Positions 1 through 64,000 of a stretch of 64,000 nucleotides of DNA are shown piece by piece. Both the position numbers and the translations under genes were made by a program. Each line of letters begins with the position of its first letter. Positions within the stretch are counted from its first letter, which is position 1. The notes beneath the pieces are model-generated. The model had not been told where the DNA came from. It saw nothing but the letters and a program-made list of their open reading frames with translations, and made no database searches. This DNA comes from Salipiger thiooxidans. GTDB lineage: Bacteria; Pseudomonadota; Alphaproteobacteria; Rhodobacterales; Rhodobacteraceae. The stretch spans positions 124,001 to 188,000 of the forward strand of contig NZ_FNAV01000009.1 of assembly GCF_900102075.1 (NCBI RefSeq), read 5' to 3'.

Positions 1-1526
1 GCGGTGATCACCTCCATGCCCTGGTAGCGGCCGATGCCGTGATCGACGTGGACCACCAGATCACCCGGCGACAGCGATTGCGTCTCGGTCAGGAAGTTCT
101 CGGCCTTGCGACGCTTCTTGGGCGCGCGGATCAGCCGGTCACCGAGCACATCCTGCTCGGAGATCACCGTGATGCGCTGCCTGTCCTTCGGGTCGCCCCA
201 AGGCGCCTCGAAGCCGCTCTCCAGCGCCCAGACAGCCAGATGCAGCCCGCGCTTGCCGATGCGCGTGCCGGTGTTGACCGGGATCGCCTCGGCCAGCCCC
301 TCGTCCTCGATGAGCCCGGTCAGCCGCTCGCGCGCGCCCTCGGACCACGAGGCGATGAGCACCGGGCCATCTTGCAGTTTCTTCTTAACATGATCGGCCA
401 AGGCGCCGAAAAGGCTGACGCTTTCCTGCTGGCGCTCGGGCGCGAAGTTGCGCCCGATGCGGCCGCCTGCGTCCACCACGCCGGGCCCGCTGGCCTGCTG
501 CAACGGATGGAACTGCACCACGCGGCGACCCTCGACCGCCATGTCCCAGGCGGTGTCGTCGAGATAGAGCTGCTCCGGCGGCACCGGCTTGTAGACCGAG
601 TCCATCCGGCCCTTCTGGGTCATCGCGTGGCGGCGGGTGTCGTACTGGTCCTCGATGCTTTCCCAGCGCGCCAGACGGGCGGGCGTGAGCTGGTCGTCCA
701 TCATCACCGGCGCGCCCGGCAGGTAGTCGAAGAGCGTCTCGAGCCGGTCGTGGAAGAACGGCAGCCAGTGCTCCATGCCCTGCTGCTTGCGGCCCGCACT
801 CACCGCCTCGTAGAGCGGATCGTCGGCACCGCCGGCGCCGAACTCGACGCGGTAGTTCTGCCGGAAGCGCAGGATCGAGGCCTCGTCGAGGATGACCTCG
901 GAGACAGGGGCCAGCTCGACCAGATCGAGCTTCTCGGTGGTGCGCTGCGACACCGGGTCGAACCGGCGCGCGCCGTCGAGCACGTCGCCGAAGAGGTCGA
1001 GCCGCACCGGCCCGCCGTCCCCCGGCGGGTAGATGTCGATGATGCCGCCCCGGATGGCGTAGTCTCCGGGCTCGGTCACCGTCGGCGCCTGCGAGAAGCC
1101 CATGCGCACGAGGAAGCCACGCAGCGCCGCCTCGTCCACCCGGCTGCCGACGCGCGCCGAGAACGCCGCCTCGCGCAGGATCTCGCGCGCGGGGATGTAC
1201 TGCGTCGCCGCCGAGAGCGTGGTCAGCAGCACGAAGCCCGAGGGCATGCCGTGCACCAGCCCCGCCAGCGTCGCCATGCGCGCCGCCGAGATATCGGGGT
1301 TGGGCGACACCCGGTCATAGGGCAGGCAGTCCCAGGCCGGGAAGCGCACCACCAGCATGTCGGGCGCGAAGAAGGCCAGCGCCTCGGCCATGGCGGCCAT
1401 GCGCTTGTCGTCGCGGGCAATGTGGATGACCGGGCCGCCGGCCTTGGCGGCCTCGGCGAGCACGAGGCGCGCGTCGAAACCTTCGGGCGCGCCGCCCATG
1501 ATGATGCGGGACTGAGACATGGTCAT
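1..1526 (-). CDS. mfd: Transcription-repair coupling factor Mfd (N-terminal part, cut by window edge)
   Basis: The minus strand is open from an ATG at 1526 to the window edge and gives about 508 residues; an in-frame ATG at 1520 is an alternative start. The protein opens MTMSQSRIIMGGAPEGFDAR and shows the UvrB-like N-terminal module, including the stretch EPGDYAIRGGIIDIYPPG at about residues 135-155. Near the cut edge, SPGDLVVHVDHGIGRYQG marks the start of the CarD-like RNA-polymerase-interacting domain. Mfd displaces RNA polymerase stalled at lesions and recruits UvrA in transcription-coupled repair. The translocase (helicase-like) half would lie outside the window. uvrA lies 43 kb away in the same window. 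Confidence 0.95.
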   Translation of the reverse strand, partial: MTMSQSRIIMGGAPEGFDARLVLAEAAKAGGPVIHIARDDKRMAAMAEALAFFAPDMLVVRFPAWDCLPYDRVSPNPDISAARMATLAGLVHGMPSGFVLLTTLSAATQYIPAREILREAAFSARVGSRVDEAALRGFLVRMGFSQAPTVTEPGDYAIRGGIIDIYPPGDGGPVRLDLFGDVLDGARRFDPVSQRTTEKLDLVELAPVSEVILDEASILRFRQNYRVEFGAGGADDPLYEAVSAGRKQQGMEHWLPFFHDRLETLFDYLPGAPVMMDDQLTPARLARWESIEDQYDTRRHAMTQKGRMDSVYKPVPPEQLYLDDTAWDMAVEGRRVVQFHPLQQASGPGVVDAGGRIGRNFAPERQQESVSLFGALADHVKKKLQDGPVLIASWSEGARERLTGLIEDEGLAEAIPVNTGTRIGKRGLHLAVWALESGFEAPWGDPKDRQRITVISEQDVLGDRLIRAPKKRRKAENFLTETQSLSPGDLVVHVDHGIGRYQGMEVIT

Positions 1527-1579
1527 GGGATGTGGCCTGCGAGGGGGCTGCCGTCAACCGCCCAGTTCGGGCGCGGGGA

Positions 1580-2107
1580 TCAGCCCCCCAGCGCGGTGTA
1601 GGACATGTTCTGGAACATTCCCCAGAGCGCGGTGACGAAGATCGAGAGCATCCCGATGACCTGGATCCAGAAGCGGTGCGACGACAGCTTCTTCCACAGG
1701 TCCGGGCCGTAGAGCGCCTCGCCCCGGATGCGGGCGGCGGTGGCGACGCTGAGCAGCCCCACCAGCGACATCGGGAAGGCCAGCAGGAAGAGCGCCTGCG
1801 ACAGCTCGATGCGGTAGACGAAGCCCGAGACGGCGAGCGCCGAAAGCAGCGCAGAGCCGATGGCGACGGCCCAGAGGCCGGTCTCCTCGGCGATGTAGAG
1901 CAGACGGTTCACGTTGATACGGACCACGTCCTCGAGATCCCGCGCCGCCTGCCCGCCGTGGCGCCGGGCGCGGCCCACCATGTCGAAGGGAACGCCGATG
2001 ACCCAGTGGCTGGCCGAGGACCATGTGACCGCCAGCGCGATCCAGAACCAGAGGTTCGAAAACGACCGCATGTCGATGGTTTCGAGAACGATCTGATACC
2101 AGTCCAA
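1580..2107 (-). CDS. Conserved Rhodobacteraceae integral membrane protein ('component of SufBCD complex' type)
   Basis: This 175-residue protein has four hydrophobic segments, at about 15-40, 80-105, 108-130 and 150-170. A conserved stretch, RARRHGGQAARDLEDVVRIN, lies around residues 45-66. It sits directly upstream of mfd on the same strand with a 53-nt gap. I recognise the family from Roseobacter-group genomes, where it is often annotated as 'component of SufBCD complex'. No suf gene is present here, and nothing in the sequence supports an Fe-S role. Treat it as a membrane protein of unknown function that recurs in this lineage. Confidence 0.75.
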   Translation of the reverse strand: MDWYQIVLETIDMRSFSNLWFWIALAVTWSSASHWVIGVPFDMVGRARRHGGQAARDLEDVVRINVNRLLYIAEETGLWAVAIGSALLSALAVSGFVYRIELSQALFLLAFPMSLVGLLSVATAARIRGEALYGPDLWKKLSSHRFWIQVIGMLSIFVTALWGMFQNMSYTALGG

Positions 2108-2207
2108 GAGGGGCCCGTAGTCCTATTCAGCGGCCCATTGTCGCGCGGGCCTTGTGACAGCCGCCTATCCATGCCACCCAAGTGGCCTGTTTACAAGAGA
2201 GGCACCG

Positions 2208-3206
2208 ATGAAACCCACGCTAGCCGCCTTTCCGGCAACACGGCTCCGCAGGCTTCGGAAATCCCCCGCGATACGCGCATTGGTGAACCAGTCCGTCCTG
2301 ACCCCCGCCGACTTCATCTGGCCGGTCTTCGTGCGCGATGGCGAGGGCGTGTCCGAGCCCATCGCCTCGCTGCCGGGCGTCAACCGGCTGTCGGTCGACA
2401 AGGTGGTCGAGGCCGCTCAGGAAGCCTACGCCCTCGGCATCCCGGCGATCTGTCTCTTTCCCTATACCGACCCCTCGAAGCGCAGCGAGGATTGCGCCGA
2501 GGCGTGGAACCCCGAGAACCTCTCGAACCGGGCGGCCCGCGCCATCAAGGACGCGGTCCCCGACATGGCGATCATGAGCGACGTGGCGCTCGACCCCTAC
2601 AGCTCGACCGGGCATGACGGCTTCGTCCTGGACGGCGAGATCGTCAACGACGAGACCGTCGAGGCGCTGGTCAAGCAGGCGCTCAGCCAGGCCCGCGCAG
2701 GCGTCGACATCATCGGCCCCTCGGACATGATGGACGGGCGCATCGGCGCCATCCGCGCCGAGCTCGAGCGCGAGGGCTTCCGCAACACGCTGCTGCTGAG
2801 CTACGCCGCCAAGTACGCCTCGGCCTTCTACGGCCCGTTCCGCGACGCGGTGGGCGCGAGCGGCGCGCTCAAGGGCGACAAGTCCACCTACCAGATGCAG
2901 CCCGGCAACTCGGACGAGGCGATGCGGCTGATCGAGCGCGACCTGAGCGAGGGCGCCGACATGATCATGGTCAAGCCTGGCATGCCCTATCTCGACATCT
3001 GCCGCCGCGCCAAGGACAGCTTCGGGGCGCCCACCTTCGCCTACCAGGTGTCGGGCGAGTACGCGATGCTGGCGGGCGCGGCCGAGCGCGGCTGGCTCGA
3101 CCATGACCGGGTGATGATCGAGAGCCTCACCGCCTTCAAGCGCGCAGGCTGCGACGGAGTGCTGACCTATTTCGCCCCGGCGGCGGCAAAGCTGCTCAAC
3201 GGCTGA
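2208..3206 (+). CDS. hemB: Porphobilinogen synthase (delta-aminolevulinate dehydratase)
   Basis: The 332-residue enzyme condenses two 5-aminolevulinate molecules to porphobilinogen in tetrapyrrole synthesis. The two active-site lysines are visible as Lys202 (SYAAKYASAFYGP) and Lys256 (MVKPGMPYLDI). The metal loop at residues 125-138 reads DVALDPYSSTGHDG; zinc-dependent enzymes have three cysteines here, so this is the cysteine-free, probably Mg/K-dependent type known from other alphaproteobacteria. The ATG at 2208 is preferred over an in-frame ATG at 2154 because AGAGAGG lies just upstream and the extra 18 residues look non-homologous. It is divergent from the membrane protein at 1580-2107. 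Confidence 0.97.
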   Translation: MKPTLAAFPATRLRRLRKSPAIRALVNQSVLTPADFIWPVFVRDGEGVSEPIASLPGVNRLSVDKVVEAAQEAYALGIPAICLFPYTDPSKRSEDCAEAWNPENLSNRAARAIKDAVPDMAIMSDVALDPYSSTGHDGFVLDGEIVNDETVEALVKQALSQARAGVDIIGPSDMMDGRIGAIRAELEREGFRNTLLLSYAAKYASAFYGPFRDAVGASGALKGDKSTYQMQPGNSDEAMRLIERDLSEGADMIMVKPGMPYLDICRRAKDSFGAPTFAYQVSGEYAMLAGAAERGWLDHDRVMIESLTAFKRAGCDGVLTYFAPAAAKLLNG

Positions 3207-3365
3207 CAAAAGGTGAAGCCGGAATGGCGGAATGCCGCGCGTCTGCGCGCCTTCGGCGTGACAGGAACGGCTTCCGCCGCTATAAAGTACGACATAAACC
3301 GGCGGCACAGCCGGGCAATAGTGGCAGCGTCAGGCACATACTCAGACAGGACAGAGAGCAGATCC

Positions 3366-3920
3366 ATGGACATTACACGACGCACGCTCACCCTCGGACT
3401 GGGGGCGATGGGCGTTCTCGCAGGGTGCGGCAACGGCATTGGAAGCACCGGCAGCAACACGATCGACGCCCGCGTCGACAGCACGCTGAGCCAGATGTAC
3501 ACGCAGTTTCCCGGCACGGTCGACCTCGCGCAGAAGGCCTCGGGCCTTCTGGTGATGCCGCTGGTGACCGAGGCCGGGCTCGGCCTTGGCGGCGCCTACG
3601 GCCGCGGCGCGCTGCGCGTGGGCGGCAGCACGGTTGACTACTACTCGATGGTCAAGGGCTCGGGCGGCCTGCAGATCGGTGCGCACCAGTACGCACACGT
3701 GCTGTTCTTCATGACGCAGGAAGCGCTGCTGAACTTCCGCCGCTCGCCGGGCTGGGCCGCGGGCGCCAACATCGAATACGCGACCCCCGAACAGGGCGAG
3801 ACGCTGGCGGCCGAAACGACCACCTCGATGGCGCCGGTGATCGCGGTGATTTTCGGCCAGTCCGGGCTGCGCGTCGGCGCCACGCTCGAAGGCACCAAGT
3901 ACACCCGCATCATCCCCTGA
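3366..3920 (+). CDS. SYLF/YSC84-family lipoprotein
   Basis: The protein is 184 residues long. It begins MDITRRTLTLGLGAMGVLAGC, a lipoprotein signal peptide with lipobox LAGC and acylated Cys near residue 21. The body matches the YSC84/SYLF lipid-binding domain: LLVMPLVTEAGLGLGGAYGR, then a VKGSGGLQIGAH-type segment and a C-terminal LEGTKYTRIIP. Bacterial members are exported and their role is unclear; phosphoinositide binding is known only for eukaryotic relatives. The in-frame ATG at 3213 would put 51 non-homologous residues ahead of the signal peptide, so the ATG at 3366 is chosen. A GC-rich hairpin follows the stop. Confidence 0.85.
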   Translation: MDITRRTLTLGLGAMGVLAGCGNGIGSTGSNTIDARVDSTLSQMYTQFPGTVDLAQKASGLLVMPLVTEAGLGLGGAYGRGALRVGGSTVDYYSMVKGSGGLQIGAHQYAHVLFFMTQEALLNFRRSPGWAAGANIEYATPEQGETLAAETTTSMAPVIAVIFGQSGLRVGATLEGTKYTRIIP

Positions 3921-3929
3921 TCCGTGGCG

Positions 3930-3945
3930 GGGGGCTCCGGCCCCC
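3930..3945 (+). terminator. Hairpin after the SYLF lipoprotein gene
   Basis: GGGGGC-TCCG-GCCCCC forms a 6-bp stem closed by a TCCG tetraloop, 10 nt past the stop codon, between convergent genes. There is no long T run, so it may be a weak or bidirectional terminator. Confidence 0.45.
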
Positions 3946-3981
3946 TTCCCGTTCCGAGGCCCCATCCCGCGCCGGCGGCGG

Positions 3982-5673
3982 TCAGCCGCGCTGCATCGTC
4001 CCGGAGGCATCCGGCGCCTCCTCGATGGGACGGCTGTCGGGGAACAGTGGCTCGGCCTCGCTGTCGAGCTTGCGCGCCTCGCGCAGCAGCGCCTCGCGCA
4101 TCTCGCAGGAGAAGGTCCAGCCGGTGTTGGGATCCTCGCTCGGCACCAGGAACAGCACCGTCTGCCCGAACATGTCGTGATCGGTGACAAGGCAGCTGCG
4201 GTCGTCGTTGTCGGGCACGCCCTTCTCGTCCAGCAGCTCGTGGTACTTCTTGCGCAGCGGCGTGATGTCGGCGCGGTGGCTCAGGCGCAGCACCACCTCG
4301 AAGGTGGTCAGATGATCCTGCATGGTCCAGTTCTCGAAGGGTTCGTCGACAAAATCCGACACCGGCACGATCAGCCGCCGCCCGGTCCAGACCCGCAGCT
4401 GCACGAAGGTGAAATGGATGCGCTCGACCGAGCAGACATGGCCCTTGTAGGTGATGCGGTCGCCGATCCGGGCCGACTGGTTCAGCGAAATCTGCAGCGA
4501 CGCCATGATGTTGGAGAGGATGTTCCGCCCGGCGAAGGCCACCAGCAGCGTCAGCGTCCCCGCCGAGGCCAGCAGCGAAATGCCGAGCGACTGCATCACG
4601 CTCGCCTCGTTCAGCACCACGCCAACGCCCACCACGGCGATGACGACCAGCATGAAGCGGCGCACGGCCGAAACCTTGGTGGCGACCGAGCGCCGCTGCT
4701 CCTGCCCCTCGCCGATGGCGGACAGTTCAGCCCCATCGAAGGTCACAAGCCGCGACAGGATGGCGTCGGCGGCGTTGACCACCAGCCAAAGCACCGCGAC
4801 CACGATCCCCATGACCGTCAGCGGCGAGATCACCGTCTCGATGCGGCCAGAGAAGATGAAGAGGTTGTTGCTGATGAGGCTGAGCACCACCGTCATCACC
4901 AGCAGGACGATCGGGCCGCGCGTCGCCACCAAGAGAGATTCCGGTGCAATGCGGCGGTTGCGGTTGTAGCCCTTCGACATCAGCTTGTAGGTCAGCCACC
5001 CCGAGAAGGCGGTGATCAGGATGCCGAGCGGGAAGCCCACCACCTCCCACCAGCGCAGGCCCCAGAAGGCGGGCTCGCGCAGCGGCTCAGGCATCATCTG
5101 TTCGAGCTTCGAGGGGCCGTAGGTGGCGCCGAGCGCCGGCAGGTGGTCCACCGTCTGCTTCGAGATCACCCAGACCGGCTCTTCCCCCAGCGCCTTGATC
5201 CGGTTGATCCGGATCGGCACAGGCCGTCCGCCCACCTCGACGAACCAAAGCAGGATGGATTTTTGCGGCTTGCCCGCCATCGCGCGGTCAGAGCTCAGGC
5301 GCGAATCCAGCCCGTCCGGCCGGTCGGGCACGCCATACCAGTCGATGACGATCTTGCGCTCGAGGAGGTTTAGGAAATCCCGCGCCAGATCCTCGGCATT
5401 GGCGCGCTGGTCCGCGAGCGGCAGATCCGAGAGGTCGAGGATGTGGATCGCCGCGTCCCAGTTGTCTTCGCGCGCGGTGTTGAGGAAGCTCTCGAGGCTC
5501 GAGCGCGGCGTCTCGCGATCGATGCCGTCGGGCGCGGGCGGCAGGCCGGGATTGAGGTTGTCGGTCTCGAACCAGTAGTCGGACTCGGTCTCCTGCGCCA
5601 TGGCTGGCGCATGGAACGTGACCGCGAACAGCAGCGCCGCCGCGGCGAGAAGGAGTTTGTGAAATCCCGGCAT
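3982..5673 (-). CDS. Mechanosensitive channel, MscS family, with periplasmic N-terminal domain
   Basis: The protein has about 563 residues. A signal peptide (to about residue 27, ending APAMAQ) precedes an exported region of about 170 residues. Hydrophobic segments follow at about 205-225, 245-270, 280-300 and 340-395, and then the MscS beta domain, recognisable as NQSARIGDRITYKGHVCSVE. The pore-lining helix is the glycine/alanine-rich SLGISLLASAGTLTLLVAF. The family releases osmolytes on hypo-osmotic shock. TTG at 5679 would add two residues; the ATG at 5673 is preferred. It faces the SYLF lipoprotein gene tail-to-tail. Confidence 0.9.
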   Translation of the reverse strand: MPGFHKLLLAAAALLFAVTFHAPAMAQETESDYWFETDNLNPGLPPAPDGIDRETPRSSLESFLNTAREDNWDAAIHILDLSDLPLADQRANAEDLARDFLNLLERKIVIDWYGVPDRPDGLDSRLSSDRAMAGKPQKSILLWFVEVGGRPVPIRINRIKALGEEPVWVISKQTVDHLPALGATYGPSKLEQMMPEPLREPAFWGLRWWEVVGFPLGILITAFSGWLTYKLMSKGYNRNRRIAPESLLVATRGPIVLLVMTVVLSLISNNLFIFSGRIETVISPLTVMGIVVAVLWLVVNAADAILSRLVTFDGAELSAIGEGQEQRRSVATKVSAVRRFMLVVIAVVGVGVVLNEASVMQSLGISLLASAGTLTLLVAFAGRNILSNIMASLQISLNQSARIGDRITYKGHVCSVERIHFTFVQLRVWTGRRLIVPVSDFVDEPFENWTMQDHLTTFEVVLRLSHRADITPLRKKYHELLDEKGVPDNDDRSCLVTDHDMFGQTVLFLVPSEDPNTGWTFSCEMREALLREARKLDSEAEPLFPDSRPIEEAPDASGTMQRG

Positions 5674-5745
5674 CGGCAAGGGAACCCCCGGACGACCCGC
5701 CCGGTTCCCTCGCCCCCGATTTATCTCCCCGTCAGGGGGCGTGGA

Positions 5746-6015
5746 TCAGTGGTAGCGGAACTCTCCCACGACCTGCCGCCATTCGCCGGCCGAGATCATC
5801 TTGCGGTGGGTGAAGCGGATCGAGTGCAACGGCCCCTCGATCCTGTCCTGCCAGAATTCGATGAACTTGAAGAGCCGCGGGTGATCCGGGGCAAGGTCGT
5901 AGTCCTGCCACACGAAAGTGTTGAGAACGTTCCGGTAGTCGGGCATCCGGTAGAAGATCTCGGCGGTGGTCAGACCGTAACCCTTGAGCATGAGCTCTGT
6001 CGGTGTTTCCTGCAT
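5746..6015 (-). CDS. usg: Usg family protein
   Basis: This 89-residue protein (MQETPTELMLKGYGLTTAEI...) matches the Usg family of alphaproteobacteria. The family is historically labelled a putative subunit of phosphoribosylanthranilate isomerase because of an association with trp genes in Caulobacter; the biochemical role is not established. It is soluble and has no signal peptide. It is divergent from gyrA with a 192-nt intergenic region and followed by the MscS gene on the same strand. No trp genes are present here, so context does not support a tryptophan role. Confidence 0.85.
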   Translation of the reverse strand: MQETPTELMLKGYGLTTAEIFYRMPDYRNVLNTFVWQDYDLAPDHPRLFKFIEFWQDRIEGPLHSIRFTHRKMISAGEWRQVVGEFRYH

Positions 6016-6134
6016 CGCTTTACCTCGTCGTTTCTACGTGGTTATAAGCCTGCGGGGCGAGTCGTTATTTTTCAACGAAAACAATCTGTTATCAGGCAAC
6101 AGAAGTGGCTGCCAGATTTGTCCGACCGCTGGCA

Positions 6135-6164
6135 TTGCGCCCCACATCCTGTCTCTGATATAAG
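6135..6164 (+). promoter_or_regulatory. Candidate sigma-70 promoter for gyrA
   Basis: TTGCGC at 6135-6140 and TATAAG at 6159-6164 are separated by 18 nt, about 44 nt upstream of the gyrA start codon. The local AT-richness stands out in a GC-rich window. Assigned by sequence match only. Confidence 0.5.
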
Positions 6165-6207
6165 CCTTTTCAACAAGATATAGCATAAGAATGGACGGGC
6201 GAGCATC

Positions 6208-8955
6208 GTGACCGACACGCCGGAACCCCCTGAAAACGATGACGAAATGAGCGGCCCCGAGCGCCCGCGCTACAGCGGCCCCGGCATTTCCATCATCGAC
6301 GAGATGAAGTCGAGCTATCTCGATTACGCCATGAGCGTGATCGTGAGCCGCGCGATCCCCGATCTGCGCGACGGCCTGAAGCCGGTGCACCGACGCATCC
6401 TCTACACGCTCTGGGAAAACGGTCAAACCAAGTCCAAGTCCTACCGCAAATGCGCCACCGCCGTCGGCGACGTGATGGGTCGTTACCACCCGCACGGCGA
6501 CTCGGCGGTCTACGACGCGCTGGTGCGGATGGCGCAGGACTTCTCGATGTCGCTGCCGCTGATCGACGGTCAGGGCAACTTCGGCTCGATGGACGGTGAC
6601 CCGCCCGCCGCCTACCGTTACACGGAATCGCGGCTCGAACGCACCGCCGAGGCCCTGCTCGAGGACATCGACAAGGACACCGTCGATTTCGTCCCGAACT
6701 ACGCCAACGAACGCAACGAGCCCGTGGTGCTGCCCGCCCGCTACCCCAACGTGCTGGTCAACGGCGCCGAAGGCATCGCGGTCGGCATGGCGACGCGGAT
6801 CCCGCCGCACAACCTCGGCGAGGTGATCGACGCGACGCTGGCGCTGATCGAACAGCCCGACCTGAGCTCGGAGCAGCTGATCGAGTACATCCCCGCCCCG
6901 GACTTCCCGACGGGCGGCGTGATCCTCGGACGCTCCGGAGCGCGCAAGGCCTATCTCGAGGGCCGCGGCTCGGTCATCATCCGCGCCAAGACCCGCATCG
7001 AGGAAATCAAGCGCGACCGCTACGCGATCGTCATCGACGAGATCCCCTACCAGGTGAACAAGGCGACGATGATCGAGCGCATCGCAGAATGCGTGCGTGA
7101 TAAGAAGATCGAGGGCATCGCCCACGTGCAGGACGAATCCGACCGCTCGGGCGTCCGCGTGGTGGTCGAGCTCAAACGCGACGCCACCGCCGAGGTGGTG
7201 CTGAACCAGCTCTTCCGCTTCACGCCGATGCAGGTCAGCTTCGGCTGCAACATGCTGGCGCTGAACGGCGGCCGCCCCGAGCAGCTGACGCTCCGCGCCT
7301 TCCTCACCGCCTTCCTCGATTTCCGCGAGGACGTTGTGGCGCGCCGCACCGCCTACCTGCTGCGCAAGGCCCGCGAACGCAGCCACATCCTCTGCGGTCT
7401 GGCCGTCGCGGTCGCGAACGTGGACGAGGTGGTGGCCACGATCCGTGCCTCTGCAGACGCCGCCGAAGCGCGCGACAAGCTGATGACCCGGCGCTGGCCG
7501 GCGCATGAAATCGCGCCCTACATCCAGCTGATCGACGATCCGACCCACAAGATGAACGAGGACGGGACCTACAACCTCTCCGAGACGCAGGCTCGCGCGA
7601 TCCTCGAACTGCGCCTGCAGCGCCTCACCCAGCTTGGCGTCAAGGAAGTCACCGACGAGCTGGAAGAGCTGGCGAAGAAGATCAAGGAATACCTCGAGAT
7701 CCTCGGCTCGCGCGAGCGCATCATGGAGATCATCACCAACGAGATGATCGCCGTGAAGGAGCAGTTCGCCGTGCCCCGCCGCACCGAGATCGCCGACTGG
7801 GCCGGCGACATGGACGACGAGGACCTGATCGAACGCGAGGACATGGTCGTGACCGTGACCGCGGGCGGCTACATCAAGCGCACCCCGCTGGCCGAATTCC
7901 GCGCCCAGAAGCGCGGCGGCAAGGGCGTGTCCGGCGGCTCGCTCAAGGAAGACGACGTGGTCACCCAGCTGTTCGTGGCCAACACCCACACGCAGCTGCT
8001 GTTCTTCACCACCGAGGGCATGGCCTACAAGCTCAAGTGCTGGCGCCTGCCGCAGGGCGGCCGGACCTCGAAGGGCAAGGCCATCGTCAACATCCTGCCG
8101 ATCCCGCAGGGCGTCTCGGTGGCGGCGATCATGCCGGTGGACCGCGACGAGGACGAATGGGACGACCTGCAGATCGTCTTCGCAACCTCCAAGGGCTCGG
8201 TGCGCCGCAACCGGCTGTCGGATTTCACCAACGTCATGCGCAACGGCAAGATCGCGATGAAGTTCGAGGGCGAGGACGAGAACACCCGGCTGATCAACGC
8301 CCGCATCTGCTCCGAGGATGACGACATCATGCTCGTCACCGACTCGGGCCGCGCCATCCGCTTCCCGGTGCCGGACGTGCGGGTGTTCAACTCGCGCAAC
8401 TCCACCGGCGTGCGCGGCGTGCGGCTGCTGAACGGCGACGAGGTCGTGTCGATGTCCGTGATCCGCCACTTCGAGGCGGAATCGGACGAGCGCGCCTCCT
8501 ATCTCAAGATGCGCCGCGCCATGGCCGGGCTCGCCGACGATGCCGAGACCTCGGACGAGGAAGAGGGCAACGCCGACAGCCGGCTCTCGCAGGAACGCTA
8601 CGCCGAGATGACGGCGGCGGAGAACCTGATCCTGACGATCACCGCCAAGGGCCTCGGCAAGCTGTCGTCGAGCCACGACTACCCGATCCGCGGCCGTGGC
8701 GGCATGGGCGTCACCGCGTGGGAGAAATCGATGCGCGGCGGCGAGATCGTGGCCTCCTTCCCGGTCGAGAAGGGCGACCAGATCATGCTGGCCACCTCCA
8801 CCGGCCAGTCGATCCGGGTGCCGGTGGACGGGATCTCCTTCCGGTCGCGCGGCGCCGGCGGCGTGCGGGTCTTCAACACCCGCGCCGGCGAGACCGTGGT
8901 CTCGGTCGCCTGGATCGCCGACCAGGGCGACGAAGAGGAAGACGCCGAGGCGTGA
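6208..8955 (+). CDS. gyrA: DNA gyrase subunit A
   Basis: This is the 915-residue DNA-cleaving subunit of gyrase. The catalytic tyrosine is Tyr138 in [10 protein letters not shown]. The quinolone-resistance region [15 protein letters not shown] has Ser99 and Asp103 at the positions equivalent to E. coli Ser83 and Asp87, so the target looks wild type. The GyrA-box-like motif QKRGGKGV (about residue 570), typical of gyrase rather than topoisomerase IV ParC, starts the beta-pinwheel C-terminal domain. An acidic insertion of about 30 residues ([13 protein letters not shown]) lies in the C-terminal domain and the tail is acidic. The start is GTG. It stands alone, divergent from usg. Confidence 0.98.
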
Positions 8956-9007
8956 GCCCCAAAAAGAACCGCTGCGCCGGGCCGCGATGCCCGGCCAGCC
9001 TCCGGCG

Positions 9008-9071
9008 GGAGTTTATCCGGCAAGATGAAGCAAGGCGCCGCGCCTCGACTTCATCTTGCCAGCTAAACTCC
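9008..9071. repeat. Long imperfect inverted repeat downstream of gyrA
   Basis: The left arm (9008-9030) is GGAGTTTA, three variable bases, then GGCAAGATGAAG. The right arm (9049-9071) is the exact reverse complement of both conserved blocks, with a different 3-nt middle. The 18-nt spacer contains AGGCG and CGCCT, which extend the stem. The RNA could fold into a hairpin of about 25 bp between gyrA and the M48 gene. The same two blocks recur at 44735-44757. Confidence 0.85.
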
Positions 9072-9106
9072 GGGGGGCGCGAAGCGCGGGGGCAGCGCCC
9101 CCTCCG
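9049..9106 (-). repeat. Dispersed repeat, copy 1 (GGGCGCTGCCCC plus GGAGTTTA block)
   Basis: Read on the minus strand, this copy has GGAGGGGGCGCTGCCCCCG, a short variable part, CCCCCCGGAGTTTA, three bases, and GGCAAGATGAAG. The plus-strand copy at 44694-44757 has the same order of blocks. Both are intergenic, 3' of or beside housekeeping genes. Confidence 0.8.
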
Positions 9107-9168
9107 CCCTTGCCACAAGCTGCAGTCTCCCGCTTGGCAGCGCCGTCGCCGGCCACCATATTGAGCCC

Positions 9169-9864
9169 ATGCTGCGCTTCACCCCGATCCTGCTCGCCCT
9201 GCTCTATGCCATCGCGATGTACCGATTCTCGGCCTGGCGCACCGCGCGCGAGCTCGATGCGCGCTCGACCGAGCTTGCCGATCCAAGACTGAAGCAGCTC
9301 ACCGACCGCATGGCGGCGGCGCTCGACCTGCCGCGGATCCGTGTGAACATCTACGAGATCGAGCCGGTCAACGGGCTCGCGGCGCCGGACGGGCGGATCT
9401 TCATCACGCGTGGCTTCCACGACCGTTACCGTGCAGGCGAGGTCAGCGCCGAGGAACTTGCGAGCGTCATCGCCCACGAACTCGGGCACGTGGCGCTTGG
9501 TCATTCGCGGCGGCGGATGATCGACTTCTCCGGCCAGAACGCCCTGCGCACCGCGCTCGCCATGGTGCTGAGCCGCTTCATTCCGGGCTTCGGTCCGTGG
9601 ATCGCCACGACGCTCATGCGGCTTCTGGCAGCACGGCTGTCGCGCGGGGACGAGTACGAGGCCGACGCCTATGCGGCAGCGCTCCTGCACAAGGCGGGAA
9701 TCGGCGTGGGGCCGCAGAAGACGCTCTTCGAAAAGCTCGAGCGCCTCACCCGCAGCCGTGGCGGCGCGGTTCCCGCGTGGCTGCTGTCGCACCCGAAGAC
9801 CTCGGAGCGGATCGCCGCCATCGAGGCGCTGGAAGCGCGCTGGGAGGCGGTGTCGCGGAACTGA
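9169..9864 (+). CDS. M48-family zinc metalloprotease
   Basis: The protein has 231 residues with one N-terminal hydrophobic segment (about 4-20) that could anchor it to the inner membrane. The zinc motif HELGH is at 103-107, and the third ligand is expected in RGDEYEADAYA near residue 165, the classic M48 EADAYA signature. It is a minimal member of the family without the extra transmembrane segments of HtpX. The likely role is proteolysis of membrane or periplasmic substrates. It is separated from gyrA by the inverted repeat and converges on the small exported protein gene at 9869. Confidence 0.88.
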   Translation: MLRFTPILLALLYAIAMYRFSAWRTARELDARSTELADPRLKQLTDRMAAALDLPRIRVNIYEIEPVNGLAAPDGRIFITRGFHDRYRAGEVSAEELASVIAHELGHVALGHSRRRMIDFSGQNALRTALAMVLSRFIPGFGPWIATTLMRLLAARLSRGDEYEADAYAAALLHKAGIGVGPQKTLFEKLERLTRSRGGAVPAWLLSHPKTSERIAAIEALEARWEAVSRN

Positions 9865-9868
9865 GCGC

Positions 9869-10162
9869 TCAGCGGTTGAGAAGCGAGCGGATCATGCTGC
9901 GCTTCTCGTGGTCGCTGCGGTCGTGGTGGATGATGTCGCGCAGCCGGGCGCTGTATTCGGGCGGCAGCTTGTCGACATCGAGGCCGGGCGACAGAAACAC
10001 CAGCTGCTGCTTCTCGCCCGCGGTCAGCGGCACCGGGCGGCCGAATCCGAGCGGCAGCCGCGGGAACGAGCCCTCAGCGGCGTTGCCACGCGTGGGAGAC
10101 GCCACGGCGGCGAGAATGATACCAAGCACCACGAGCGCTACGCTGACGGCTTTCACGAGCAT
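9869..10162 (-). CDS. Small exported protein of unknown function
   Basis: This is a 97-residue protein with a clear signal peptide (MLVKAVSVALVVLGIILAAV, cleavage near GNAAEG at about residue 30). The mature part is about 65 residues and ends in IIHHDRSDHEKRSMIRSLLNR. I do not recognise a family. The ATG at 10162 is chosen because upstream in-frame starts would bury the signal peptide under 70 or more low-quality residues. It is divergent from thrS. It could be periplasmic or membrane-tethered; no function is assigned. Confidence 0.65.
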   Translation of the reverse strand: MLVKAVSVALVVLGIILAAVASPTRGNAAEGSFPRLPLGFGRPVPLTAGEKQQLVFLSPGLDVDKLPPEYSARLRDIIHHDRSDHEKRSMIRSLLNR

Positions 10163-10380
10163 CTGACCTGCCTTTCGCTTTCCCCAAAAGATAGGCCCTG
10201 CCGCGCCGCGTGCAAGGCCCCGGCCCTGCCGGCGCGCCACGGCCACAGCCCTCGGTCGCAAAGCACCAGACCACCACCACCGTTCTTGACACCCCCGCCC
10301 TGCGGCGCCACAAGGCGGCATCGACATAACCCGCAACCGGGCGTTCCGTGGGCGCCAAACCGACGAGGAGAGCCAGACCA

Positions 10381-12330
10381 ATGGCCCAAATCTCTCTTAC
10401 CTTCCCCGATGGCAATGTGCGCGACTTCGACAGTGGCGTGACTCCGGCCGAAGTCGCGGCGTCGATCTCGAAATCCCTCTCGAAGAAAGCCATCTCGGCG
10501 CAGGTCAACGGCCAGCACTGGGACCTGCAGTGGCCGATCGACGAGAGCGCCGAGATCGCCATCAACACCCTTCAGGACGACGCACCGGCGCTCGAGCTGA
10601 TCCGGCACGACCTCGCGCACGTCATGGCGCGCGCCGTGCAGGAGATCTGGCCCGACACCAAGGTCACCATCGGCCCGGTCACCGAGAACGGCTGGTTCTA
10701 CGATTTCGACCGCGCCGAGCCCTTCACCCCCGAGGACCTGGGCGCCATCGAGGCGAAGATGAAGGAGATCATCAACGCCCGCGACGCCGTGCGCACCGAG
10801 ATCTGGGACCGCGCCCGCGCCCGCGCCTTCTACGAAGAGCGCGGCGAAGGCTACAAGGTCGAGCTCGTGGACCGCATCCCCGAGGGCGCGGACATCCGCA
10901 TGTACTGGCACGGCGAGTGGCAGGATCTCTGCCGCGGCCCGCACCTGCAGAGCACCGGCCAGCTGCCGGCGGATGCCTTCAAGCTGATGGGCGTGTCGGG
11001 CGCCTACTGGTTCGGCGACGTCAACCGCCCGATGCTCCAGCGCATCCAGGGCGTGGCCTTCCGCAACCGCGACGACCTGAAGAAGTACCTCAACTTCCTC
11101 GAGGAAGCCGCCAAGCGCGACCACCGCAAGCTCGGCCGCGAGATGGATCTCTTCCACCTCCAGCCCGAGGCGCCGGGCCAGATCTTCTGGCACCCGAACG
11201 GCTGGACCGTCTACACCTCGCTGCAGGACTACATGCGGCGGATGCAGCGCAAGGACGGCTACGTCGAGGTGAATACCCCGCAGGTGGTGAACCGCAAGCT
11301 CTGGGAAGAGTCCGGCCACTGGGAAAACTACCGCGAGAACATGTTCATCGTGGAAGTGGACGAGGAAGGCGCGCGCGAGAAGACCATCAACGCGCTGAAG
11401 CCGATGAACTGCCCGTGCCACGTGCAGATCTTCAACCACGGGCTCAAGTCCTACCGCGACCTGCCGCTGCGCATGGCCGAGTTCGGTTCGTGCAACCGCT
11501 ACGAGCCCTCGGGCGCGCTGCACGGCATCATGCGGGTCCGCGGCTTCACCCAGGACGATGCGCACATCTTCTGCACCTTCGACCAGATCGAGGAGGAGTC
11601 GAAGAAGTTCATCGACTTCCTCGCCAAGATCTATGCCGACCTTGGTTTCGACAGCTGGCGGGTGAAACTCTCGACCCGGCCCGAGAAGCGCGTGGGCTCG
11701 GAAGAGAGCTGGGACAGCATGGAGGAGGCGCTGGCCAACGCCTGCAAGGCCGCCGGCCGCGAGTTCGAGATCTTCCCGGGCGAAGGCGCCTTCTACGCGC
11801 CCAAGCTCGAGTTCGTGCTGACCGACGCCATCGGCCGCGACTGGCAGTGCGGCACGCTGCAGCTCGACCCCAACCTGCCCGAGCGTCTCGACGCCAACTA
11901 TGTCGGGCAGGACGGCGAGAAGCACCGGCCGATCATGCTGCACCGCGCCGTGCTGGGCTCGTTCGAGCGCTTCATCGGCATCCTGATCGAGGAACACTCG
12001 GGCAAGCTGCCTTTCTGGCTGGCACCCCGGCAGGTCGTTGTGGCCTCGATCACCTCGGAAGCGGATGACTACGTGCACGAGGCCGTGGCCGCGCTGCGCG
12101 CCGCCGGCGTCCGCGCCGAGGCCGACGTGCGCAACGAGAAGATCAACTACAAGGTGCGCGAGCACTCGCTCGGCAAGGTGCCGGTGATCCTTGCCGTGGG
12201 CCATCGCGAGGTCGAGGAGCGCACCGTGACGGTTCGCCGTCTGGGCGAGAAGCAGACCCAGGTCCGCAGCCTTGACGAGATCGCGGCCGAGCTCGGCACC
12301 GAGGCCACGCCGCCGGATCTGCGCGGCTGA
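10381..12330 (+). CDS. thrS: Threonyl-tRNA synthetase
   Basis: This 649-residue class II synthetase charges tRNA-Thr. The order is an N-terminal TGS domain (about 1-62), the editing domain (about 65-220, with [16 protein letters not shown]), the catalytic core, and the C-terminal anticodon-binding domain from about 545. The core contains the zinc cysteine in [10 protein letters not shown], the motif-2 arginine region [12 protein letters not shown] and motif 3 in [23 protein letters not shown] upstream of the ATG at 10381 supports that start over one 11 codons earlier. A strong hairpin follows the gene. Confidence 0.98.
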
Positions 12331-12379
12331 TCACATCCCGCTCCCGCCAGCGTGCGCGGCGGTTGTAACATTCCTCACG

Positions 12380-12410
12380 ACGGGCCCCCACGCGATGCGC
12401 GGGGGCCCGT
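12380..12410 (+). terminator. thrS terminator hairpin
   Basis: ACGGGCCCCC pairs perfectly with GGGGGCCCGT, with an inner CGC/GCG stem around GAT. The T tract is short, but the stem is by far the strongest after thrS. Confidence 0.75.
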
Positions 12411-12597
12411 TGCGTTGTAACAAAGGCCCCTCCGGCCCCGTGATGACGTTACGACTGCGCTTTCGCGGTTTTGGAATACCTCATCTTTTCAGCGTCCTGA
12501 TGCCGCGCATCCGATACCCGGGCAGCGACAGGGGATGACACACGCGTGACGCACTTCCCCGTGAATGGCGCGGGCTGCGGACCGGGCGCACCATTCG

Positions 12598-12626
12598 GGT
12601 GTCGCCGGGTTGAACCCGCCGACACC
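12598..12626 (+). promoter_or_regulatory. Imperfect inverted repeat in the leader of the DUF2282 gene
   Basis: GGTGTCG (12598-12604) pairs with CGACACC (12620-12626), and CGGGTT pairs with AACCCG inside, with a C.C mismatch between the two helices. It ends 19 nt before the ribosome binding site. It could be an operator or an RNA stem in the 5' leader. Confidence 0.5.
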
Positions 12627-12658
12627 ATCCAACGGGACCTTCAACAGGGAAGATGAAG

Positions 12659-12964
12659 ATGTCGAACAAACTGAAAACCGTGGCGCTGCTGGGCGCCGTT
12701 GCAACCGCCGTCACGCTCAGCGCCCAGACCGTGCAGGCGCAGGCCAAGGAGAAGTGCTTCGGCGTGGCGCTGGCCGGCCAGAACGACTGCGCCGCCGGCC
12801 CCGGCACCACCTGCGCGGGCACTGCCAAGGTCGACTACCAGGGCAACGCCTGGAAGCTGGTCGACGCCGGCACCTGCATGGAGATGGAGCTGCCCGCCAT
12901 GGCCGACGGCTCGGCCCGCATGGGCTCGCTCGAGGCGCTGGACCGCGACCTGCCGGCCTCCTGA
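12659..12964 (+). CDS. bufA: DUF2282 bufferin-type RiPP precursor peptide
   Basis: The precursor has 101 residues. A signal peptide ([20 protein letters not shown]...QAQA) is followed by a short mature protein with four cysteines at positions 33, 44, 52 and 73, in the family pattern [42 protein letters not shown]2282 proteins with this spacing are the bufferin precursors (gold-induced GigP-like). In characterised homologues, cysteines are modified by a DUF692 enzyme and the peptide binds copper in the periplasm. The ATG at 12659 is preferred to the one at 12653 because AGGGA is 8 nt away from it but only 2 nt from the earlier ATG. The acidic tail after Cys73 is about 28 residues. Confidence 0.88.
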
Positions 12965-12978
12965 CCGGACGACGCCGA

Positions 12979-13004
12979 CCGGGGCGGCACCCTGCCCGCC
13001 CCGG
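12979..13004 (+). promoter_or_regulatory. Intercistronic hairpin between precursor and modifying-enzyme genes
   Basis: CCGGGGCGG and CCGCCCCGG form a perfect 9-bp GC stem with an 8-nt loop, 14 nt after the precursor stop and before the enzyme's ribosome binding site. With no T run it is more likely a partial terminator or 3' RNA-stability stem than a full stop, which would give more peptide than enzyme. Confidence 0.6.
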
Positions 13005-13030
13005 CACATCCCATGAGGGAGGGACGGGAC

Positions 13031-13879
13031 ATGACCTTCGACACGCTGCCCGCCGCTGCGGGCGTCGGCTACAAGCCGAAGCATTTCAACGACATCCTCG
13101 AGAACCCGGCGCCGGTCGGCTGGCTCGAGATCCACGCCGAGAACTACATGGGCGACGGCGGCCGGCCACTGGCGCAGCTGCGCGCGCTGGCCGAGCGGTT
13201 CCCGATCTCGGTGCATGGCGTGGGGCTGTCGATCGGCGGCGAGGGACGGCTCGACCCCGAGCACCTCGCCCGGCTCCGCCACCTGCTGCGCTGGCTGAAC
13301 CCGGCGAGCTTCTCCGAGCATCTGGCGTGGTCGACCCATGACAGCGCCTTTCTCAACGACCTGCTGCCGCTGCCCTACACCGACGCGACGCTGGCCCGCG
13401 TCTGCGACCACATCGACGAAGTGCAGGAGACGCTCGGTCGGCGGATGCTGCTCGAGAACCCGTCGAGCTATCTCGCCTTTGCCGATAGCACATGGTCCGA
13501 GCCCGACTTCCTGCGCGAGATCGCCCGGCGCACCGGCTGCGGTCTGCTGCTCGACGTGAACAACGTCTTCGTCTCGGCCACCAACCTCGATTTCACACCG
13601 CAGGGCTACATCGACGCCTTCGCGCTCGAAGAGGTGGGCGAGATCCACATCGGCGGCCATGACGAGGACGAGGGCGACCACGGCCACCCCCTGCTCATCG
13701 ACAGCCACGGGCGCGAGGCGGCGGACCCGGTCTGGGACCTGCTCGACCACACGCTGGCCGGTTCGGGGCCGCGCCCGGTGCTGGTGGAATGGGACACCGA
13801 CGTGCCGGACTGGCCGGTGCTCGCCGCCGAAGCGCGACGCGCCTCCGACGCGCTCCTGCAACCGAGGGCCGCGGCATGA
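13031..13879 (+). CDS. bufB: DUF692 multinuclear non-heme iron oxidative enzyme (MNIO), BufB-like
   Basis: The protein has 282 residues with a TIM-barrel fold expected. Family metal-ligand positions are visible: His62 (SVHGVGLSIGG), His97 (FSEHLAW), Glu142 (LENPSSYL), Asp175 and Asn177 (LDVNNVF), His206 and His210 (EIHIGGHDED), Asp224/His226 (IDSHGRE) and Glu253 (VEWDTD). MNIO enzymes oxidise cysteine or other residues of RiPP precursors; MbnB is the prototype. The start at 13031 follows GAGGGAGGGACGGGAC; the ATG at 13013 lacks such a site. The expected substrate is the DUF2282 peptide just upstream, and the expected partner is the DUF2063 protein whose start overlaps this stop as ATGA. Confidence 0.9.
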   Translation: MTFDTLPAAAGVGYKPKHFNDILENPAPVGWLEIHAENYMGDGGRPLAQLRALAERFPISVHGVGLSIGGEGRLDPEHLARLRHLLRWLNPASFSEHLAWSTHDSAFLNDLLPLPYTDATLARVCDHIDEVQETLGRRMLLENPSSYLAFADSTWSEPDFLREIARRTGCGLLLDVNNVFVSATNLDFTPQGYIDAFALEEVGEIHIGGHDEDEGDHGHPLLIDSHGREAADPVWDLLDHTLAGSGPRPVLVEWDTDVPDWPVLAAEARRASDALLQPRAAA

Positions 13880-14613
13880 TCAGCCAGTCCGCCTTCCGCC
13901 ACGCGCTCACTGACGCAGGGCAACCGGTCCCGGAGACGCTTGTCGACGGGGCCGGACGCCCCGCCGGGCGGCGTTTCTCGGTCTACCGCAACAACGTGGC
14001 CGTCTCGCTCTCCGAGGCGCTCGAGACCGGTTTTCCCGCCGTTGCGGCCCTGCTCGGCGCCGCCAACTTCGCCCGCGTCGCGGCGCGTTTCCTGCGCCAG
14101 CACCCGCCGGGCTCGCCGCTGCTGATGACATGGGGCGGGCAGTTCCCGGCCTTTCTCGAAGGGCTCGACGAGCTCGACACCATGCCGTGGCTGCCCGACG
14201 TGGCGCGCAGCGATCTGGCCATGCGCCGCGCCTACCATGCCGCCGACGCCGCCCCCATCGAGCCCGCCGAGCTGCTTGCCCTCGACGAGGAGGCGCTGGA
14301 ACGGGCCCGCGTCACGCTTGCGCCCGCGGTGCAGCTCATCGCCTCGCGCTGGCCGCTGGCCGAGATCCGCAGCTACGCGCTTGGCGAGACGCCCGAGCGA
14401 CCGAGCTCCGGCGCGCAGGACATCGTGGTCACCCGGCCCGAGTTCGATCCGGTGGTCTCGGCCCTACCCGAGCGCGGCCATGCCTTCGCCCTCGCGCTGA
14501 AGGCGGGCATGCCGCTCGGTGCCGCCGTCACCCAATGCGGCGCGGGCTTCGACCCCGCACCCACCCTCGCGCTGCTGCTCGGTCAGGGCGCCATCACGGG
14601 ATTGATCTCATGA
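13876..14613 (+). CDS. bufC: DUF2063 partner protein of the MNIO enzyme, BufC-like
   Basis: The protein has 245 residues. The N-terminal DUF2063 domain covers roughly residues 3-95, with the hallmark RRFSVYRNNVAVSLSEAL. The remainder is a C-terminal region found in this family. Such proteins bind the precursor peptide and present it to the DUF692 enzyme, as MbnC does for MbnB. Its ATG overlaps the bufB stop (ATGA) and its own stop overlaps the next gene's ATG, showing tight translational coupling. It is soluble, with no signal peptide. Confidence 0.87.
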   Translation: MISQSAFRHALTDAGQPVPETLVDGAGRPAGRRFSVYRNNVAVSLSEALETGFPAVAALLGAANFARVAARFLRQHPPGSPLLMTWGGQFPAFLEGLDELDTMPWLPDVARSDLAMRRAYHAADAAPIEPAELLALDEEALERARVTLAPAVQLIASRWPLAEIRSYALGETPERPSSGAQDIVVTRPEFDPVVSALPERGHAFALALKAGMPLGAAVTQCGAGFDPAPTLALLLGQGAITGLIS

Positions 14614-15185
14614 CCCGGTTTTTCATGCTTTACCAGGATACCGCCGACTGGCTCGAGATCCGCACCACGGGGCTGCTGCCCCTGCTCGCCCGGCTCACCT
14701 TTGCAGCAACACTGCTGGTCTATTTCTGGAGTTCCGCCCGCACCAAGCTCGGCGACGGGCTCTTCGGGCTGATCATCCCCTCGGACGGCGCCTATGCACA
14801 GATCTTCCCCCGCCAGCTCGAGGCTGCGGGCTACGACATCTCGCAGCTCGGCATCCTGCACTGGGCGGTGACGGTCGCCGGCACCTGGGCAGAATTCCTG
14901 CTGCCGCTGCTGGTGGTCCTGGGGCTTGCCACCCGACTGGCGGCGCTGGGAATGATCGGCTTCGTCACGGTACAGAGCCTCACCGACCTCTATGGTCACG
15001 GTGCCATCGCCCATGACGAGACCGTGGGCGCGCTCTTCGACCGCATGCCCGACGCCATGATCCTAGATCAGCGGCTGCTCTGGATGTTCCTGATGGTCAC
15101 GCTGGTGCTGAAGGGCGGAGGCTGGTTGGCGCTCGACCGCGGCCTGTCACGGCTCGCGACGCCGCGACAGTCCCCCGCTCTCTGA
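14610..15185 (+). CDS. DoxX-family membrane protein of the bufferin-like cassette
   Basis: The protein has 191 residues. Hydrophobic segments lie at about 20-45, 85-110, 113-135 and 150-170, in the DoxX/DUF417-like four-helix arrangement, with TRLAALGMIGFVTVQSLTDLYGHG between helices 3 and 4. DoxX genes close the gold-induced gigPABT operon of Cupriavidus and many bufferin operons; the molecular role is not known. It overlaps the DUF2063 gene by ATGA and is the last gene of the cassette; the ArsC-like gene beyond runs in the opposite direction. Confidence 0.85.
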   Translation: MTRFFMLYQDTADWLEIRTTGLLPLLARLTFAATLLVYFWSSARTKLGDGLFGLIIPSDGAYAQIFPRQLEAAGYDISQLGILHWAVTVAGTWAEFLLPLLVVLGLATRLAALGMIGFVTVQSLTDLYGHGAIAHDETVGALFDRMPDAMILDQRLLWMFLMVTLVLKGGGWLALDRGLSRLATPRQSPAL

Positions 15186-15195
15186 CCCGCGCCCG

Positions 15196-15516
15196 TCAGG
15201 CGGCGACGCCGAGCGCCGCCTGCACCGACTTGTCCCAGCCCAGATGCATCGCATCGCCATCGACGATGAGCGGACGCTTCATCAGGGCGGGATGCGCCGC
15301 CAGCAATTCCAGCGGCGGCGCCGCGCGCTCTGCCTCCGACAGCCCCCGCCAGGTGGTGGAGCGCGTGTTCAGGAGCTTTTCGCCAAACCGCTCATGCGCC
15401 GCGGCCAGCACATCGCCCGGCACACCATCGGCGCGCACGTCGACCAGCTCTGCCTGTGGCAATGCCTTCAATGCCTTGCGGCACGTGTCGCAATTCTTGA
15501 GCCCGTAGAGTTTCAT
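15196..15516 (-). CDS. ArsC/Spx-family thioredoxin-fold protein
   Basis: This 106-residue protein begins MKLYGLKNCDTCRKALKAL, with the redox motif CDTC at about residues 9-12. C-terminal features typical of the ArsC/Spx fold are LMKRPLIVDGDAMHLGW. Proteins of this size without further cysteines are usually annotated as arsenate reductase-related or Spx/MgsR-like; no ars genes are nearby, so arsenate reduction is unsupported. The ATG at 15516 is preceded by GAGGGCGAG; a longer reading frame to 15636 begins with non-homologous sequence. It converges on the DoxX gene. Confidence 0.85.
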   Translation of the reverse strand: MKLYGLKNCDTCRKALKALPQAELVDVRADGVPGDVLAAAHERFGEKLLNTRSTTWRGLSEAERAAPPLELLAAHPALMKRPLIVDGDAMHLGWDKSVQAALGVAA

Positions 15517-15740
15517 CTCGCCCTCTTCTTTTGCCTCGTGCGCACAATTTATCGCCGATTGCTGCGGGCGCGAGGTGTTTCTCTTGATTTTTACATCGCC
15601 TGTGTAACGCTTTTGGCTGTGACCTTCGACGATCAATCCCGGAGGGCGGTGAACGCACCCCCTTCCTGAAAGGCGAATGTGACGGGGCGCCCGGCCTGGC
15701 CGGGGTAAACTTATGAAAGACTTGGAAGGAGCACGGGAAC

Positions 15741-15947
15741 ATGCCGAGCGGCACCGTGAAATGGTTCAATACCACGAAAGGCTACGGCTTCATCGCGCCC
15801 GAAGAGGGCGGCAAGGACGTCTTCGTCCATATCTCCGCGGTGGAACGCTCTGGCCTCACCGGGCTCGCGGACAACCAGAAGGTTAGCTACGAGCTGAAAG
15901 AAGGTCGTGACGGCCGCATGATGGCGTCCGACCTGAAAACACTTTGA
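15741..15947 (+). CDS. Cold-shock protein (CspA family)
   Basis: This 68-residue single-domain OB-fold protein binds single-stranded nucleic acid. RNP1 is KGYGFIAPE and RNP2 is VFVHISAVE, with the leading GTVKWFN. AAGGAG lies 10 nt upstream of the start. The gap of 224 nt before it is free of genes and contains a GC-rich CCCGGCC-T-GGCCGGG inverted repeat about 40 nt upstream, so a structured 5' leader of the sort used for cold-shock control is possible, but this is inference. Confidence 0.95.
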   Translation: MPSGTVKWFNTTKGYGFIAPEEGGKDVFVHISAVERSGLTGLADNQKVSYELKEGRDGRMMASDLKTL

Positions 15948-16019
15948 CCTGAAATCATATTTCCTCGTCCCGGCCTGCAGGCCGGGACCTATCCGCCTTG
16001 GCATGTGCCCTGCGCCAGC

Positions 16020-16925
16020 TCACTGCGTTTGCAGGCGGGTCGCCTCCTGTCCGGCGAGGCGGATCAGATCGGTCATGTAGGGTTTCTGCAGATCGCCCGA
16101 ACGGGTCGCAGCATAGAGCGTGCGGCGCAGACCCTTCTTGGTCAGCGGCCGGGTGACGTAGTCGGAGTTGTATTTCACCTCGCGCACCACCCAGTCGGGC
16201 AGCACCGCCACGCCGCGGTTCGACGCGACCAGCAGCAGGATCACCGCGGTCAGTTCGACCTGTCGAATCGCGGAGGGCTCGACCTTGGCGGGGCTCAGGA
16301 GTTGCGAGAACACGTCGAGCCGCGCCCGGTCCACCGGATAGGTGATGAGCGTCTCTCCACGGAAATCCTGCGCATCGACATAGGGCTTGGCGGCCAGCGG
16401 ATGCGCCGAGGCGGCGACGAAGACAGGACTGTAGTCGAAGAGCGGCGTGAAGACGATGTTGGGGAGGTCCTCGGGGTCGGAGGAGATCACCACGTCCACG
16501 TCCTCCTTCTCGAGCGCCGGCAGCGCGTCGAAGGCGAGCCCCGGGCGGATGTCCACGTCGACGTCGGGCCAGTGCTTGCGAAAGGCCTCGAGCACCGGGA
16601 ACAGCCATTCGAAACAGGCGTGGCACTCGATGGCGATGTGCAGCCGTCCCGAGCGCCCCGCCCGCAGCCCCGCGAACTCGGCCTGCGCCGCCTCGACCTG
16701 AGGCAGCACCTGCTCGGCCAGCCGCAGAAGCCGCAGCCCCGCCGCCGACAGCCGCATGGGCTTGGAGCGGCGCACGAAAAGCTCGATGCCGGCCTGATCC
16801 TCCAGCCCCTTGATCTGATGGGACAAAGCCGACTGCGTGATGTTCAGCTGGTCCGCCGCACGGGCCAGGCCGCCCGCCTCGTGGATCGCCCTGATGGTGC
16901 GCAAGTGACGGAATTCGATATGCAT
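16020..16925 (-). CDS. metR: LysR-type regulator MetR
   Basis: The regulator has 301 residues. The N-terminal winged helix-turn-helix is visible at about residues 17-60 (AGGLARAADQLNITQSALS), followed by a LysR substrate-binding domain. MetR proteins use homocysteine as co-effector and control met genes. Divergent placement opposite metF, with a 95-nt shared promoter region carrying a TGAG-N5-CTCA palindrome, supports the assignment. The ATG at 16925 (MHIEFRHLRT) is the family start; an upstream in-frame start at 16973 adds 16 unrelated residues. Confidence 0.93.
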   Translation of the reverse strand: MHIEFRHLRTIRAIHEAGGLARAADQLNITQSALSHQIKGLEDQAGIELFVRRSKPMRLSAAGLRLLRLAEQVLPQVEAAQAEFAGLRAGRSGRLHIAIECHACFEWLFPVLEAFRKHWPDVDVDIRPGLAFDALPALEKEDVDVVISSDPEDLPNIVFTPLFDYSPVFVAASAHPLAAKPYVDAQDFRGETLITYPVDRARLDVFSQLLSPAKVEPSAIRQVELTAVILLLVASNRGVAVLPDWVVREVKYNSDYVTRPLTKKGLRRTLYAATRSGDLQKPYMTDLIRLAGQEATRLQTQ

Positions 16926-16959
16926 CCCAGTGTTTCGCTCATGTTGTTCTTGAGATTTA

Positions 16960-16972
16960 TGAGTTTGTCTCA
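16960..16972. promoter_or_regulatory. Candidate MetR operator between metR and metF
   Basis: TGAG-TTTGT-CTCA is a perfect inverted repeat close to the MetR consensus TGAA-N5-TTCA. It lies 48 nt upstream of metF and 34 nt upstream of metR. Confidence 0.6.
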
Positions 16973-17020
16973 CAATGCCCTTTGTGCAACAAGGATCCCA
17001 GCAAAAATGAGGATCCCGGC

Positions 17021-17887
17021 ATGAAACGCCCCGAAATCTCGTTCGAATTCTTCCCGCCGCGCAACATAGAGGCGACGTTCCGTCTCTGGGACACCGTCCA
17101 GGCGCTGGCCCCGCTGAAACCGAACTTCGTCTCCGTCACCTACGGTGCCGGCGGCACCACCCGCGAGCTCACCCGCGAGGTCGTTGCCACCCTGCACAAG
17201 CACTCGGGCCTGCGGGTCGCGGCGCACCTGACCTGCGTCGACGCCACCAGGGCCGAGACCCTCGCCATCGCCGAGCAGTTCCGCGACGCCGGCGTGAAGG
17301 ACATCGTGGCGCTGCGGGGCGATCCGCCCAAGGGTGCCTCGGGCTTCACCCCGCACCCCGAGGGCTTCGGCAGCTCGGTCGAGCTGATCGAGGCGCTGCG
17401 CAAGACCGGCGATTTCAACATCCGCGTCGGCGCCTACCCCGACGTGCACCCCGAGGCCGCCAATGCCGCCGCCGACGTGGAGTGGCTGAAGCGCAAGCTC
17501 GACGCCGGTGCCTCCGAGGCGCTGACCCAGTTCTTCTTCGAGGCCGAGACCTTCTTCCGCTTCCGCGACGCCTGCGCCAAGGCCGGCATCGAGAAGCAGA
17601 TCGTGCCGGGGATCCTGCCGATCGAGAACTGGAAGGGCGCACGCCGCTTTGCCGAGGCCTGCGGCACCAAGGTTCCGGCATGGGTGATCGAGGCTTTCGA
17701 GGCCGCCGAGCGTGACGGTCGCCAGGACCTGCTGGCCACCGCGATCTGCACCGAGCTTTGCACCGAGCTGCTCGAGAACGACGTCGACAAGCTGCACTTC
17801 TACACGCTGAACCGTCCGGAACTGACCCGCGACGTGTGCCTCGCGCTCGGCATCGCGCCCGAGACGACGCTGGAAAACGTCGCCTGA
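17021..17887 (+). CDS. metF: Methylenetetrahydrofolate reductase [NAD(P)H]
   Basis: This 288-residue TIM-barrel flavoenzyme reduces 5,10-methylene-THF to 5-methyl-THF, the methyl donor for methionine. Visible family motifs are ISFEFFPPRN (catalytic Glu), VSVTYGAGGTTRE, AHLTCVDATRAE, ALRGDPP and GAYPDVHPEA. The C-terminal LHFYTLNRPELT is typical. The ATG at 17021 begins at the conserved core; a start at 16982 would add 13 residues without homology. It is divergent from metR and probably controlled by it. The only clear methionine genes in the window are this pair and metA at 33.4 kb. Confidence 0.97.
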   Translation: MKRPEISFEFFPPRNIEATFRLWDTVQALAPLKPNFVSVTYGAGGTTRELTREVVATLHKHSGLRVAAHLTCVDATRAETLAIAEQFRDAGVKDIVALRGDPPKGASGFTPHPEGFGSSVELIEALRKTGDFNIRVGAYPDVHPEAANAAADVEWLKRKLDAGASEALTQFFFEAETFFRFRDACAKAGIEKQIVPGILPIENWKGARRFAEACGTKVPAWVIEAFEAAERDGRQDLLATAICTELCTELLENDVDKLHFYTLNRPELTRDVCLALGIAPETTLENVA

Positions 17888-17923
17888 GATCCCGGTCCCG
17901 GCCCCTGAGGCCCGGAATACCGA

Positions 17924-17957
17924 GGCCGGCACGCGCGTGATCGCGACGCTGCCGGCC
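17924..17957 (+). terminator. Possible weak metF terminator
   Basis: GGCCGGCA and TGCCGGCC are perfect 8-nt arms around an 18-nt loop, 37 nt after metF. There is no T tract. Confidence 0.3.
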
Positions 17958-18146
17958 CGCCGCCGCATTGTCGCCTTACCTTCTGGTTAACCCTGCTCAA
18001 AAGGCGCAAGGACGAGGCAATGCGCGACTCGATCGCGAAGGCCTACCAGCACGTGCCGCAGGCAGCTGGCACCTAATGGCGCCCTTGCCGCTCTTGCCTG
18101 TTTCGCGGGTTTTCCCACGCGGCCGAGTGCCGGACAGCCCGTCATC

Positions 18147-18419
18147 GTGCCTTTCGCAGTCTTCGGCCTGCCCCGGCCACTCTCTCACGCGCTCGCCACA
18201 GGGCTCGCTTCGGTGCCCTCCGGGCTCTTCGGCCTTGCGTTTGTGGCCGGACTGGCGCTCTGCCTCCGGCCCGAGCGCGGCGACAGCACCGTGCAGGCAC
18301 CCGTCGTGCCGCGCCGTCCGCAGATGCGCCGGCTTTCCCCCGAGGCCCCCGCCGCCAGCGCAACGCCTGACATGCGAACGCCCCGAAAAATGGCGAATTC
18401 CCGGGCGCTTACCCACTGA
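18147..18419 (+). CDS. Doubtful small membrane-anchored protein
   Basis: A GTG-started frame of 90 codons has high GC at third positions and one hydrophobic segment (about residues 12-41), followed by an arginine/proline-rich tail. There is no convincing ribosome binding site and I recognise no family. Overlapping frames on both strands are comparably long, so this may not be a gene. Confidence 0.25.
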   Translation: MPFAVFGLPRPLSHALATGLASVPSGLFGLAFVAGLALCLRPERGDSTVQAPVVPRRPQMRRLSPEAPAASATPDMRTPRKMANSRALTH

Positions 18420-18505
18420 ACGTCCGGGAATGTCGGAACGGCTGTTCCCACCGGCGCCGCATTCGGTCTAGGCTCGGATCAAAACGTCAAAGGGGGCAGT
18501 GGCAG

Positions 18506-19288
18506 GTGCGGCTCATCGTATTCACCGATCTGGATGGAACGCTCCTCGACCATGCGAGCTACAGCCATGCCGCCGCGGCCCCGGCGCTGGCGGCGCTGGC
18601 CGAGCGCGAGATCCCGCTGATCCTCGCCAGTTCCAAGACCGAAGCCGAGATCACGCAGCTGCACACCGAGCTCGGCCTCGGCGACTGGCCCATCATCGTC
18701 GAGAACGGCGCCCGCAGCCTGCGCCCCGGCGCCCCGGACGCCGACCGCAGCGACTATGCCCGGCTGCGCGCGGCGCTCGGGACGCTGCCGGAGGACCTGA
18801 TGGTCCACTACCGTGGTTTCGGCGACATGAGCCATGCCGAGGTGGCCGAGCTTACCGGACTTCCCTTGGCTGCGGCCGGTCTCGCCCGGCAACGCAGCTT
18901 CACCGAACCCGGTCTCTGGAGTGGCGACGCCGCCGGGCTCGAGGCCTTTCTCGCGGCGCTCGGGCGTGAAGGCATCACCGCGCGCAGCGGCGGACGGTTC
19001 CTAACGCTCTCCTTCGGGGGCACCAAGGCACAGCAGATGGCGGGGATCATGGCCGATCTCGACCGCGACACAGCCATCGCGCTCGGCGATGCGCCCAACG
19101 ACGTCGAGATGATCGAGACCGCCGATTACGGCGTCGTCATCCGCAACGACCACGGCAAGGGCATCCCGCCGCTTGCCGGGGAAATCACAGGCAGGATCCT
19201 CCGCAGCGAGGCGCCCGGTCCCCAGGGGTGGAACGCCTCGGTTCTGGCGCTTCTGGCGCGGCTCGATCGCAACGGGAGAGCAGACTGA
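18506..19288 (+). CDS. HAD phosphatase, mannosyl/glucosyl-3-phosphoglycerate phosphatase family
   Basis: This is a 260-residue HAD type IIB phosphatase. Motif I is FTDLDGTLLD (Asp8 nucleophile, Asp10), motif II includes ILASSKTEAEI, the motif III lysine is expected in GGTKAQQM, and motif IV is GDAPNDVEMIE. The family dephosphorylates glycosyl-3-phosphoglycerate to mannosyl- or glucosylglycerate, compatible solutes. The next gene starts immediately after the stop and encodes a glycosyltransferase of the synthase type, which strengthens the pathway call. The start is GTG, preceded by AAGGGGG. Whether the sugar is mannose or glucose cannot be read from the sequence. Confidence 0.82.
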   Translation: MRLIVFTDLDGTLLDHASYSHAAAAPALAALAEREIPLILASSKTEAEITQLHTELGLGDWPIIVENGARSLRPGAPDADRSDYARLRAALGTLPEDLMVHYRGFGDMSHAEVAELTGLPLAAAGLARQRSFTEPGLWSGDAAGLEAFLAALGREGITARSGGRFLTLSFGGTKAQQMAGIMADLDRDTAIALGDAPNDVEMIETADYGVVIRNDHGKGIPPLAGEITGRILRSEAPGPQGWNASVLALLARLDRNGRAD

Positions 19289-20509
19289 ATGGCCGACTTC
19301 CAGCAGAACGGCAATATCGCGCAGTTCCACAACCTGCGCTCACGCCCCCTCGAAGAGCTGGTCTACGAGCTCGAAACCTTTTCCCAGAGCCGCAGGATCT
19401 CGCTGATCCTGCCCTCGCTCTATTCCGAGCTCGAGGGTGACGCGCTGCCCAACATCCTGCGCGAGCTGAGCAAGGTCAGCTACCTGCACCGGATCATCGT
19501 CGGGCTCGACCGAGCCGACGAGGCACAGTATCGCCACGCCCGCGCGTTCTTCTCGGTGCTGCCGCAGCAAACCACGGTGATCTGGAACGACAGCCCGCGC
19601 ATGCTGCAGATCATGGGCCGGCTCGAGGCGCTGGGGCTCGCCCCGCAGGAGCCGGGCAAGGGCAAGAACGTCTGGGGCTGCATGGGCTACCTGATCTCCT
19701 GCGCCGACAGCGCGGTGATGGCGATCCACGATTGCGACATCGTCACCTACACGCGCGAGATGCTTGACCGGCTGGTCTACCCGGTGGCGAACCCGACGTT
19801 TTCCTACCAGCTTTCCAAGGGCTTCTACCCCCGCGTCGGCAACAACAAGCTGAACGGACGGGTCACCCGCCTGCTGGTCTCGCCGCTGCTGATCGCGCTC
19901 AAGCGCACCATCGGCGACCGTGACTACATCGACTACCTGCGCGCCTTCCGATACCCGCTCTCGGGCGAGATGGCGCTGCGCACGGGTCTCTTGCCCGACC
20001 TGCGCATCCCCTCGGACTGGGGGCTCGAGATCGGGGTGCTGTCGGAGGCGTGGCGCAACCTCGGGCCGCGACAGGTCTGCCAGGTCGAGATCGCCGACGT
20101 CTACGACCACAAGCACCAGGATCTCTCGCCCGAGGACGCGAGTCAGGGCCTGTCGCGCATGTCCACCGACATCTGCAAGGCGATCTACCGCAAGCTCGCC
20201 GCCGACGGCACGGTGTTCACGCCGCATGTGTTCCGCACACTGAAGGCCACCTACTACCGCTCGGCGCTCGACCTGCTCGAGGCCTATTGGGCAGATGCCA
20301 AGATGAACGGGCTCGCCATCGACCGCCATGCCGAGGAGCGCAGCATCGAGATGTTCGGCGAGAACATCGTGCGCGCGGGGCAGCTCTTCATCGAGAACCC
20401 GCAGGAGACGCCGTTCATTCCGACGTGGAACCGCGTGCACTCGGCCGACCCCACGCTGCTTGCCGATTTTCGCGCCGCCGTCGCCGCCGACACCGAAGAA
20501 TTCGGCTGA
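19289..20509 (+). CDS. Glycosyltransferase, probable glycosyl-3-phosphoglycerate synthase
   Basis: The protein has 406 residues and a GT-A-like fold: an N-terminal nucleotide-sugar region (RRISLILPSLYSELEG), the metal-binding DXD-type motif HDCDIVTY at about 147-154, and a conserved YPLSGEMALR in the acceptor part. It resembles GT81 glucosyl-3-phosphoglycerate synthases. The ATG abuts the stop of the HAD phosphatase (TGA-ATG), so the two are co-translated. Together they would turn NDP-sugar plus 3-phosphoglycerate into a charged osmolyte. The donor (GDP-mannose, GDP-glucose or UDP-glucose) is unresolved. Confidence 0.78.
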   Translation: MADFQQNGNIAQFHNLRSRPLEELVYELETFSQSRRISLILPSLYSELEGDALPNILRELSKVSYLHRIIVGLDRADEAQYRHARAFFSVLPQQTTVIWNDSPRMLQIMGRLEALGLAPQEPGKGKNVWGCMGYLISCADSAVMAIHDCDIVTYTREMLDRLVYPVANPTFSYQLSKGFYPRVGNNKLNGRVTRLLVSPLLIALKRTIGDRDYIDYLRAFRYPLSGEMALRTGLLPDLRIPSDWGLEIGVLSEAWRNLGPRQVCQVEIADVYDHKHQDLSPEDASQGLSRMSTDICKAIYRKLAADGTVFTPHVFRTLKATYYRSALDLLEAYWADAKMNGLAIDRHAEERSIEMFGENIVRAGQLFIENPQETPFIPTWNRVHSADPTLLADFRAAVAADTEEFG

Positions 20510-20611
20510 GCCCCGCATCGCGCGGGCGGCGGCGCGCTGTTAGCGCCTTACAATCGTCATCGGAACCGTGCTAACCCGGCTGCGACGACATTCTACCGGA
20601 AAGGTCCGACC

Positions 20612-21259
20612 ATGATCACTCCCGCCGCCTCCAGCCTCGAAGCCGAGAAAATCTGCCGTCTCGCACCGGTCGTTCCGGTGCTTGTCATCGACGACGTGGC
20701 CCATGCCGCGCCGCTGGCCGAAGCGCTCGTCCGGGGCGGCCTGCCGGCGCTCGAGGTCACGCTGCGCACGCCCTGCGCGCTTGAGGCCATCGCCGAGATG
20801 GCCAAGGTCGAAGGCGGCGTGGTCGGCGCCGGCACCCTGCTGACCCCCGAGGACGTGGCCGCCGCCGTGGACGCGGGCGCCAGGTTCGGCGTCTCGCCCG
20901 GTGCCACCGACCGCCTGCTTGACGCCTGCGAGGAAGCCGGCCTGCCGCTGCTACCGGGCGCGGCCACCGCCTCCGAGGCCATGGCCCTGCTCGAGCGCGG
21001 CTACACCGTGCAGAAGTTCTTCCCGGCCGAGGCCTCGGGCGGCGCCCCCGCGCTCAAGGCCATCGGCGCGCCGCTGCCGCAGATCAGCTTCTGCCCGACC
21101 GGCGGCGTGAGCATGAAGAACGTCAACGACTACCTGTCGCTGTCGAACGTGCTCTGCTGCGGCGGCAGCTGGGTCGCACCCAAGGACAAGATGCTGTCCG
21201 GCGACTGGGCGAGCATCGAGGCGCTCGCGGCCGAGGCGGCGAAACTCTCGCGCGGCTGA
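20612..21259 (+). CDS. eda: KDPG/KHG aldolase
   Basis: This 215-residue class I aldolase of the Entner-Doudoroff pathway cleaves 2-keto-3-deoxy-6-phosphogluconate to pyruvate and glyceraldehyde 3-phosphate. The catalytic glutamate is in LEVTLRTP (about residue 46), and the Schiff-base lysine is in VQKFFPAEASGG (about 135). The phosphate-binding loop is FCPTGGVS. AAGG lies upstream of the ATG. No edd or zwf is adjacent, so it is a stand-alone copy here. A strong intrinsic terminator follows. Confidence 0.95.
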   Translation: MITPAASSLEAEKICRLAPVVPVLVIDDVAHAAPLAEALVRGGLPALEVTLRTPCALEAIAEMAKVEGGVVGAGTLLTPEDVAAAVDAGARFGVSPGATDRLLDACEEAGLPLLPGAATASEAMALLERGYTVQKFFPAEASGGAPALKAIGAPLPQISFCPTGGVSMKNVNDYLSLSNVLCCGGSWVAPKDKMLSGDWASIEALAAEAAKLSRG

Positions 21260-21299
21260 CGTCTGTCCGCCGGCCGTCAGACGGGCCGGCACACAGGCC

Positions 21300-21340
21300 A
21301 AGGGCCGCCCGCACGAACTGCGCGGCGGCCCTTTTGTTTC
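21300..21340 (+). terminator. Intrinsic terminator after eda
   Basis: AAGGGCCGCC pairs with GGCGGCCCTT, with an inner CGC/GCG helix, and is followed by TTGTTT. Confidence 0.9.
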
Positions 21341-21465
21341 CCATGGAGAAACAGACTGACAATCTCTGCGGGGCTGTTACCGGGCCGTTTTCAGACCGCA
21401 CTTCCGCTCGGGAGCCCCCACTAGGGACAACGCTTAGATTTATGCTGACGGCGGTCGCCCCGGCG

Positions 21466-22581
21466 TCAGCCGATCAGCCCGCCGCCCTGCGCATTGGTCT
21501 CTTCATAGAAGCGACGCAGGCGTTGGAGCGCGATGCGCAGCACCACCTTGCCGGACCGCGCCGCCCAGCCCATGCGCCTCTCGGTCGCCTCGAGCCCCTC
21601 GAGATAGCAGCAACACTGCAGCGCCACATCGCCCAGACCCGGCCCAAGCTCGCGCAGCGCCGAGATGAAGCGGGCGCGCGCCGCCTCGGGGCCGCGCGGC
21701 CGGTCGGAGCGGTTGGCGGGCTCGGCGTCGGCGGTGAGGAACATGTCCCAGTTCTGCACCAGCCGCGGCCCCATCTGCGCCAGCTCGAAATCCTCGCGCA
21801 GCCGTTCGCCGGCGCGCACCAGCTCATCCGACAGGAACGGCGTTCCGTTGCGGTCGCGACGGCGCGAGAGCAGGATCAACGGGCTCTCGGCCATCAGGTG
21901 GCGACGACGCGCCAGCGGGTCGGAATCGGCTGCCTCCATCGCCGCTTCGGCCTCGGCCGAGGTCCCGAACCCGGCCTGGGCCTCGGCAAAACCACGCAGC
22001 TTGTTTTCCTGTTCTGCCAACAGCTTGCTGAGCGCGGTGCGGCCCGCCGCGGTGATCCGGTAACGCGAGATCCGGCCTGGCGACTCGCAGGCGATCCAGC
22101 CCTTCAGCGCCATCGCCTGGGCAATCGGCGCCTCGACCACGGCGGTGCGGGTCGAGCCGCCGTCGCCGGTGTCGCGCACCACAACCGCCTTGTCCATTTC
22201 CGCTGCGACCGCCAGCACCGCGCCGCTTTCGCAGAGCCGACGCAACACCCGCCGCGCCTCGCGAGCCAACATGGCCGCGTCGGGCGTCATCTCGTCCCGT
22301 TGAGGCTCTTTCATCGTAACGAACTCCTTGTTGCGTCCCGTCTCCGACGCTTGCACCTGAAGCTTTCCCAACCTCGTCAAGGCGCCGTCGACCAGTGGAT
22401 CGTCCCGCAGCGTCTCGATCCGTCGCACCTGGCGGAGGACCGTGGACGCGTGGCACCCCGCCAATCGAGCAAGCTTGCGTATCGCCTCCCCGCCTTCTGT
22501 ATGGGCGAGGTAATGCCTGGCGTCGTCCGGCACCCAGGCCGGCAACCGCCTCAGCACGTCTGTGTCTGAACGGTAAATCAT
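21466..22581 (-). CDS. DUF6456 helix-turn-helix protein
   Basis: The protein has 371 residues. An N-terminal helix-turn-helix is suggested by LARLAGCHASTVLRQVRRIE (about residues 36-55). A second winged-helix-like segment is around residues 125-185 (GWIACESPGRISRYRITAAG). The C-terminal DUF6456 domain (about 215-371) includes SPLILLSRRRD and FLSDELVRAGERLREDFE. It is probably DNA-binding and its targets are unknown. The ATG at 22581 has GGGGA close upstream; an extra 18 codons to 22635 look unrelated. It is divergent from the DUF6477 gene, an arrangement I recall from other Rhodobacteraceae, with a palindrome between them. Confidence 0.8.
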   Translation of the reverse strand: MIYRSDTDVLRRLPAWVPDDARHYLAHTEGGEAIRKLARLAGCHASTVLRQVRRIETLRDDPLVDGALTRLGKLQVQASETGRNKEFVTMKEPQRDEMTPDAAMLAREARRVLRRLCESGAVLAVAAEMDKAVVVRDTGDGGSTRTAVVEAPIAQAMALKGWIACESPGRISRYRITAAGRTALSKLLAEQENKLRGFAEAQAGFGTSAEAEAAMEAADSDPLARRRHLMAESPLILLSRRRDRNGTPFLSDELVRAGERLREDFELAQMGPRLVQNWDMFLTADAEPANRSDRPRGPEAARARFISALRELGPGLGDVALQCCCYLEGLEATERRMGWAARSGKVVLRIALQRLRRFYEETNAQGGGLIG

Positions 22582-22686
22582 TTCAATGTCCCCAAGGTCA
22601 GTCTTATCCACAGGATTTTCCCCAGACCTTCGCAACCTTGGAGAGAGCTGGTTACCCGTTCGTTAACACTGAAGGCAGTGCGGTCA

Positions 22687-22701
22687 AATTAGCGCCTAAT
22701 T
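22687..22701. promoter_or_regulatory. Palindrome in the DUF6456/DUF6477 divergent promoter
   Basis: AATTAG-CGC-CTAATT is a perfect inverted repeat in an AT-rich stretch, 105 nt from the DUF6456 start and 98 nt from the DUF6477 start. It could be the binding site of the DUF6456 protein or another regulator. Confidence 0.45.
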
Positions 22702-22799
22702 ATAAACAAATCTGAACTGACCGGACTGCGGGAGCGGTGGTGCGGCAACACCCTTCAAGGCCGTGCCACGATTGCCGGGCACTCAGAAGGGACAGACCC

Positions 22800-23120
22800 A
22801 TGCAAGACATTCTCAGCCTTCTCTCGAGCCTGCGCCGACCGCGCCTGCTGATCCGCGCCGCCCGCATCGGGGCCGACGACTACCGCCGCGAGCACCACCT
22901 GTCGCGGATCCTCGGCATCGAGACGCCGATACGCTCCGGGCCCGCGCTGATGCAGCTGCTCGAGATCGAGGACGCCATGAACGGCCGCCGCCGCGCCGCC
23001 GACGGCGCCTATTCCGTCGCCCGCCACGTCGAGGTGCTGGCCGCGCTCATGGGCGAGGCCAGGCTGCTGGCCGCGTCCTCTGCCGGTCGTGCCGAGCCAT
23101 CACGCGATGGCGCCGTCTGA
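22800..23120 (+). CDS. DUF6477 family protein
   Basis: This is a 106-residue soluble, arginine-rich protein (MQDILSLLSSLRRPRLLIRA...). It is a short family I recall from Rhodobacteraceae only, without known function. AGAAGGGA precedes the ATG at 22800. It is transcribed divergently from the DUF6456 helix-turn-helix gene, and a shared palindrome lies between them, so the two are probably co-regulated. It converges on the methyltransferase gene at 23132. Confidence 0.75.
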   Translation: MQDILSLLSSLRRPRLLIRAARIGADDYRREHHLSRILGIETPIRSGPALMQLLEIEDAMNGRRRAADGAYSVARHVEVLAALMGEARLLAASSAGRAEPSRDGAV

Positions 23121-23131
23121 GGAGCCCGAGC

Positions 23132-24604
23132 CTACATGAAGCTGTCCGGCATCTCGGCCTTCTTCGCCGCGACGAAGGCGGACAGGGCTTCGTCGATGGC
23201 GGGGTCGAGCGCCGGCGGTTCGTAGCTTTCGAGAAGGTCGCGCACCCGTTCGGTGGCCAGCTTCATCGCATCGCGGCCCCCATCCTCGATCCATGCCTCG
23301 AAGGGGCGGTTGTCGAAGATGTCGGACTGCCAGCCTCCAGCCATCTCCGGCTCCCGGCCGAGGAAATGTCCACCCGGCCCTACCTCGCGCAGCGCGTCGA
23401 GCGCATCGTCCAGCCCGGCCTCCACGCCGCCCGCAAAGCCGTGCAGCACGCCCAGCCGGTCCGCGTCCATCACGAATTTCTCGTAGGACGAGACCAGCCC
23501 GCCCTCGAGCCAGCCGCAGGCGTGGAGCATGAAGTTCGCCCCGGACAGCAGCCCGTCGTTGAGCGACGCGGCGCTCTCGTAGGCGGCCTGCGCATCCGGC
23601 AGTCGCGCGCCCGTGAGCGCACCGCCCGCGCGATAGGGCAGCCCCAGGCGCCGCGCCAGCTGACCCGCGCCATAGGTGATCTGCGACGCCGCGGGCGTGC
23701 CGAAGCCGGTGCCACCGCCGTGGCGGTCCATGGTCGTCACGAAGGGCCCGAAGATCACCGGCGCCCCCTTGCGCACCAGCTGCGCATAGGCCGCGCCCGC
23801 CAGCACCTCGGCCAGCAGCTGCGCCAGCGTCCCCGCGACCGAGCCCGGCGTTGTCGCCCCCACCACCGCGAAGGGTGCCAGGATGCAGGACTGGTTGTGC
23901 GCCGCGTAGATCTCGAGCGCCCCGGTCATGGTGTCGTCGAAGGTGAGCGGCGAGCCGATGGTGATGAGCGAGGTCATCACGGTCTTCTCCCGCACCACAT
24001 CTTCGCCGAACAGGATGCCGCACATCTCGATGCAGTGCCGCGCGCGCGATGGCTCGGTCGCGGTGCCCATGAAGGGCTTGTCCGAAAGCGTCATGTGGGC
24101 GTGGAGCATGTCGAGGTGGCGCTTGTTGACCGGCAGGTCGGTGGGCTCGCAGACGGTGCCGCCGGAATGGTGCAGCCAGCGCGCCGTCTGGCCGAGCTTC
24201 ACGAAGTTGCGGAAGTCCTCGATGGTGGCGTAACGCTGTCCGCGCCCGGCGTCATGCACGAAGGGCGGCCCGTAGACCGGTGCCAGCACGAGGCCCCGGC
24301 CGCCGATCTCGACGCTGCGCGCGGGGTTGCGGGCAAGCTGGGTGAAGACGCCCGGCGCGGTCGCGCAGAGCTCGCGCGCGAGGCCGCGCGGGAGGCGCAC
24401 ACGCTCGCCCTCGATCTCGGCCCCGGCGCGGCGCCAGCGTTCCAGCGCCTCGGGGTTGTTGACGAAGTTGACGCCGACCTCCTGCAGGATGGTGTCGGCG
24501 GCCGCCTCGATGGCGTCAAGCGCGTCGTCGGAGAGCAGCTCGAGCTCGGGAATGGCGCGGGTGATCTCCGCCGTCTCGTCTGCCGTGCTGGTCCCGTCGT
24601 TCAT
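23132..24604 (-). CDS. MttB-superfamily (trimethylamine methyltransferase family) protein, non-pyrrolysine type
   Basis: The protein has 490 residues and is full length for the MttB superfamily TIM barrel. Recognisable segments are VNFVNNPEALERWRRAGAEI, LAPVYGPPFVHD, FGPFVTTMDRHGGGTGFGTP and YRAGGALTGARLPDAQAAYE. True MttB carries pyrrolysine at an in-frame UAG; this frame is uninterrupted, so it belongs to the non-Pyl branch whose characterised member MtgB demethylates glycine betaine. No corrinoid protein or methyltransferase partner gene is adjacent, so the substrate is open. The ATG at 24604 is chosen over one 11 codons earlier. Confidence 0.85.
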   Translation of the reverse strand: MNDGTSTADETAEITRAIPELELLSDDALDAIEAAADTILQEVGVNFVNNPEALERWRRAGAEIEGERVRLPRGLARELCATAPGVFTQLARNPARSVEIGGRGLVLAPVYGPPFVHDAGRGQRYATIEDFRNFVKLGQTARWLHHSGGTVCEPTDLPVNKRHLDMLHAHMTLSDKPFMGTATEPSRARHCIEMCGILFGEDVVREKTVMTSLITIGSPLTFDDTMTGALEIYAAHNQSCILAPFAVVGATTPGSVAGTLAQLLAEVLAGAAYAQLVRKGAPVIFGPFVTTMDRHGGGTGFGTPAASQITYGAGQLARRLGLPYRAGGALTGARLPDAQAAYESAASLNDGLLSGANFMLHACGWLEGGLVSSYEKFVMDADRLGVLHGFAGGVEAGLDDALDALREVGPGGHFLGREPEMAGGWQSDIFDNRPFEAWIEDGGRDAMKLATERVRDLLESYEPPALDPAIDEALSAFVAAKKAEMPDSFM

Positions 24605-24929
24605 CCGTCGTCTCCGCTGCTGCCGCGGGTGGCCCACCCGCGCGGGCCCACCCTATCGTCTCGACGCGCCAGAGTCCCCCCGCCGTCCCCCCGGCCCGGG
24701 ATATTCGACCTGCCCCTGCGCATCTAAGATTTATCTTCCATATTCATTTCTCGCGGGCGAGAGCCGCAGACCTGCCCTACCCGCAGATCAAGCCAATGAT
24801 AAGACGCCGAATTCCAAAGCTCCAGCAGTGTTAAAACGTTTTGAAGGATTGATCCCGTCTTAACCCTCCCCCGGGTAGCGTGCCCGTGGGGGGTTCATGG
24901 TGCCCAGGCGGGCCCGGCGGGAGGTGGAC
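24605..24929. other. Divergent intergenic region between the MttB-like and DUF2270 genes
   Basis: The first 110 nt next to the methyltransferase are GC-rich; the middle (24725-24860) is distinctly AT-richer and contains the palindrome at 24833-24842. No gene or RNA motif is recognised. CGGGAGGTGG just before 24930 is the ribosome binding site for the DUF2270 gene. Confidence 0.5.
24833..24842. promoter_or_regulatory. AAAACGTTTT palindrome
   Basis: A perfect 10-bp palindrome with a central CpG, as in many LacI-family operators, lies 97 nt upstream of the first DUF2270 gene. It is short enough to be coincidental. Confidence 0.3.
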
Positions 24930-25664
24930 ATGGCAGGCAAGGCAGACAGGGCCACGGTGGTCGACATGGGCGAGGTGATCCGGCGCGACGAAAGCCCGCC
25001 CGAAAACCCGGAATTCTCGCCGGCCGAGATCGGCGCCATCGCGCATCTCTACAGGGGCGAGGTCTATCGCTGTTCGGTCTGGCGCACCCGGCTCGACACC
25101 ACGACCAACTGGGCGGTGGTGACGCTGGGGGTGGCGCTCTCGATCTCATACGCCGCGCCCGACGCCTCGCCGCTGCCTCTGGTGCTGGTGGGCGTGCTGA
25201 ACCTTTTCTTCCTCACGCTCGAGGCACGGCGCTACCGCTATTGCGACAGCTGGCGCATCCGCTTCCGCACAGTGGAAAAGAACTTCTACGCGCCGATCAT
25301 CGACCCCGGTCAGGTCTGCGCGGAACCGGGCTGGCGCCAGCAGGTCGCGCAGGATTACGTCCGGCCCCAGTTCCGGATCTCCTACCTGCACGCGCTGGGG
25401 CGGCGCATCCGCCGCAGCTACCTCTGGATCATGCTGATCCAGCTCGCGGCGTTCCTCGGCAAGGTCGCCGTGCACCCGACGCCGGTGACCTCGCTGGACG
25501 AGGCGATGACCCGCGCTGACGTGGGTCTCATCCCGGGTGAGGTGCTGTTCGCCGGCGGCATCCTCTATCTCGTGGCGTTCTCCGGGCTCGCGATCTTCAG
25601 CGCCATCGCCGACCGCAAGGACTATCTCGAGAAAGACCTGCCCTATCCCGACGCGATCTACTGA
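24930..25664 (+). CDS. DUF2270 integral membrane protein, paralogue 1
   Basis: The protein has 244 residues. A soluble N-terminus contains FSPAEIGAIAHLYRGEVYR, followed by WRTRLDTTTNWAVVTLGVAL, which starts the first hydrophobic pair (about 65-105). A second hydrophobic pair is near 170-195 and 205-225. This is the DUF2270 family, of unknown function. The ATG at 24930 is preceded by CGGGAGGTGG. A paralogue lies at 26697, and 32 nucleotides (25092-25123 and 26850-26881) are identical between the two. A delta-class carbonic anhydrase gene sits between them on the same strand. Confidence 0.85.
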   Translation: MAGKADRATVVDMGEVIRRDESPPENPEFSPAEIGAIAHLYRGEVYRCSVWRTRLDTTTNWAVVTLGVALSISYAAPDASPLPLVLVGVLNLFFLTLEARRYRYCDSWRIRFRTVEKNFYAPIIDPGQVCAEPGWRQQVAQDYVRPQFRISYLHALGRRIRRSYLWIMLIQLAAFLGKVAVHPTPVTSLDEAMTRADVGLIPGEVLFAGGILYLVAFSGLAIFSAIADRKDYLEKDLPYPDAIY

Positions 25665-25689
25665 ACAGCGGCTCTTAACCGGCTGTTCA
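25662..25689 (+). terminator. Hairpin overlapping the stop of DUF2270 paralogue 1
   Basis: TGAACAGC and GCTGTTCA are perfect 8-nt arms around a 12-nt loop; the 5' arm includes the TGA stop codon. Without a T run it may be a partial terminator or RNA end. Confidence 0.45.
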
Positions 25690-25745
25690 ATCCTCGACGG
25701 CAGTCTCCCCGCAACCGATTCCGCCCCTTGCCCGCCGGAGCCCCG

Positions 25746-26633
25746 ATGACCAACCGCCTCTCCGCCGCCCTCGCCGCCCTGATCCTCACCGCCGCCGCCG
25801 CCGTAGCTGCGACCGGCCACGACAGCTCGCACGACAGTTCGGGGCACGCGCCGGCCCCCGCCGCGCATGGCAGCGCCGGTCCCGACGGCGCGGCGCCCGC
25901 GGGCAAAGGCGGCACCTGCCAGGGCTTCGGGCCGCAGACCCCGCGCGACATCTCGAACCCCTACGGCCGCAACTCCTCGCGCTTCGTCTACGCCCCGCCT
26001 TCGGACGAGCTGAACCTGTGCAACATCCACACCCACACCAACGCCGAACACATGGGCCCTGGTTTCTCGATCTATGCGGGCTCGGGCGAGAACGGCGGCT
26101 TCCGCTGCGCGGGGTCGAGCAACCTTTCCCCGGCCGAGCTGTCGCGCCCGCATCACGGCGGCCGCGTCTTCGAAGGGGTAGAGCCCGGCGACACGATCGA
26201 GGTGCACTGGGTCTATTCCTCCTGCAACGTCGCGCCCGGGCCGGGTCTGGGCTCGTGCCTTTCGGACGCCTGCAAGAACCCGCAGCTTCGGGTCGAAAGC
26301 CAGGTGTTCCTGGTCGTAAACGATCCCACCGCGCTCGATTTCCGCGACTTCATCTGGTTCGGAACCATGCGCAACGGCGTCTACCAGCCCCGCGCCCTGC
26401 CCACCGGCACCGGCAGCCCGGTGCAGTTCCGCGGCTCCACCACCGGGCCCAGCTACACGCAAGAGGTCTGCTCGCCCCTGCAGGTCACATGGTCGGTGCG
26501 CCCCCGCTGCGCCCGGCTCGACATCTCGTCGCTCGATGCCTGGGCCGCGATGGGCAACGTCTTCGAGGAAAGCCACAGCCACGGCGTGCGCCAGCTGGTG
26601 ACCGCCCCCGACCTTCTCGCCCCCATCGACTGA
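25746..26633 (+). CDS. Delta-class carbonic anhydrase, exported
   Basis: The protein has 295 residues. A signal peptide (MTNRLSAALAALILTAAAAV...) is followed by a His/Ala/Gly-rich linker to about residue 55 and then the catalytic domain. LCNIHTHTNAEHMGPGFS places two zinc histidines at 95 and 97, and EVHWVYSSC supplies the third at 154, the H-x-H...H arrangement of delta carbonic anhydrases. Several cysteines (58, 92, 121, 160 and later ones) suggest disulfides in the periplasm. The enzyme would interconvert CO2 and bicarbonate outside the inner membrane. The ATG at 25746 is used because it opens the signal peptide directly. Confidence 0.82.
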   Translation: MTNRLSAALAALILTAAAAVAATGHDSSHDSSGHAPAPAAHGSAGPDGAAPAGKGGTCQGFGPQTPRDISNPYGRNSSRFVYAPPSDELNLCNIHTHTNAEHMGPGFSIYAGSGENGGFRCAGSSNLSPAELSRPHHGGRVFEGVEPGDTIEVHWVYSSCNVAPGPGLGSCLSDACKNPQLRVESQVFLVVNDPTALDFRDFIWFGTMRNGVYQPRALPTGTGSPVQFRGSTTGPSYTQEVCSPLQVTWSVRPRCARLDISSLDAWAAMGNVFEESHSHGVRQLVTAPDLLAPID

Positions 26634-26696
26634 CCGGGGCCTCCGCATTTGACCGAGGCCGCCTCCCCGTTGCACAGTGGCCGAGGGGAGAAGCGC

Positions 26697-27422
26697 GTGA
26701 CCCCGGTCGCGCGCGATGCGGAGGAGACGGTCATCGCAATGCAGGAAGGGGCGCCCGCGCCCCGCAAGGACCTCAGCTCGGCCGAGATGGGCGCCGTGGC
26801 CCATCTCTACCGGGGCGAGGTGTATCGCAGCACCATCTGGCGCACGCGCCTCGACACCACGACCAACTGGGCGGTGGTGACACTGGGGGTGGCGCTGTCG
26901 ATCTCGTTCGCCTCGCCCGACGCCTCGCCCCTGCCCCTGGTGCTGGTCGGCGTGCTGATCGTGTTCTTCCTGTTCCTCGAGGCCCGGCGCTATCGCTACT
27001 TCAACGTCTGGCGCGCGCGCGCCCGCTGGATGGAGACGCACTTCTACGCCCCGATGCTGGCCGAGGGCGACCTGCACCTCGAGGACGACTGGCAGCGCAC
27101 CCTCGCCAACGACTACCTGCGTCCGCGCTACCATGTCTCACTGATGGTATCGGTCGGCCGCCGGATCCGGCGTAACTACTTCTGGATCCTGCTGATCCAG
27201 ACCCTCGCCTATGCCGGCAAGATCGCCGTGCACCCGACGCCGGTCGCCTCCTTCAACGACGCCCTGACGCGTGCTGACGTGGGCCCGGTGCCCGGAGCGG
27301 TCATGTTTGCGTTCGGCGGGCTTTACATTCTGGTCTTCGGACTCATCGCTCTCTGGAGCAAGCGCGACGACCTCAGCCGGAATCGCGCACGTGGACGTGA
27401 AAAATCGGATTCAATGGGATGA
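26697..27422 (+). CDS. DUF2270 integral membrane protein, paralogue 2
   Basis: The protein has 241 residues with the same layout as the protein at 24930: LSSAEMGAVAHLYRGEVYR, WRTRLDTTTNWAVVTLGVAL, two hydrophobic pairs, and AGKIAVHPTPVASFNDALTR. The GTG at 26697 has GAGGGGAG 6 nt upstream and is preferred to a TTG at 26649. It is separated from the carbonic anhydrase stop by 63 nt and probably shares its transcript. The pair looks like a tandem duplication that later received, or grew up around, the carbonic anhydrase gene. Confidence 0.85.
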   Translation: MTPVARDAEETVIAMQEGAPAPRKDLSSAEMGAVAHLYRGEVYRSTIWRTRLDTTTNWAVVTLGVALSISFASPDASPLPLVLVGVLIVFFLFLEARRYRYFNVWRARARWMETHFYAPMLAEGDLHLEDDWQRTLANDYLRPRYHVSLMVSVGRRIRRNYFWILLIQTLAYAGKIAVHPTPVASFNDALTRADVGPVPGAVMFAFGGLYILVFGLIALWSKRDDLSRNRARGREKSDSMG

Positions 27423-27446
27423 AGTTTCAGATGAAATCTCTTGCAT

Positions 27447-27458
27447 GTTAGCGCTAAC
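27447..27458. promoter_or_regulatory. LacI-type palindrome GTTAGCGCTAAC
   Basis: A perfect 12-bp palindrome with the central GCGC typical of LacI-family operators lies 25 nt after the DUF2270 stop and 91 nt before the small membrane protein gene. The surrounding 100 nt are AT-rich, like a promoter. No sugar gene is adjacent. Its core resembles, but is not the same as, the aglE-aglR operators at 61.5 kb. Confidence 0.45.
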
Positions 27459-27548
27459 GTGTTTTAAACAGGGCAACCTGATCCAGATCAGTGCCTATAT
27501 GACGATTCTGACGTAGTTTGCGCTTGGCCCCTTCCAGAGGAGTTGACG

Positions 27549-27725
27549 ATGGACGAAGACCGCATGATTGACCTGCGCGCCGCGAAGCTCATGGACTTCG
27601 TGATGGAGGCATCGCTGGGCTCCGCCCTCGCCGCCTTCGTGATCTTCAATTCCGTCTTCCTGACCCTCGGCGTGCTCTGCGCGGTGTGGCTCGGCGGCGT
27701 GGCGGTGCTCAACCATGTCGGATGA
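27549..27725 (+). CDS. Small single-pass membrane protein
   Basis: This 58-residue protein (MDEDRMIDLRAAKLMDFVME...) has one or two close hydrophobic segments at about 22-52. AGAGGAG is 7 nt upstream of the ATG, a good ribosome binding site. The GTTAGCGCTAAC palindrome lies upstream. It ends 49 nt before guaA and could be co-transcribed with it. Function unknown. Confidence 0.6.
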   Translation: MDEDRMIDLRAAKLMDFVMEASLGSALAAFVIFNSVFLTLGVLCAVWLGGVAVLNHVG

Positions 27726-27774
27726 GCGCGCAAGACCACTTGCGCAAGGGCAAAACCGCTTCTAAAGCGTGGCC

Positions 27775-29340
27775 ATGACCCAGCATGACCGCCTCCTGAT
27801 CATCGACTTCGGCTCGCAGGTGACCCAGCTTATCGCGCGACGGCTGCGCGAGCTGAACGTCTATTGCGAGATCCATCCCTATCAGAACGTCACCGACGCC
27901 TTCCTGAAGGACTTCGCCCCCAAGGCGATGATCTTCTCGGGCGGCCCGGACAGCGTGATGCGCGAGGGCTCGCCCCGCCCGCCGCAAAGTGCCTATGCGC
28001 TCGGCGTGCCGATCCTCGGAATCTGCTATGGCCAGCAGGTGATGATGCATGACCTCGGCGGCCGGGTCGAGGCGGGCGAACATGCCACCGCCGAATTCGG
28101 CCGGGCCTACGTGAGCCCGACCGAGCACAGCACCGATTTCTTCAACGGCTGGTTCCTCGATGGCACCGGGCGCGAGCAGGTGTGGATGTCCCACGGGGAC
28201 CACGTCGCCGAGATCGCCCCCGGGTTCGACGTGTACGGCACCTCGCCGGGCGCCCCCTTCGCCATGACCGCCGATCTCGAGCGCCGCTTCTACGCCGTGC
28301 AGTTCCACCCCGAGGTGCACCACACCCCGAACGGCGCGACGCTCTACGAGAACTTCGTCAGGATCGCGGGCTTCACCGGCGACTGGACCATGGGCGCCTA
28401 CCGCGAGGAGATGATCGCCAAGATCCGCGAGCAGGTCGGCGACAAGAAGGTCATCTGCGCGCTTTCGGGCGGCGTCGACAGCTCGGTCACCGGCATCCTG
28501 CTGCACGAGGCCATCGGCGACCAGCTGACCTGCGTCTTCGTCGACCACGGCCTGCTGCGCCTGAACGAGGCCGAGCAGGTGGTGTCGATGTTCCGCGACA
28601 ACTACAACCTGAACCTCATCCACGCCGACGAGTCCGATCTCTTCCTCGGCGCGCTCGAAGGCGTCTCGGACCCCGAGACGAAGCGCAAGACCATCGGCAA
28701 GCTCTTCATCGACGTGTTCCAGAAATACGCCGACCAGATCGAAGGTGCCGAGTTCCTCGCGCAGGGCACGCTCTACCCGGACGTGATCGAGAGCGTGAGC
28801 TTCTCCGGCGGCCCCTCGGTCACCATCAAGTCGCACCACAACGTGGGCGGCCTGCCCGAGAAGATGGGCCTCAAGCTGGTCGAGCCGCTGCGCGAGCTCT
28901 TCAAGGACGAAGTCCGCGCGCTGGGTCACGAGCTTGGCCTGCCCGCGAGCTTCATCGGCCGCCATCCCTTCCCCGGGCCGGGTCTCGCGATCCGCTGCCC
29001 CGGCGAGATCACCCGCGACAAGCTCGAGATCCTGCGCAAGGCGGATGCGGTCTACATCGACCAGATACGCAAGCACGGGCTCTACGACGAGATCTGGCAG
29101 GCCTTCGCGGCGATCCTGCCGATGCGCACCGTGGGCGTGATGGGCGACGGACGCACCTACGACTACGCCCTGGCGCTGCGTGCGGTGACCTCGGTCGACG
29201 GCATGACGGCGGATTACTACCCGTTCACCCACGAGTTCCTGGGCGAGACCTCGACCCGGATCATCAACGAAGTGAAGGGCATCAACCGCGTCTTCTACGA
29301 CTGCACCTCGAAGCCGCCGGGGACCATCGAGCTTGAGTGA
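27775..29340 (+). CDS. guaA: GMP synthase (glutamine-hydrolysing)
   Basis: This 521-residue enzyme converts XMP to GMP. The N-terminal class I glutamine amidotransferase has the nucleophile Cys84 in [10 protein letters not shown] and the His/Glu pair in VQFHPEVHH. The ATP-pyrophosphatase domain starts at [17 protein letters not shown], the PP-loop. The C-terminal dimerisation domain ends in the conserved [14 protein letters not shown]. The ATG at 27775 is chosen over a GTG two codons earlier. A strong terminator follows, so guaA ends its transcript. Confidence 0.98.
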
Positions 29341-29384
29341 TCCCCGGTCGCCCGAGACCGTTTGCATACAATCGAATGAATTCG

Positions 29385-29416
29385 GCCCCGCACCCATGGT
29401 GCGGGGCTTGTGCTTT
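29385..29416 (+). terminator. Intrinsic terminator after guaA
   Basis: GCCCCGCACC-CAT-GGTGCGGGGC is a perfect 10-bp stem with a 3-nt loop, followed by TTGTGCTTT. Confidence 0.92.
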
Positions 29417-29533
29417 GGCGCCTTCCGACGCAAAGTCGCGCCGCTCCGGCCGGTCTTGCGGCCAGGACAACGCCGAGGAGTCCCCCATGCCCCAGATCCG
29501 TCCGATCCGCCCCGCCCACGGGAGCCGTGTCGC

Positions 29534-30415
29534 ATGAGCCAGACCCTCAAGGCCGTGCTCTGGATGTCCGGGGCCATCGTGTCGTTCACCACCATGGCGG
29601 TCGCAGGGCGCGAGGTCAGCCTCGACCTCGATACGTTCGAGATCATGCTCTACCGCTCGCTGATCGGCGTGGTGATCGTGGTCACGCTGCTGACCGCCAC
29701 CGGCCAGACCGGGCAGGTCACCAGGCGCCGGCTCGGGCTGCACCTGGCGCGCAACCTGTGCCATTTCGCCGGTCAGAACCTGTGGTTCTTCGCCGTCGCC
29801 GCCATTCCGATCGCGCAAGTCTTCGCGCTCGAGTTCACTTCGCCGCTCTGGGTCATCGTGCTGTCCCCCTTCGTGCTGGGCGAGAAGCTGACGCCGACGC
29901 GGGCGCTGGCCGCGGTGCTGGGCTTCGTCGGCATCCTCGTGGTGGCGCGCCCCAGCCCCGAGACCATCAACCCGGGCCTCATCGCCGCAGCGCTGGCCGC
30001 CATCGGCTTCGCGGGCTCGGCGGTGACCACGCGCCGGCTCACCCGGACCGAGACCACCGTCTGCATCCTGTTCTGGCTCACCGTCATGCAATCCGTCTTC
30101 GGCCTCGTCTGCGCGGGCATCGACGGCGACATCGCCTTCCCCGCGGCGACGAGCTGGCCCTGGGTCGTGCTGATCGCCATCGCGGGCCTCGTCGCACACT
30201 ACTGCCTGACCACTGCGCTCAGCCTCGCGCCGGCGCCCGTGGTCATGCCCATCGACTTCGCACGCCTGCCGGTCGCGGCGCTGGTCGGGATCATCCTCTA
30301 CCAGGAGGCGCTGGACCCCTACGTTTTCATCGGGGCGGCGATCATTTTCGGGGCGAACTACTTCAACATCCTGCACGAGACCCGCCCGCGTCCGGTCACC
30401 ATTCCACAAAAGTGA
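29534..30415 (+). CDS. DMT-superfamily EamA transporter
   Basis: The protein has 293 residues in two EamA halves of five hydrophobic helices each (about 5-140 and 148-285). The first half ends in EFTSPLWVIVLSPFVLGEKL, the conserved EamA signature region; the second has an equivalent segment, PIDFARLPVAALVGIILYQE. Such proteins export amino acids or other metabolites; the substrate cannot be inferred here. The ATG at 29534 is used; a frame reaching back to 29333 runs through the guaA terminator. It is a stand-alone gene. Confidence 0.88.
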   Translation: MSQTLKAVLWMSGAIVSFTTMAVAGREVSLDLDTFEIMLYRSLIGVVIVVTLLTATGQTGQVTRRRLGLHLARNLCHFAGQNLWFFAVAAIPIAQVFALEFTSPLWVIVLSPFVLGEKLTPTRALAAVLGFVGILVVARPSPETINPGLIAAALAAIGFAGSAVTTRRLTRTETTVCILFWLTVMQSVFGLVCAGIDGDIAFPAATSWPWVVLIAIAGLVAHYCLTTALSLAPAPVVMPIDFARLPVAALVGIILYQEALDPYVFIGAAIIFGANYFNILHETRPRPVTIPQK

Positions 30416-30445
30416 CGTAGCGGCGCCGAACGTCAACTTACGCCG

Positions 30446-30460
30446 GGTCAATAATTGACC
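30446..30460. promoter_or_regulatory. Palindrome upstream of the FadL-type porin gene
   Basis: GGTCAAT-A-ATTGACC is a perfect 7-1-7 inverted repeat, 65 nt upstream of the porin start codon, where an operator would overlap a promoter. No regulator gene is adjacent. Confidence 0.5.
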
Positions 30461-30524
30461 GGTAAACGCCCCCCTGCGTAACCTGCTCTAACGGAGGAGC
30501 AAGACGATCAGGGAGAGGGACATC

Positions 30525-31679
30525 ATGAGATCGTTTATGTACGGGGCCGCGACGCTGGCCCTGTCGGCCGCGGCTGCTCAGGCAGGCGGTATCGAGCGGA
30601 CGACCCAGTCGGCGCTCATTCTATTCGAACCCGGCAATGTGTTCGAGCTTTCATTGGCTTACGTGGATCCGAGCCTGAGCGGCGAGAATATCTCTCCGCC
30701 CTTTCCGGCGCAGGACATCGACGATGTGGGCGAGGACTTCTGGCTGCCATCCTTTGCGCTGAAGTACGATCTCAACGACAGGATCGCGTTGGCGTTCATC
30801 TACGACCGCCCCTATGGCGCGGACGTCGCCTACGAAAGCGGGAACTTCCCGTTCGGCGGCACCACCGCCGAGGCCCAGACCCACGCCCTGACGGCGCTGG
30901 TGAAGTACAAGTTCAACGACAATTTCAGCGTCTTCGGCGGGCTCCGGCAGCAGAAGGCCGAGGGCTCGATCCACCTCGAGGGCCTCGCCTACGGCGCGGT
31001 GAGCGACTACACCGTCGACCTCGACGGCACCTGGGCCACCGGATACGTGCTGGGCGCCGCCTACGAAAAGCCCGAGATCGCACTGCGGGTGGCGCTGACC
31101 TACAACTCGTCGATCAGCCACGACATGGACACCACCGAGCGCGGCCCGCTGGTCGATCCGGACGGGCCCGGCCCAATCCCGGCGTTGCCGCTGCTCAACG
31201 GCACCTCCTCGACCGAGGTGAAGATCCCGGAAAGCTGGAACCTCGAGTTTCAGACCGGCGTCGCCCAGGACACGCTGGTCTTCGGCTCGGTGCGCTGGGT
31301 CAAGCACTCGCAGTTCCGCGTCGATCCCGACGAGTTCGTCAACATCACCGGCGGCGGGCTGATCGACCTCGAGGACACCACGACCTACACGCTCGGCGTC
31401 GGTCACCGCTTCAACGACAAGTTCTCGGGCTCGGTCTCGGTCACCTACGAGCCCGATGGCGACGAGCTGGTCTCGCCGCTGGCGCCCAAGACCGGCTACA
31501 CCCAGCTGCGTCTCGGCGGCTCCTACAAGATCACCGACCGGGTGACGCTTGCGGGCGGCGTGAGCCACTTCTGGCTGGGCGATGCCAAGCCCGAGACCGG
31601 CACCCCCGACGTGGCCCGTGCCGATTTCACCGACAACACCGCGTGGGGCGTCGGCTTCAAGGTCAGCTACAACTTCTGA
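30525..31679 (+). CDS. FadL/OmpP1-family outer membrane protein
   Basis: The protein has 384 residues. A signal peptide (to about residue 20, ending AAAAQA) is followed by alternating beta-strand sequence, and the last residue is phenylalanine (FKVSYNF), as expected for BAM-assembled barrels. Family features are SWNLEFQTGVA and a strand-rich C-terminal third (FNDKFSGSVSVTYEPDGDEL). FadL proteins take up long-chain fatty acids or other hydrophobic compounds through the outer membrane. A palindromic site upstream suggests dedicated control, and an intrinsic terminator follows. Confidence 0.88.
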   Translation: MRSFMYGAATLALSAAAAQAGGIERTTQSALILFEPGNVFELSLAYVDPSLSGENISPPFPAQDIDDVGEDFWLPSFALKYDLNDRIALAFIYDRPYGADVAYESGNFPFGGTTAEAQTHALTALVKYKFNDNFSVFGGLRQQKAEGSIHLEGLAYGAVSDYTVDLDGTWATGYVLGAAYEKPEIALRVALTYNSSISHDMDTTERGPLVDPDGPGPIPALPLLNGTSSTEVKIPESWNLEFQTGVAQDTLVFGSVRWVKHSQFRVDPDEFVNITGGGLIDLEDTTTYTLGVGHRFNDKFSGSVSVTYEPDGDELVSPLAPKTGYTQLRLGGSYKITDRVTLAGGVSHFWLGDAKPETGTPDVARADFTDNTAWGVGFKVSYNF

Positions 31680-31715
31680 GGCAGGCCGGGGGCGGGCAAC
31701 CGCCGGACAGGCAGG

Positions 31716-31748
31716 ACCGCCCGGGCGCCGCAAGGCCCCGGGCGGTTT
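31716..31748 (+). terminator. Terminator after the FadL-type porin gene
   Basis: ACCGCCCGGG pairs with CCCGGGCGGT around an 11-nt loop, followed by TTG. Confidence 0.75.
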
Positions 31749-31834
31749 GCGCGTCGGGCACATGAGCCGGGCCATTTGACGACGACCGCGCGTCTCTTTA
31801 CCTGTGACGCGAACGAGTCAGGAGAAGCCCGCAG

Positions 31835-32692
31835 ATGCTGTACCCCACCGCCCGAGACTGGCACGCGGCGCCGCGCAAGCGCGTGGTTCTCTTCGCCATG
31901 TCGGGGCTCGGCAAGACCCACGTCTCGAGCATGCTGCGCGAGACCGGCAACTGGTTCCACTACTCGATCGATTACCGCATCGGCACCCGCTACATGGGCG
32001 AATACATCGTCGACAACGCCAAGCGCGAGGCGATGCGCGTGCCGTTCCTGCGCGAGCTGCTGCTGTCGGATTCGATCTACATCGGCTCCAACATCACCTT
32101 TCACAACCTCTCGCCGGTCTCGACCTATCTCGGCAAGCCGGGCGACCCCGACAAGGGCGGCCTGCCGATGGAGCTCTACCGGCACCGGCAGGACCAGTTC
32201 CAGCGCGCCGAGGAGCAGGCCCTGCTCGACACCGGCTACTTCATCGACCGCGCCGAGCAGCTCTACGGCTACCCGCATTTTGTCTGCGACACCGGCGGCT
32301 CGATCTGCGAATGGGTCGATCCCGAGAACGAGGCAGATCCGATCCTCTCGGCGCTGTCGGGGCAGGCGCTGATGGTCTGGATCCGCGGCAGCGAGGATCA
32401 CACGGCCGAGCTCATCCGCCGTTTCGACCGCGCACCGAAGCCGATGGCCTACCAGCCCGCGTTCCTGACCGCCTGCTGGGATGCCTATCTCGACGAAACC
32501 GGGCTCTCGCCTGCGCGGGTCGATCCCGACGCCTTCATCCGCTGGACCTATGCCCGCGCGCTGGCACATCGCCAGCCGCTCTACGAGGCGATGGCGCGGA
32601 ACTGGGGCGTCACCGTCGACGCCTCCGACGTGGCCACGGTGCGCGACGAGGCGGATTTCAACGCTGTCATCGCCGCCGCCCTGCCCGCCTGA
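31835..32692 (+). CDS. P-loop NTPase of unknown function
   Basis: The protein has 285 residues. It has a Walker A-like FAMSGLGKTHVSSML at about residues 19-33, followed by WFHYSIDYRIGTRYMGEYIV. No Walker B aspartate pattern, sensor or effector domain is obvious. I recall close homologues called simply 'ATPase' in Roseobacter-group genomes. It has no signal peptide or membrane segment. GTCAGGAG lies upstream of the ATG. It is flanked by a terminator on the left and a convergent gene on the right, so it is probably monocistronic. It could be a small-molecule kinase-like protein, but nothing proves this. Confidence 0.75.
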   Translation: MLYPTARDWHAAPRKRVVLFAMSGLGKTHVSSMLRETGNWFHYSIDYRIGTRYMGEYIVDNAKREAMRVPFLRELLLSDSIYIGSNITFHNLSPVSTYLGKPGDPDKGGLPMELYRHRQDQFQRAEEQALLDTGYFIDRAEQLYGYPHFVCDTGGSICEWVDPENEADPILSALSGQALMVWIRGSEDHTAELIRRFDRAPKPMAYQPAFLTACWDAYLDETGLSPARVDPDAFIRWTYARALAHRQPLYEAMARNWGVTVDASDVATVRDEADFNAVIAAALPA

Positions 32693-32707
32693 CCGGCCGC
32701 GCGGCGC

Positions 32708-33304
32708 TCAGCAGGACGAGATCACCTGCGCCAGCGCCCGCGACGAGCCGCTGAGCGGCGCGTCCACCACCACCGGCCCGTCATAGGTCAGAACCCGCAC
32801 GCGCGAGCCGCCCTGCAGCGCCTGGATCACCGGGTCGCTGTAGGCCAGCGTCGATTCCGGCTGGTTCTGGCCGTTGGGGCTGAAGCGCAGCGGGAATTGC
32901 TGCCCGTCCACCTCGACGATCATGCCGCGCTCGCCGCCGTCGATGCCGATCACCCGCAGGAAGCTCTGGCCGCGCCCGCAGAAATAGTAGAGCCCGGTCT
33001 TGCCGCGCACCCCGTCCACGCCGGCATAGCCGACACCGCTGCCGGTGCGCCCGGTGACCCAGCCCCTGGTCGGATCGCCCTGCGCCTGCTGCTGGCCACC
33101 GCCGCCGCCTCCGCCCTCGCTGAGGCCGGAACACACCCGCTCGACGCAGGCATGGTAGGCGGGGTTGGTGTTGGGACCGAAGTTGGCGAGGCAGGACCAG
33201 ACGCAGCGCTGAAGCGCCATCGGATCGTCCTGTGCTGCCAGCGGCCCGGTCAGCGGCACGAAGGCCAGGACAAGGGCGGGAATGCCCGCGGTGAAACGCG
33301 TCAT
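32708..33304 (-). CDS. Exported protein of unknown function with glycine-rich linker
   Basis: The protein has 198 residues. A signal peptide (MTRFTAGIPALVLAFVPLTG) precedes a short cysteine-containing region (RCVWSCLANFG, HACVERVCSG). A run of seven glycines with a Gln-rich stretch follows at about 64-76, and then a C-terminal domain of about 120 residues ending in Cys. The four closely spaced cysteines could form a small disulfide knot or bind metal. I do not recognise a family. The ATG at 33304 is used; the longer frame upstream is antisense to metA and not real. It is divergent from metA. Confidence 0.75.
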   Translation of the reverse strand: MTRFTAGIPALVLAFVPLTGPLAAQDDPMALQRCVWSCLANFGPNTNPAYHACVERVCSGLSEGGGGGGGQQQAQGDPTRGWVTGRTGSGVGYAGVDGVRGKTGLYYFCGRGQSFLRVIGIDGGERGMIVEVDGQQFPLRFSPNGQNQPESTLAYSDPVIQALQGGSRVRVLTYDGPVVVDAPLSGSSRALAQVISSC

Positions 33305-33386
33305 GACAATAACCTTTGGTTGAAAATCCTCCCCGCGACTCTGCGCGATTCGGCCCCCATGGCGCAACGCTTGTGCTGAGGCCCGC

Positions 33387-33419
33387 GCTGGCCTATCTCT
33401 GGCCTTCCAGTAAAGAGAT
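33387..33419 (+). promoter_or_regulatory. Possible RNA pseudoknot immediately 5' of metA
   Basis: GCTGG (33387-33391) can pair with CCAGT (33407-33411), including one G-T wobble. ATCTCT inside the loop (33395-33400) is exactly complementary to AGAGAT (33414-33419), which contains the only ribosome-binding-site-like AGAG before the metA ATG at 33428. The H-type pseudoknot would hide that site. It does not match the SAM-II or SAM/SAH consensus as I remember them. Confidence 0.35.
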
Positions 33420-33427
33420 TTGTACCG

Positions 33428-34381
33428 ATGCCCATAAAGCTGCCCTCCGACCTGCCCGCCTACGACGTCCTCTCGCGCGAGGGTGTCATGGTGATGGCCG
33501 AGGACAGCGCCTCGCGGCAGGACATCCGCCCGCTCCGCATCGCCCTGCTCAACCTGATGCCGAAGAAGATCCAGACCGAGAACCAGTTCGCGCGCCTGAT
33601 CGGGGCGACGCCGCTGCAGATCGAGTTCTCGCTGATCCGGATGACCGAGCACCAGACCAAGAACACCGCCGCCGAACACATGGAGGCCTTCTACCGGCCC
33701 TTCGCCGAGGTCGAGGCCAGCGGCGAGAAGTTCGACGGGCTGGTCATCACCGGCGCCCCCATCGAGCATCTGCCGTTCGAGGACGTGACCTACTGGGAAG
33801 AGCTCACCCGCGTCTTCGAATGGACCCAGACCCACGTGCACGCCACCTTCGGCGTCTGCTGGGGCGGCATGGCGATGATCTCGTATTTCCACGGCGTGCC
33901 CAAGCACCTGCTGGACCACAAGGCCTTCGGCTGCATCCGGCACCAGAACCTCGCGCCCGCCTCGCCCTTCCTGCGCGGGTTCTCGGACGACATGGTGATG
34001 CCGGTGTCGCGCTGGACCGAGATGCGCCGCGACGAGGTCGAGGCCGCGGGCCTGGCAGTGCTGATCCACTCGCCCGAGACCGGCCCGGCGCTGGTCGAGG
34101 ACCCGCGTCACCGCGCGCTCTACATCTTCAACCACCTGGAATACGATTCCGGCACGCTGAAGGAAGAGTACGACCGCGACGTGGCGGCGGGAAAGCCGAT
34201 CAACGTGCCGGCCAACTACTACCCGAGCGACGATCCCTCGCGCGTGCCGCTGAACCGCTGGCGCAGCCACGCCCACCTGCTCTACGGCAACTGGATCAAC
34301 GAGATCTACCAGACCACGCCCTTCGACCTCGCGCACATCGGCATCGACAGCACCGACTGGTGCTCGCGCGGCGTGGCCTGA
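33428..34381 (+). CDS. metA: Homoserine O-acyltransferase (predicted acetyltransferase)
   Basis: This 317-residue enzyme activates homoserine for methionine synthesis. The nucleophile is Cys144 in GVCWGGMAM, with His236 and Glu238 in [10 protein letters not shown]. The residue that sets the acyl donor is Glu113 in [13 protein letters not shown]; glutamate here goes with acetyl-CoA use, whereas the succinyl-type E. coli enzyme has glycine. Sulfhydrylation would then be catalysed by an O-acetylhomoserine enzyme encoded elsewhere. The upstream region has a possible pseudoknot covering the ribosome binding site. The next gene starts 5 nt after its stop. Confidence 0.95.
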
Positions 34382-34385
34382 GATC

Positions 34386-35336
34386 GTGTCGCGCAGGACG
34401 CTGATATCGGTCCTGATGCTCGCGGTCGCGGCCTGCGCGCCGGCCTCCCGTCCCTCCACAGGCACGCCCTCGCCAGCCGAGGCCACCTACCCGCCCGAGG
34501 GGCGCTTCGTCGAGGTCGGCGGCCATCGCGTGCACTACGTCGAGAAAGGCTCGGGGCCCGCGCTGGTGCTGATCCACGGCGCCAGCGGCAACCTCCGCGA
34601 CTGGACCTTCGACGCGGTCGACCGGCTGTCCGGGCGCTACCGGGTCATCGCCTTCGACCGGCCCGGGCTCGGCTTCACCCCGCGCATCGACAATGACGGC
34701 GCCTCGATCCGCGAGCAGGCGGCGCTGCTCAGCGCCGCGGCGCTGCGGCTCGGCGCCGAGCGGCCGGTGGTGCTTGGCCATTCCTACGGCGGCGCCGTGG
34801 CGCTGGCATGGGCGGTGGACCACCCGGAGCGGGTCTCGGCGCTGGTGCTGGTCTCGGCCGCGTCGCAGCGCTGGGACGGCGGGCTGCCGTTCTTCTACCG
34901 GCTGACCTCGGGGCCTCTTGGTGCGGTCGCAAACCCCGCGATCTCGGCGCTGGCCGGCGAGGACCGGGTGCAGCAGGCCATCGCCGGGGTCTTCGCGCCG
35001 CAGCCGGTGCCGCCGGGCTACGCCGAGCACATCGGCGCCGACCTTGCCCTGCGCCCCGAGAGCCTGCGCGAGAACGCCCTGCAGCGCGCCGGGCTCAAGG
35101 CCGAGATCGCCGCCATCGTGCCGCGCTACCCGCAGCTCGACCTGCCGGTCGAACTTCTGCGCGGCGATGCCGACACCACGGTGGGTCTGCAGATCCACTC
35201 GGTACCGACCTCGCGGCAGATCCCCGGCGCGAGGCTCACGGTGCTGCCCGGTATCGGCCACGCGGCGCAGCACGCCGCCGCGCCCCAGATGGACGCCGCC
35301 ATCGATCGCGCCGCCGCGCGCGCCGGTTTGCGATAG
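34386..35336 (+). CDS. Alpha/beta hydrolase, probable lipoprotein or exported
   Basis: The protein has 316 residues. The N-terminus, MSRRTLISVLMLAVAACAPA, looks like a lipoprotein signal peptide with lipobox VAAC. The hydrolase fold has the oxyanion HG motif in VLIHGASGNLRDW, the nucleophile elbow GHSYGGAVA with Ser, and a catalytic His in GIGHAAQHA. The acid is probably Asp in LRGDADTTVG. The substrate is unknown. It uses GTG, 5 nt after the metA stop, and may be read with metA, although a metabolic link is not evident. Confidence 0.82.
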   Translation: MSRRTLISVLMLAVAACAPASRPSTGTPSPAEATYPPEGRFVEVGGHRVHYVEKGSGPALVLIHGASGNLRDWTFDAVDRLSGRYRVIAFDRPGLGFTPRIDNDGASIREQAALLSAAALRLGAERPVVLGHSYGGAVALAWAVDHPERVSALVLVSAASQRWDGGLPFFYRLTSGPLGAVANPAISALAGEDRVQQAIAGVFAPQPVPPGYAEHIGADLALRPESLRENALQRAGLKAEIAAIVPRYPQLDLPVELLRGDADTTVGLQIHSVPTSRQIPGARLTVLPGIGHAAQHAAAPQMDAAIDRAAARAGLR

Positions 35337-35383
35337 CCGGTTTGCGTTAATCGCCTTCACATTCCATATTATCTTGCAACCAG

Positions 35384-36271
35384 ATGCACAGGACTCGGCC
35401 AGTGACCCTTCCCTTCGATGGCGCCATCAGCGCATTCTACGAGAAAGACGCACCCGAAGAGGTCCGCGCGGCGATCGAAAGCGGCAACAAGGACGACATC
35501 CTCTCGCCGAGCTATCCCTACCGCGAGGAAATGTCCGGCAAGCACTACCAGAAGGAAATGGACGCGCTCCAGATCGAGCTGGTGAAGATGCAGAACTGGG
35601 CCCGCGAGAGTGGCGAGCGCATCGCCTGCGTGTTCGAGGGCCGCGACGCCGCCGGCAAAGGCGGCACCATCAAGCGCTTCCGCGAAAACCTGAACCCGCG
35701 CGGCGCCCGCGTCGTGGCACTGTCCAAGCCCTCGGACATCGAAGCCACGCAATGGTACTTCCAGCGCTACATCGAGAACCTGCCCGCCGGCGGCGAGATC
35801 GTCTTCTATGACCGCAGCTGGTACAATCGCGGCGTCGTCGAGAAGGTCTTCGGATTCTGCACCGAAAAGGAGCGCGAGCATTTCTTCGCACAGGTCCCCG
35901 ACTTCGAACGCATGCTGGTCAACGAAGGCATCCGGGTCTTCAAGTTCTGGCTCAACGTCAGCCGCGCCGAGCAGCTGCGGCGCTTCCTCGCCCGTGAAAG
36001 CGACCCGCTGAAGCAGTGGAAGCTCAGCTGGATCGACGTTGAGGGGCTGAAAAAATGGGACGAGTACAGCGTCGCCATCCAGGAGACGCTTTCGCGCACC
36101 CACAGTGCCCAGGCGCCCTGGACCGTGGTGCGCTCGGACGACAAAAAGCGCGCGCGCCTCGCCGCCGTGCGCCACGTGCTGAGCCACCTCGACTACCCCA
36201 GAAAGGACCAGGAGGTGGTCGGCGTGCCCGATCCGCGCATCACCGGCGGGCCCGAGATCTGGGACGCGTGA
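35384..36271 (+). CDS. ppk2: Polyphosphate kinase 2
   Basis: This 295-residue single-domain PPK2 transfers phosphate between polyphosphate and nucleotides. Walker A is [11 protein letters not shown] at 85-95. The Walker B/lid region is [14 protein letters not shown] at 140-153, with the conserved [15 protein letters not shown] and [17 protein letters not shown] downstream, all typical of class I PPK2. ATG at 35384 is annotated; a GTG at 35402 with AGGA 9 nt upstream is an alternative that would drop six residues. A TetR-type regulator gene overlaps its stop (TGATG). Confidence 0.95.
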
Positions 36272-36888
36272 TGCCCAAGCGCGGCTACCACCATGGCAAT
36301 CTCCGGCAGGCGCTGGTCGATGCGGCGCTGGCGCTGATCGAGGCCAAGGGCCCCACGGGCTTCACTCTCTCCGAGGCGGCAAAGCAGGCGGGCGTCACCC
36401 CGGCGGCGGTCTACCGGCATTTTGCCGGGCGCGAGGATCTCATCGCCGAGGCCGCCCGGCAGGGCTACGAGATCTTCGCCGACGTGATGCAATACGCCTA
36501 CGACAAGCACCAGCCGTCGGCGCTTGCCGCCTTGGAGGCCACCGGGCGCGCCTATCTCGCCTTCGCCCGCCGCTATCCCGGCCACTACATCGCCATGTTC
36601 GAGAGCGGCATCTCGGTGAACCACTCGCCCGAGCTTGCCGCCGTCTCGGCCCGCGCCCGTGGCGTGCAGGAGCGCGCCGCCGCCGAGCTCTCGCAGCACA
36701 TCCCGCCCGGCAAGCGCCCGCCGCCCACCATGGTCTCGGCCCATATCTGGGCGCTCTCGCACGGCGTTGTCGAGCTTTTCGCGCGGAACTCCCCCGGCAC
36801 GCAATCGCCCTTCCCGCCCGAGGCGCTGCTCGAAAGCGGCATCGGCGTCTACCTGCGCGGACTCGGGCTGATCCCGCCCGACAGCTGA
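36271..36888 (+). CDS. TetR-family transcriptional regulator with WHG-type C-terminal domain
   Basis: The protein has 205 residues. The DNA-binding domain is at about 10-55: GNLRQALVDAALALIEAKG, then FTLSEAAKQAGVTPAAVYRH. The ligand domain contains ALEATGRAYLAFARRYPGHY, typical of the WHG-domain branch. The ATG overlaps the ppk2 stop codon by one base, so it is translationally coupled with ppk2. It may control ppk2 or a distant target; no operator is evident. A signal upstream of ppk2 would be the first place to look. Confidence 0.88.
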   Translation: MPKRGYHHGNLRQALVDAALALIEAKGPTGFTLSEAAKQAGVTPAAVYRHFAGREDLIAEAARQGYEIFADVMQYAYDKHQPSALAALEATGRAYLAFARRYPGHYIAMFESGISVNHSPELAAVSARARGVQERAAAELSQHIPPGKRPPPTMVSAHIWALSHGVVELFARNSPGTQSPFPPEALLESGIGVYLRGLGLIPPDS

Positions 36889-37112
36889 GCCGCCATTCAG
36901 CGCCCGCCCACGAGCCGGGCCCGGCGGCGCATCGGCGCCGCAATCCGCGTCATGGGCTCCGGCGGGCGCCCGAAACGGGCAGAACGGGGTTCAGAATGAC
37001 GTTGAAACCCACTAGGTCTTCTTCTGCCTGACCACTCTCCCGGGGGACTCGCGGCGCCGTCCGTGACGGGGCAAGGCCTTCCCCCCGGCATCACCCGAGG
37101 ACAGACGCGACG

Positions 37113-37973
37113 ATGCCCCACAAAACCTTCATTCTCTGCACAGGGGCGTCGAAATCCGGCACGACCTGGATCCGCACCTATCTCGGCAACGCGCCCCGCA
37201 CCGACATGGGGCCGCTGGGCGAGATGCAGGTCTGGGACGCCGCGACCGAACCCGGCAAGGCGCATTTCCTCATGCCGACACCCCCCGCGTGGCGCCGGGC
37301 CGAATTCACCGTTCACCGCCTGCTGGGGCTCCGTCCCCGTGGCAAGGTGCTGCGCTGGTGGCTGCAGCAGGACCCGTCGCGCTATGTGCCGTGGTTCGCG
37401 GGGAGGCTCGCGCGGCCCAACACCCGGCTCAGCGGCGACGTGACCCCGGGCTACGCCGCGCTCAGCACCGAGACGCTGCGCCGCATCGACGACGGCTTTG
37501 CCTCGCGCGGCATCACGGTGAAGACCATCTTCACCATGCGCGACCCGATCGAACGGGCGTGGTCGCTGCTCAAGATGTACCGCCGCAAGAGCAAGCTCGA
37601 CGACAGCCTGCCCGATGCCGAGGCCTTCCTGCGGATCTTCGCCCCCGGCGGCACGGGCACCACCGACCCGGACTACCACGTCACGCTTGCGCGCCTCGAC
37701 GAGGTCTTCCCGCCGCACCGCCAGTTCGTGACGCTCTACGAGTCGCTCTTCACGCCCGCCACGATCACCGCGCTCTCGGCTTTTGCCCGGATCCCCGACC
37801 GCCCGGATGCGGGTGGCGCCCCGGTCAATGCCGCGGGCGACCGCAGCGCCCTGCCCGAGGGGCTGGCCGAACAGGTCTTCCCGAGCTTTGCCAAGGATTA
37901 CGAAACGGTGGTCGCGCGCCTGCCCGAGGCGGCCGAACTCTGGCCGCACGCGCACCTTCTCACGACGCGCTGA
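37113..37973 (+). CDS. Sulfotransferase-family protein
   Basis: The protein has 286 residues. The 5'-phosphosulfate-binding loop is CTGASKSGTTWIRTYLG near residues 9-25. The 3'-phosphate-binding element is MRDPIERAWSLLKMYRR near 145-161, with the expected Arg and Ser. The protein would transfer sulfate from PAPS to a carbohydrate or other acceptor. No exopolysaccharide or glycan cluster is adjacent, so the acceptor is unknown. Its 3' end shares a bidirectional terminator with rpsI. Confidence 0.88.
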   Translation: MPHKTFILCTGASKSGTTWIRTYLGNAPRTDMGPLGEMQVWDAATEPGKAHFLMPTPPAWRRAEFTVHRLLGLRPRGKVLRWWLQQDPSRYVPWFAGRLARPNTRLSGDVTPGYAALSTETLRRIDDGFASRGITVKTIFTMRDPIERAWSLLKMYRRKSKLDDSLPDAEAFLRIFAPGGTGTTDPDYHVTLARLDEVFPPHRQFVTLYESLFTPATITALSAFARIPDRPDAGGAPVNAAGDRSALPEGLAEQVFPSFAKDYETVVARLPEAAELWPHAHLLTTR

Positions 37974-38029
37974 CCGCGCAGACGCGCCCGCGCCAGGATA
38001 CAGACCAGGCAACAGCCCGGACCAAAGCG

Positions 38030-38057
38030 AAAGGGCCACCCAACCGGGCGGCCCTTT
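38030..38057. terminator. Bidirectional terminator between the sulfotransferase gene and rpsI
   Basis: AAAGGGCC pairs with GGCCCTTT, and CCC/GGG inside around AACC, with one A.C mismatch. It works as an A-stem-T structure on either strand. Confidence 0.85.
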
Positions 38058-38081
38058 GCGTATTTCCGAAGATCCGAAGGA

Positions 38082-38570
38082 TCAGCGCTTCGAGAACTGG
38101 AAGCTGCGGCGTGCCTTGCGCTTACCGAACTTCTTACGCTCGACGACGCGGCTGTCGCGGGTCAGGAAGCCTGCGGCTTTCAGAGCCGAACGCAGCGACG
38201 GATCGTAGAGTTGCAGCGCCTTCGAGATGCCGTGCTTGACCGCGCCGGCCTGGCCGGAGAGGCCACCACCCTTGACGGTTGCGTAGACGTCGAACTGGTC
38301 CTCGACACCGGCGATGGTGAAGGGCTGACGCAGGATCATCTGCAGCACGGGGCGTGCGAAGTAGGTGTTCAGCTCCTTGCCGTTCACCACGACCTTGCCA
38401 GAACCCGGCTTGATCCAGACGCGTGCAACCGCGTCTTTCCGCTTGCCGGTGGCGTAGGAACGGCCCAGCTCGTCACGGACGGGCTCGCGGGGCGCTTCCT
38501 CGACTGCCGGGGCGGCTTCGATGCCAGCCGCGGTGCCGAGCTCTTCAAGGGAATTGATTTGTTCGGCCAT
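38082..38570 (-). CDS. rpsI: 30S ribosomal protein S9
   Basis: This is a 162-residue protein. The conserved S9 body starts at about residue 39 ([20 protein letters not shown]) and ends in the tRNA-contacting tail [17 protein letters not shown]. The acidic N-terminal extension of about 35 residues is commonly seen in alphaproteobacterial S9. It follows rplM by 2 nt in the usual rplM-rpsI operon. Confidence 0.98.
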
Positions 38571-38572
38571 GA

Positions 38573-39031
38573 TTACACCCGGGTGTTCTTCTTGTTCATC
38601 GACTTGACGTCGAGCGCTTCGGGCGACTGAGCCTCGTGCGGATGCTCGGCGCCGGCGTAGATGCGCAGGTTGGTCAGTTGCTTGCGGGACAGACGGTTGC
38701 CCGGCAGCATGCGCTTGACGGCCTGCAGGACCACGCGCTCGGGGTAGGCACCCTCGAGGATCTGGGCCTTGGTGCGGGACTTGATGCCGCCCGGGTGGCC
38801 GGTGTGCCAGTAGAAGTTTTCTTCACGCTTCTTGCCGGTCATCTGCACCTTTTCGGCGTTGATGATGATGACATTGTCACCCATGTCCATATGGGGCGTG
38901 AAGGTGGCCTTGTGCTTGCCACGCAGACGCATGGCGACGATCGAGGCGAGACGGCCGAGAACGACGCCTTCCGCGTCGATCACGATCCATTTCTTCTCGA
39001 TGTCTGCCGGAGTCGCAGAGAAGGTTTTCAT
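38573..39031 (-). CDS. rplM: 50S ribosomal protein L13
   Basis: This 152-residue protein has the L13 signature [17 protein letters not shown], then [34 protein letters not shown] and [16 protein letters not shown]. It is the first gene of rplM-rpsI. The 160 nt upstream, shared tail-first with the MocR-type gene, would carry the promoter; it is AT-rich at 39120-39185. Confidence 0.98.
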
Positions 39032-39191
39032 CGCGGTTGCCCTTGAGCTTGTTCAAATGGACCCCGCTGGGGAGGCCCGAATTCAGATTGGGCGGTTATA
39101 TGCATCCCGCGAGCCACGTCAAGCGGGACAAATCCAAATTATCCATTATAAAACAATGGCTTGAAATTATGGTATCTATATACCCCAATTT

Positions 39192-40616
39192 TCAGACCAG
39201 AATCTGCTCCGGCGGATTGTCCAGAAGCCGCCGCAACCGTCCCAGCGCCGCCTCGAAATCGCTGAGCGCGACCTGCGCGTTCATGCCGATGCGGACCGCG
39301 TGCGGCGCAAATCCGTTGCGGGGGGAGAACTCCTCGGCCGGGCGCAGTTGCACGCCCTGCGCCTCGGCGGCACGGCTGAAGGCGGCGGCGCGCCAGCCGC
39401 TGGGCAGGCGCAGCCACACGAAGGGCGCCTCCTCGTGCCAGCCGATGTCGTGCCCGCCAAGCGCATTCACCGCCGCGCGCACGTAGACCGCATTGCGGCG
39501 GCGGACCGAGCGCACGATCTCGCGGGTCTCGTCGCGGGTCAGCAGGTCTCCGATCAGGTCGGCGAGCGGCTTGGCCAGTCCGAAGAAGCCGTTCTCAGCT
39601 ACACGGCGAAGCTCGCTGCGGCGCGATTGCGGCGCGATGGCAAAGCCCACCCGCAGCGCTGGCGTCAGCGTCTTGGAGATCGAGGAGACGAACCACCCGT
39701 GCTCGGGCAGCAGCGCGCGGTAGCTCTCGGAGCGCGTCTCGCCGAGAAAGGTGCTGTCGTCCTCGAGGATGTCGAACCCGCCACGGCGCACCACATCTGC
39801 GATCTCGTGGCGGCGTTTCGGCGGTGTCACCAGCGCGGTGGGATTGTGCAGTTCCGGAGAGGTACAAAGCAGCTGAGCCTCGTGACGGTGCGCGAGTTCG
39901 GCCAGAGCGGACGGTACAATTCCGTCCTCGTCCATCGGAACCGATACAATCTCGGCCCGCACCAGCTCGGCGGCACGGCGGAAGCCGGGATAGGCCAGCT
40001 CCTCGACCAGCACTACGGGGCGGCGCCCCCGCAGCACCGCCTGCATCACCAGCGAGATGCCGCTTTGCGCCCCGTGCGAGAGCACGATGTCCTCGTGCTG
40101 GAGGCTCCCCAGCGGCACGTGGTCGAGCCAGTCGACCACCGCTTGTCGGGTCGCGGCAAAGGAGGATGCAGTCGGGTAGTCCAGCAGCGCCCGGTCCGGA
40201 CGCTCGGCCAGACGGCGGAAACCGTCGTTTATCAACGCGATCTGACCCAGGTCGGGCAGGCGCGCGGTGAACAGGTTCACCATCTCGATGCCGTCTGTGC
40301 CCGGTGTCATCGGGCGGGTGATGTAGAGCGGCGGGCGCTCCTCGTCCTTGTAGCTGACGAAGGTGCCACGCCCGACCTCGGCGGTCAGCACGTTCTCGTC
40401 CGTGAGCAGCGTGTAGGCCCGCGCCACCGTGCCCGGCGTCATGCCGAGACGCCACGCCAGATCGCGTACCGGCGGCAGCCGCGTGCCCTCGGGCAGATGG
40501 CCCTGGTCGATGCCTCGTCGCAGCGCCGAGGACAGCACGCGGTACTTCGGCCCCTCCGGCTGCTCCTCGAACAGCGCAGATATTGTATCGGTCACAATGT
40601 TTTTCTCGACGCCCAT
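39192..40616 (-). CDS. MocR-type regulator: GntR DNA-binding domain fused to aminotransferase-like domain
   Basis: The protein has 474 residues. The GntR winged helix is at about 20-95 (GPKYRVLSSALRRGIDQGHL, LPPVRDLAWRLGMTPGTVAR). The fold-type I PLP domain follows from about 125, with the Schiff-base lysine expected in SSISKTLTPALRVGFA and LLCTSPELHNPTALVTP upstream. MocR proteins usually activate a neighbouring gene in response to an amino acid or PLP. It is divergent from the small DUF1127 gene, and the 69-nt gap holds repeated AATACAA elements. The ATG at 40616 is the family start; the frame continues further upstream without homology. Confidence 0.92.
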   Translation of the reverse strand: MGVEKNIVTDTISALFEEQPEGPKYRVLSSALRRGIDQGHLPEGTRLPPVRDLAWRLGMTPGTVARAYTLLTDENVLTAEVGRGTFVSYKDEERPPLYITRPMTPGTDGIEMVNLFTARLPDLGQIALINDGFRRLAERPDRALLDYPTASSFAATRQAVVDWLDHVPLGSLQHEDIVLSHGAQSGISLVMQAVLRGRRPVVLVEELAYPGFRRAAELVRAEIVSVPMDEDGIVPSALAELAHRHEAQLLCTSPELHNPTALVTPPKRRHEIADVVRRGGFDILEDDSTFLGETRSESYRALLPEHGWFVSSISKTLTPALRVGFAIAPQSRRSELRRVAENGFFGLAKPLADLIGDLLTRDETREIVRSVRRRNAVYVRAAVNALGGHDIGWHEEAPFVWLRLPSGWRAAAFSRAAEAQGVQLRPAEEFSPRNGFAPHAVRIGMNAQVALSDFEAALGRLRRLLDNPPEQILV

Positions 40617-40644
40617 AGTGGTAGAATGTATCAAATCGGCACGA

Positions 40645-40670
40645 AATACAAGGACATTGTACCAATACAA
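40645..40670. promoter_or_regulatory. AATACAA direct repeats with an inverted TTGTA element (candidate MocR operator)
   Basis: AATACAA occurs at 40645-40651 and again at 40664-40670, 19 bp apart or about two helical turns. TTGTA at 40657-40661 is inverted relative to the second copy (TTGTA-CCAA-TACAA). A further ATTGT-N7-ACAAT lies just inside the MocR gene at 40582-40598. Tandem plus inverted repeats of this sort are typical MocR targets. Confidence 0.55.
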
Positions 40671-40685
40671 AGCTGGAGTTATCCC

Positions 40686-40916
40686 ATGGTCAACAATACC
40701 GCACATGCCCCGCTGATCGCCTATCTCGACGCGCAGCGCCCGCTGCCGCCGATGTCGGCCATTGCGCTGCGCATCGCGGTGGTGCTGGCTCAGTGGTCCG
40801 AGCGCCGCCGCACCCGTCGTGCGCTGTCGCAGCTCGATGCACATCTGCTGAGGGATATCGGCGTGGAACGACACGTGGCCTACAAGGAAGCGCGTCGCAT
40901 GTTCTGGCAGCGCTGA
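40686..40916 (+). CDS. DUF1127 (YjiS-like) small protein
   Basis: This is a 76-residue, arginine-rich protein. The C-terminal DUF1127 motif LDAHLLRDIGVERHVAYKEARRMFWQR covers about residues 50-76. The ATG at 40686 is preceded by GCTGGAG. It is transcribed divergently from the MocR-type regulator with the AATACAA repeats in between, so it is the likely target of that regulator. Small DUF1127 proteins in other alphaproteobacteria have been implicated in RNA binding and in phosphate and carbon metabolism; this is background, not evidence for this copy. Confidence 0.85.
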   Translation: MVNNTAHAPLIAYLDAQRPLPPMSAIALRIAVVLAQWSERRRTRRALSQLDAHLLRDIGVERHVAYKEARRMFWQR

Positions 40917-41001
40917 TCCCCGGAGCTGACAGAACCTCTTCCCTTGGCGCGAGGCATCCCCTCGCGCCATTTTTGGTTTCTCCCTGGTGGGGCGCCCTGC
41001 C

Positions 41002-41430
41002 CTAGCCCATCGCCACCGGCGGGATCGAATAGGTCAGCGAGGCATGGGCCACGGCCTTGTCCGAGCCCTCGGAATAGAGCAGCACGTCGGTCACGCTGAG
41101 GCTGCGGCCGAGCTTCAGCAGCCGCGCCTCGGCCAGCAGGTCGACCCCGGCCTCGGGCTTGCGCATGAAGTCGATGGAGCAATGGGTGGTCACCGTCAGC
41201 GCCTGCCGCCCGATCCGCGCCAGCGTCGCCACATAGGCCGCCACGTCCACCAGCGCGAACATCGAGGGCCCCGAGACGGTGCCCCCGGGCCGCAGATGCG
41301 CGTCCGAGACCCGCAGCCGCATCACCAGCAGGTTCTCGTCCATTCGGTCGATCCCGAACATGCCGTCGACCTGCGGAAACACGTCGGCAAGATAGTCTTC
41401 CATCTCGGCTATGGTAAACGTGATCGCCAT
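41002..41430 (-). CDS. PaaI-family hotdog-fold thioesterase
   Basis: The protein has 142 residues with a 4HBT hotdog domain over most of its length. The helix-turn region LRPGGTVSGPSMFALVDVAA carries the Asp that commonly serves in catalysis in this family (LVDVAAY). The likely reaction is hydrolysis of an acyl-CoA or aryl-CoA thioester; the substrate is unknown. It is divergent from the crotonase-like gene at 41488 with a 57-nt gap, suggesting coordinated use in acyl-CoA metabolism. Confidence 0.88.
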   Translation of the reverse strand: MAITFTIAEMEDYLADVFPQVDGMFGIDRMDENLLVMRLRVSDAHLRPGGTVSGPSMFALVDVAAYVATLARIGRQALTVTTHCSIDFMRKPEAGVDLLAEARLLKLGRSLSVTDVLLYSEGSDKAVAHASLTYSIPPVAMG

Positions 41431-41487
41431 TCTTCCCTCCCTGTCGTGGCAGGGCTAAGCTGCCTGCAAACAGGTTGGGAGGACAAG

Positions 41488-42273
41488 ATGGACCTGCTGG
41501 AACGTCACGACACGGGCGCCGTCGCGCATCTGAAACTGAACGCGCCGGAGCGGCTGAACGCGCTTTCGGACGAGATGCTGGCCGCGCTGCAGGAGCAGAT
41601 CGACGCGCTGCGCGAGGACCGGACGGTGCGCGCGGTGATCCTGTCGGGCGCGGGCAAGGCGTTCTGCGCCGGGCACGATCTCAAGCAGATGCAGCAGGGC
41701 CGGCAGAACGAGGACGGCGGCAAGGCCTATTTCGCCGACCTTTTCGCCCGCTGCACCCGGGTGATGGTCGGGCTGCAGGCGCTGCCCCAGCCGGTGATCG
41801 CACAGGTCCACGGCATCGCCACCGCCGCCGGCTGCCAGCTCGTCGCCACCTGCGACATGGCCGTGGCCGCCGAGGGCACGCGCTTCGGCGTGAACGGGGT
41901 CAACATCGGGCTCTTCTGCTCGACCCCCATGGTGGCGCTGACCCGCAACATCGCTGCCAAGCACGCCTTCGAGATGCTGGTCACCGGACGCTTCGCCGAC
42001 GCCGCGGAGGCGCAGCGCATGGGGCTCGTCAACCGGGTCGTGCCCGCCGAGACGCTCGAGGCGGCCACGCTGGAGCTTGCCGAGAACGTGGCCGGCAAGC
42101 TTGGCCCGGCGGTGAAGATCGGCAAGGAGGCCTTCTACGCGCAGGCCCGTCTCGGCACCGAAGAGGCCTATGCCTACGCGGGCGAGGTCATGGTCGAGAA
42201 CATGCTCTGGCGCGACACCAACGAGGGCATTTCGGCATTCCTCGAAAAGCGTTCGCCCGACTGGAACCAGTGA
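41488..42273 (+). CDS. Crotonase-superfamily protein (annotated as enoyl-CoA hydratase, but lacking both catalytic glutamates)
   Basis: The protein has 261 residues. The oxyanion-hole segments are AFCAGHDLKQMQ and VHGIATAAGCQLVATCDMAV. In true hydratases two glutamates act at AGG-x-E-L and Q-P-E; here the equivalent positions are Gln (AAGCQLVA) and Gly (FGVNGVNIGL). CoA-ester binding is therefore plausible but hydration of enoyl-CoA is not expected. The sequence resembles the ECHDC3-like branch. GGGAGGA upstream supports the ATG at 41488. It is divergent from a thioesterase gene. Confidence 0.85.
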   Translation: MDLLERHDTGAVAHLKLNAPERLNALSDEMLAALQEQIDALREDRTVRAVILSGAGKAFCAGHDLKQMQQGRQNEDGGKAYFADLFARCTRVMVGLQALPQPVIAQVHGIATAAGCQLVATCDMAVAAEGTRFGVNGVNIGLFCSTPMVALTRNIAAKHAFEMLVTGRFADAAEAQRMGLVNRVVPAETLEAATLELAENVAGKLGPAVKIGKEAFYAQARLGTEEAYAYAGEVMVENMLWRDTNEGISAFLEKRSPDWNQ

Positions 42274-42398
42274 GCGGAGATCCCACGGTCCTGCCGGGGC
42301 ACCGGCAAAGCTCTGCCGGTTCTTTCGCCCCTCGGGGAACGGACCTGCGCAGCGCGCGCGTTTGAGGGTAAGGAATTCAAAAAACAGGAGAAACGCAT

Positions 42399-42764
42399 AT
42401 GTTTCGCAAGCTCGCCCTGATCGCCCTGTCCGCCACTGCGCTGAGCCTGCCCGTCGCGGCCGTCGCGGGGCCCAAGGGCTGCCCCCCGGGTCTCGCCAGC
42501 AAGGGCTGCGTCCCGCCGGGTCAGGCGAAGAAGATGCGCTCCTATGACCACGACCGAGATCGGGACCATCGCGAGGTGCGCCGCGAGTATTATCGCACCG
42601 GCGACCGCATCACCGGCGACTACGTGGTGATCCGCGACCCGTCGCGTTACGGCCTGCGCCCGGACGACACCTATTACCGCAGCAACGACCGCGTCTATCG
42701 CGTCGATCCCGACACCCGCAAGGTGCTGGATGTGATCGGCGCCATCGCGGCGCTCGCGAACTGA
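42399..42764 (+). CDS. RcnB-like periplasmic protein
   Basis: The protein has 121 residues. A signal peptide (MFRKLALIALSATALSLPVAAVAG) is followed by a short cysteine-containing proline/lysine segment (KGCPPGLASKGCVPPGQAKK), a charged linker rich in Asp/Arg/His, and an RcnB-type C-terminal domain (YRTGDRITGDYVVIRDPSRY, then RVYRVDPDTRKVLDVIG). RcnB affects nickel/cobalt homeostasis in E. coli; here the metal role is unproven. CAGGAGA lies upstream of the ATG. An intrinsic terminator follows. Confidence 0.8.
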   Translation: MFRKLALIALSATALSLPVAAVAGPKGCPPGLASKGCVPPGQAKKMRSYDHDRDRDHREVRREYYRTGDRITGDYVVIRDPSRYGLRPDDTYYRSNDRVYRVDPDTRKVLDVIGAIAALAN

Positions 42765-43073
42765 GAGATCTTTCGGCCCCACGCCGTGAAACATCGAAGG
42801 GGGCGCCGCGCGCCCCTTTTTCGTGTCCCGCGCCTGACTTCAGGGAAATGATGCCGTGCCACGCATACGGGTTGCGTGACTTCTCCGGTCGCCCAAGAAT
42901 TGCACAACACCTGCTCGCGGCCTGTCAAGAATATGTCATCTGGCCGACCACGGCCCGCGCAGGCCCGGCCGGACCGCAAACCGTGTAGCGGCGGTTTCCC
43001 CTCGTCGCGCAGGCTGGATCCGGGAGGTGCGGCAATTGCGGCCGCACCCGGGAGCCGGAACACGGAGAACGTC
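42765..43073. other. Intergenic region before the purine permease gene
   Basis: It begins with the RcnB-gene terminator (42797-42821). The remaining 250 nt form the permease leader, with the ribosome binding site CACGGAGAAC just before 43074. Purine permeases of this type are sometimes preceded by a xanthine-responsive RNA (NMT1 motif); I could not identify it here. Confidence 0.5.
42797..42821 (+). terminator. Intrinsic terminator after the RcnB-like gene
   Basis: GGGGCGC-CGC-GCGCCCC followed by TTTTT; the stem can extend by A-T and G-T pairs. Confidence 0.92.
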
Positions 43074-44468
43074 ATGGCCTCTGACACGACTGAATCAACC
43101 GCCCTCATTTACGGGCTCGAGGACAGGCCCGCGCCCGCGGCGGCGGCGCTGGCGGCCTTCCAGCACATCCTCGCCTCCATCGTCGGCATCGTCACGCCCA
43201 CGCTGGTGATCGGCGGCGTTCTGGGACTGGGCGAATACGTCCCCTACCTCATCGCCATGTCGCTCTTCGTCTCGGGCATCGCGACCTTCATCCAGTGCAA
43301 GGCCATCGGTCCGGTGGGCTCGGGGCTCCTGAGCGTCCAGGGCACGAGCTTCGCCTTCCTAGGGCCGGTGCTGGCGGCGGGCTTCGCGGTCAAGAACAAC
43401 GGCGGCACACCCGAGGACATGCTGGCGATGATCTTCGGGCTCTGCCTCGCGGGCTGTCTCGTCGAGATCGTGCTGAGCCAGTTCATCGACAGGCTCGGAA
43501 AGATCATCACCCCAACGGTCACCGGCGTCGTCATCACCGTGATCGGCCTGTCGCTGGTCAAGGTGGGCTTCACCGATTTCGCAGGCGGCGTCGGCGCGGG
43601 CGAGAGCCTCGGCGCACCGGTCAACCTGATGCTGGGCTCTATCGTGGTGGTGGCGATCCTCGTGATGACCTTCACCGGCAGCCCGATGCTGCGGATCTCG
43701 GCCATCATGATCGGGCTTGTGATCGGCACGATCATCGCCGTGATCTTCGAGCAGGTGGATTTCTCGAAGGCCGGACAGGGCGCGCTGATCGCCATTCCGC
43801 AACCGCTGAAATACGGGCTCGACTTCGACATCGGGCTGTTCATCCCGATCGCCTTCATCTTCCTCGTGACCGCCATCGAAACCTCGGGCGACCTGACCGC
43901 CAACTCGGTGATCGCAGGCCAGCCGGTGAAGGGCCCGCTCTACATGAAGCGCATCAAGGGGGGTATCCTCGCCGACGGCGTGAACTCGGGGCTGGCCGCG
44001 CTCTTCAACACCTTTCCCAACACCACCTTCTCGCAGAACAACGGGGTCATCCAGATGACCGGCGTCGCAAGCCGGCATGTGGGTCTCTACATCGCCTGCA
44101 TCCTCGTGCTGCTCGGGTTCTTCCCGGTGGTGGGCCAGCTCTTCCTGCTGATCCCCAAGCCGGTTCTGGGCGGGGCGACGCTGGTGCTCTTCGGGACCAT
44201 CGCGGTGGCCGGGATCCGGATCCTCGCGACCCAGCACATCGACCGCAAGAAGGTCTACATCATGGCGGTGAGCTTCGGGCTCGGGCTCGGCGTCACGCTG
44301 GTGCCGGACGCGACGCAGAACCTGCCGACCTTCCTCAAGCAGGTGGTGGCGACGCCGATCACCCTGGCGGGGCTCTCGGCGATCATCCTGTCGCTGCTGA
44401 TCCCCGACACCGACGAGGCCCCGGCCGAAGTGGTCGAGGAGAGCGCCGATGACGCGGCGACGGTCTGA
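43074..44468 (+). CDS. NCS2-family nucleobase permease, probable xanthine/uric acid type
   Basis: The protein has 464 residues with 12-14 hydrophobic helices. The NCS2 signature QNNGVIQMTGVASR (helix 10 region) and AIETSGDLTANSVIAGQPVK (helix 8 region, with the substrate-contacting glutamate) are typical of purine (xanthine, urate) rather than uracil members. The N-terminal helix 1 region is LAAFQHILASIVGIVTPTLVIG. It would import purines with protons. The ATG at 43074 is used; the frame extends upstream without homology. A terminator follows. No purine-catabolism genes are adjacent. Confidence 0.9.
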   Translation: MASDTTESTALIYGLEDRPAPAAAALAAFQHILASIVGIVTPTLVIGGVLGLGEYVPYLIAMSLFVSGIATFIQCKAIGPVGSGLLSVQGTSFAFLGPVLAAGFAVKNNGGTPEDMLAMIFGLCLAGCLVEIVLSQFIDRLGKIITPTVTGVVITVIGLSLVKVGFTDFAGGVGAGESLGAPVNLMLGSIVVVAILVMTFTGSPMLRISAIMIGLVIGTIIAVIFEQVDFSKAGQGALIAIPQPLKYGLDFDIGLFIPIAFIFLVTAIETSGDLTANSVIAGQPVKGPLYMKRIKGGILADGVNSGLAALFNTFPNTTFSQNNGVIQMTGVASRHVGLYIACILVLLGFFPVVGQLFLLIPKPVLGGATLVLFGTIAVAGIRILATQHIDRKKVYIMAVSFGLGLGVTLVPDATQNLPTFLKQVVATPITLAGLSAIILSLLIPDTDEAPAEVVEESADDAATV

Positions 44469-44492
44469 CCGGGTGAGATGATGTGATGAATG

Positions 44493-44525
44493 CCCCCGGG
44501 TGGGAGATCCCGGGGGTGTTCTTTT
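44493..44525 (+). terminator. Intrinsic terminator after the purine permease gene
   Basis: CCCCCGGG pairs with CCCGGGGG around an 8-nt loop, followed by TGTTCTTTT. Confidence 0.9.
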
Positions 44526-44693
44526 ATGAGGCCGGTGGTTCGGCGCCTCTGGCCGGGAAACCGGAGCCGTGGGCGCGACGGTTTGGGGGAGTGAGGCGGT
44601 GGTCCGGTCCGAAGCGACGCTGCCTGCCTGTCGCTGCATTGCCGGATGGATCGGCTGGAGCGCTGTCGTCGGCTGCCGCGTGACGGGGAGGTC

Positions 44694-44757
44694 GGAGGGG
44701 GCGCTGCCCCCGTCGCCCCCTGGGCGACTCCCCCGGAGTTTATGTGGCAAGATGAAG
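44694..44757 (+). repeat. Dispersed repeat, copy 2
   Basis: GGAGGGGGCGCTGCCCCCG is followed by a variable part, CCCCCGGAGTTTA, three bases, and GGCAAGATGAAG. The order and spacing match the minus-strand copy at 9049-9106. Both copies are outside genes. Confidence 0.8.
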
Positions 44758-44826
44758 ACTGGAGGCCGCGCTCGGATCCGGGCCGGGGCGCGGCGATGCG
44801 CTGTGTGCGGCGGGTCGCGCGGAGGG

Positions 44827-47721
44827 TTACTCCGCCGCGACCTTGCCCGGTTTCAGCATCGGGCCGAGGTAGCGGCCGGTGTGGCTGCGAGCGACCTCGG
44901 CGACCTTTTCCGGGGTGCCGGTCGCGACGATTTCGCCGCCGCCGTCACCGCCCTCGGGGCCAATGTCGATGAGGTGGTCCGCGGTCTTGATGACGTCGAG
45001 GTTGTGTTCGATCACCACCACCGTGTTGCCCTGTTCGACCAGCTCGTGCAGCACCTCGAGGAGCTTCTTCACGTCCTCGAAATGCAGGCCCGTCGTGGGC
45101 TCGTCGAGGATGTAGAGCGTGCGCCCGGTGGAGCGTTTCGCCAGTTCCTTGGAAAGCTTCACCCGCTGCGCCTCGCCGCCCGAGAGCGTCGTCGCCTGCT
45201 GGCCCACCTTGATGTAGCCAAGCCCCACGCGGACGAGCGCGTCCATCTTCTCGCGGATCGAGGGCACCGCCTTGAAGAACTCCTGCCCCTCTTCCACCGT
45301 CATGTCGAGCACGTCGGCGATGGACTTGCCCTTGAAGCGGATCTCGAGCGTCTCGCGGTTGTAGCGCTTGCCCTTGCAGGTCTCGCATTCCACGTAGACG
45401 TCCGGCAGGAAGTGCATCTCGATCTTGATGACACCGTCGCCTTGGCAGGCCTCGCAGCGGCCGCCCTTCACGTTGAACGAGAAGCGCCCCGGCTTGTAGC
45501 CGCGCGCCTTGGCCTCGGGCAGCCCAGCGAACCAGTCGCGGATCGGCGTGAAGGCGCCCGTATAGGTCGCCGGGTTCGAGCGCGGCGTGCGCCCGATCGG
45601 GCGCTGGTCGATGTCGATGACCTTGTCGAGGTGCTCGAAGCCCTTGATCGTCTCGCAGGGCGACGGCGTCTCGCGGGCGCCGTTGAGCTTCATCGCGGCG
45701 TTCTTGTAGAGCGTCTCGATGGTCAGCGTCGACTTGCCGCCGCCCGAGACGCCGGTGACGCAGACGAACTTGCCCAGCGGGAACTCGGCGGTGACCTCCT
45801 TGAGGTTGTTGCCGGTGGCCTTGACCACGGTCAGCTTCTTGCCGTTGCCCTTGCGCCGGGTCGCGGGCACCGAGATCTCGCGCGTGCCGGCGAGGTACTG
45901 CCCGGTAAGAGAGGCCGGGTCCTTGGCGATGGCGTCGGGGGTGCCGTGGCTCACCACCTGCCCGCCGTGCACACCGGCACCGGGGCCGATGTCGAAGACG
46001 TAGTCGGCCTGGCGGATCATGTCCTCGTCATGCTCGACCACGATCACCGTATTGCCCTGGTCGCGCAGCGATTTCAGCGTGCCGATGAGCCGGTCGTTGT
46101 CGCGCTGGTGCAGGCCGATGGAGGGCTCGTCGAGCACGTAGAGCACGCCGGTGAGCCCGCTGCCGATCTGGCTCGCGAGCCGGATGCGCTGGCTTTCGCC
46201 GCCCGAGAGCGTGCCGGCGGCGCGGCTCATGGTCAGGTACTCGAGACCGACGTTGTTGAGGAAGCCGAGGCGCTCGCGGATCTCCTTGAGGATGGCGCGG
46301 GCGATTTCGTTCTTCTGGCCGGTGAGCGCCGCGGGCACGGTTTCGATCCAGTCATAGGCCTCGCGGATCGACATCTCGACCACCTGGCCGATGTGCAGCA
46401 GGCTGCCCGTCTTGCCGATCTTCACCGCCAGCGCCTCTTCGCGGAGGCGGTAGCCGCCGCAGGCGCCGCAGCGGCGGTTGTTCTGGTAGCGTTCGAATTC
46501 CTCGCGGATCCAGCTGCTGTCGGTCTCGCGGTAGCGCCGTTCCATGTTGGGAATGACGCCCTCGAACACCCGCTCGACCTGGTAGATACGGCCGCCCTCG
46601 TCGTAGCGGAAGGGGATCTCCTCGTCCCCGGAGCCGTGCAGGAAGACCTGCTGGACATGGGCCGGGAGGTCCTTCCAGCGGGTGTTCTTGTTGAACTCAT
46701 AGTGCTTGGCGATCGACTCGATGGTCTGCAGGAAGTAGGGCGACTTGCCCTTGCGCCACGGCGCGATGGCGCCGTCCGAGATCTTGAGCGTCGCGTCCGG
46801 CACCACGAGGCGCTCGTCGAAGAACAGCTCGACGCCGAGGCCGTCGCATTCCGGGCAGGCGCCGAAGGGGGCGTTGAACGAGAACAGCCGCGGTTCGATC
46901 TCGGGGATGGTGAAGCCGCTCACCGGGCAGGCGAAGTTCTCGGAGAAGGTGATGCGCTCGGGCTCGGCGGCCGCCTCGTCGTCTCCCGGGCCCGACCGGG
47001 GCGCGGTCTCGAGAATGGCGATGCCCGAGGCCAGGTCCAGCGCGGTGCGGAAGCTGTCGGCGAGCCGGGTTTCGAGCCCCTCGCGGACCACGATGCGGTC
47101 GACCACCACGTCGATGTCGTGGCGGAATTTCTTGTCCAGCGTCGGCGGCTCGTCGAGTTCGTAGAACTGGCCGTCGACCTTGACCCGCTGGAAGCCCTGC
47201 TTGCGCAGCTCGAGGAACTCTTTCTTGTACTCGCCCTTGCGGTCCCGGATGATCGGCGCCAGCAGGTAGCCGCGGGTGCCCTCTTCCATGGTCATGACAC
47301 GGTCGACCATATCCTGGACCTGCTGCGCTTCGATGGGCATGCCCGTGGCGGGCGAATAGGGCGTGCCGACGCGGGCGAAGAGCAGGCGCAGGTAGTCGTA
47401 TATCTCGGTCACCGTACCGACGGTCGAGCGCGGGTTCTTCGAGGTCGTCTTCTGCTCGATCGAGATCGCCGGCGACAGGCCCGAGATGTGATCGACGTCG
47501 GGCTTTTCCATCATGTCTAGGAACTGCCGTGCATAGGCCGAAAGGCTCTCGACATAGCGGCGCTGGCCCTCGGCGTAGATCGTGTCGAAGGCAAGGCTCG
47601 ACTTGCCGGAGCCCGAGAGCCCGGTGATCACCACCAGCTCGTCGCGGGGAATGTCGACGTCGATGGACTTGAGATTGTGCTCGCGCGCGCCGCGCACTTC
47701 GATCTGCTTGAGCTCGGGCAT
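44827..47721 (-). CDS. uvrA: Excinuclease ABC subunit A
   Basis: This is the 964-residue damage-recognition ATPase of nucleotide excision repair. The first Walker A is [18 protein letters not shown] and the second is [21 protein letters not shown] signatures are [17 protein letters not shown] and [17 protein letters not shown]. The C-terminal zinc finger is [11 protein letters not shown]...VECETCKG, and a further cysteine pair is RRCGACGG. The ATG at 47721 gives the family start [18 protein letters not shown]. There is no divergent ssb, in contrast to many bacteria. The dispersed repeat lies just beyond its 3' end. Confidence 0.98.
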
Positions 47722-47999
47722 GGGACCTCCGGGGACGGATGCCCGATACATAGGTGAAAGGCGGGGGCGCGCCAATGGCAAAATGAGAACATAGCGCGAA
47801 CCGCTGTGCATTGCCGTCACATTCCGGTGGTTGGCAGGCGGGCCTGGGCAGCGGCTGGGCAGTCGCCGGGCGCTTGCCGGGCCGCGTCTGGCAGAGCGGC
47901 GATCCGCCGATCACGAAAGCGTTTGCCCCGGGCACGGCGGAGCGTGCCTAGATCATTGTGAAAGGGCTCGAGAACGACAACAGGGATGAGGGACCGGCA

Positions 48000-48374
48000 A
48001 TGACATTCGACCGACGGAACATGATCGCCTTGGTGCTGGGGGCCGGGACCCTGATCGCGGCCAGCTCCTGGGTGCATCACGGGATCGAGAGCACCGAGAA
48101 CGGCGAGATCGAGCTGACCGGACAGGTCACTCAGGCGCAACTCGAGACCCACGACGAGCGGCTGGTGCTGCTGGCCGACGGCACGGCCTGGACGGTCGAC
48201 ATCGGCCCCCTCATCGATGCCCGCAGCGCCGGGCTCACCCCCGAGATGCTGGCGCCGGGCAACGAGCTGACGGTGCTCGGCGAGCGCGACGGCGACGTCG
48301 GCACGCTGGAGCTGCGCGCAAGTGCGGTGATCTTCGGCAGCACGCGCCACGATCTGGGTTCGCGCAGTCTCTGA
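48000..48374 (+). CDS. Small exported or membrane-anchored protein of unknown function
   Basis: The protein has 124 residues. An N-terminal hydrophobic segment (MTFDRRNMIALVLGAGTLIA) precedes a domain of about 95 residues with beta-rich composition (IELTGQVTQAQLE, LVLLADGTAWTVDIGP). The pattern, a G-x-V stretch followed by a tryptophan, is faintly like DUF6152 proteins, but I would not assign it. GAGGGA lies 7 nt upstream of the ATG at 48000, which is preferred over an in-frame GTG at 47958. It is flanked by convergent thiD and divergent uvrA. Confidence 0.65.
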   Translation: MTFDRRNMIALVLGAGTLIAASSWVHHGIESTENGEIELTGQVTQAQLETHDERLVLLADGTAWTVDIGPLIDARSAGLTPEMLAPGNELTVLGERDGDVGTLELRASAVIFGSTRHDLGSRSL

Positions 48375-48622
48375 AGGCGCGCGGCCTCTGAGCGGCTGTG
48401 TTGCGATTTGGGTGGCGGCGGTCCAGGTGCCGTAGCTGGCCGTCTCGATCTGTTCTCGTCTCGCCGCAATCGGGGTCTGATCTGCGCCGGACAATCACGC
48501 CACGATTGGTTTCTGGCACGAGTTTGACGGCTGTTGGTCCCGGCGCATCCCTGACGTTTTCACCAGATTGGGCCGCATCGCCGCGCCATGCGCGCCAGGA
48601 TCACACGCCCCGTCACGCCCGC

Positions 48623-49369
48623 TCAGGCCTCATCCCGACGCCCTTCCGCGATGAAGCGCGCTTCGAGCAGCCTCCGCGCCCGGCGTACCGCTTCGGGCAC
48701 CGTGAGGCCGAGGGCGCGTCCCGCAGCGATAGCCGAGGCAAGCTGGCAGCCGGTGCCGCGCAGGGTGCTGGGATGGCGCGGGCCGTGGATTCGCTCGATT
48801 GCACCGTCGGGGCCGTCGGGGCCGTAAAGCCGGTCCTCGCAGCCCTGCCCGTCTGCGTGGCCGCCCTTAACCAGCACCCAGCGGCAGCCCGCCCCCTGTA
48901 GCGCGCGGACGATTTCGGGCTCACCCGAAATGCCGAAGCAGGCTCCGAATGCGCTCAGCTCGGGCAGGTTCGGCGTCAGCACCTCGGTGCGCGGCAGCAG
49001 CGCTTCAATGAGCGCCGCGACGCCCGGCGGGTCGAGCAAAACCCGGCCCGAGCTCGAGGCCAGAACCGGGTCGAGCACCAGCGGCACCTGCGGCAAGACC
49101 CCGGCCACCGCCGCCACGGTCGGCGCGTCCACCAGCATACCAAGCTTCACCGCATCGACGCGGGTCTCGAGGGCCGAGGCGATCTGCGCCACGACCAGTT
49201 CGGGCGCCACCGGCGAGACCGCGCGCACGCGCGCGTCGCTCTGGGCGGTCACCGCGGTCACGGCAACGCGGGTCCGCGCGCCCGCCGTGGCCACGGATGC
49301 CGCGTCGCGCAAGAGCCCGGCGCCGCCGCTCGAGTCCATGCCGCCGATGCAGAGCACCACGGGCGTCAC
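48623..49369 (-). CDS. thiD: Hydroxymethylpyrimidine/phosphomethylpyrimidine kinase
   Basis: This 248-residue ribokinase-fold enzyme phosphorylates HMP to HMP-P and HMP-PP. The substrate-binding start is VVLCIGGMDSSGGAGLLRDA; the anion hole and catalytic region is STLRGTGCQLASAIAAG, with VLVKGGHADGQG upstream. It uses GTG, overlapping the thiF stop codon (GTGA). It is the last gene of the thi operon. Confidence 0.95.
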   Translation of the reverse strand: MTPVVLCIGGMDSSGGAGLLRDAASVATAGARTRVAVTAVTAQSDARVRAVSPVAPELVVAQIASALETRVDAVKLGMLVDAPTVAAVAGVLPQVPLVLDPVLASSSGRVLLDPPGVAALIEALLPRTEVLTPNLPELSAFGACFGISGEPEIVRALQGAGCRWVLVKGGHADGQGCEDRLYGPDGPDGAIERIHGPRHPSTLRGTGCQLASAIAAGRALGLTVPEAVRRARRLLEARFIAEGRRDEA

Positions 49370-50319
49370 GCCAGCACCGCCGCGCGATGGCCCCGCGCCA
49401 GCGCGCCCTGCGCCGCGCGCCATGCCCGCAGGCCGCTGGTGCAGGCGAAGACCAGCCGTTCCTCGGGCGCCGGAGCGAGGCTCGCGCAGCCCTCGGGCGA
49501 GACGCGGCGGGCGCCGGGCACGGCGGGCACGGGCGCCTCCACCACGTCGCGCAGCTCGATCACCATATCGCCGGGCAACAACTCGTCCGCACCCAGCAAC
49601 ACGGGCCCCGCGACCGAGGGCTCGGAGGCACCGTCGAAGCGGAACCCCGTCACCTGCCAACTGGCAAGATCGACGCGGCAGAGCAGCCCGAGCGGCGAGG
49701 GTTCGAGCCCCAGCAGCACCGACAGCGCCATCTGCGCCTGCAGCGCGCCGAGCACCGCCACGGCAGGCCCCATGACCCCGCCGGAGGCGCAGTTCTGCAG
49801 CCCCGGCGGCAGATCGGGGAACACGGCGCGGTAGCTCGGGGCCCCGCCACAAAAGCCACCCACGTGCCCTGCCCGGCCCAGCACCGAGGCCGCGATCAGC
49901 GGCACGCCCGCGGCAAGGCAGGCATCAGAGAGCGCATAGGTGACCGCGAAGGCATCCGCCGCGTCGATCACCAGCTCCGCCTCGGCCACCCACGCCCGGG
50001 CGCGCGAGGGATCGAGCCGCGCGACCTCGGGCGTCACCGCACAGTCGGGGTTCAGCCGCCGCAGCTCATCGGTGGCGACCGCGGCCTTGGGACGGCCGAG
50101 GTCGCTCATGCGGTAGAGCGTCTGGCGGTGCAGGTTGCTCTCTTCGATCACGTCGTGGTCGACCACGCGCAGCGCACCGACCCCGGCGCCCGCAAGAAGC
50201 GGCAGCACGGTCGAGCCGAGCCCGCCCGCGCCCACCACCAGCACCCGCGCGGCGGCCAGCCGGGCCTGCCCCGCCGCGCCGATCTCGGGCAGGATCATCT
50301 GACGTGCATAGCGGGTCAT
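49366..50319 (-). CDS. thiF: ThiF/MoeB-type adenylyltransferase with rhodanese-like C-terminal segment
   Basis: The protein has 317 residues. The ATP-binding loop is VLVVGAGGLGSTVLPLLAGAG, and adenylation residues include DHDVIEESNLHRQTLY. It would adenylate the C-terminal Gly of ThiS. The two CxxC pairs that bind zinc in MoeB/ThiF are mostly missing: the first reads PSYRAVFP instead of PCYRCLFP, and only QNCASGG keeps a cysteine. A C-terminal segment, VFACTSGLRAWRAAQGA, resembles the active-site loop of a rhodanese. The start at 50319 overlaps the thiE stop by ATGA, like its neighbours; an ATG six bases earlier is possible. Confidence 0.88.
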   Translation of the reverse strand: MTRYARQMILPEIGAAGQARLAAARVLVVGAGGLGSTVLPLLAGAGVGALRVVDHDVIEESNLHRQTLYRMSDLGRPKAAVATDELRRLNPDCAVTPEVARLDPSRARAWVAEAELVIDAADAFAVTYALSDACLAAGVPLIAASVLGRAGHVGGFCGGAPSYRAVFPDLPPGLQNCASGGVMGPAVAVLGALQAQMALSVLLGLEPSPLGLLCRVDLASWQVTGFRFDGASEPSVAGPVLLGADELLPGDMVIELRDVVEAPVPAVPGARRVSPEGCASLAPAPEERLVFACTSGLRAWRAAQGALARGHRAAVLA

Positions 50320-50921
50320 CGCCATGGCGCGGTGGCCTCGATCCAGAGATCGCAGCGCGCTTCACGGTCGTGGGCCTGCGCGATGTCGGTCACCACCGCG
50401 GCGCTGTCGGCACCCGCCTCGAAAAGCTCGGGCAGGCGCTCGGGGGTGACGCCGCCAATGCCCACCAGCGGCACCGAGCCGGCGCGCCGCTTCCATGAGC
50501 GCACGCGATCCAGCCCCTGCGGCCCCCATTTCATCTTCTTGAGCAGCGTCGGCCAGACCGGCCCCAGCGCCACGTAGGCCGGATCGAGCGCAAGCGCCCG
50601 GTCGAGCTCGGCCTCGTCATGGGTCGAGAGCCCGAAGGCCACGCCTCTGCGGCGCAGGGCGGCGAAATCGGCCTCGTCCATGTCTTCCTGCCCGAGATGC
50701 ACCGCGCCACAGTTGAGGTCCATCGCCGCCTGCCAGTGATCGTTGACCACGAGCTGCGCGCCATGCACGGCACAGAGATCGCGGGCGCGGGCGATCTGGC
50801 GGCGGATCTCGCGGTCCCCGGCGCCCTTGAGACGCAGCTGCACCAGCCGAACGCCGCGCGGCACCAGAAGCTCGAGCTCGGAGACGTGGCCGACGATGAG
50901 ATAAAAGGGATCGAGCCTCAT
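50316..50921 (-). CDS. thiE: Thiamine-phosphate synthase
   Basis: This 201-residue TIM barrel couples HMP-PP with thiazole phosphate to give thiamine phosphate. Typical elements are [47 protein letters not shown] and [20 protein letters not shown]. Its start overlaps the thiG stop (ATGA). It is somewhat short, as are other Rhodobacteraceae versions I recall. Confidence 0.95.
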
Positions 50922-51679
50922 CCTGCCAGCTCCGCCATGCCGAAGACCGGGGTCGACGCCCGCGCCATGTCGCGGCGCGGCATGAGCCCCGCCTCATGCG
51001 CCGCGAGCCCTGCCTCCACCGCCTGCCCGAAGGCGCGGGCCATGGCGACCGGGTTGCGGGCGCTTGCCACGGCGGTGTTCAGGAGCACCGCGTCGAAGCC
51101 CATCTCCATCGCCTCCGCCGCCTGAGATGGCGCGCCGATCCCGGCGTCGATCACCAGCGGCACGTCCGGGAAATGTGCCCGCATCCGCGCGAGGCCGGAA
51201 CGGTTGGACAGCCCCTGCCCCGAGCCGATCGGCGCGCCCCAAGGCATCAGCACCCGGCAGCCCGCCTCGATCAGCTTCTCGCCGAGGATCAGGTCCTCGG
51301 TGGTGTAGGGAAACACCTCGAAACCCTCGGCGCAGAGGATGTGCGCGGCCTCGACCAGCGCGAAGGGATCGGGCTGCAGCGTGTCGGCATGGCCGATGAC
51401 CTCGAGCTTGATCCAGTCCGTACCGAAAAGCTCGCGCGCCATCTGCGCCGTTGTCACCGCCTCGCGGGCCGAATGGCAGCCGGCGGTGTTGGGCAGCAGG
51501 CGGCAGCCGCTGTCCTTCAGGATCTCGCGGAAGGCGCCGCCCTCGCGCCCCTCGCGGCGCAGCGACACGGTGATGACCTCGGCGCCCGAGGCGGCGATGG
51601 CGTCCCGCAGCACCTGCGGCGAGGGGTATTGCGCGGTGCCCAGCATCAGGCGGCTGGTCAGTTCGGTTCCGTAGAACAT
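50918..51679 (-). CDS. thiG: Thiazole synthase
   Basis: This 253-residue TIM barrel forms the thiazole phosphate from deoxyxylulose 5-phosphate, dehydroglycine and ThiS thiocarboxylate. The Schiff-base lysine is in [17 protein letters not shown] at about residue 90. Other hallmarks are [39 protein letters not shown] and [19 protein letters not shown]. The gene follows thiS by 3 nt. Confidence 0.97.
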
Positions 51680-51682
51680 GGC

Positions 51683-51869
51683 TCAGCCCCCCTGCATCGG
51701 TGTGAGCACCTCGACCCGCGCGCCCTCGGCAAGTGCGGTGTCGGCGCGGGCGCCCCGGGGCACGAAAGCACCGTCTAGGGCCGTCGCCACGGCGGTCTCG
51801 GGAAAGCCGCGCTCGGCGACGAGCTCGGCCAGCGTGATTGCCCCGGTCTCGACGCGGGCACCGTTCAGC

Positions 51870-51880
<11 letters not shown>
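51683..51880 (-). CDS. thiS: Sulfur carrier protein ThiS
   Basis: This 65-residue ubiquitin-fold protein (MRIELNGARVETGAITLAEL...) ends in Gly-Gly (TPMQGG), the site of thiocarboxylation. The ATG at 51880 lies inside the thiO 3' end (11-nt overlap). It would be adenylated by ThiF. Confidence 0.95.
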
Positions 51881-54987
<3,107 letters not shown>

Positions 54988-56079
54988 TCACCGATAGAGC
55001 AAGGACTGCCCTTCGGCGAACAGATGAACCTTCGCCGGATCCGCTGTCAGCCGCACTTCGGTGCCCCGAAGGCCGCGGTGGATGCCCGGCAGCTTGGCGA
55101 TCACCGGCTCCAGTGCCGCGCCGTCTCCCTCGAAATGCAGCAGCGTCACCTCGCCGAGCGCCTCGGTCAGCGCCACGGTGCCGGTGTAGACGCCTGCGTC
55201 CTCGGCGATGACGAAGTCCTCGGGCCGGATACCGACGTTGACCTTGAGCCCCATGTCGTCCGGCTCGGTCGCCACATCCGAGAGCGCGGTGCCCCCGCCC
55301 GGCAGCCGCACGGTGGTCCGGGGGCCGGTGCCGATCACCTCGCCCGGCAGCAGGTTCATCGCGGGAGAGCCGATGAATTGCGCCACAAATTCCGAGTTCG
55401 GGGTCTCGTAGAGCTCGAGCGGCGTGCCGACCTGCGCCACGCCCTTGTTGGCCAGCACCACGATGCGCGAGGCCAGCGTCATCGCCTCGACCTGGTCGTG
55501 GGTGACGTAGATCATCGTGCGCTCGGGCATCTGCTCCTTGAGCTGGGCGATCTCGATGCGCGTCGCCACCCGCAGCGCCGCGTCGAGGTTCGAGAGCGGC
55601 TCGTCGAAGAGATAGACCTTGGGATCGCGCACGATGGCGCGCCCGATGGCGACCCGCTGCCGCTGACCGCCCGAAAGCGCCTTGGGCAGGCGGTCAAGAT
55701 AGGGCTCGAGCTGCAGCATCTTGGCGGCGCGCTGCACCGAGGCCTCGATCTCGTCCTTGGACTTCTTCGCGATCTGCAGCGCAAAGGCCATGTTGTCGCG
55801 CACGGTCATGTGCGGATAGAGCGCGTAGCTCTGGAACACCATGGCGATGCCGCGCTGCGCGGGCGGCACGTCGTTGACCAGCTGCCCGTCGATCTCGAGC
55901 GTGCCCGTCGTAATCTTCTCGAGACCCGCGATCATTCGCAACAGCGTGGACTTGCCACAGCCCGAGGGGCCGACGAAGACGATCAGCTCGCCCGCCGTGA
56001 TGTCGAGGTCGATGTGCTTCAGCACTTCGACCGTACCGCCGTAGGTCTTGCCGACGTCCTTGAGTTTCAGGTCTGCCAT
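54988..56079 (-). CDS. aglK: Alpha-glucoside ABC transporter ATP-binding protein
   Basis: This is a 363-residue MalK/UgpC-type ATPase. Walker A is FVGPSGCGKSTLLRMIAGLE, the Q-loop FQSYALYPHMTV, the signature ALSGGQRQRVAIGRAIV, Walker B KVYLFDEPLSN and the H-loop THDQVEAM. A C-terminal regulatory TOBE/OB region follows from about residue 245. It is the last gene of aglEFGAK, 14 nt after aglA. Confidence 0.94.
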   Translation of the reverse strand: MADLKLKDVGKTYGGTVEVLKHIDLDITAGELIVFVGPSGCGKSTLLRMIAGLEKITTGTLEIDGQLVNDVPPAQRGIAMVFQSYALYPHMTVRDNMAFALQIAKKSKDEIEASVQRAAKMLQLEPYLDRLPKALSGGQRQRVAIGRAIVRDPKVYLFDEPLSNLDAALRVATRIEIAQLKEQMPERTMIYVTHDQVEAMTLASRIVVLANKGVAQVGTPLELYETPNSEFVAQFIGSPAMNLLPGEVIGTGPRTTVRLPGGGTALSDVATEPDDMGLKVNVGIRPEDFVIAEDAGVYTGTVALTEALGEVTLLHFEGDGAALEPVIAKLPGIHRGLRGTEVRLTADPAKVHLFAEGQSLLYR

Positions 56080-56093
56080 CTTCCTCCCCCCGA

Positions 56094-57749
56094 TTACATC
56101 TTCTGCGCCAGCACCGGCTGCCAGCGACCGAAATGCAGCTTGCCGTCGGGCGCCGGCCCGGCCGAGCCCAGTTCCGCCCCGATCTGCTGCCAACGGCCGC
56201 GGGGCGCGGCCACGGTGACCGGCTCCTCGCCGATGTTGAAGGCGCAGAAGATTTCCTCGCGCCCGAGGCAGCGGCGGAACTTGAGCACCGTGCCCTCGCA
56301 TTCCACGTGGCTGATCTCGCCCTTGCGCAGCGCCTCGTGGGCGTGGCGGAAGGCGATGGCGCGGCGATAGTGGTGGAGGATCGCCAGCGGGTCCTTTTCC
56401 TGGTCCGCGACGGTGCGGCTCAGGTGGTCATGGCTCACCGGCAGCCACGGGTGCATGTTGGTGCTGAACCCGCCGTTGATCTCGTCGGGCTCCCAGACCA
56501 TCGGCGTGCGGGCGCCGTCGCGGCCCTTGAAGGCCGGCCAGAAGCGCTTGCCGTAGGGGTCCTGCAGATCCTCGAAGCTCAGCACCGCCTCGGGCAGCGC
56601 CAGCTCCTCGCCCTGGTAGATGCAGGCCGAGCCGCGCAGGCACATCATCAGCGTCATGTAGAGCCGCGCCGCCTCCTCGGGCACGCCCCAGCGGGTGATG
56701 TGACGTACCACGTCATGGTTCGAGAACGCCCAGCAGGCCCAGCCCCCGGGCGCCTTTTCCTCCATGTCGTCCATGACCTTGGCGATGTAGGGCGCGGTCG
56801 GCGCGTGGTCCGAGAGCAGCTCGAAGGCGTAGGACATGTGCAGGTGCTGGTCGCCCCGCGTGTAGTCGCCCAGCACCTCGAGCCCGCGCTGGTCCTCGCC
56901 AATCTCGCCCACGGCGGCCGCGTTGTAGCGGTTCATGAGCGTGCGCAGCCGGGCGAGAAACTCGAGGTTCTCGGGCTGGGTCTTGTCGTAGAGGTGGTTC
57001 TGCCAGGTATAGGGATTCACCGCCGGTGCGGTGATCGGGTTGCGCTCTTCCGGTGCCAGTGGAGGATTGTTCCGCAACTGCTTGTCATGCGTATAGAAAT
57101 TCACGGTATCAAGGCGGAAGCCATCGACCCCGCGGTGCAGCCAGAACTCGGCCACGTCGAGCAGCGTGTCCTGCAGCGCCGGCTCGTGGAAGTTGAGGTC
57201 GGGCTGCTCGGTCAGGAAGTTGTGAAGGTAGTACTGGCAGCGCGTCGGATCCCACTGCCAGGCCGAGCCGCCGAAGATCGACAGCCAGTTGTTGGGCGGC
57301 GTGCCGTCGAGCTGGGCGTCGGCCCAGACGTACCAGTTGGCGCGGGGATTGTCCTTCGACGAGCGGCTCTCCTTGAACCACGGGTGCTCGATGGAGCTGT
57401 GAGACATGACGAGGTCCATCAGCACCTTGAGCCCCAGCTTGTGGGCGGTGTCGATCACCACGTCGAAATCCGAGAGCGTGCCGAACATCGGGTCCACGTC
57501 GCAGTAATCGCTGACGTCATAGCCGAAATCGGCCATGGGCGAGCGGAAGAACGGCGAGATCCAGACCGCGTCGACGCCCAGAGAGGCGATGTGCGGCAGG
57601 CGCTTGGCGATGCCCAGCAGGTCGCCCACCCCGTCGCCGTTACTGTCCTGGAAGCTGCGCGGGTAGATCTGGTAGATCACCGCGCCCCGCCACCAGTCGG
57701 GGTCTTTCTTGAGAAGCGTCGCGGAGGACATGTCCGGCATATCGGTCAT
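56094..57749 (-). CDS. aglA: Alpha-glucosidase, GH13
   Basis: This is a 551-residue cytoplasmic glycoside hydrolase. The GH13 conserved regions are DLVMSHSS, the nucleophile Asp in GFRLDTVNFY, the acid/base Glu in AAVGEIGEDQ and the third Asp in FSNHDVVRHI. GH13 enzymes of the AglA branch hydrolyse maltose, sucrose and trehalose-like alpha-glucosides taken up by the Agl transporter. It lies 16 nt after aglG in the operon. There is no signal peptide. Confidence 0.94.
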   Translation of the reverse strand: MTDMPDMSSATLLKKDPDWWRGAVIYQIYPRSFQDSNGDGVGDLLGIAKRLPHIASLGVDAVWISPFFRSPMADFGYDVSDYCDVDPMFGTLSDFDVVIDTAHKLGLKVLMDLVMSHSSIEHPWFKESRSSKDNPRANWYVWADAQLDGTPPNNWLSIFGGSAWQWDPTRCQYYLHNFLTEQPDLNFHEPALQDTLLDVAEFWLHRGVDGFRLDTVNFYTHDKQLRNNPPLAPEERNPITAPAVNPYTWQNHLYDKTQPENLEFLARLRTLMNRYNAAAVGEIGEDQRGLEVLGDYTRGDQHLHMSYAFELLSDHAPTAPYIAKVMDDMEEKAPGGWACWAFSNHDVVRHITRWGVPEEAARLYMTLMMCLRGSACIYQGEELALPEAVLSFEDLQDPYGKRFWPAFKGRDGARTPMVWEPDEINGGFSTNMHPWLPVSHDHLSRTVADQEKDPLAILHHYRRAIAFRHAHEALRKGEISHVECEGTVLKFRRCLGREEIFCAFNIGEEPVTVAAPRGRWQQIGAELGSAGPAPDGKLHFGRWQPVLAQKM

Positions 57750-57765
57750 GGTGTGTCGTGTTTCC

Positions 57766-59016
57766 TTACTTGACGGAGCCGGCCAGCAGGCCGCGCACGA
57801 GGTATTTCTGCATCGCGAAGAAGACCAGCAGCGGCACCGCGATGGAGACGAAGGCCGCCGCCGCGAGGATGCCCCAGTCGCCCCCGCGCGAGCCCAGCAG
57901 GTCGTCGGCGATCTTGACGGTCATCACCCAGCTCTCGGAATTCGAGGGCAGGAAGACCTTGGCGACAAGCAGGTCGTTCCACGTCCAGAGGAACTGGAAG
58001 ATGGCGAAGCTGGCGAGCGCCGGAAAGCTGAGCGGCAGCACAATCTTGGTGAAGACCTGGAAGTCGGTGGCGCCGTCGACCTTGGCGCTCTCGATGATGT
58101 CACGCGGCAGGCCCACCATGTAGTTGCGCAGCAGGTAGATGGCGAGCGGCAGGCCGAAGCCGGTGTGGGCGAGCCAGATGCCGAGGAAGCTCTGCCCGAT
58201 GCCCACCTTGTTGTGCAGCGTCAGCAGCGGCACCAGCGCAAGCTGCAGCGGCACCACCAAGAGCCCCACCACCATGGCGATGAGAAACTGCCGCCCGCTG
58301 AAGTCCATCCACGCCAGTGCGTAGGCCGCGAAGGCCGCGATCAGGATCGGGATGATGGTCGCCGGGATCGTCACCGTCATCGTGTTGATGAAGGCGCGGT
58401 CCATGTTGTTGGAATAGAGGATCAGCTCGTAGTTCTGCAGCCCGAACTCGGGCGGCTGCTTGGCCACGACGTAAAGCGTCGGTGGCCGCCGGATCTCGCC
58501 CTCCTGAACCCATGTGAAGTCGCCGTTGGGCGCCATGGTGAGCGCGCGGTCGATGCTGTAGCCCTCGACCGGGCGGCCGTCCTCGTCGGTCTCGGGCACC
58601 TCGGGGGCACCGTCTGCGGGCCAGGCGGTCTCGTAGTTCTCGGTGTCGAGCTCGCCGTCGCTGTCGCGGACCTCGAGCTTCAGCCGCCCGTAGGTCTGGC
58701 CGGTCTCGGCGGCGCCGGGGTTGCGCGAGGTGATGCCGAAGGCCGCGACCGAGCCCGAGCCGGTGCCGAAGACGTTGCCCTCGAGCACGTAGAGATCGCC
58801 GTCCTGCCGCACGCCATCGGCCTCGGGCTGCACGCGGAACGCCTGCTCCACCGGGAACATGGCCATCCACCAGCCCGACTGCGAGATCTGCTCGCGGTCA
58901 CGGAAGGACGACACCAGGAGCCCCACGGTCGGCACCAGCCAGAGCAGCACCAGGAACAGGACGCAGAGGTTGGTGACGATCGAGAGCGAGCTTTTCTGTC
59001 CGGCGATATTATCCAT
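57766..59016 (-). CDS. aglG: Alpha-glucoside ABC transporter permease (AglG type) with large periplasmic insertion
   Basis: The permease has 416 residues. The EAA-type loop is NYMVGLPRDIIESAKVDGAT. The six hydrophobic helices are split: helix 1 at about 15-35, then a polar segment of about 160 residues (45-205) with acidic, beta-like sequence (VQPEADGVRQDGDLYVLEG), and then the rest of the transmembrane core from about 210. The polar segment should face the periplasm and may touch AglE. It is paired with AglF. Confidence 0.92.
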   Translation of the reverse strand: MDNIAGQKSSLSIVTNLCVLFLVLLWLVPTVGLLVSSFRDREQISQSGWWMAMFPVEQAFRVQPEADGVRQDGDLYVLEGNVFGTGSGSVAAFGITSRNPGAAETGQTYGRLKLEVRDSDGELDTENYETAWPADGAPEVPETDEDGRPVEGYSIDRALTMAPNGDFTWVQEGEIRRPPTLYVVAKQPPEFGLQNYELILYSNNMDRAFINTMTVTIPATIIPILIAAFAAYALAWMDFSGRQFLIAMVVGLLVVPLQLALVPLLTLHNKVGIGQSFLGIWLAHTGFGLPLAIYLLRNYMVGLPRDIIESAKVDGATDFQVFTKIVLPLSFPALASFAIFQFLWTWNDLLVAKVFLPSNSESWVMTVKIADDLLGSRGGDWGILAAAAFVSIAVPLLVFFAMQKYLVRGLLAGSVK

Positions 59017-59028
59017 GGCCGTGCCTCC

Positions 59029-60003
59029 TCACATCTCTTTCCGCGCCTGGCGGATGTTCCAGATCATCACCGGCAGCACGATGATCATGATCACGAAGGC
59101 CACGGCGGTCGCCCGCCCGTCGTCACGGAACATGTAGTCCATCATGTAGCTTGGCAGGATCTCGGTATCGAAGTTGCCGCCGGTCATCGCGTAGACGATG
59201 TCGAAGACCTTGAGCACGAGGATGGTGATCGTGGTCCAGACCACGAGGATCGTGCCCTTGATCTGCGGCACCTTGATGCGGAAGAACAGCTGGAACGGGT
59301 TGGCGCCATCGACGATGGCGGCCTCGATGGTCTCTTCGGGAATCCCGCGCAGCGCTGCCGAGAGGATCACCATGGCAAAGCCGGTCTGGATCCAGACCAG
59401 GATCACCATCAGGAAGAAGTTGTTCCAGAACGGGATCTGCAGCGGGTCGATGGCGGCAAGGCCCAGCGAGTCGCGGATGGCGTTGATGATGCCGATCTGC
59501 GGGTCGACCGTGTAGACGAACTTCCAGATCAGCGAGGCGCCCACGAAGCTGATCGCCATCGGCATGAAGATCAGCGATTTCGCGATGTTGCCCCACTTCA
59601 GCCGGTCGGTGAGCTGCGCCACCAAGAGCCCGAAGAAGACCGAGGCGGCGGGCACCACCAGCACCCAGAGGAAGTTGTTGAAAAGCGCCGTGCGGAAGCC
59701 CGATTCCGAAAACATCTGGGTGTAGTTGCCGAGGCCCACGAAGGTGTCGCCGGAGCGGTTGAAGAGTGAGCGCCAGAAGCTGCCCACCACCGGGTAGACG
59801 AGGTAGAGCCCGAGCGCGAACATCGCCGGCAGCATGAACAGCCATGGCCGCACCATCGTGGCGCGGCGGATGTTGCGCCCTCGGTCATCGGTGCGCGGCG
59901 GGAAGATCACCTTGTCGAGCACGATATTGGACAGGTAGAAATAGGCGATACATCCGGTCACGCCGATGAAGATCGTCAGAATTCCCTGAAAAATCGGTGA
60001 CAT
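59029..60003 (-). CDS. aglF: Alpha-glucoside ABC transporter permease (AglF type)
   Basis: The permease has 324 residues with six hydrophobic helices and the EAA-type loop SAALRGIPEETIEAAIVDGA near residues 225-245. An extra N-terminal hydrophobic segment, ILTIFIGVTGCIAYFYLSNI, precedes the core. It lies 12 nt upstream of aglG and 87 nt downstream of aglE. Confidence 0.93.
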   Translation of the reverse strand: MSPIFQGILTIFIGVTGCIAYFYLSNIVLDKVIFPPRTDDRGRNIRRATMVRPWLFMLPAMFALGLYLVYPVVGSFWRSLFNRSGDTFVGLGNYTQMFSESGFRTALFNNFLWVLVVPAASVFFGLLVAQLTDRLKWGNIAKSLIFMPMAISFVGASLIWKFVYTVDPQIGIINAIRDSLGLAAIDPLQIPFWNNFFLMVILVWIQTGFAMVILSAALRGIPEETIEAAIVDGANPFQLFFRIKVPQIKGTILVVWTTITILVLKVFDIVYAMTGGNFDTEILPSYMMDYMFRDDGRATAVAFVIMIIVLPVMIWNIRQARKEM

Positions 60004-60090
60004 ATCGGATGTTCCTCCGCTGGTTATGCAACCCGCCTCTCCCCGGCGGGGCCCCGCGCGACCGTCGCCGCGCGGGAATGTCTCGGTGCC

Positions 60091-61449
60091 TCAGCGGATC
60101 GAGTCCCAGCGGCTCTGCACCGCCGCGGTCACGTCCTCGGCGCTGGCACCGGTGACGTAGTCGACCATGCTCGTCCAGAAGGCGCCGGCGCCGATCTCGG
60201 CGGGCATCAGGTCGGAGGCGTCGAAGCGGAAGGTGGTCGCGTTGGCGAGGATCTCGCCCATGGCGCGCTGCGCGTCGGTGGCATAGACCTCGGGGTTCAC
60301 GCCCGCATGGGCGGTGAGAAAGCCGTCCTGTGCCATCCAGAGCTCATGCGCGATGGGCAGCTTCAGGTATTCGAGCATCGCGTCCGTCGCCTCGGAGGGC
60401 TTGGTGATCGAGAACAGCGTGCCCGCACCCAGCACCGGGGTGCCGAGGTCCTTTTCCTCGTAGGCCGGGAAGTAGAAGAAATCCGCATCGGCGCCGAGCT
60501 CTACATTCTCCGGGAAGAAGGCCGGGATGAAGCTTGCCTGACGGTGCATGTAGCATTCGGGAGGCACCGAGAAGAGCCCGTTCGGGCTGTCACGGAAGTC
60601 GGTCGTGGCCGCCGCCTGCGCGCCCCCCTGGACGAACTCGTCGTTGCGCACGAACCAGCCGAACTCCTCGACGGCCTCGACCACCGCGGGGTCGTTGAAG
60701 GGGATCTCGTTGCTCACCCACTGGTCGTAGACCGACGGCTCCTGCGTGCGCAGCATCAGGTCCTCGACCCAGTCGGTGGCCGGCCAGCCGGTCGCGGCGC
60801 CCGACCCCAGCCCGATGCACCACGGCGTGCCGCCGTCGTCGACGATCTGCTGGGTCAGCTCCTTCAGCTCTTCCATGGTCTCGGGGATCTCGTAGCCCAT
60901 CTCGTCGAAGGCGATGGGCGAATACCAGACGAGGCTCTTGAGATCGACGCGGTAGAACAGGCCGTAGACGTGGCTCTCGCCGTCGGGGCCCTCGTAGGTC
61001 GACAGATCGACCCAGCTGTCACCGGCGGAGAAATTCTCGGACACCCAGTCGGCGGTGTCGTCGGGCAGCGCGGTCAGCAGCCCCTGCCTGGCCATGTCGG
61101 CTGCAAGCCCCGGTTGCGGGAAGACCGCGAGGTTGGGCGCGGTGCCCGCGCGGGCCGAAATCACGATGTCCTGCTCGAAGCTGTCGGAGCCCGAGTAATT
61201 GACGTTGGCACCGGTCGCTTCCTCGAAATAGCGGAAGACGACGTCGACCTTTGCCTTCTCGTTGCCGGTCCAGGGGCCGGTGATCTCGACGGTCTGGCCG
61301 GAGAGGTCGTATTCGTCGGCAAAGGCAGTATAGCCGTCCCACTGGAAGTCGCCCTCACCCACCTCGAAGGGCATGTCCTGGGCCTGTGCGGTACCGGCGG
61401 CCAGCGCAAGCAATGCAACGCTTCCAAGGAAACTGCGTTTGATCTTCAT
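60091..61449 (-). CDS. aglE: Alpha-glucoside-binding periplasmic protein
   Basis: This 452-residue extracellular solute-binding protein (family 1) has the signal peptide MKIKRSFLGSVALLALAAG...AQA. The body contains the family region VDVVFRYFEEATGANVNYSG, then VWYSPIAFDEMGYEIPETM and GLGSGAATGWPATDWVED. It captures alpha-glucosides for AglF/AglG/AglK. The ATG at 61449 is used; the frame extends upstream into the regulatory region. It is the first gene of the operon and is divergent from aglR. Confidence 0.94.
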   Translation of the reverse strand: MKIKRSFLGSVALLALAAGTAQAQDMPFEVGEGDFQWDGYTAFADEYDLSGQTVEITGPWTGNEKAKVDVVFRYFEEATGANVNYSGSDSFEQDIVISARAGTAPNLAVFPQPGLAADMARQGLLTALPDDTADWVSENFSAGDSWVDLSTYEGPDGESHVYGLFYRVDLKSLVWYSPIAFDEMGYEIPETMEELKELTQQIVDDGGTPWCIGLGSGAATGWPATDWVEDLMLRTQEPSVYDQWVSNEIPFNDPAVVEAVEEFGWFVRNDEFVQGGAQAAATTDFRDSPNGLFSVPPECYMHRQASFIPAFFPENVELGADADFFYFPAYEEKDLGTPVLGAGTLFSITKPSEATDAMLEYLKLPIAHELWMAQDGFLTAHAGVNPEVYATDAQRAMGEILANATTFRFDASDLMPAEIGAGAFWTSMVDYVTGASAEDVTAAVQSRWDSIR

Positions 61450-61515
61450 GGAAAAGGCTCCTCCCAATCCTCGCGGGAAACCCCGCATTGGTTTTCGCTT
61501 CTGGCGAGACTCGGC

Positions 61516-61527
61516 CAAAGCGCTTTG
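61516..61527. promoter_or_regulatory. AglR operator candidate 1
   Basis: CAAAGCGCTTTG is a perfect 12-bp palindrome with central GCGC, 67 nt upstream of the aglE start. Confidence 0.75.
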
Positions 61528-61593
61528 AAGATGCCCGAGCCTCCCGCGGATCATTGCGTCTGTCAATCGCAATTTGGCGGAATTTCCGACCAC

Positions 61594-61605
61594 TTTAGCG
61601 CTGAA
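61594..61605. promoter_or_regulatory. AglR operator candidate 2 (imperfect)
   Basis: TTTAGC-GCTGAA is a palindrome with one mismatched pair and the same GCGC centre, midway between aglE and aglR. Confidence 0.45.
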
Positions 61606-61675
61606 ACGCGCCGGATCAAGGCGGTCAGAAAACATCTTTTCGCCGGACGGGTTTTGCGGTTAGGCTCGAAATCAT

Positions 61676-61689
61676 CCGAAGCGCTTTGG
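61676..61689. promoter_or_regulatory. AglR operator candidate 3
   Basis: CCGAAGC-GCTTTGG is a palindrome with one mismatch, ending 12 nt before the aglR start, so binding there would repress aglR itself. Confidence 0.7.
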
Positions 61690-61700
61690 GAGCGAGAGCC

Positions 61701-62732
61701 ATGAACCTGAAGATGCTCGCCGCCCATCTCGGGCTGTCGCAGACCACCGTGAGCCGCGCCCTGAACGGCTACCCCGAGGTGAGCGAAGGCACGCGCCGGC
61801 GCGTCATTGAGGCGGCACAGCTGCTGAACTACGCGCCAAATGCCCGCGCCAAGGGGCTGGCGACGGGCCGCGCCATGGCCATCGGCCACGTCATCCCGAT
61901 CTCGACCCAGCACGAGATGATGAACCCGGTGTTCGGCGATTTCATCGCCGGCGCCTCGGAGACGTATCTCAAGGCGGGCTACGACATGACCCTCACGGTC
62001 ACCGGCGACGAGGACGAGGCGCAGAACTACCGGCGCCTGCAGTCGAAGGGCAATGTCGACGGCATCATCGTGCATGGGCCCAAGATGGCGGACGGGCGCA
62101 TCGCCTTCCTGAACGGGCTGCGCATGCCCTTCGTCGTGCATGGCCGCGCCTCCAAGCTCGACGCGCCCTACAGCTGGATCGACATGAACAACACCGACGC
62201 GTTCCGGCGCGCGACCTCGTTCCTGCTCGATCTCGGGCACCGGCGCATCGCGCTGGTCAACGGGCTCGAGTTCATGGATTTCGCCTTCCGCCGCCGTCAC
62301 GGCTACGAGCTGGCGCTGGCCGAGCGCGGCCTCGCCCCCGAGCCCGAGCTCATGCAGAGCGAGGAGATGACCGAGCCCTACGGCTACCGTGCCGCCGGGC
62401 GGATGCTGGCGCTGGCCGAGCCGCCGACCGCCATCCTGTGCTCATCGTTGATCTCGGCCATCGGGGTGCGGCGGGCGATCCACGAGGCGGGGCTCGCCAT
62501 GGGCCGCGACGTGTCGGTCATCACCCACGACGATGACTTTAGCTACCTGTCGAACGGCCGCGACCTGCCGATCTTCACCGCCACCCGCTCATCGGTGCGC
62601 GAGGCCGGACGGCTGGCCGCCGAGATGCTGCTGCGCCGGATCGCCGATCCGGACCAGCCGCCGGAATCGCGCCTTCTCGAGGCGCAACTGATCATCGGCG
62701 GGTCCACCGGCCCCGCCCCGAGAAAACCTTAG
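61701..62732 (+). CDS. aglR: LacI-family regulator of the alpha-glucoside operon
   Basis: The regulator has 343 residues. The helix-turn-helix is MLAAHLGLSQTTVSRALNGY, with the hinge helix region ARAKGLATGRA, followed by a periplasmic-binding-protein-like effector domain. Its place opposite aglE and the three GCGC-centred palindromes in the gap indicate local repression relieved by an alpha-glucoside. The ATG at 61701 is the family start; ATG at 61686 would add five residues. The GH1 gene starts 11 nt after its stop and may be in the same transcript. Confidence 0.93.
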   Translation: MNLKMLAAHLGLSQTTVSRALNGYPEVSEGTRRRVIEAAQLLNYAPNARAKGLATGRAMAIGHVIPISTQHEMMNPVFGDFIAGASETYLKAGYDMTLTVTGDEDEAQNYRRLQSKGNVDGIIVHGPKMADGRIAFLNGLRMPFVVHGRASKLDAPYSWIDMNNTDAFRRATSFLLDLGHRRIALVNGLEFMDFAFRRRHGYELALAERGLAPEPELMQSEEMTEPYGYRAAGRMLALAEPPTAILCSSLISAIGVRRAIHEAGLAMGRDVSVITHDDDFSYLSNGRDLPIFTATRSSVREAGRLAAEMLLRRIADPDQPPESRLLEAQLIIGGSTGPAPRKP

Positions 62733-62743
62733 GAAAGGCCCGC

Positions 62744-64000
62744 ATGGAACTGACCCGTAAAGATTTTCCCGAGACGTTCACCTTCGGGACGGCGACCTCG
62801 AGCTACCAGATCGAAGGCCATTCCTTCGGCGGTGCCGGGCGCACACACTGGGACGATTACGCCGACACGCCGGGCAACGTTGTGCGCGCCGAGAACGGTG
62901 CCATCGCCTGCGACCACTACCACCGCTACGCCGAGGATCTCGACCTCGTGGCCGCCGCCGGCTTCGATGCCTACCGCTTCTCGATCTCCTGGGCGCGGGT
63001 GCTGCCCGAGGGCCGCGGCGCGGTGAATGCCGAGGGGCTCGACTTCTACGACCGCCTGACCGACGCCATGCTCGAGCGCGGGCTCAAGCCCTATGCCACG
63101 CTTTACCACTGGGAACTGCCCTCGGCGCTGGCCGATCTCGGCGGCTGGCGCAACCGCGAAATCGCATCGTGGTTCGCCGAGTTCACCGAGGTCGCGATGA
63201 CCCGGCTCGGCGACCGCATGGCGACGGTCGCCCCGATCAACGAGCCGTGGTGCGTGGCGTGGCTCTCGCATTTCCTTGGCGGGCAGGCCCCGGGCCTGCG
63301 CGACATCCGCGCCGCCGCCCGCGCCATGCACCACGTGCTGCTGGCTCATGGCCGCTCGATCGAGGTGATGCGCGGGCTTGGCATGTCCGGGCTCGGCGGG
63401 GTCTTCAACCTCGAATGGGCCGAGCCAGCCGACGACAGCCCAGAGGCGCGGCTCGCGGCCGACCGCTACGACGGGCTCTACAATCTCTGGTTCATGGGCG
63501 GCGTGTTCCGCGGCGAATACCCCGCCATCGTGCTCGAAGGGCTCGAGCCGCACCTGCCCGCGGGCTGGCAGGACGACATGGGGCTGATCTCGCAGAAGCT
63601 CGACTGGTGCGGGATCAACTACTACACCCGCAAGCTGCTCGCCCCCGACCCGACGGCCCCGTGGCCGTCGCTGAAGGAGGTGCCGGGCATCCTGCCCAAG
63701 ACCTACATGGACTGGGAGATCTACCCCGAGGGCCTGTTCCGCTTCCTCACCCGCACCGCGCAGGAATACACCGGCGACCTGCCGCTCTACGTGACCGAGA
63801 ACGGCATGGCCTCGCACGACGATCCGGTCGGCGACACGGTTGAGGACGAGCACCGCATCGCCTTCATCGACGCCCACCTCGCGCAGGTGAAGCGCGCCAT
63901 CGCCAACGGCGTGCCGGTCGAGGGCTATTTCGCCTGGTCGCTGCTCGACAATTATGAATGGAGCTTCGGCTACGACAAACGCTTCGGACTGGTGCACGTC
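62744..64000 (+). CDS. GH1 beta-glucosidase (3' end cut by window)
   Basis: The 419 codons shown are open to the window edge. GH1 hallmarks are TFTFGTATSSYQIEG near the N-terminus, the acid/base Glu in APINEPWCVAW, and the nucleophile in YVTENGMAS. The substrate pocket segment WSLLDNYEWSFGYDKRFG is also present. The protein is cytosolic (no signal peptide) and would cleave beta-glucosides. The ATG at 62744 follows AGGAAAGG and comes 11 nt after aglR, so it extends the carbohydrate region. Confidence 0.95.
   Translation, partial: MELTRKDFPETFTFGTATSSYQIEGHSFGGAGRTHWDDYADTPGNVVRAENGAIACDHYHRYAEDLDLVAAAGFDAYRFSISWARVLPEGRGAVNAEGLDFYDRLTDAMLERGLKPYATLYHWELPSALADLGGWRNREIASWFAEFTEVAMTRLGDRMATVAPINEPWCVAWLSHFLGGQAPGLRDIRAAARAMHHVLLAHGRSIEVMRGLGMSGLGGVFNLEWAEPADDSPEARLAADRYDGLYNLWFMGGVFRGEYPAIVLEGLEPHLPAGWQDDMGLISQKLDWCGINYYTRKLLAPDPTAPWPSLKEVPGILPKTYMDWEIYPEGLFRFLTRTAQEYTGDLPLYVTENGMASHDDPVGDTVEDEHRIAFIDAHLAQVKRAIANGVPVEGYFAWSLLDNYEWSFGYDKRFGLVHV

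Follow-up and report, generated by a model that had tools for sequence, protein, structure and literature searches.

How is a bufferin operon transcribed when no ECF sigma factor gene lies next to it? Bufferins, peptides that sequester copper, form a large family defined only recently, and in the available excerpts of PMC12452194, PMC13097082, PMC12538549, PMC3511200 and PMC8224329 the SigF/NrsF pair is the sole bufferin control described. The 64,000-nucleotide stretch of Salipiger thiooxidans DNA analyzed here (the window) carries a bufferin-type cassette whose trigger the first-pass annotation had found not obvious, since it saw no ECF regulator alongside; this absence goes together with a conserved promoter element that had been overlooked. 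We think it likely that this is a Buf1 operon whose promoter is bound by an unlinked regulator, most probably an activator, in place of a linked SigF/NrsF pair.

The operon and its products

The four-gene cassette originally read from the sequence (DUF2282, DUF692, DUF2063 and DoxX) was recovered as follows, with the anticipated ATGA overlaps at bufB/bufC and bufC/doxX evident from the coordinates:

12659 to 12964, forward strand: bufA, bufferin (Buf1/DUF2282) precursor of 101 aa (ORF, Pfam, alignment)
12965 to 13030, forward strand: bufA-bufB gap, holding a G+C-rich hairpin (predicted fold)
13031 to 13879, forward strand: bufB, MNIO bufferin maturase (Pfam, NCBIfam, 3BWW alignment)
13876 to 14613, forward strand: bufC, DUF2063 partner protein (Pfam, NCBIfam)
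14610 to 15185, forward strand: doxX, DoxX-family membrane protein (Pfam)

Pfam searches matched the first three products, ordered bufABC by their coordinates, to DUF2282 (E=9.4e-25), MbnB_TglH_ChrH (E=5.3e-102) and DUF2063 (PF09836, E=2.7e-24), and the fourth to DoxX with 24.3 bits (cut-off 23.6). BufB reached 366.5 bits with the NCBIfam model MNIO_BufB (NF050167), an equivalog model for 'MNIO family bufferin maturase' with a curated cut-off of 310. Because BufB clears this cut-off, we assign the cluster to the Buf1 type, and by this model the DUF692 enzyme sits with the bufferin maturases, as had been proposed. Judged by its sequence, then, the operon is a Buf1 bufferin cluster, a kind already known; both MNIO and bufA have a single match in the genome.

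The Buf1 operon of Caulobacter vibrioides (CC3254-3257 / CCNA_03363-03366), to which we liken it by gene content, consists of these four gene families in an identical order (PMC3511200, in part). HvfABC / EGKCG oxazolin-captophorin clusters likewise pair an MNIO with a DUF2063 partner; however, BufB and BufC of Salipiger scored 225 and 51 bits with the HvfB and HvfC models, below their cut-offs of 360 and 142, and BufA, unlike those clusters, has no EGKCG repeats. The DUF2282-DUF692-DUF2063-DoxX layout is also that of gig operons, such as those of Cupriavidus metallidurans and Legionella. According to an excerpt of PMC12452194, gig operons are bufferin clusters.

A DUF2282 match together with four cysteines conserved in aligned relatives (Cys33, Cys44, Cys52 and Cys73) bears out the four-cysteine precursor. 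An alternative in-frame ATG at 12653 is possible for bufA; most aligned relatives begin at the position of 12659. By eye, the BufA N-terminus has a positive start, a hydrophobic stretch and VQA before QAKEKC, which we read as a putative Sec signal. The 28-residue acidic tail noticed earlier does follow Cys73 (six acidic and two basic residues, net -4), but it is not peculiar to this copy: among 60 BufA proteins including that of the window, the motif G[SA][LMP]...RDLP, in a slightly relaxed pattern, occurs in 42 of 45 from the same family and in 1 of 15 from other families, and a Sinorhizobium meliloti copy also carries it. Since 42/45 family relatives share the motif, and Gly89, Leu91 and Pro99 are invariant in a 39-row alignment, the tail is a conserved part of the bufferins of this lineage, perhaps a recognition or stability element. 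An AlphaFold model of BufA built from 39 sequences had a mean pLDDT of 45.7 and was set aside.

In phmmer searches BufB matched 3BWW (E=1e-44), MbnB and a DUF692 protein with three PDB entries (8HCI, 8HI7 and 8HI8), which we take to be TglH. The His/Asp/Glu positions expected of the enzyme hold in alignment, where His62, His97, Glu142, Asp175, Asn177, His206, His210, Asp224, His226, Glu253 and Asp255 are identical to 3BWW; they are presumably metal (iron) ligands or catalytic residues. BufC had no PDB relative by phmmer at E≤1. The G+C-rich hairpin in the bufA-bufB gap was foldable in 21 element-bearing loci with a foldable gap, with z of -2 or lower in 12 of them (range +0.3 to -5.7, against mononucleotide shuffles), and perhaps sets the peptide-to-enzyme ratio.

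By analogy with characterized bufferins, BufA would be made in the cytoplasm, where BufB with BufC would oxidize the central Cys44 and Cys52 to thiooxazoles while Cys33 and Cys73 would pair as a disulphide; the exported peptide would then chelate excess copper in the periplasm. Periplasmic copper buffering, known from Caulobacter, is on this analogy the best-supported role of the Salipiger operon.

A palindromic element before bufA

Upstream of bufA, two further features were mapped:

12536 to 12568, forward strand: 33-bp palindromic promoter element TSACRNNNNCGTGANNNACGNNNNYGTGANTGG, a putative regulator-binding site, ending in a -35-like TGG
12589 to 12594, forward strand: predicted -10-like CACCAT, 20 bp after the element

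The element is a near-perfect palindrome centered on its 15th base, with 10 of the 33 columns invariant; the copy in the window differs by one mismatch from the first 29 bases of the pattern. In 20 of 22 loci, all but L060 and L079, a YAnnnT hexamer begins 20 or 21 bp downstream of the element; no other offset between 8 and 39 has it in more than one of the 22. It is this fixed distance that puts TGG at the expected place of a -35, with the palindrome directly upstream.

A scan of genome_contigs (84,980 species) returned 49 exact matches to the pattern; 44 of these precede a bufA start by 103-140 bp. thrS was recognized in 41 of these 44; the three others (L190, L192 and L208) have bufA and the element without thrS in the available 0.7-1.8 kb upstream, and for this reason the element belongs to bufA rather than to thrS. 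In another match (L178) the stretch ends 0.2 kb past the element, with thrS upstream, and two (L181 and L182) lack bufA. A Rhodobacteraceae MAG (L189) keeps thrS and the element, with the bufA start fused to the doxX end and bufB and bufC gone; this is a decaying copy of a bufferin locus.

Several records stood out on their own. Good element, thrS and operon lie together on a 1.19-Mb plasmid record of Tritonibacter mobilis. S. bermudensis HTCC2601, a laboratory Salipiger strain, carries the element at its locus L165. Enemella evansiae is an actinobacterium, yet the record bearing that title (JAFKDC010000002.1, L184) has a thrS-buf locus resembling those of Rhodobacterales, which makes the title look mistaken. 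In Novispirillum itersonii (L177, 2370-2402) an exact element lies 65 bp before a DUF1223-like gene, named so by eye, rather than before bufA, and is followed 20 bp later by CAGACT. DUF1223 was rejected as a second target: the 450 bp before each of 30 DUF1223 matches contained no element, the best score being 2.2 where known elements reach at least 22.6, and our literature search found no paper treating DUF1223 and copper together.

In the Salipiger genome itself, the pattern gave a total of 59 matches, counted strand-wise, and a reversed control gave 15. The bufA site was the only one with at most one mismatch; one site had two mismatches and many had three. Across 61 genomes, the element model R1 yielded 13 hits at E≤0.003, every one at bufA, which points to one target per genome. 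Eleven weaker hits were inspected (L147-L153 and L155-L158), one of them (L157) before bufA and the other ten inside open frames. In a scan of 385 genomes of the class, run with strict filters and at most 18 candidates scored per genome, hits reaching E≤0.003 were confined to two genomes of the same family, G000 and G391. A single target is unusual for a global metal regulator and counts against our proposal.

Mutual exclusion of the element and linked sigma genes

The Caulobacter SigF promoter reads GTAACC-N16-CGAA in an excerpt of PMC3511200, and the bufferin operons of this bacterium are described as SigF-dependent (PMC3511200 and PMC8224329, both in part) and copper-induced (PMC8224329). 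Caulobacter vibrioides has sigF adjoining its operon and this promoter, whereas the Salipiger operon has neither and bears the palindromic element instead. Blastp of the 11.3-kb locus (L047) found no bufferin-type ECF or NrsF gene, which agrees with the earlier remark on the missing regulator, and a GTAAC-N16-CGAA promoter is likewise absent at the operon.

A bufA match was present in 61 of 101 genomes, and 60 loci were compared, 25 with thrS upstream and 35 without. Among the latter, 22 showed GTAAC-N16/17-CG[AT]A no more than 300 bp from bufA, and in 20 of the 22 a sigma gene was adjacent, 18 of them having NrsF as well. The remaining 13 had neither a SigF-type promoter, a sigma gene nor NrsF. 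SigF/NrsF linkage is optional for Buf1, not defining. Of the thrS-linked loci, 22 of 25, that of the window included, carried the element in an ungapped scan and lacked a sigma gene; at one of these, L050, a SigF-like match is present as well, at -208. The other three comprise L063 (G026), with a 1-nt indel in the element before the first of tandem bufA genes, L078 (G029), with sigma gene, NrsF and SigF promoter but no element, and L058 (G048), with neither system. Element and linked sigma gene thus never occurred together at the 60 loci (23 and 21 carriers, respectively), a zero overlap with a hypergeometric chance of 1.6e-6 that is only indicative because the loci are related. As a separate observation, a Paracoccus liaowanqingii plasmid locus (L245) has sigma and DUF1109/NrsF-type genes after doxX and a thioredoxin-family gene, all in the same direction.

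A tree of 59 BufB proteins grouped the 23 element-bearing rows with L058, L075, L078 and L085 in one clade (support 99/94), with sigma-linked rows also on deeper branches; six long branches were flagged, none of them element rows. Each label (element, sigma) requires two changes on this tree, and L078, the exception, has its sigma factor closest (60%) to the deeper group. The simplest reading of the tree is that control by SigF was ancestral and was replaced once by the element. Within Salipiger (G000-G019), the cassette is thrS-linked in 7 of 20 genomes, sigma-linked elsewhere in 10 and missing in 3. In all 13 genomes without a thrS-linked cassette, the end of the thrS match lies about 0.06-0.11 kb (in G016, 0.76 kb) from the match to an arsC-like gene, and csp and LysR genes lie farther on; this thrS/arsC-like junction is an empty site.

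The candidate regulator and rival readings

Two candidates were rejected. The neighboring LysR gene is not favored as the dedicated regulator because all 13 of the 13 Salipiger genomes with neither the thrS-linked cassette nor a strong element hit retain it. An unlinked SigF is likewise disfavored: the genome has no NrsF at E≤0.001, and the best of its 15 loci with Sigma70_r4_2 hits, three clear ECF genes among them, reached E=7e-4 against two bufferin-linked sigma factors.

We picture a -35 preceded by the conserved 29-bp palindrome, which an unlinked regulator, most likely an activator, would bind in response to metal as the presumed signal, a linked SigF/NrsF pair not being the driver. Alternatively, the palindrome could be an operator for a repressor or belong to a constitutive promoter, but this seems unlikely. 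Repressors often use palindromic sites, and location by itself does not reveal whether a site activates or represses; this one, however, is situated before the -35-like TGG and not across the -10, and a weak -35 with a spacer of ~18-19 bp better fits activation. Less probable still is that the operon mainly serves against gold, cadmium, chromate or oxidative/sulphur stress and not copper. Excerpts of the literature describe SigF regulons as responsive to Cr and Cd (PMC3511200, PMC8224329), gig operons as responsive not only to Cu but also to Au and Ag (PMC8224329), and a DoxX homologue as protective against oxidative or sulphur stress (PMC12452194); however, the same sources describe copper chelation by Caulobacter bufferin 1 (PMC12452194) and a severe growth defect upon sigF loss in Cu, unlike in Cr and Cd (PMC8224329). 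An RNA leader (attenuator or riboswitch-like) in a long bufA 5' UTR is very improbable, for although the distance to the ATG in the 44 exact matches leaves room for one and a hairpin is foldable between element and start codon in the single sequence of the window, the element is conserved as fixed letters in an invariant layout and is followed at fixed distance by a -10-like hexamer.

Returning to the proposed activator-bound promoter, we advance only tentatively the broader idea that one large clade of marine Rhodobacterales has exchanged an ECF sigma factor for a dedicated regulator of bufferin expression with essentially one target per genome, acting at a 29-bp double palindrome directly upstream of the bufA -35. 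Our literature search, which covered only part of the published papers, found no report on Rhodobacterales bufferin promoters or on the palindromic element. If the idea is correct, copper (or metal) would here be sensed by a circuit of a new type. The element could serve as DNA bait for isolating a second regulator of bufferins from marine bacteria. Together, the element and SigF loci provide a clean natural swap of regulation in an otherwise unchanged operon.
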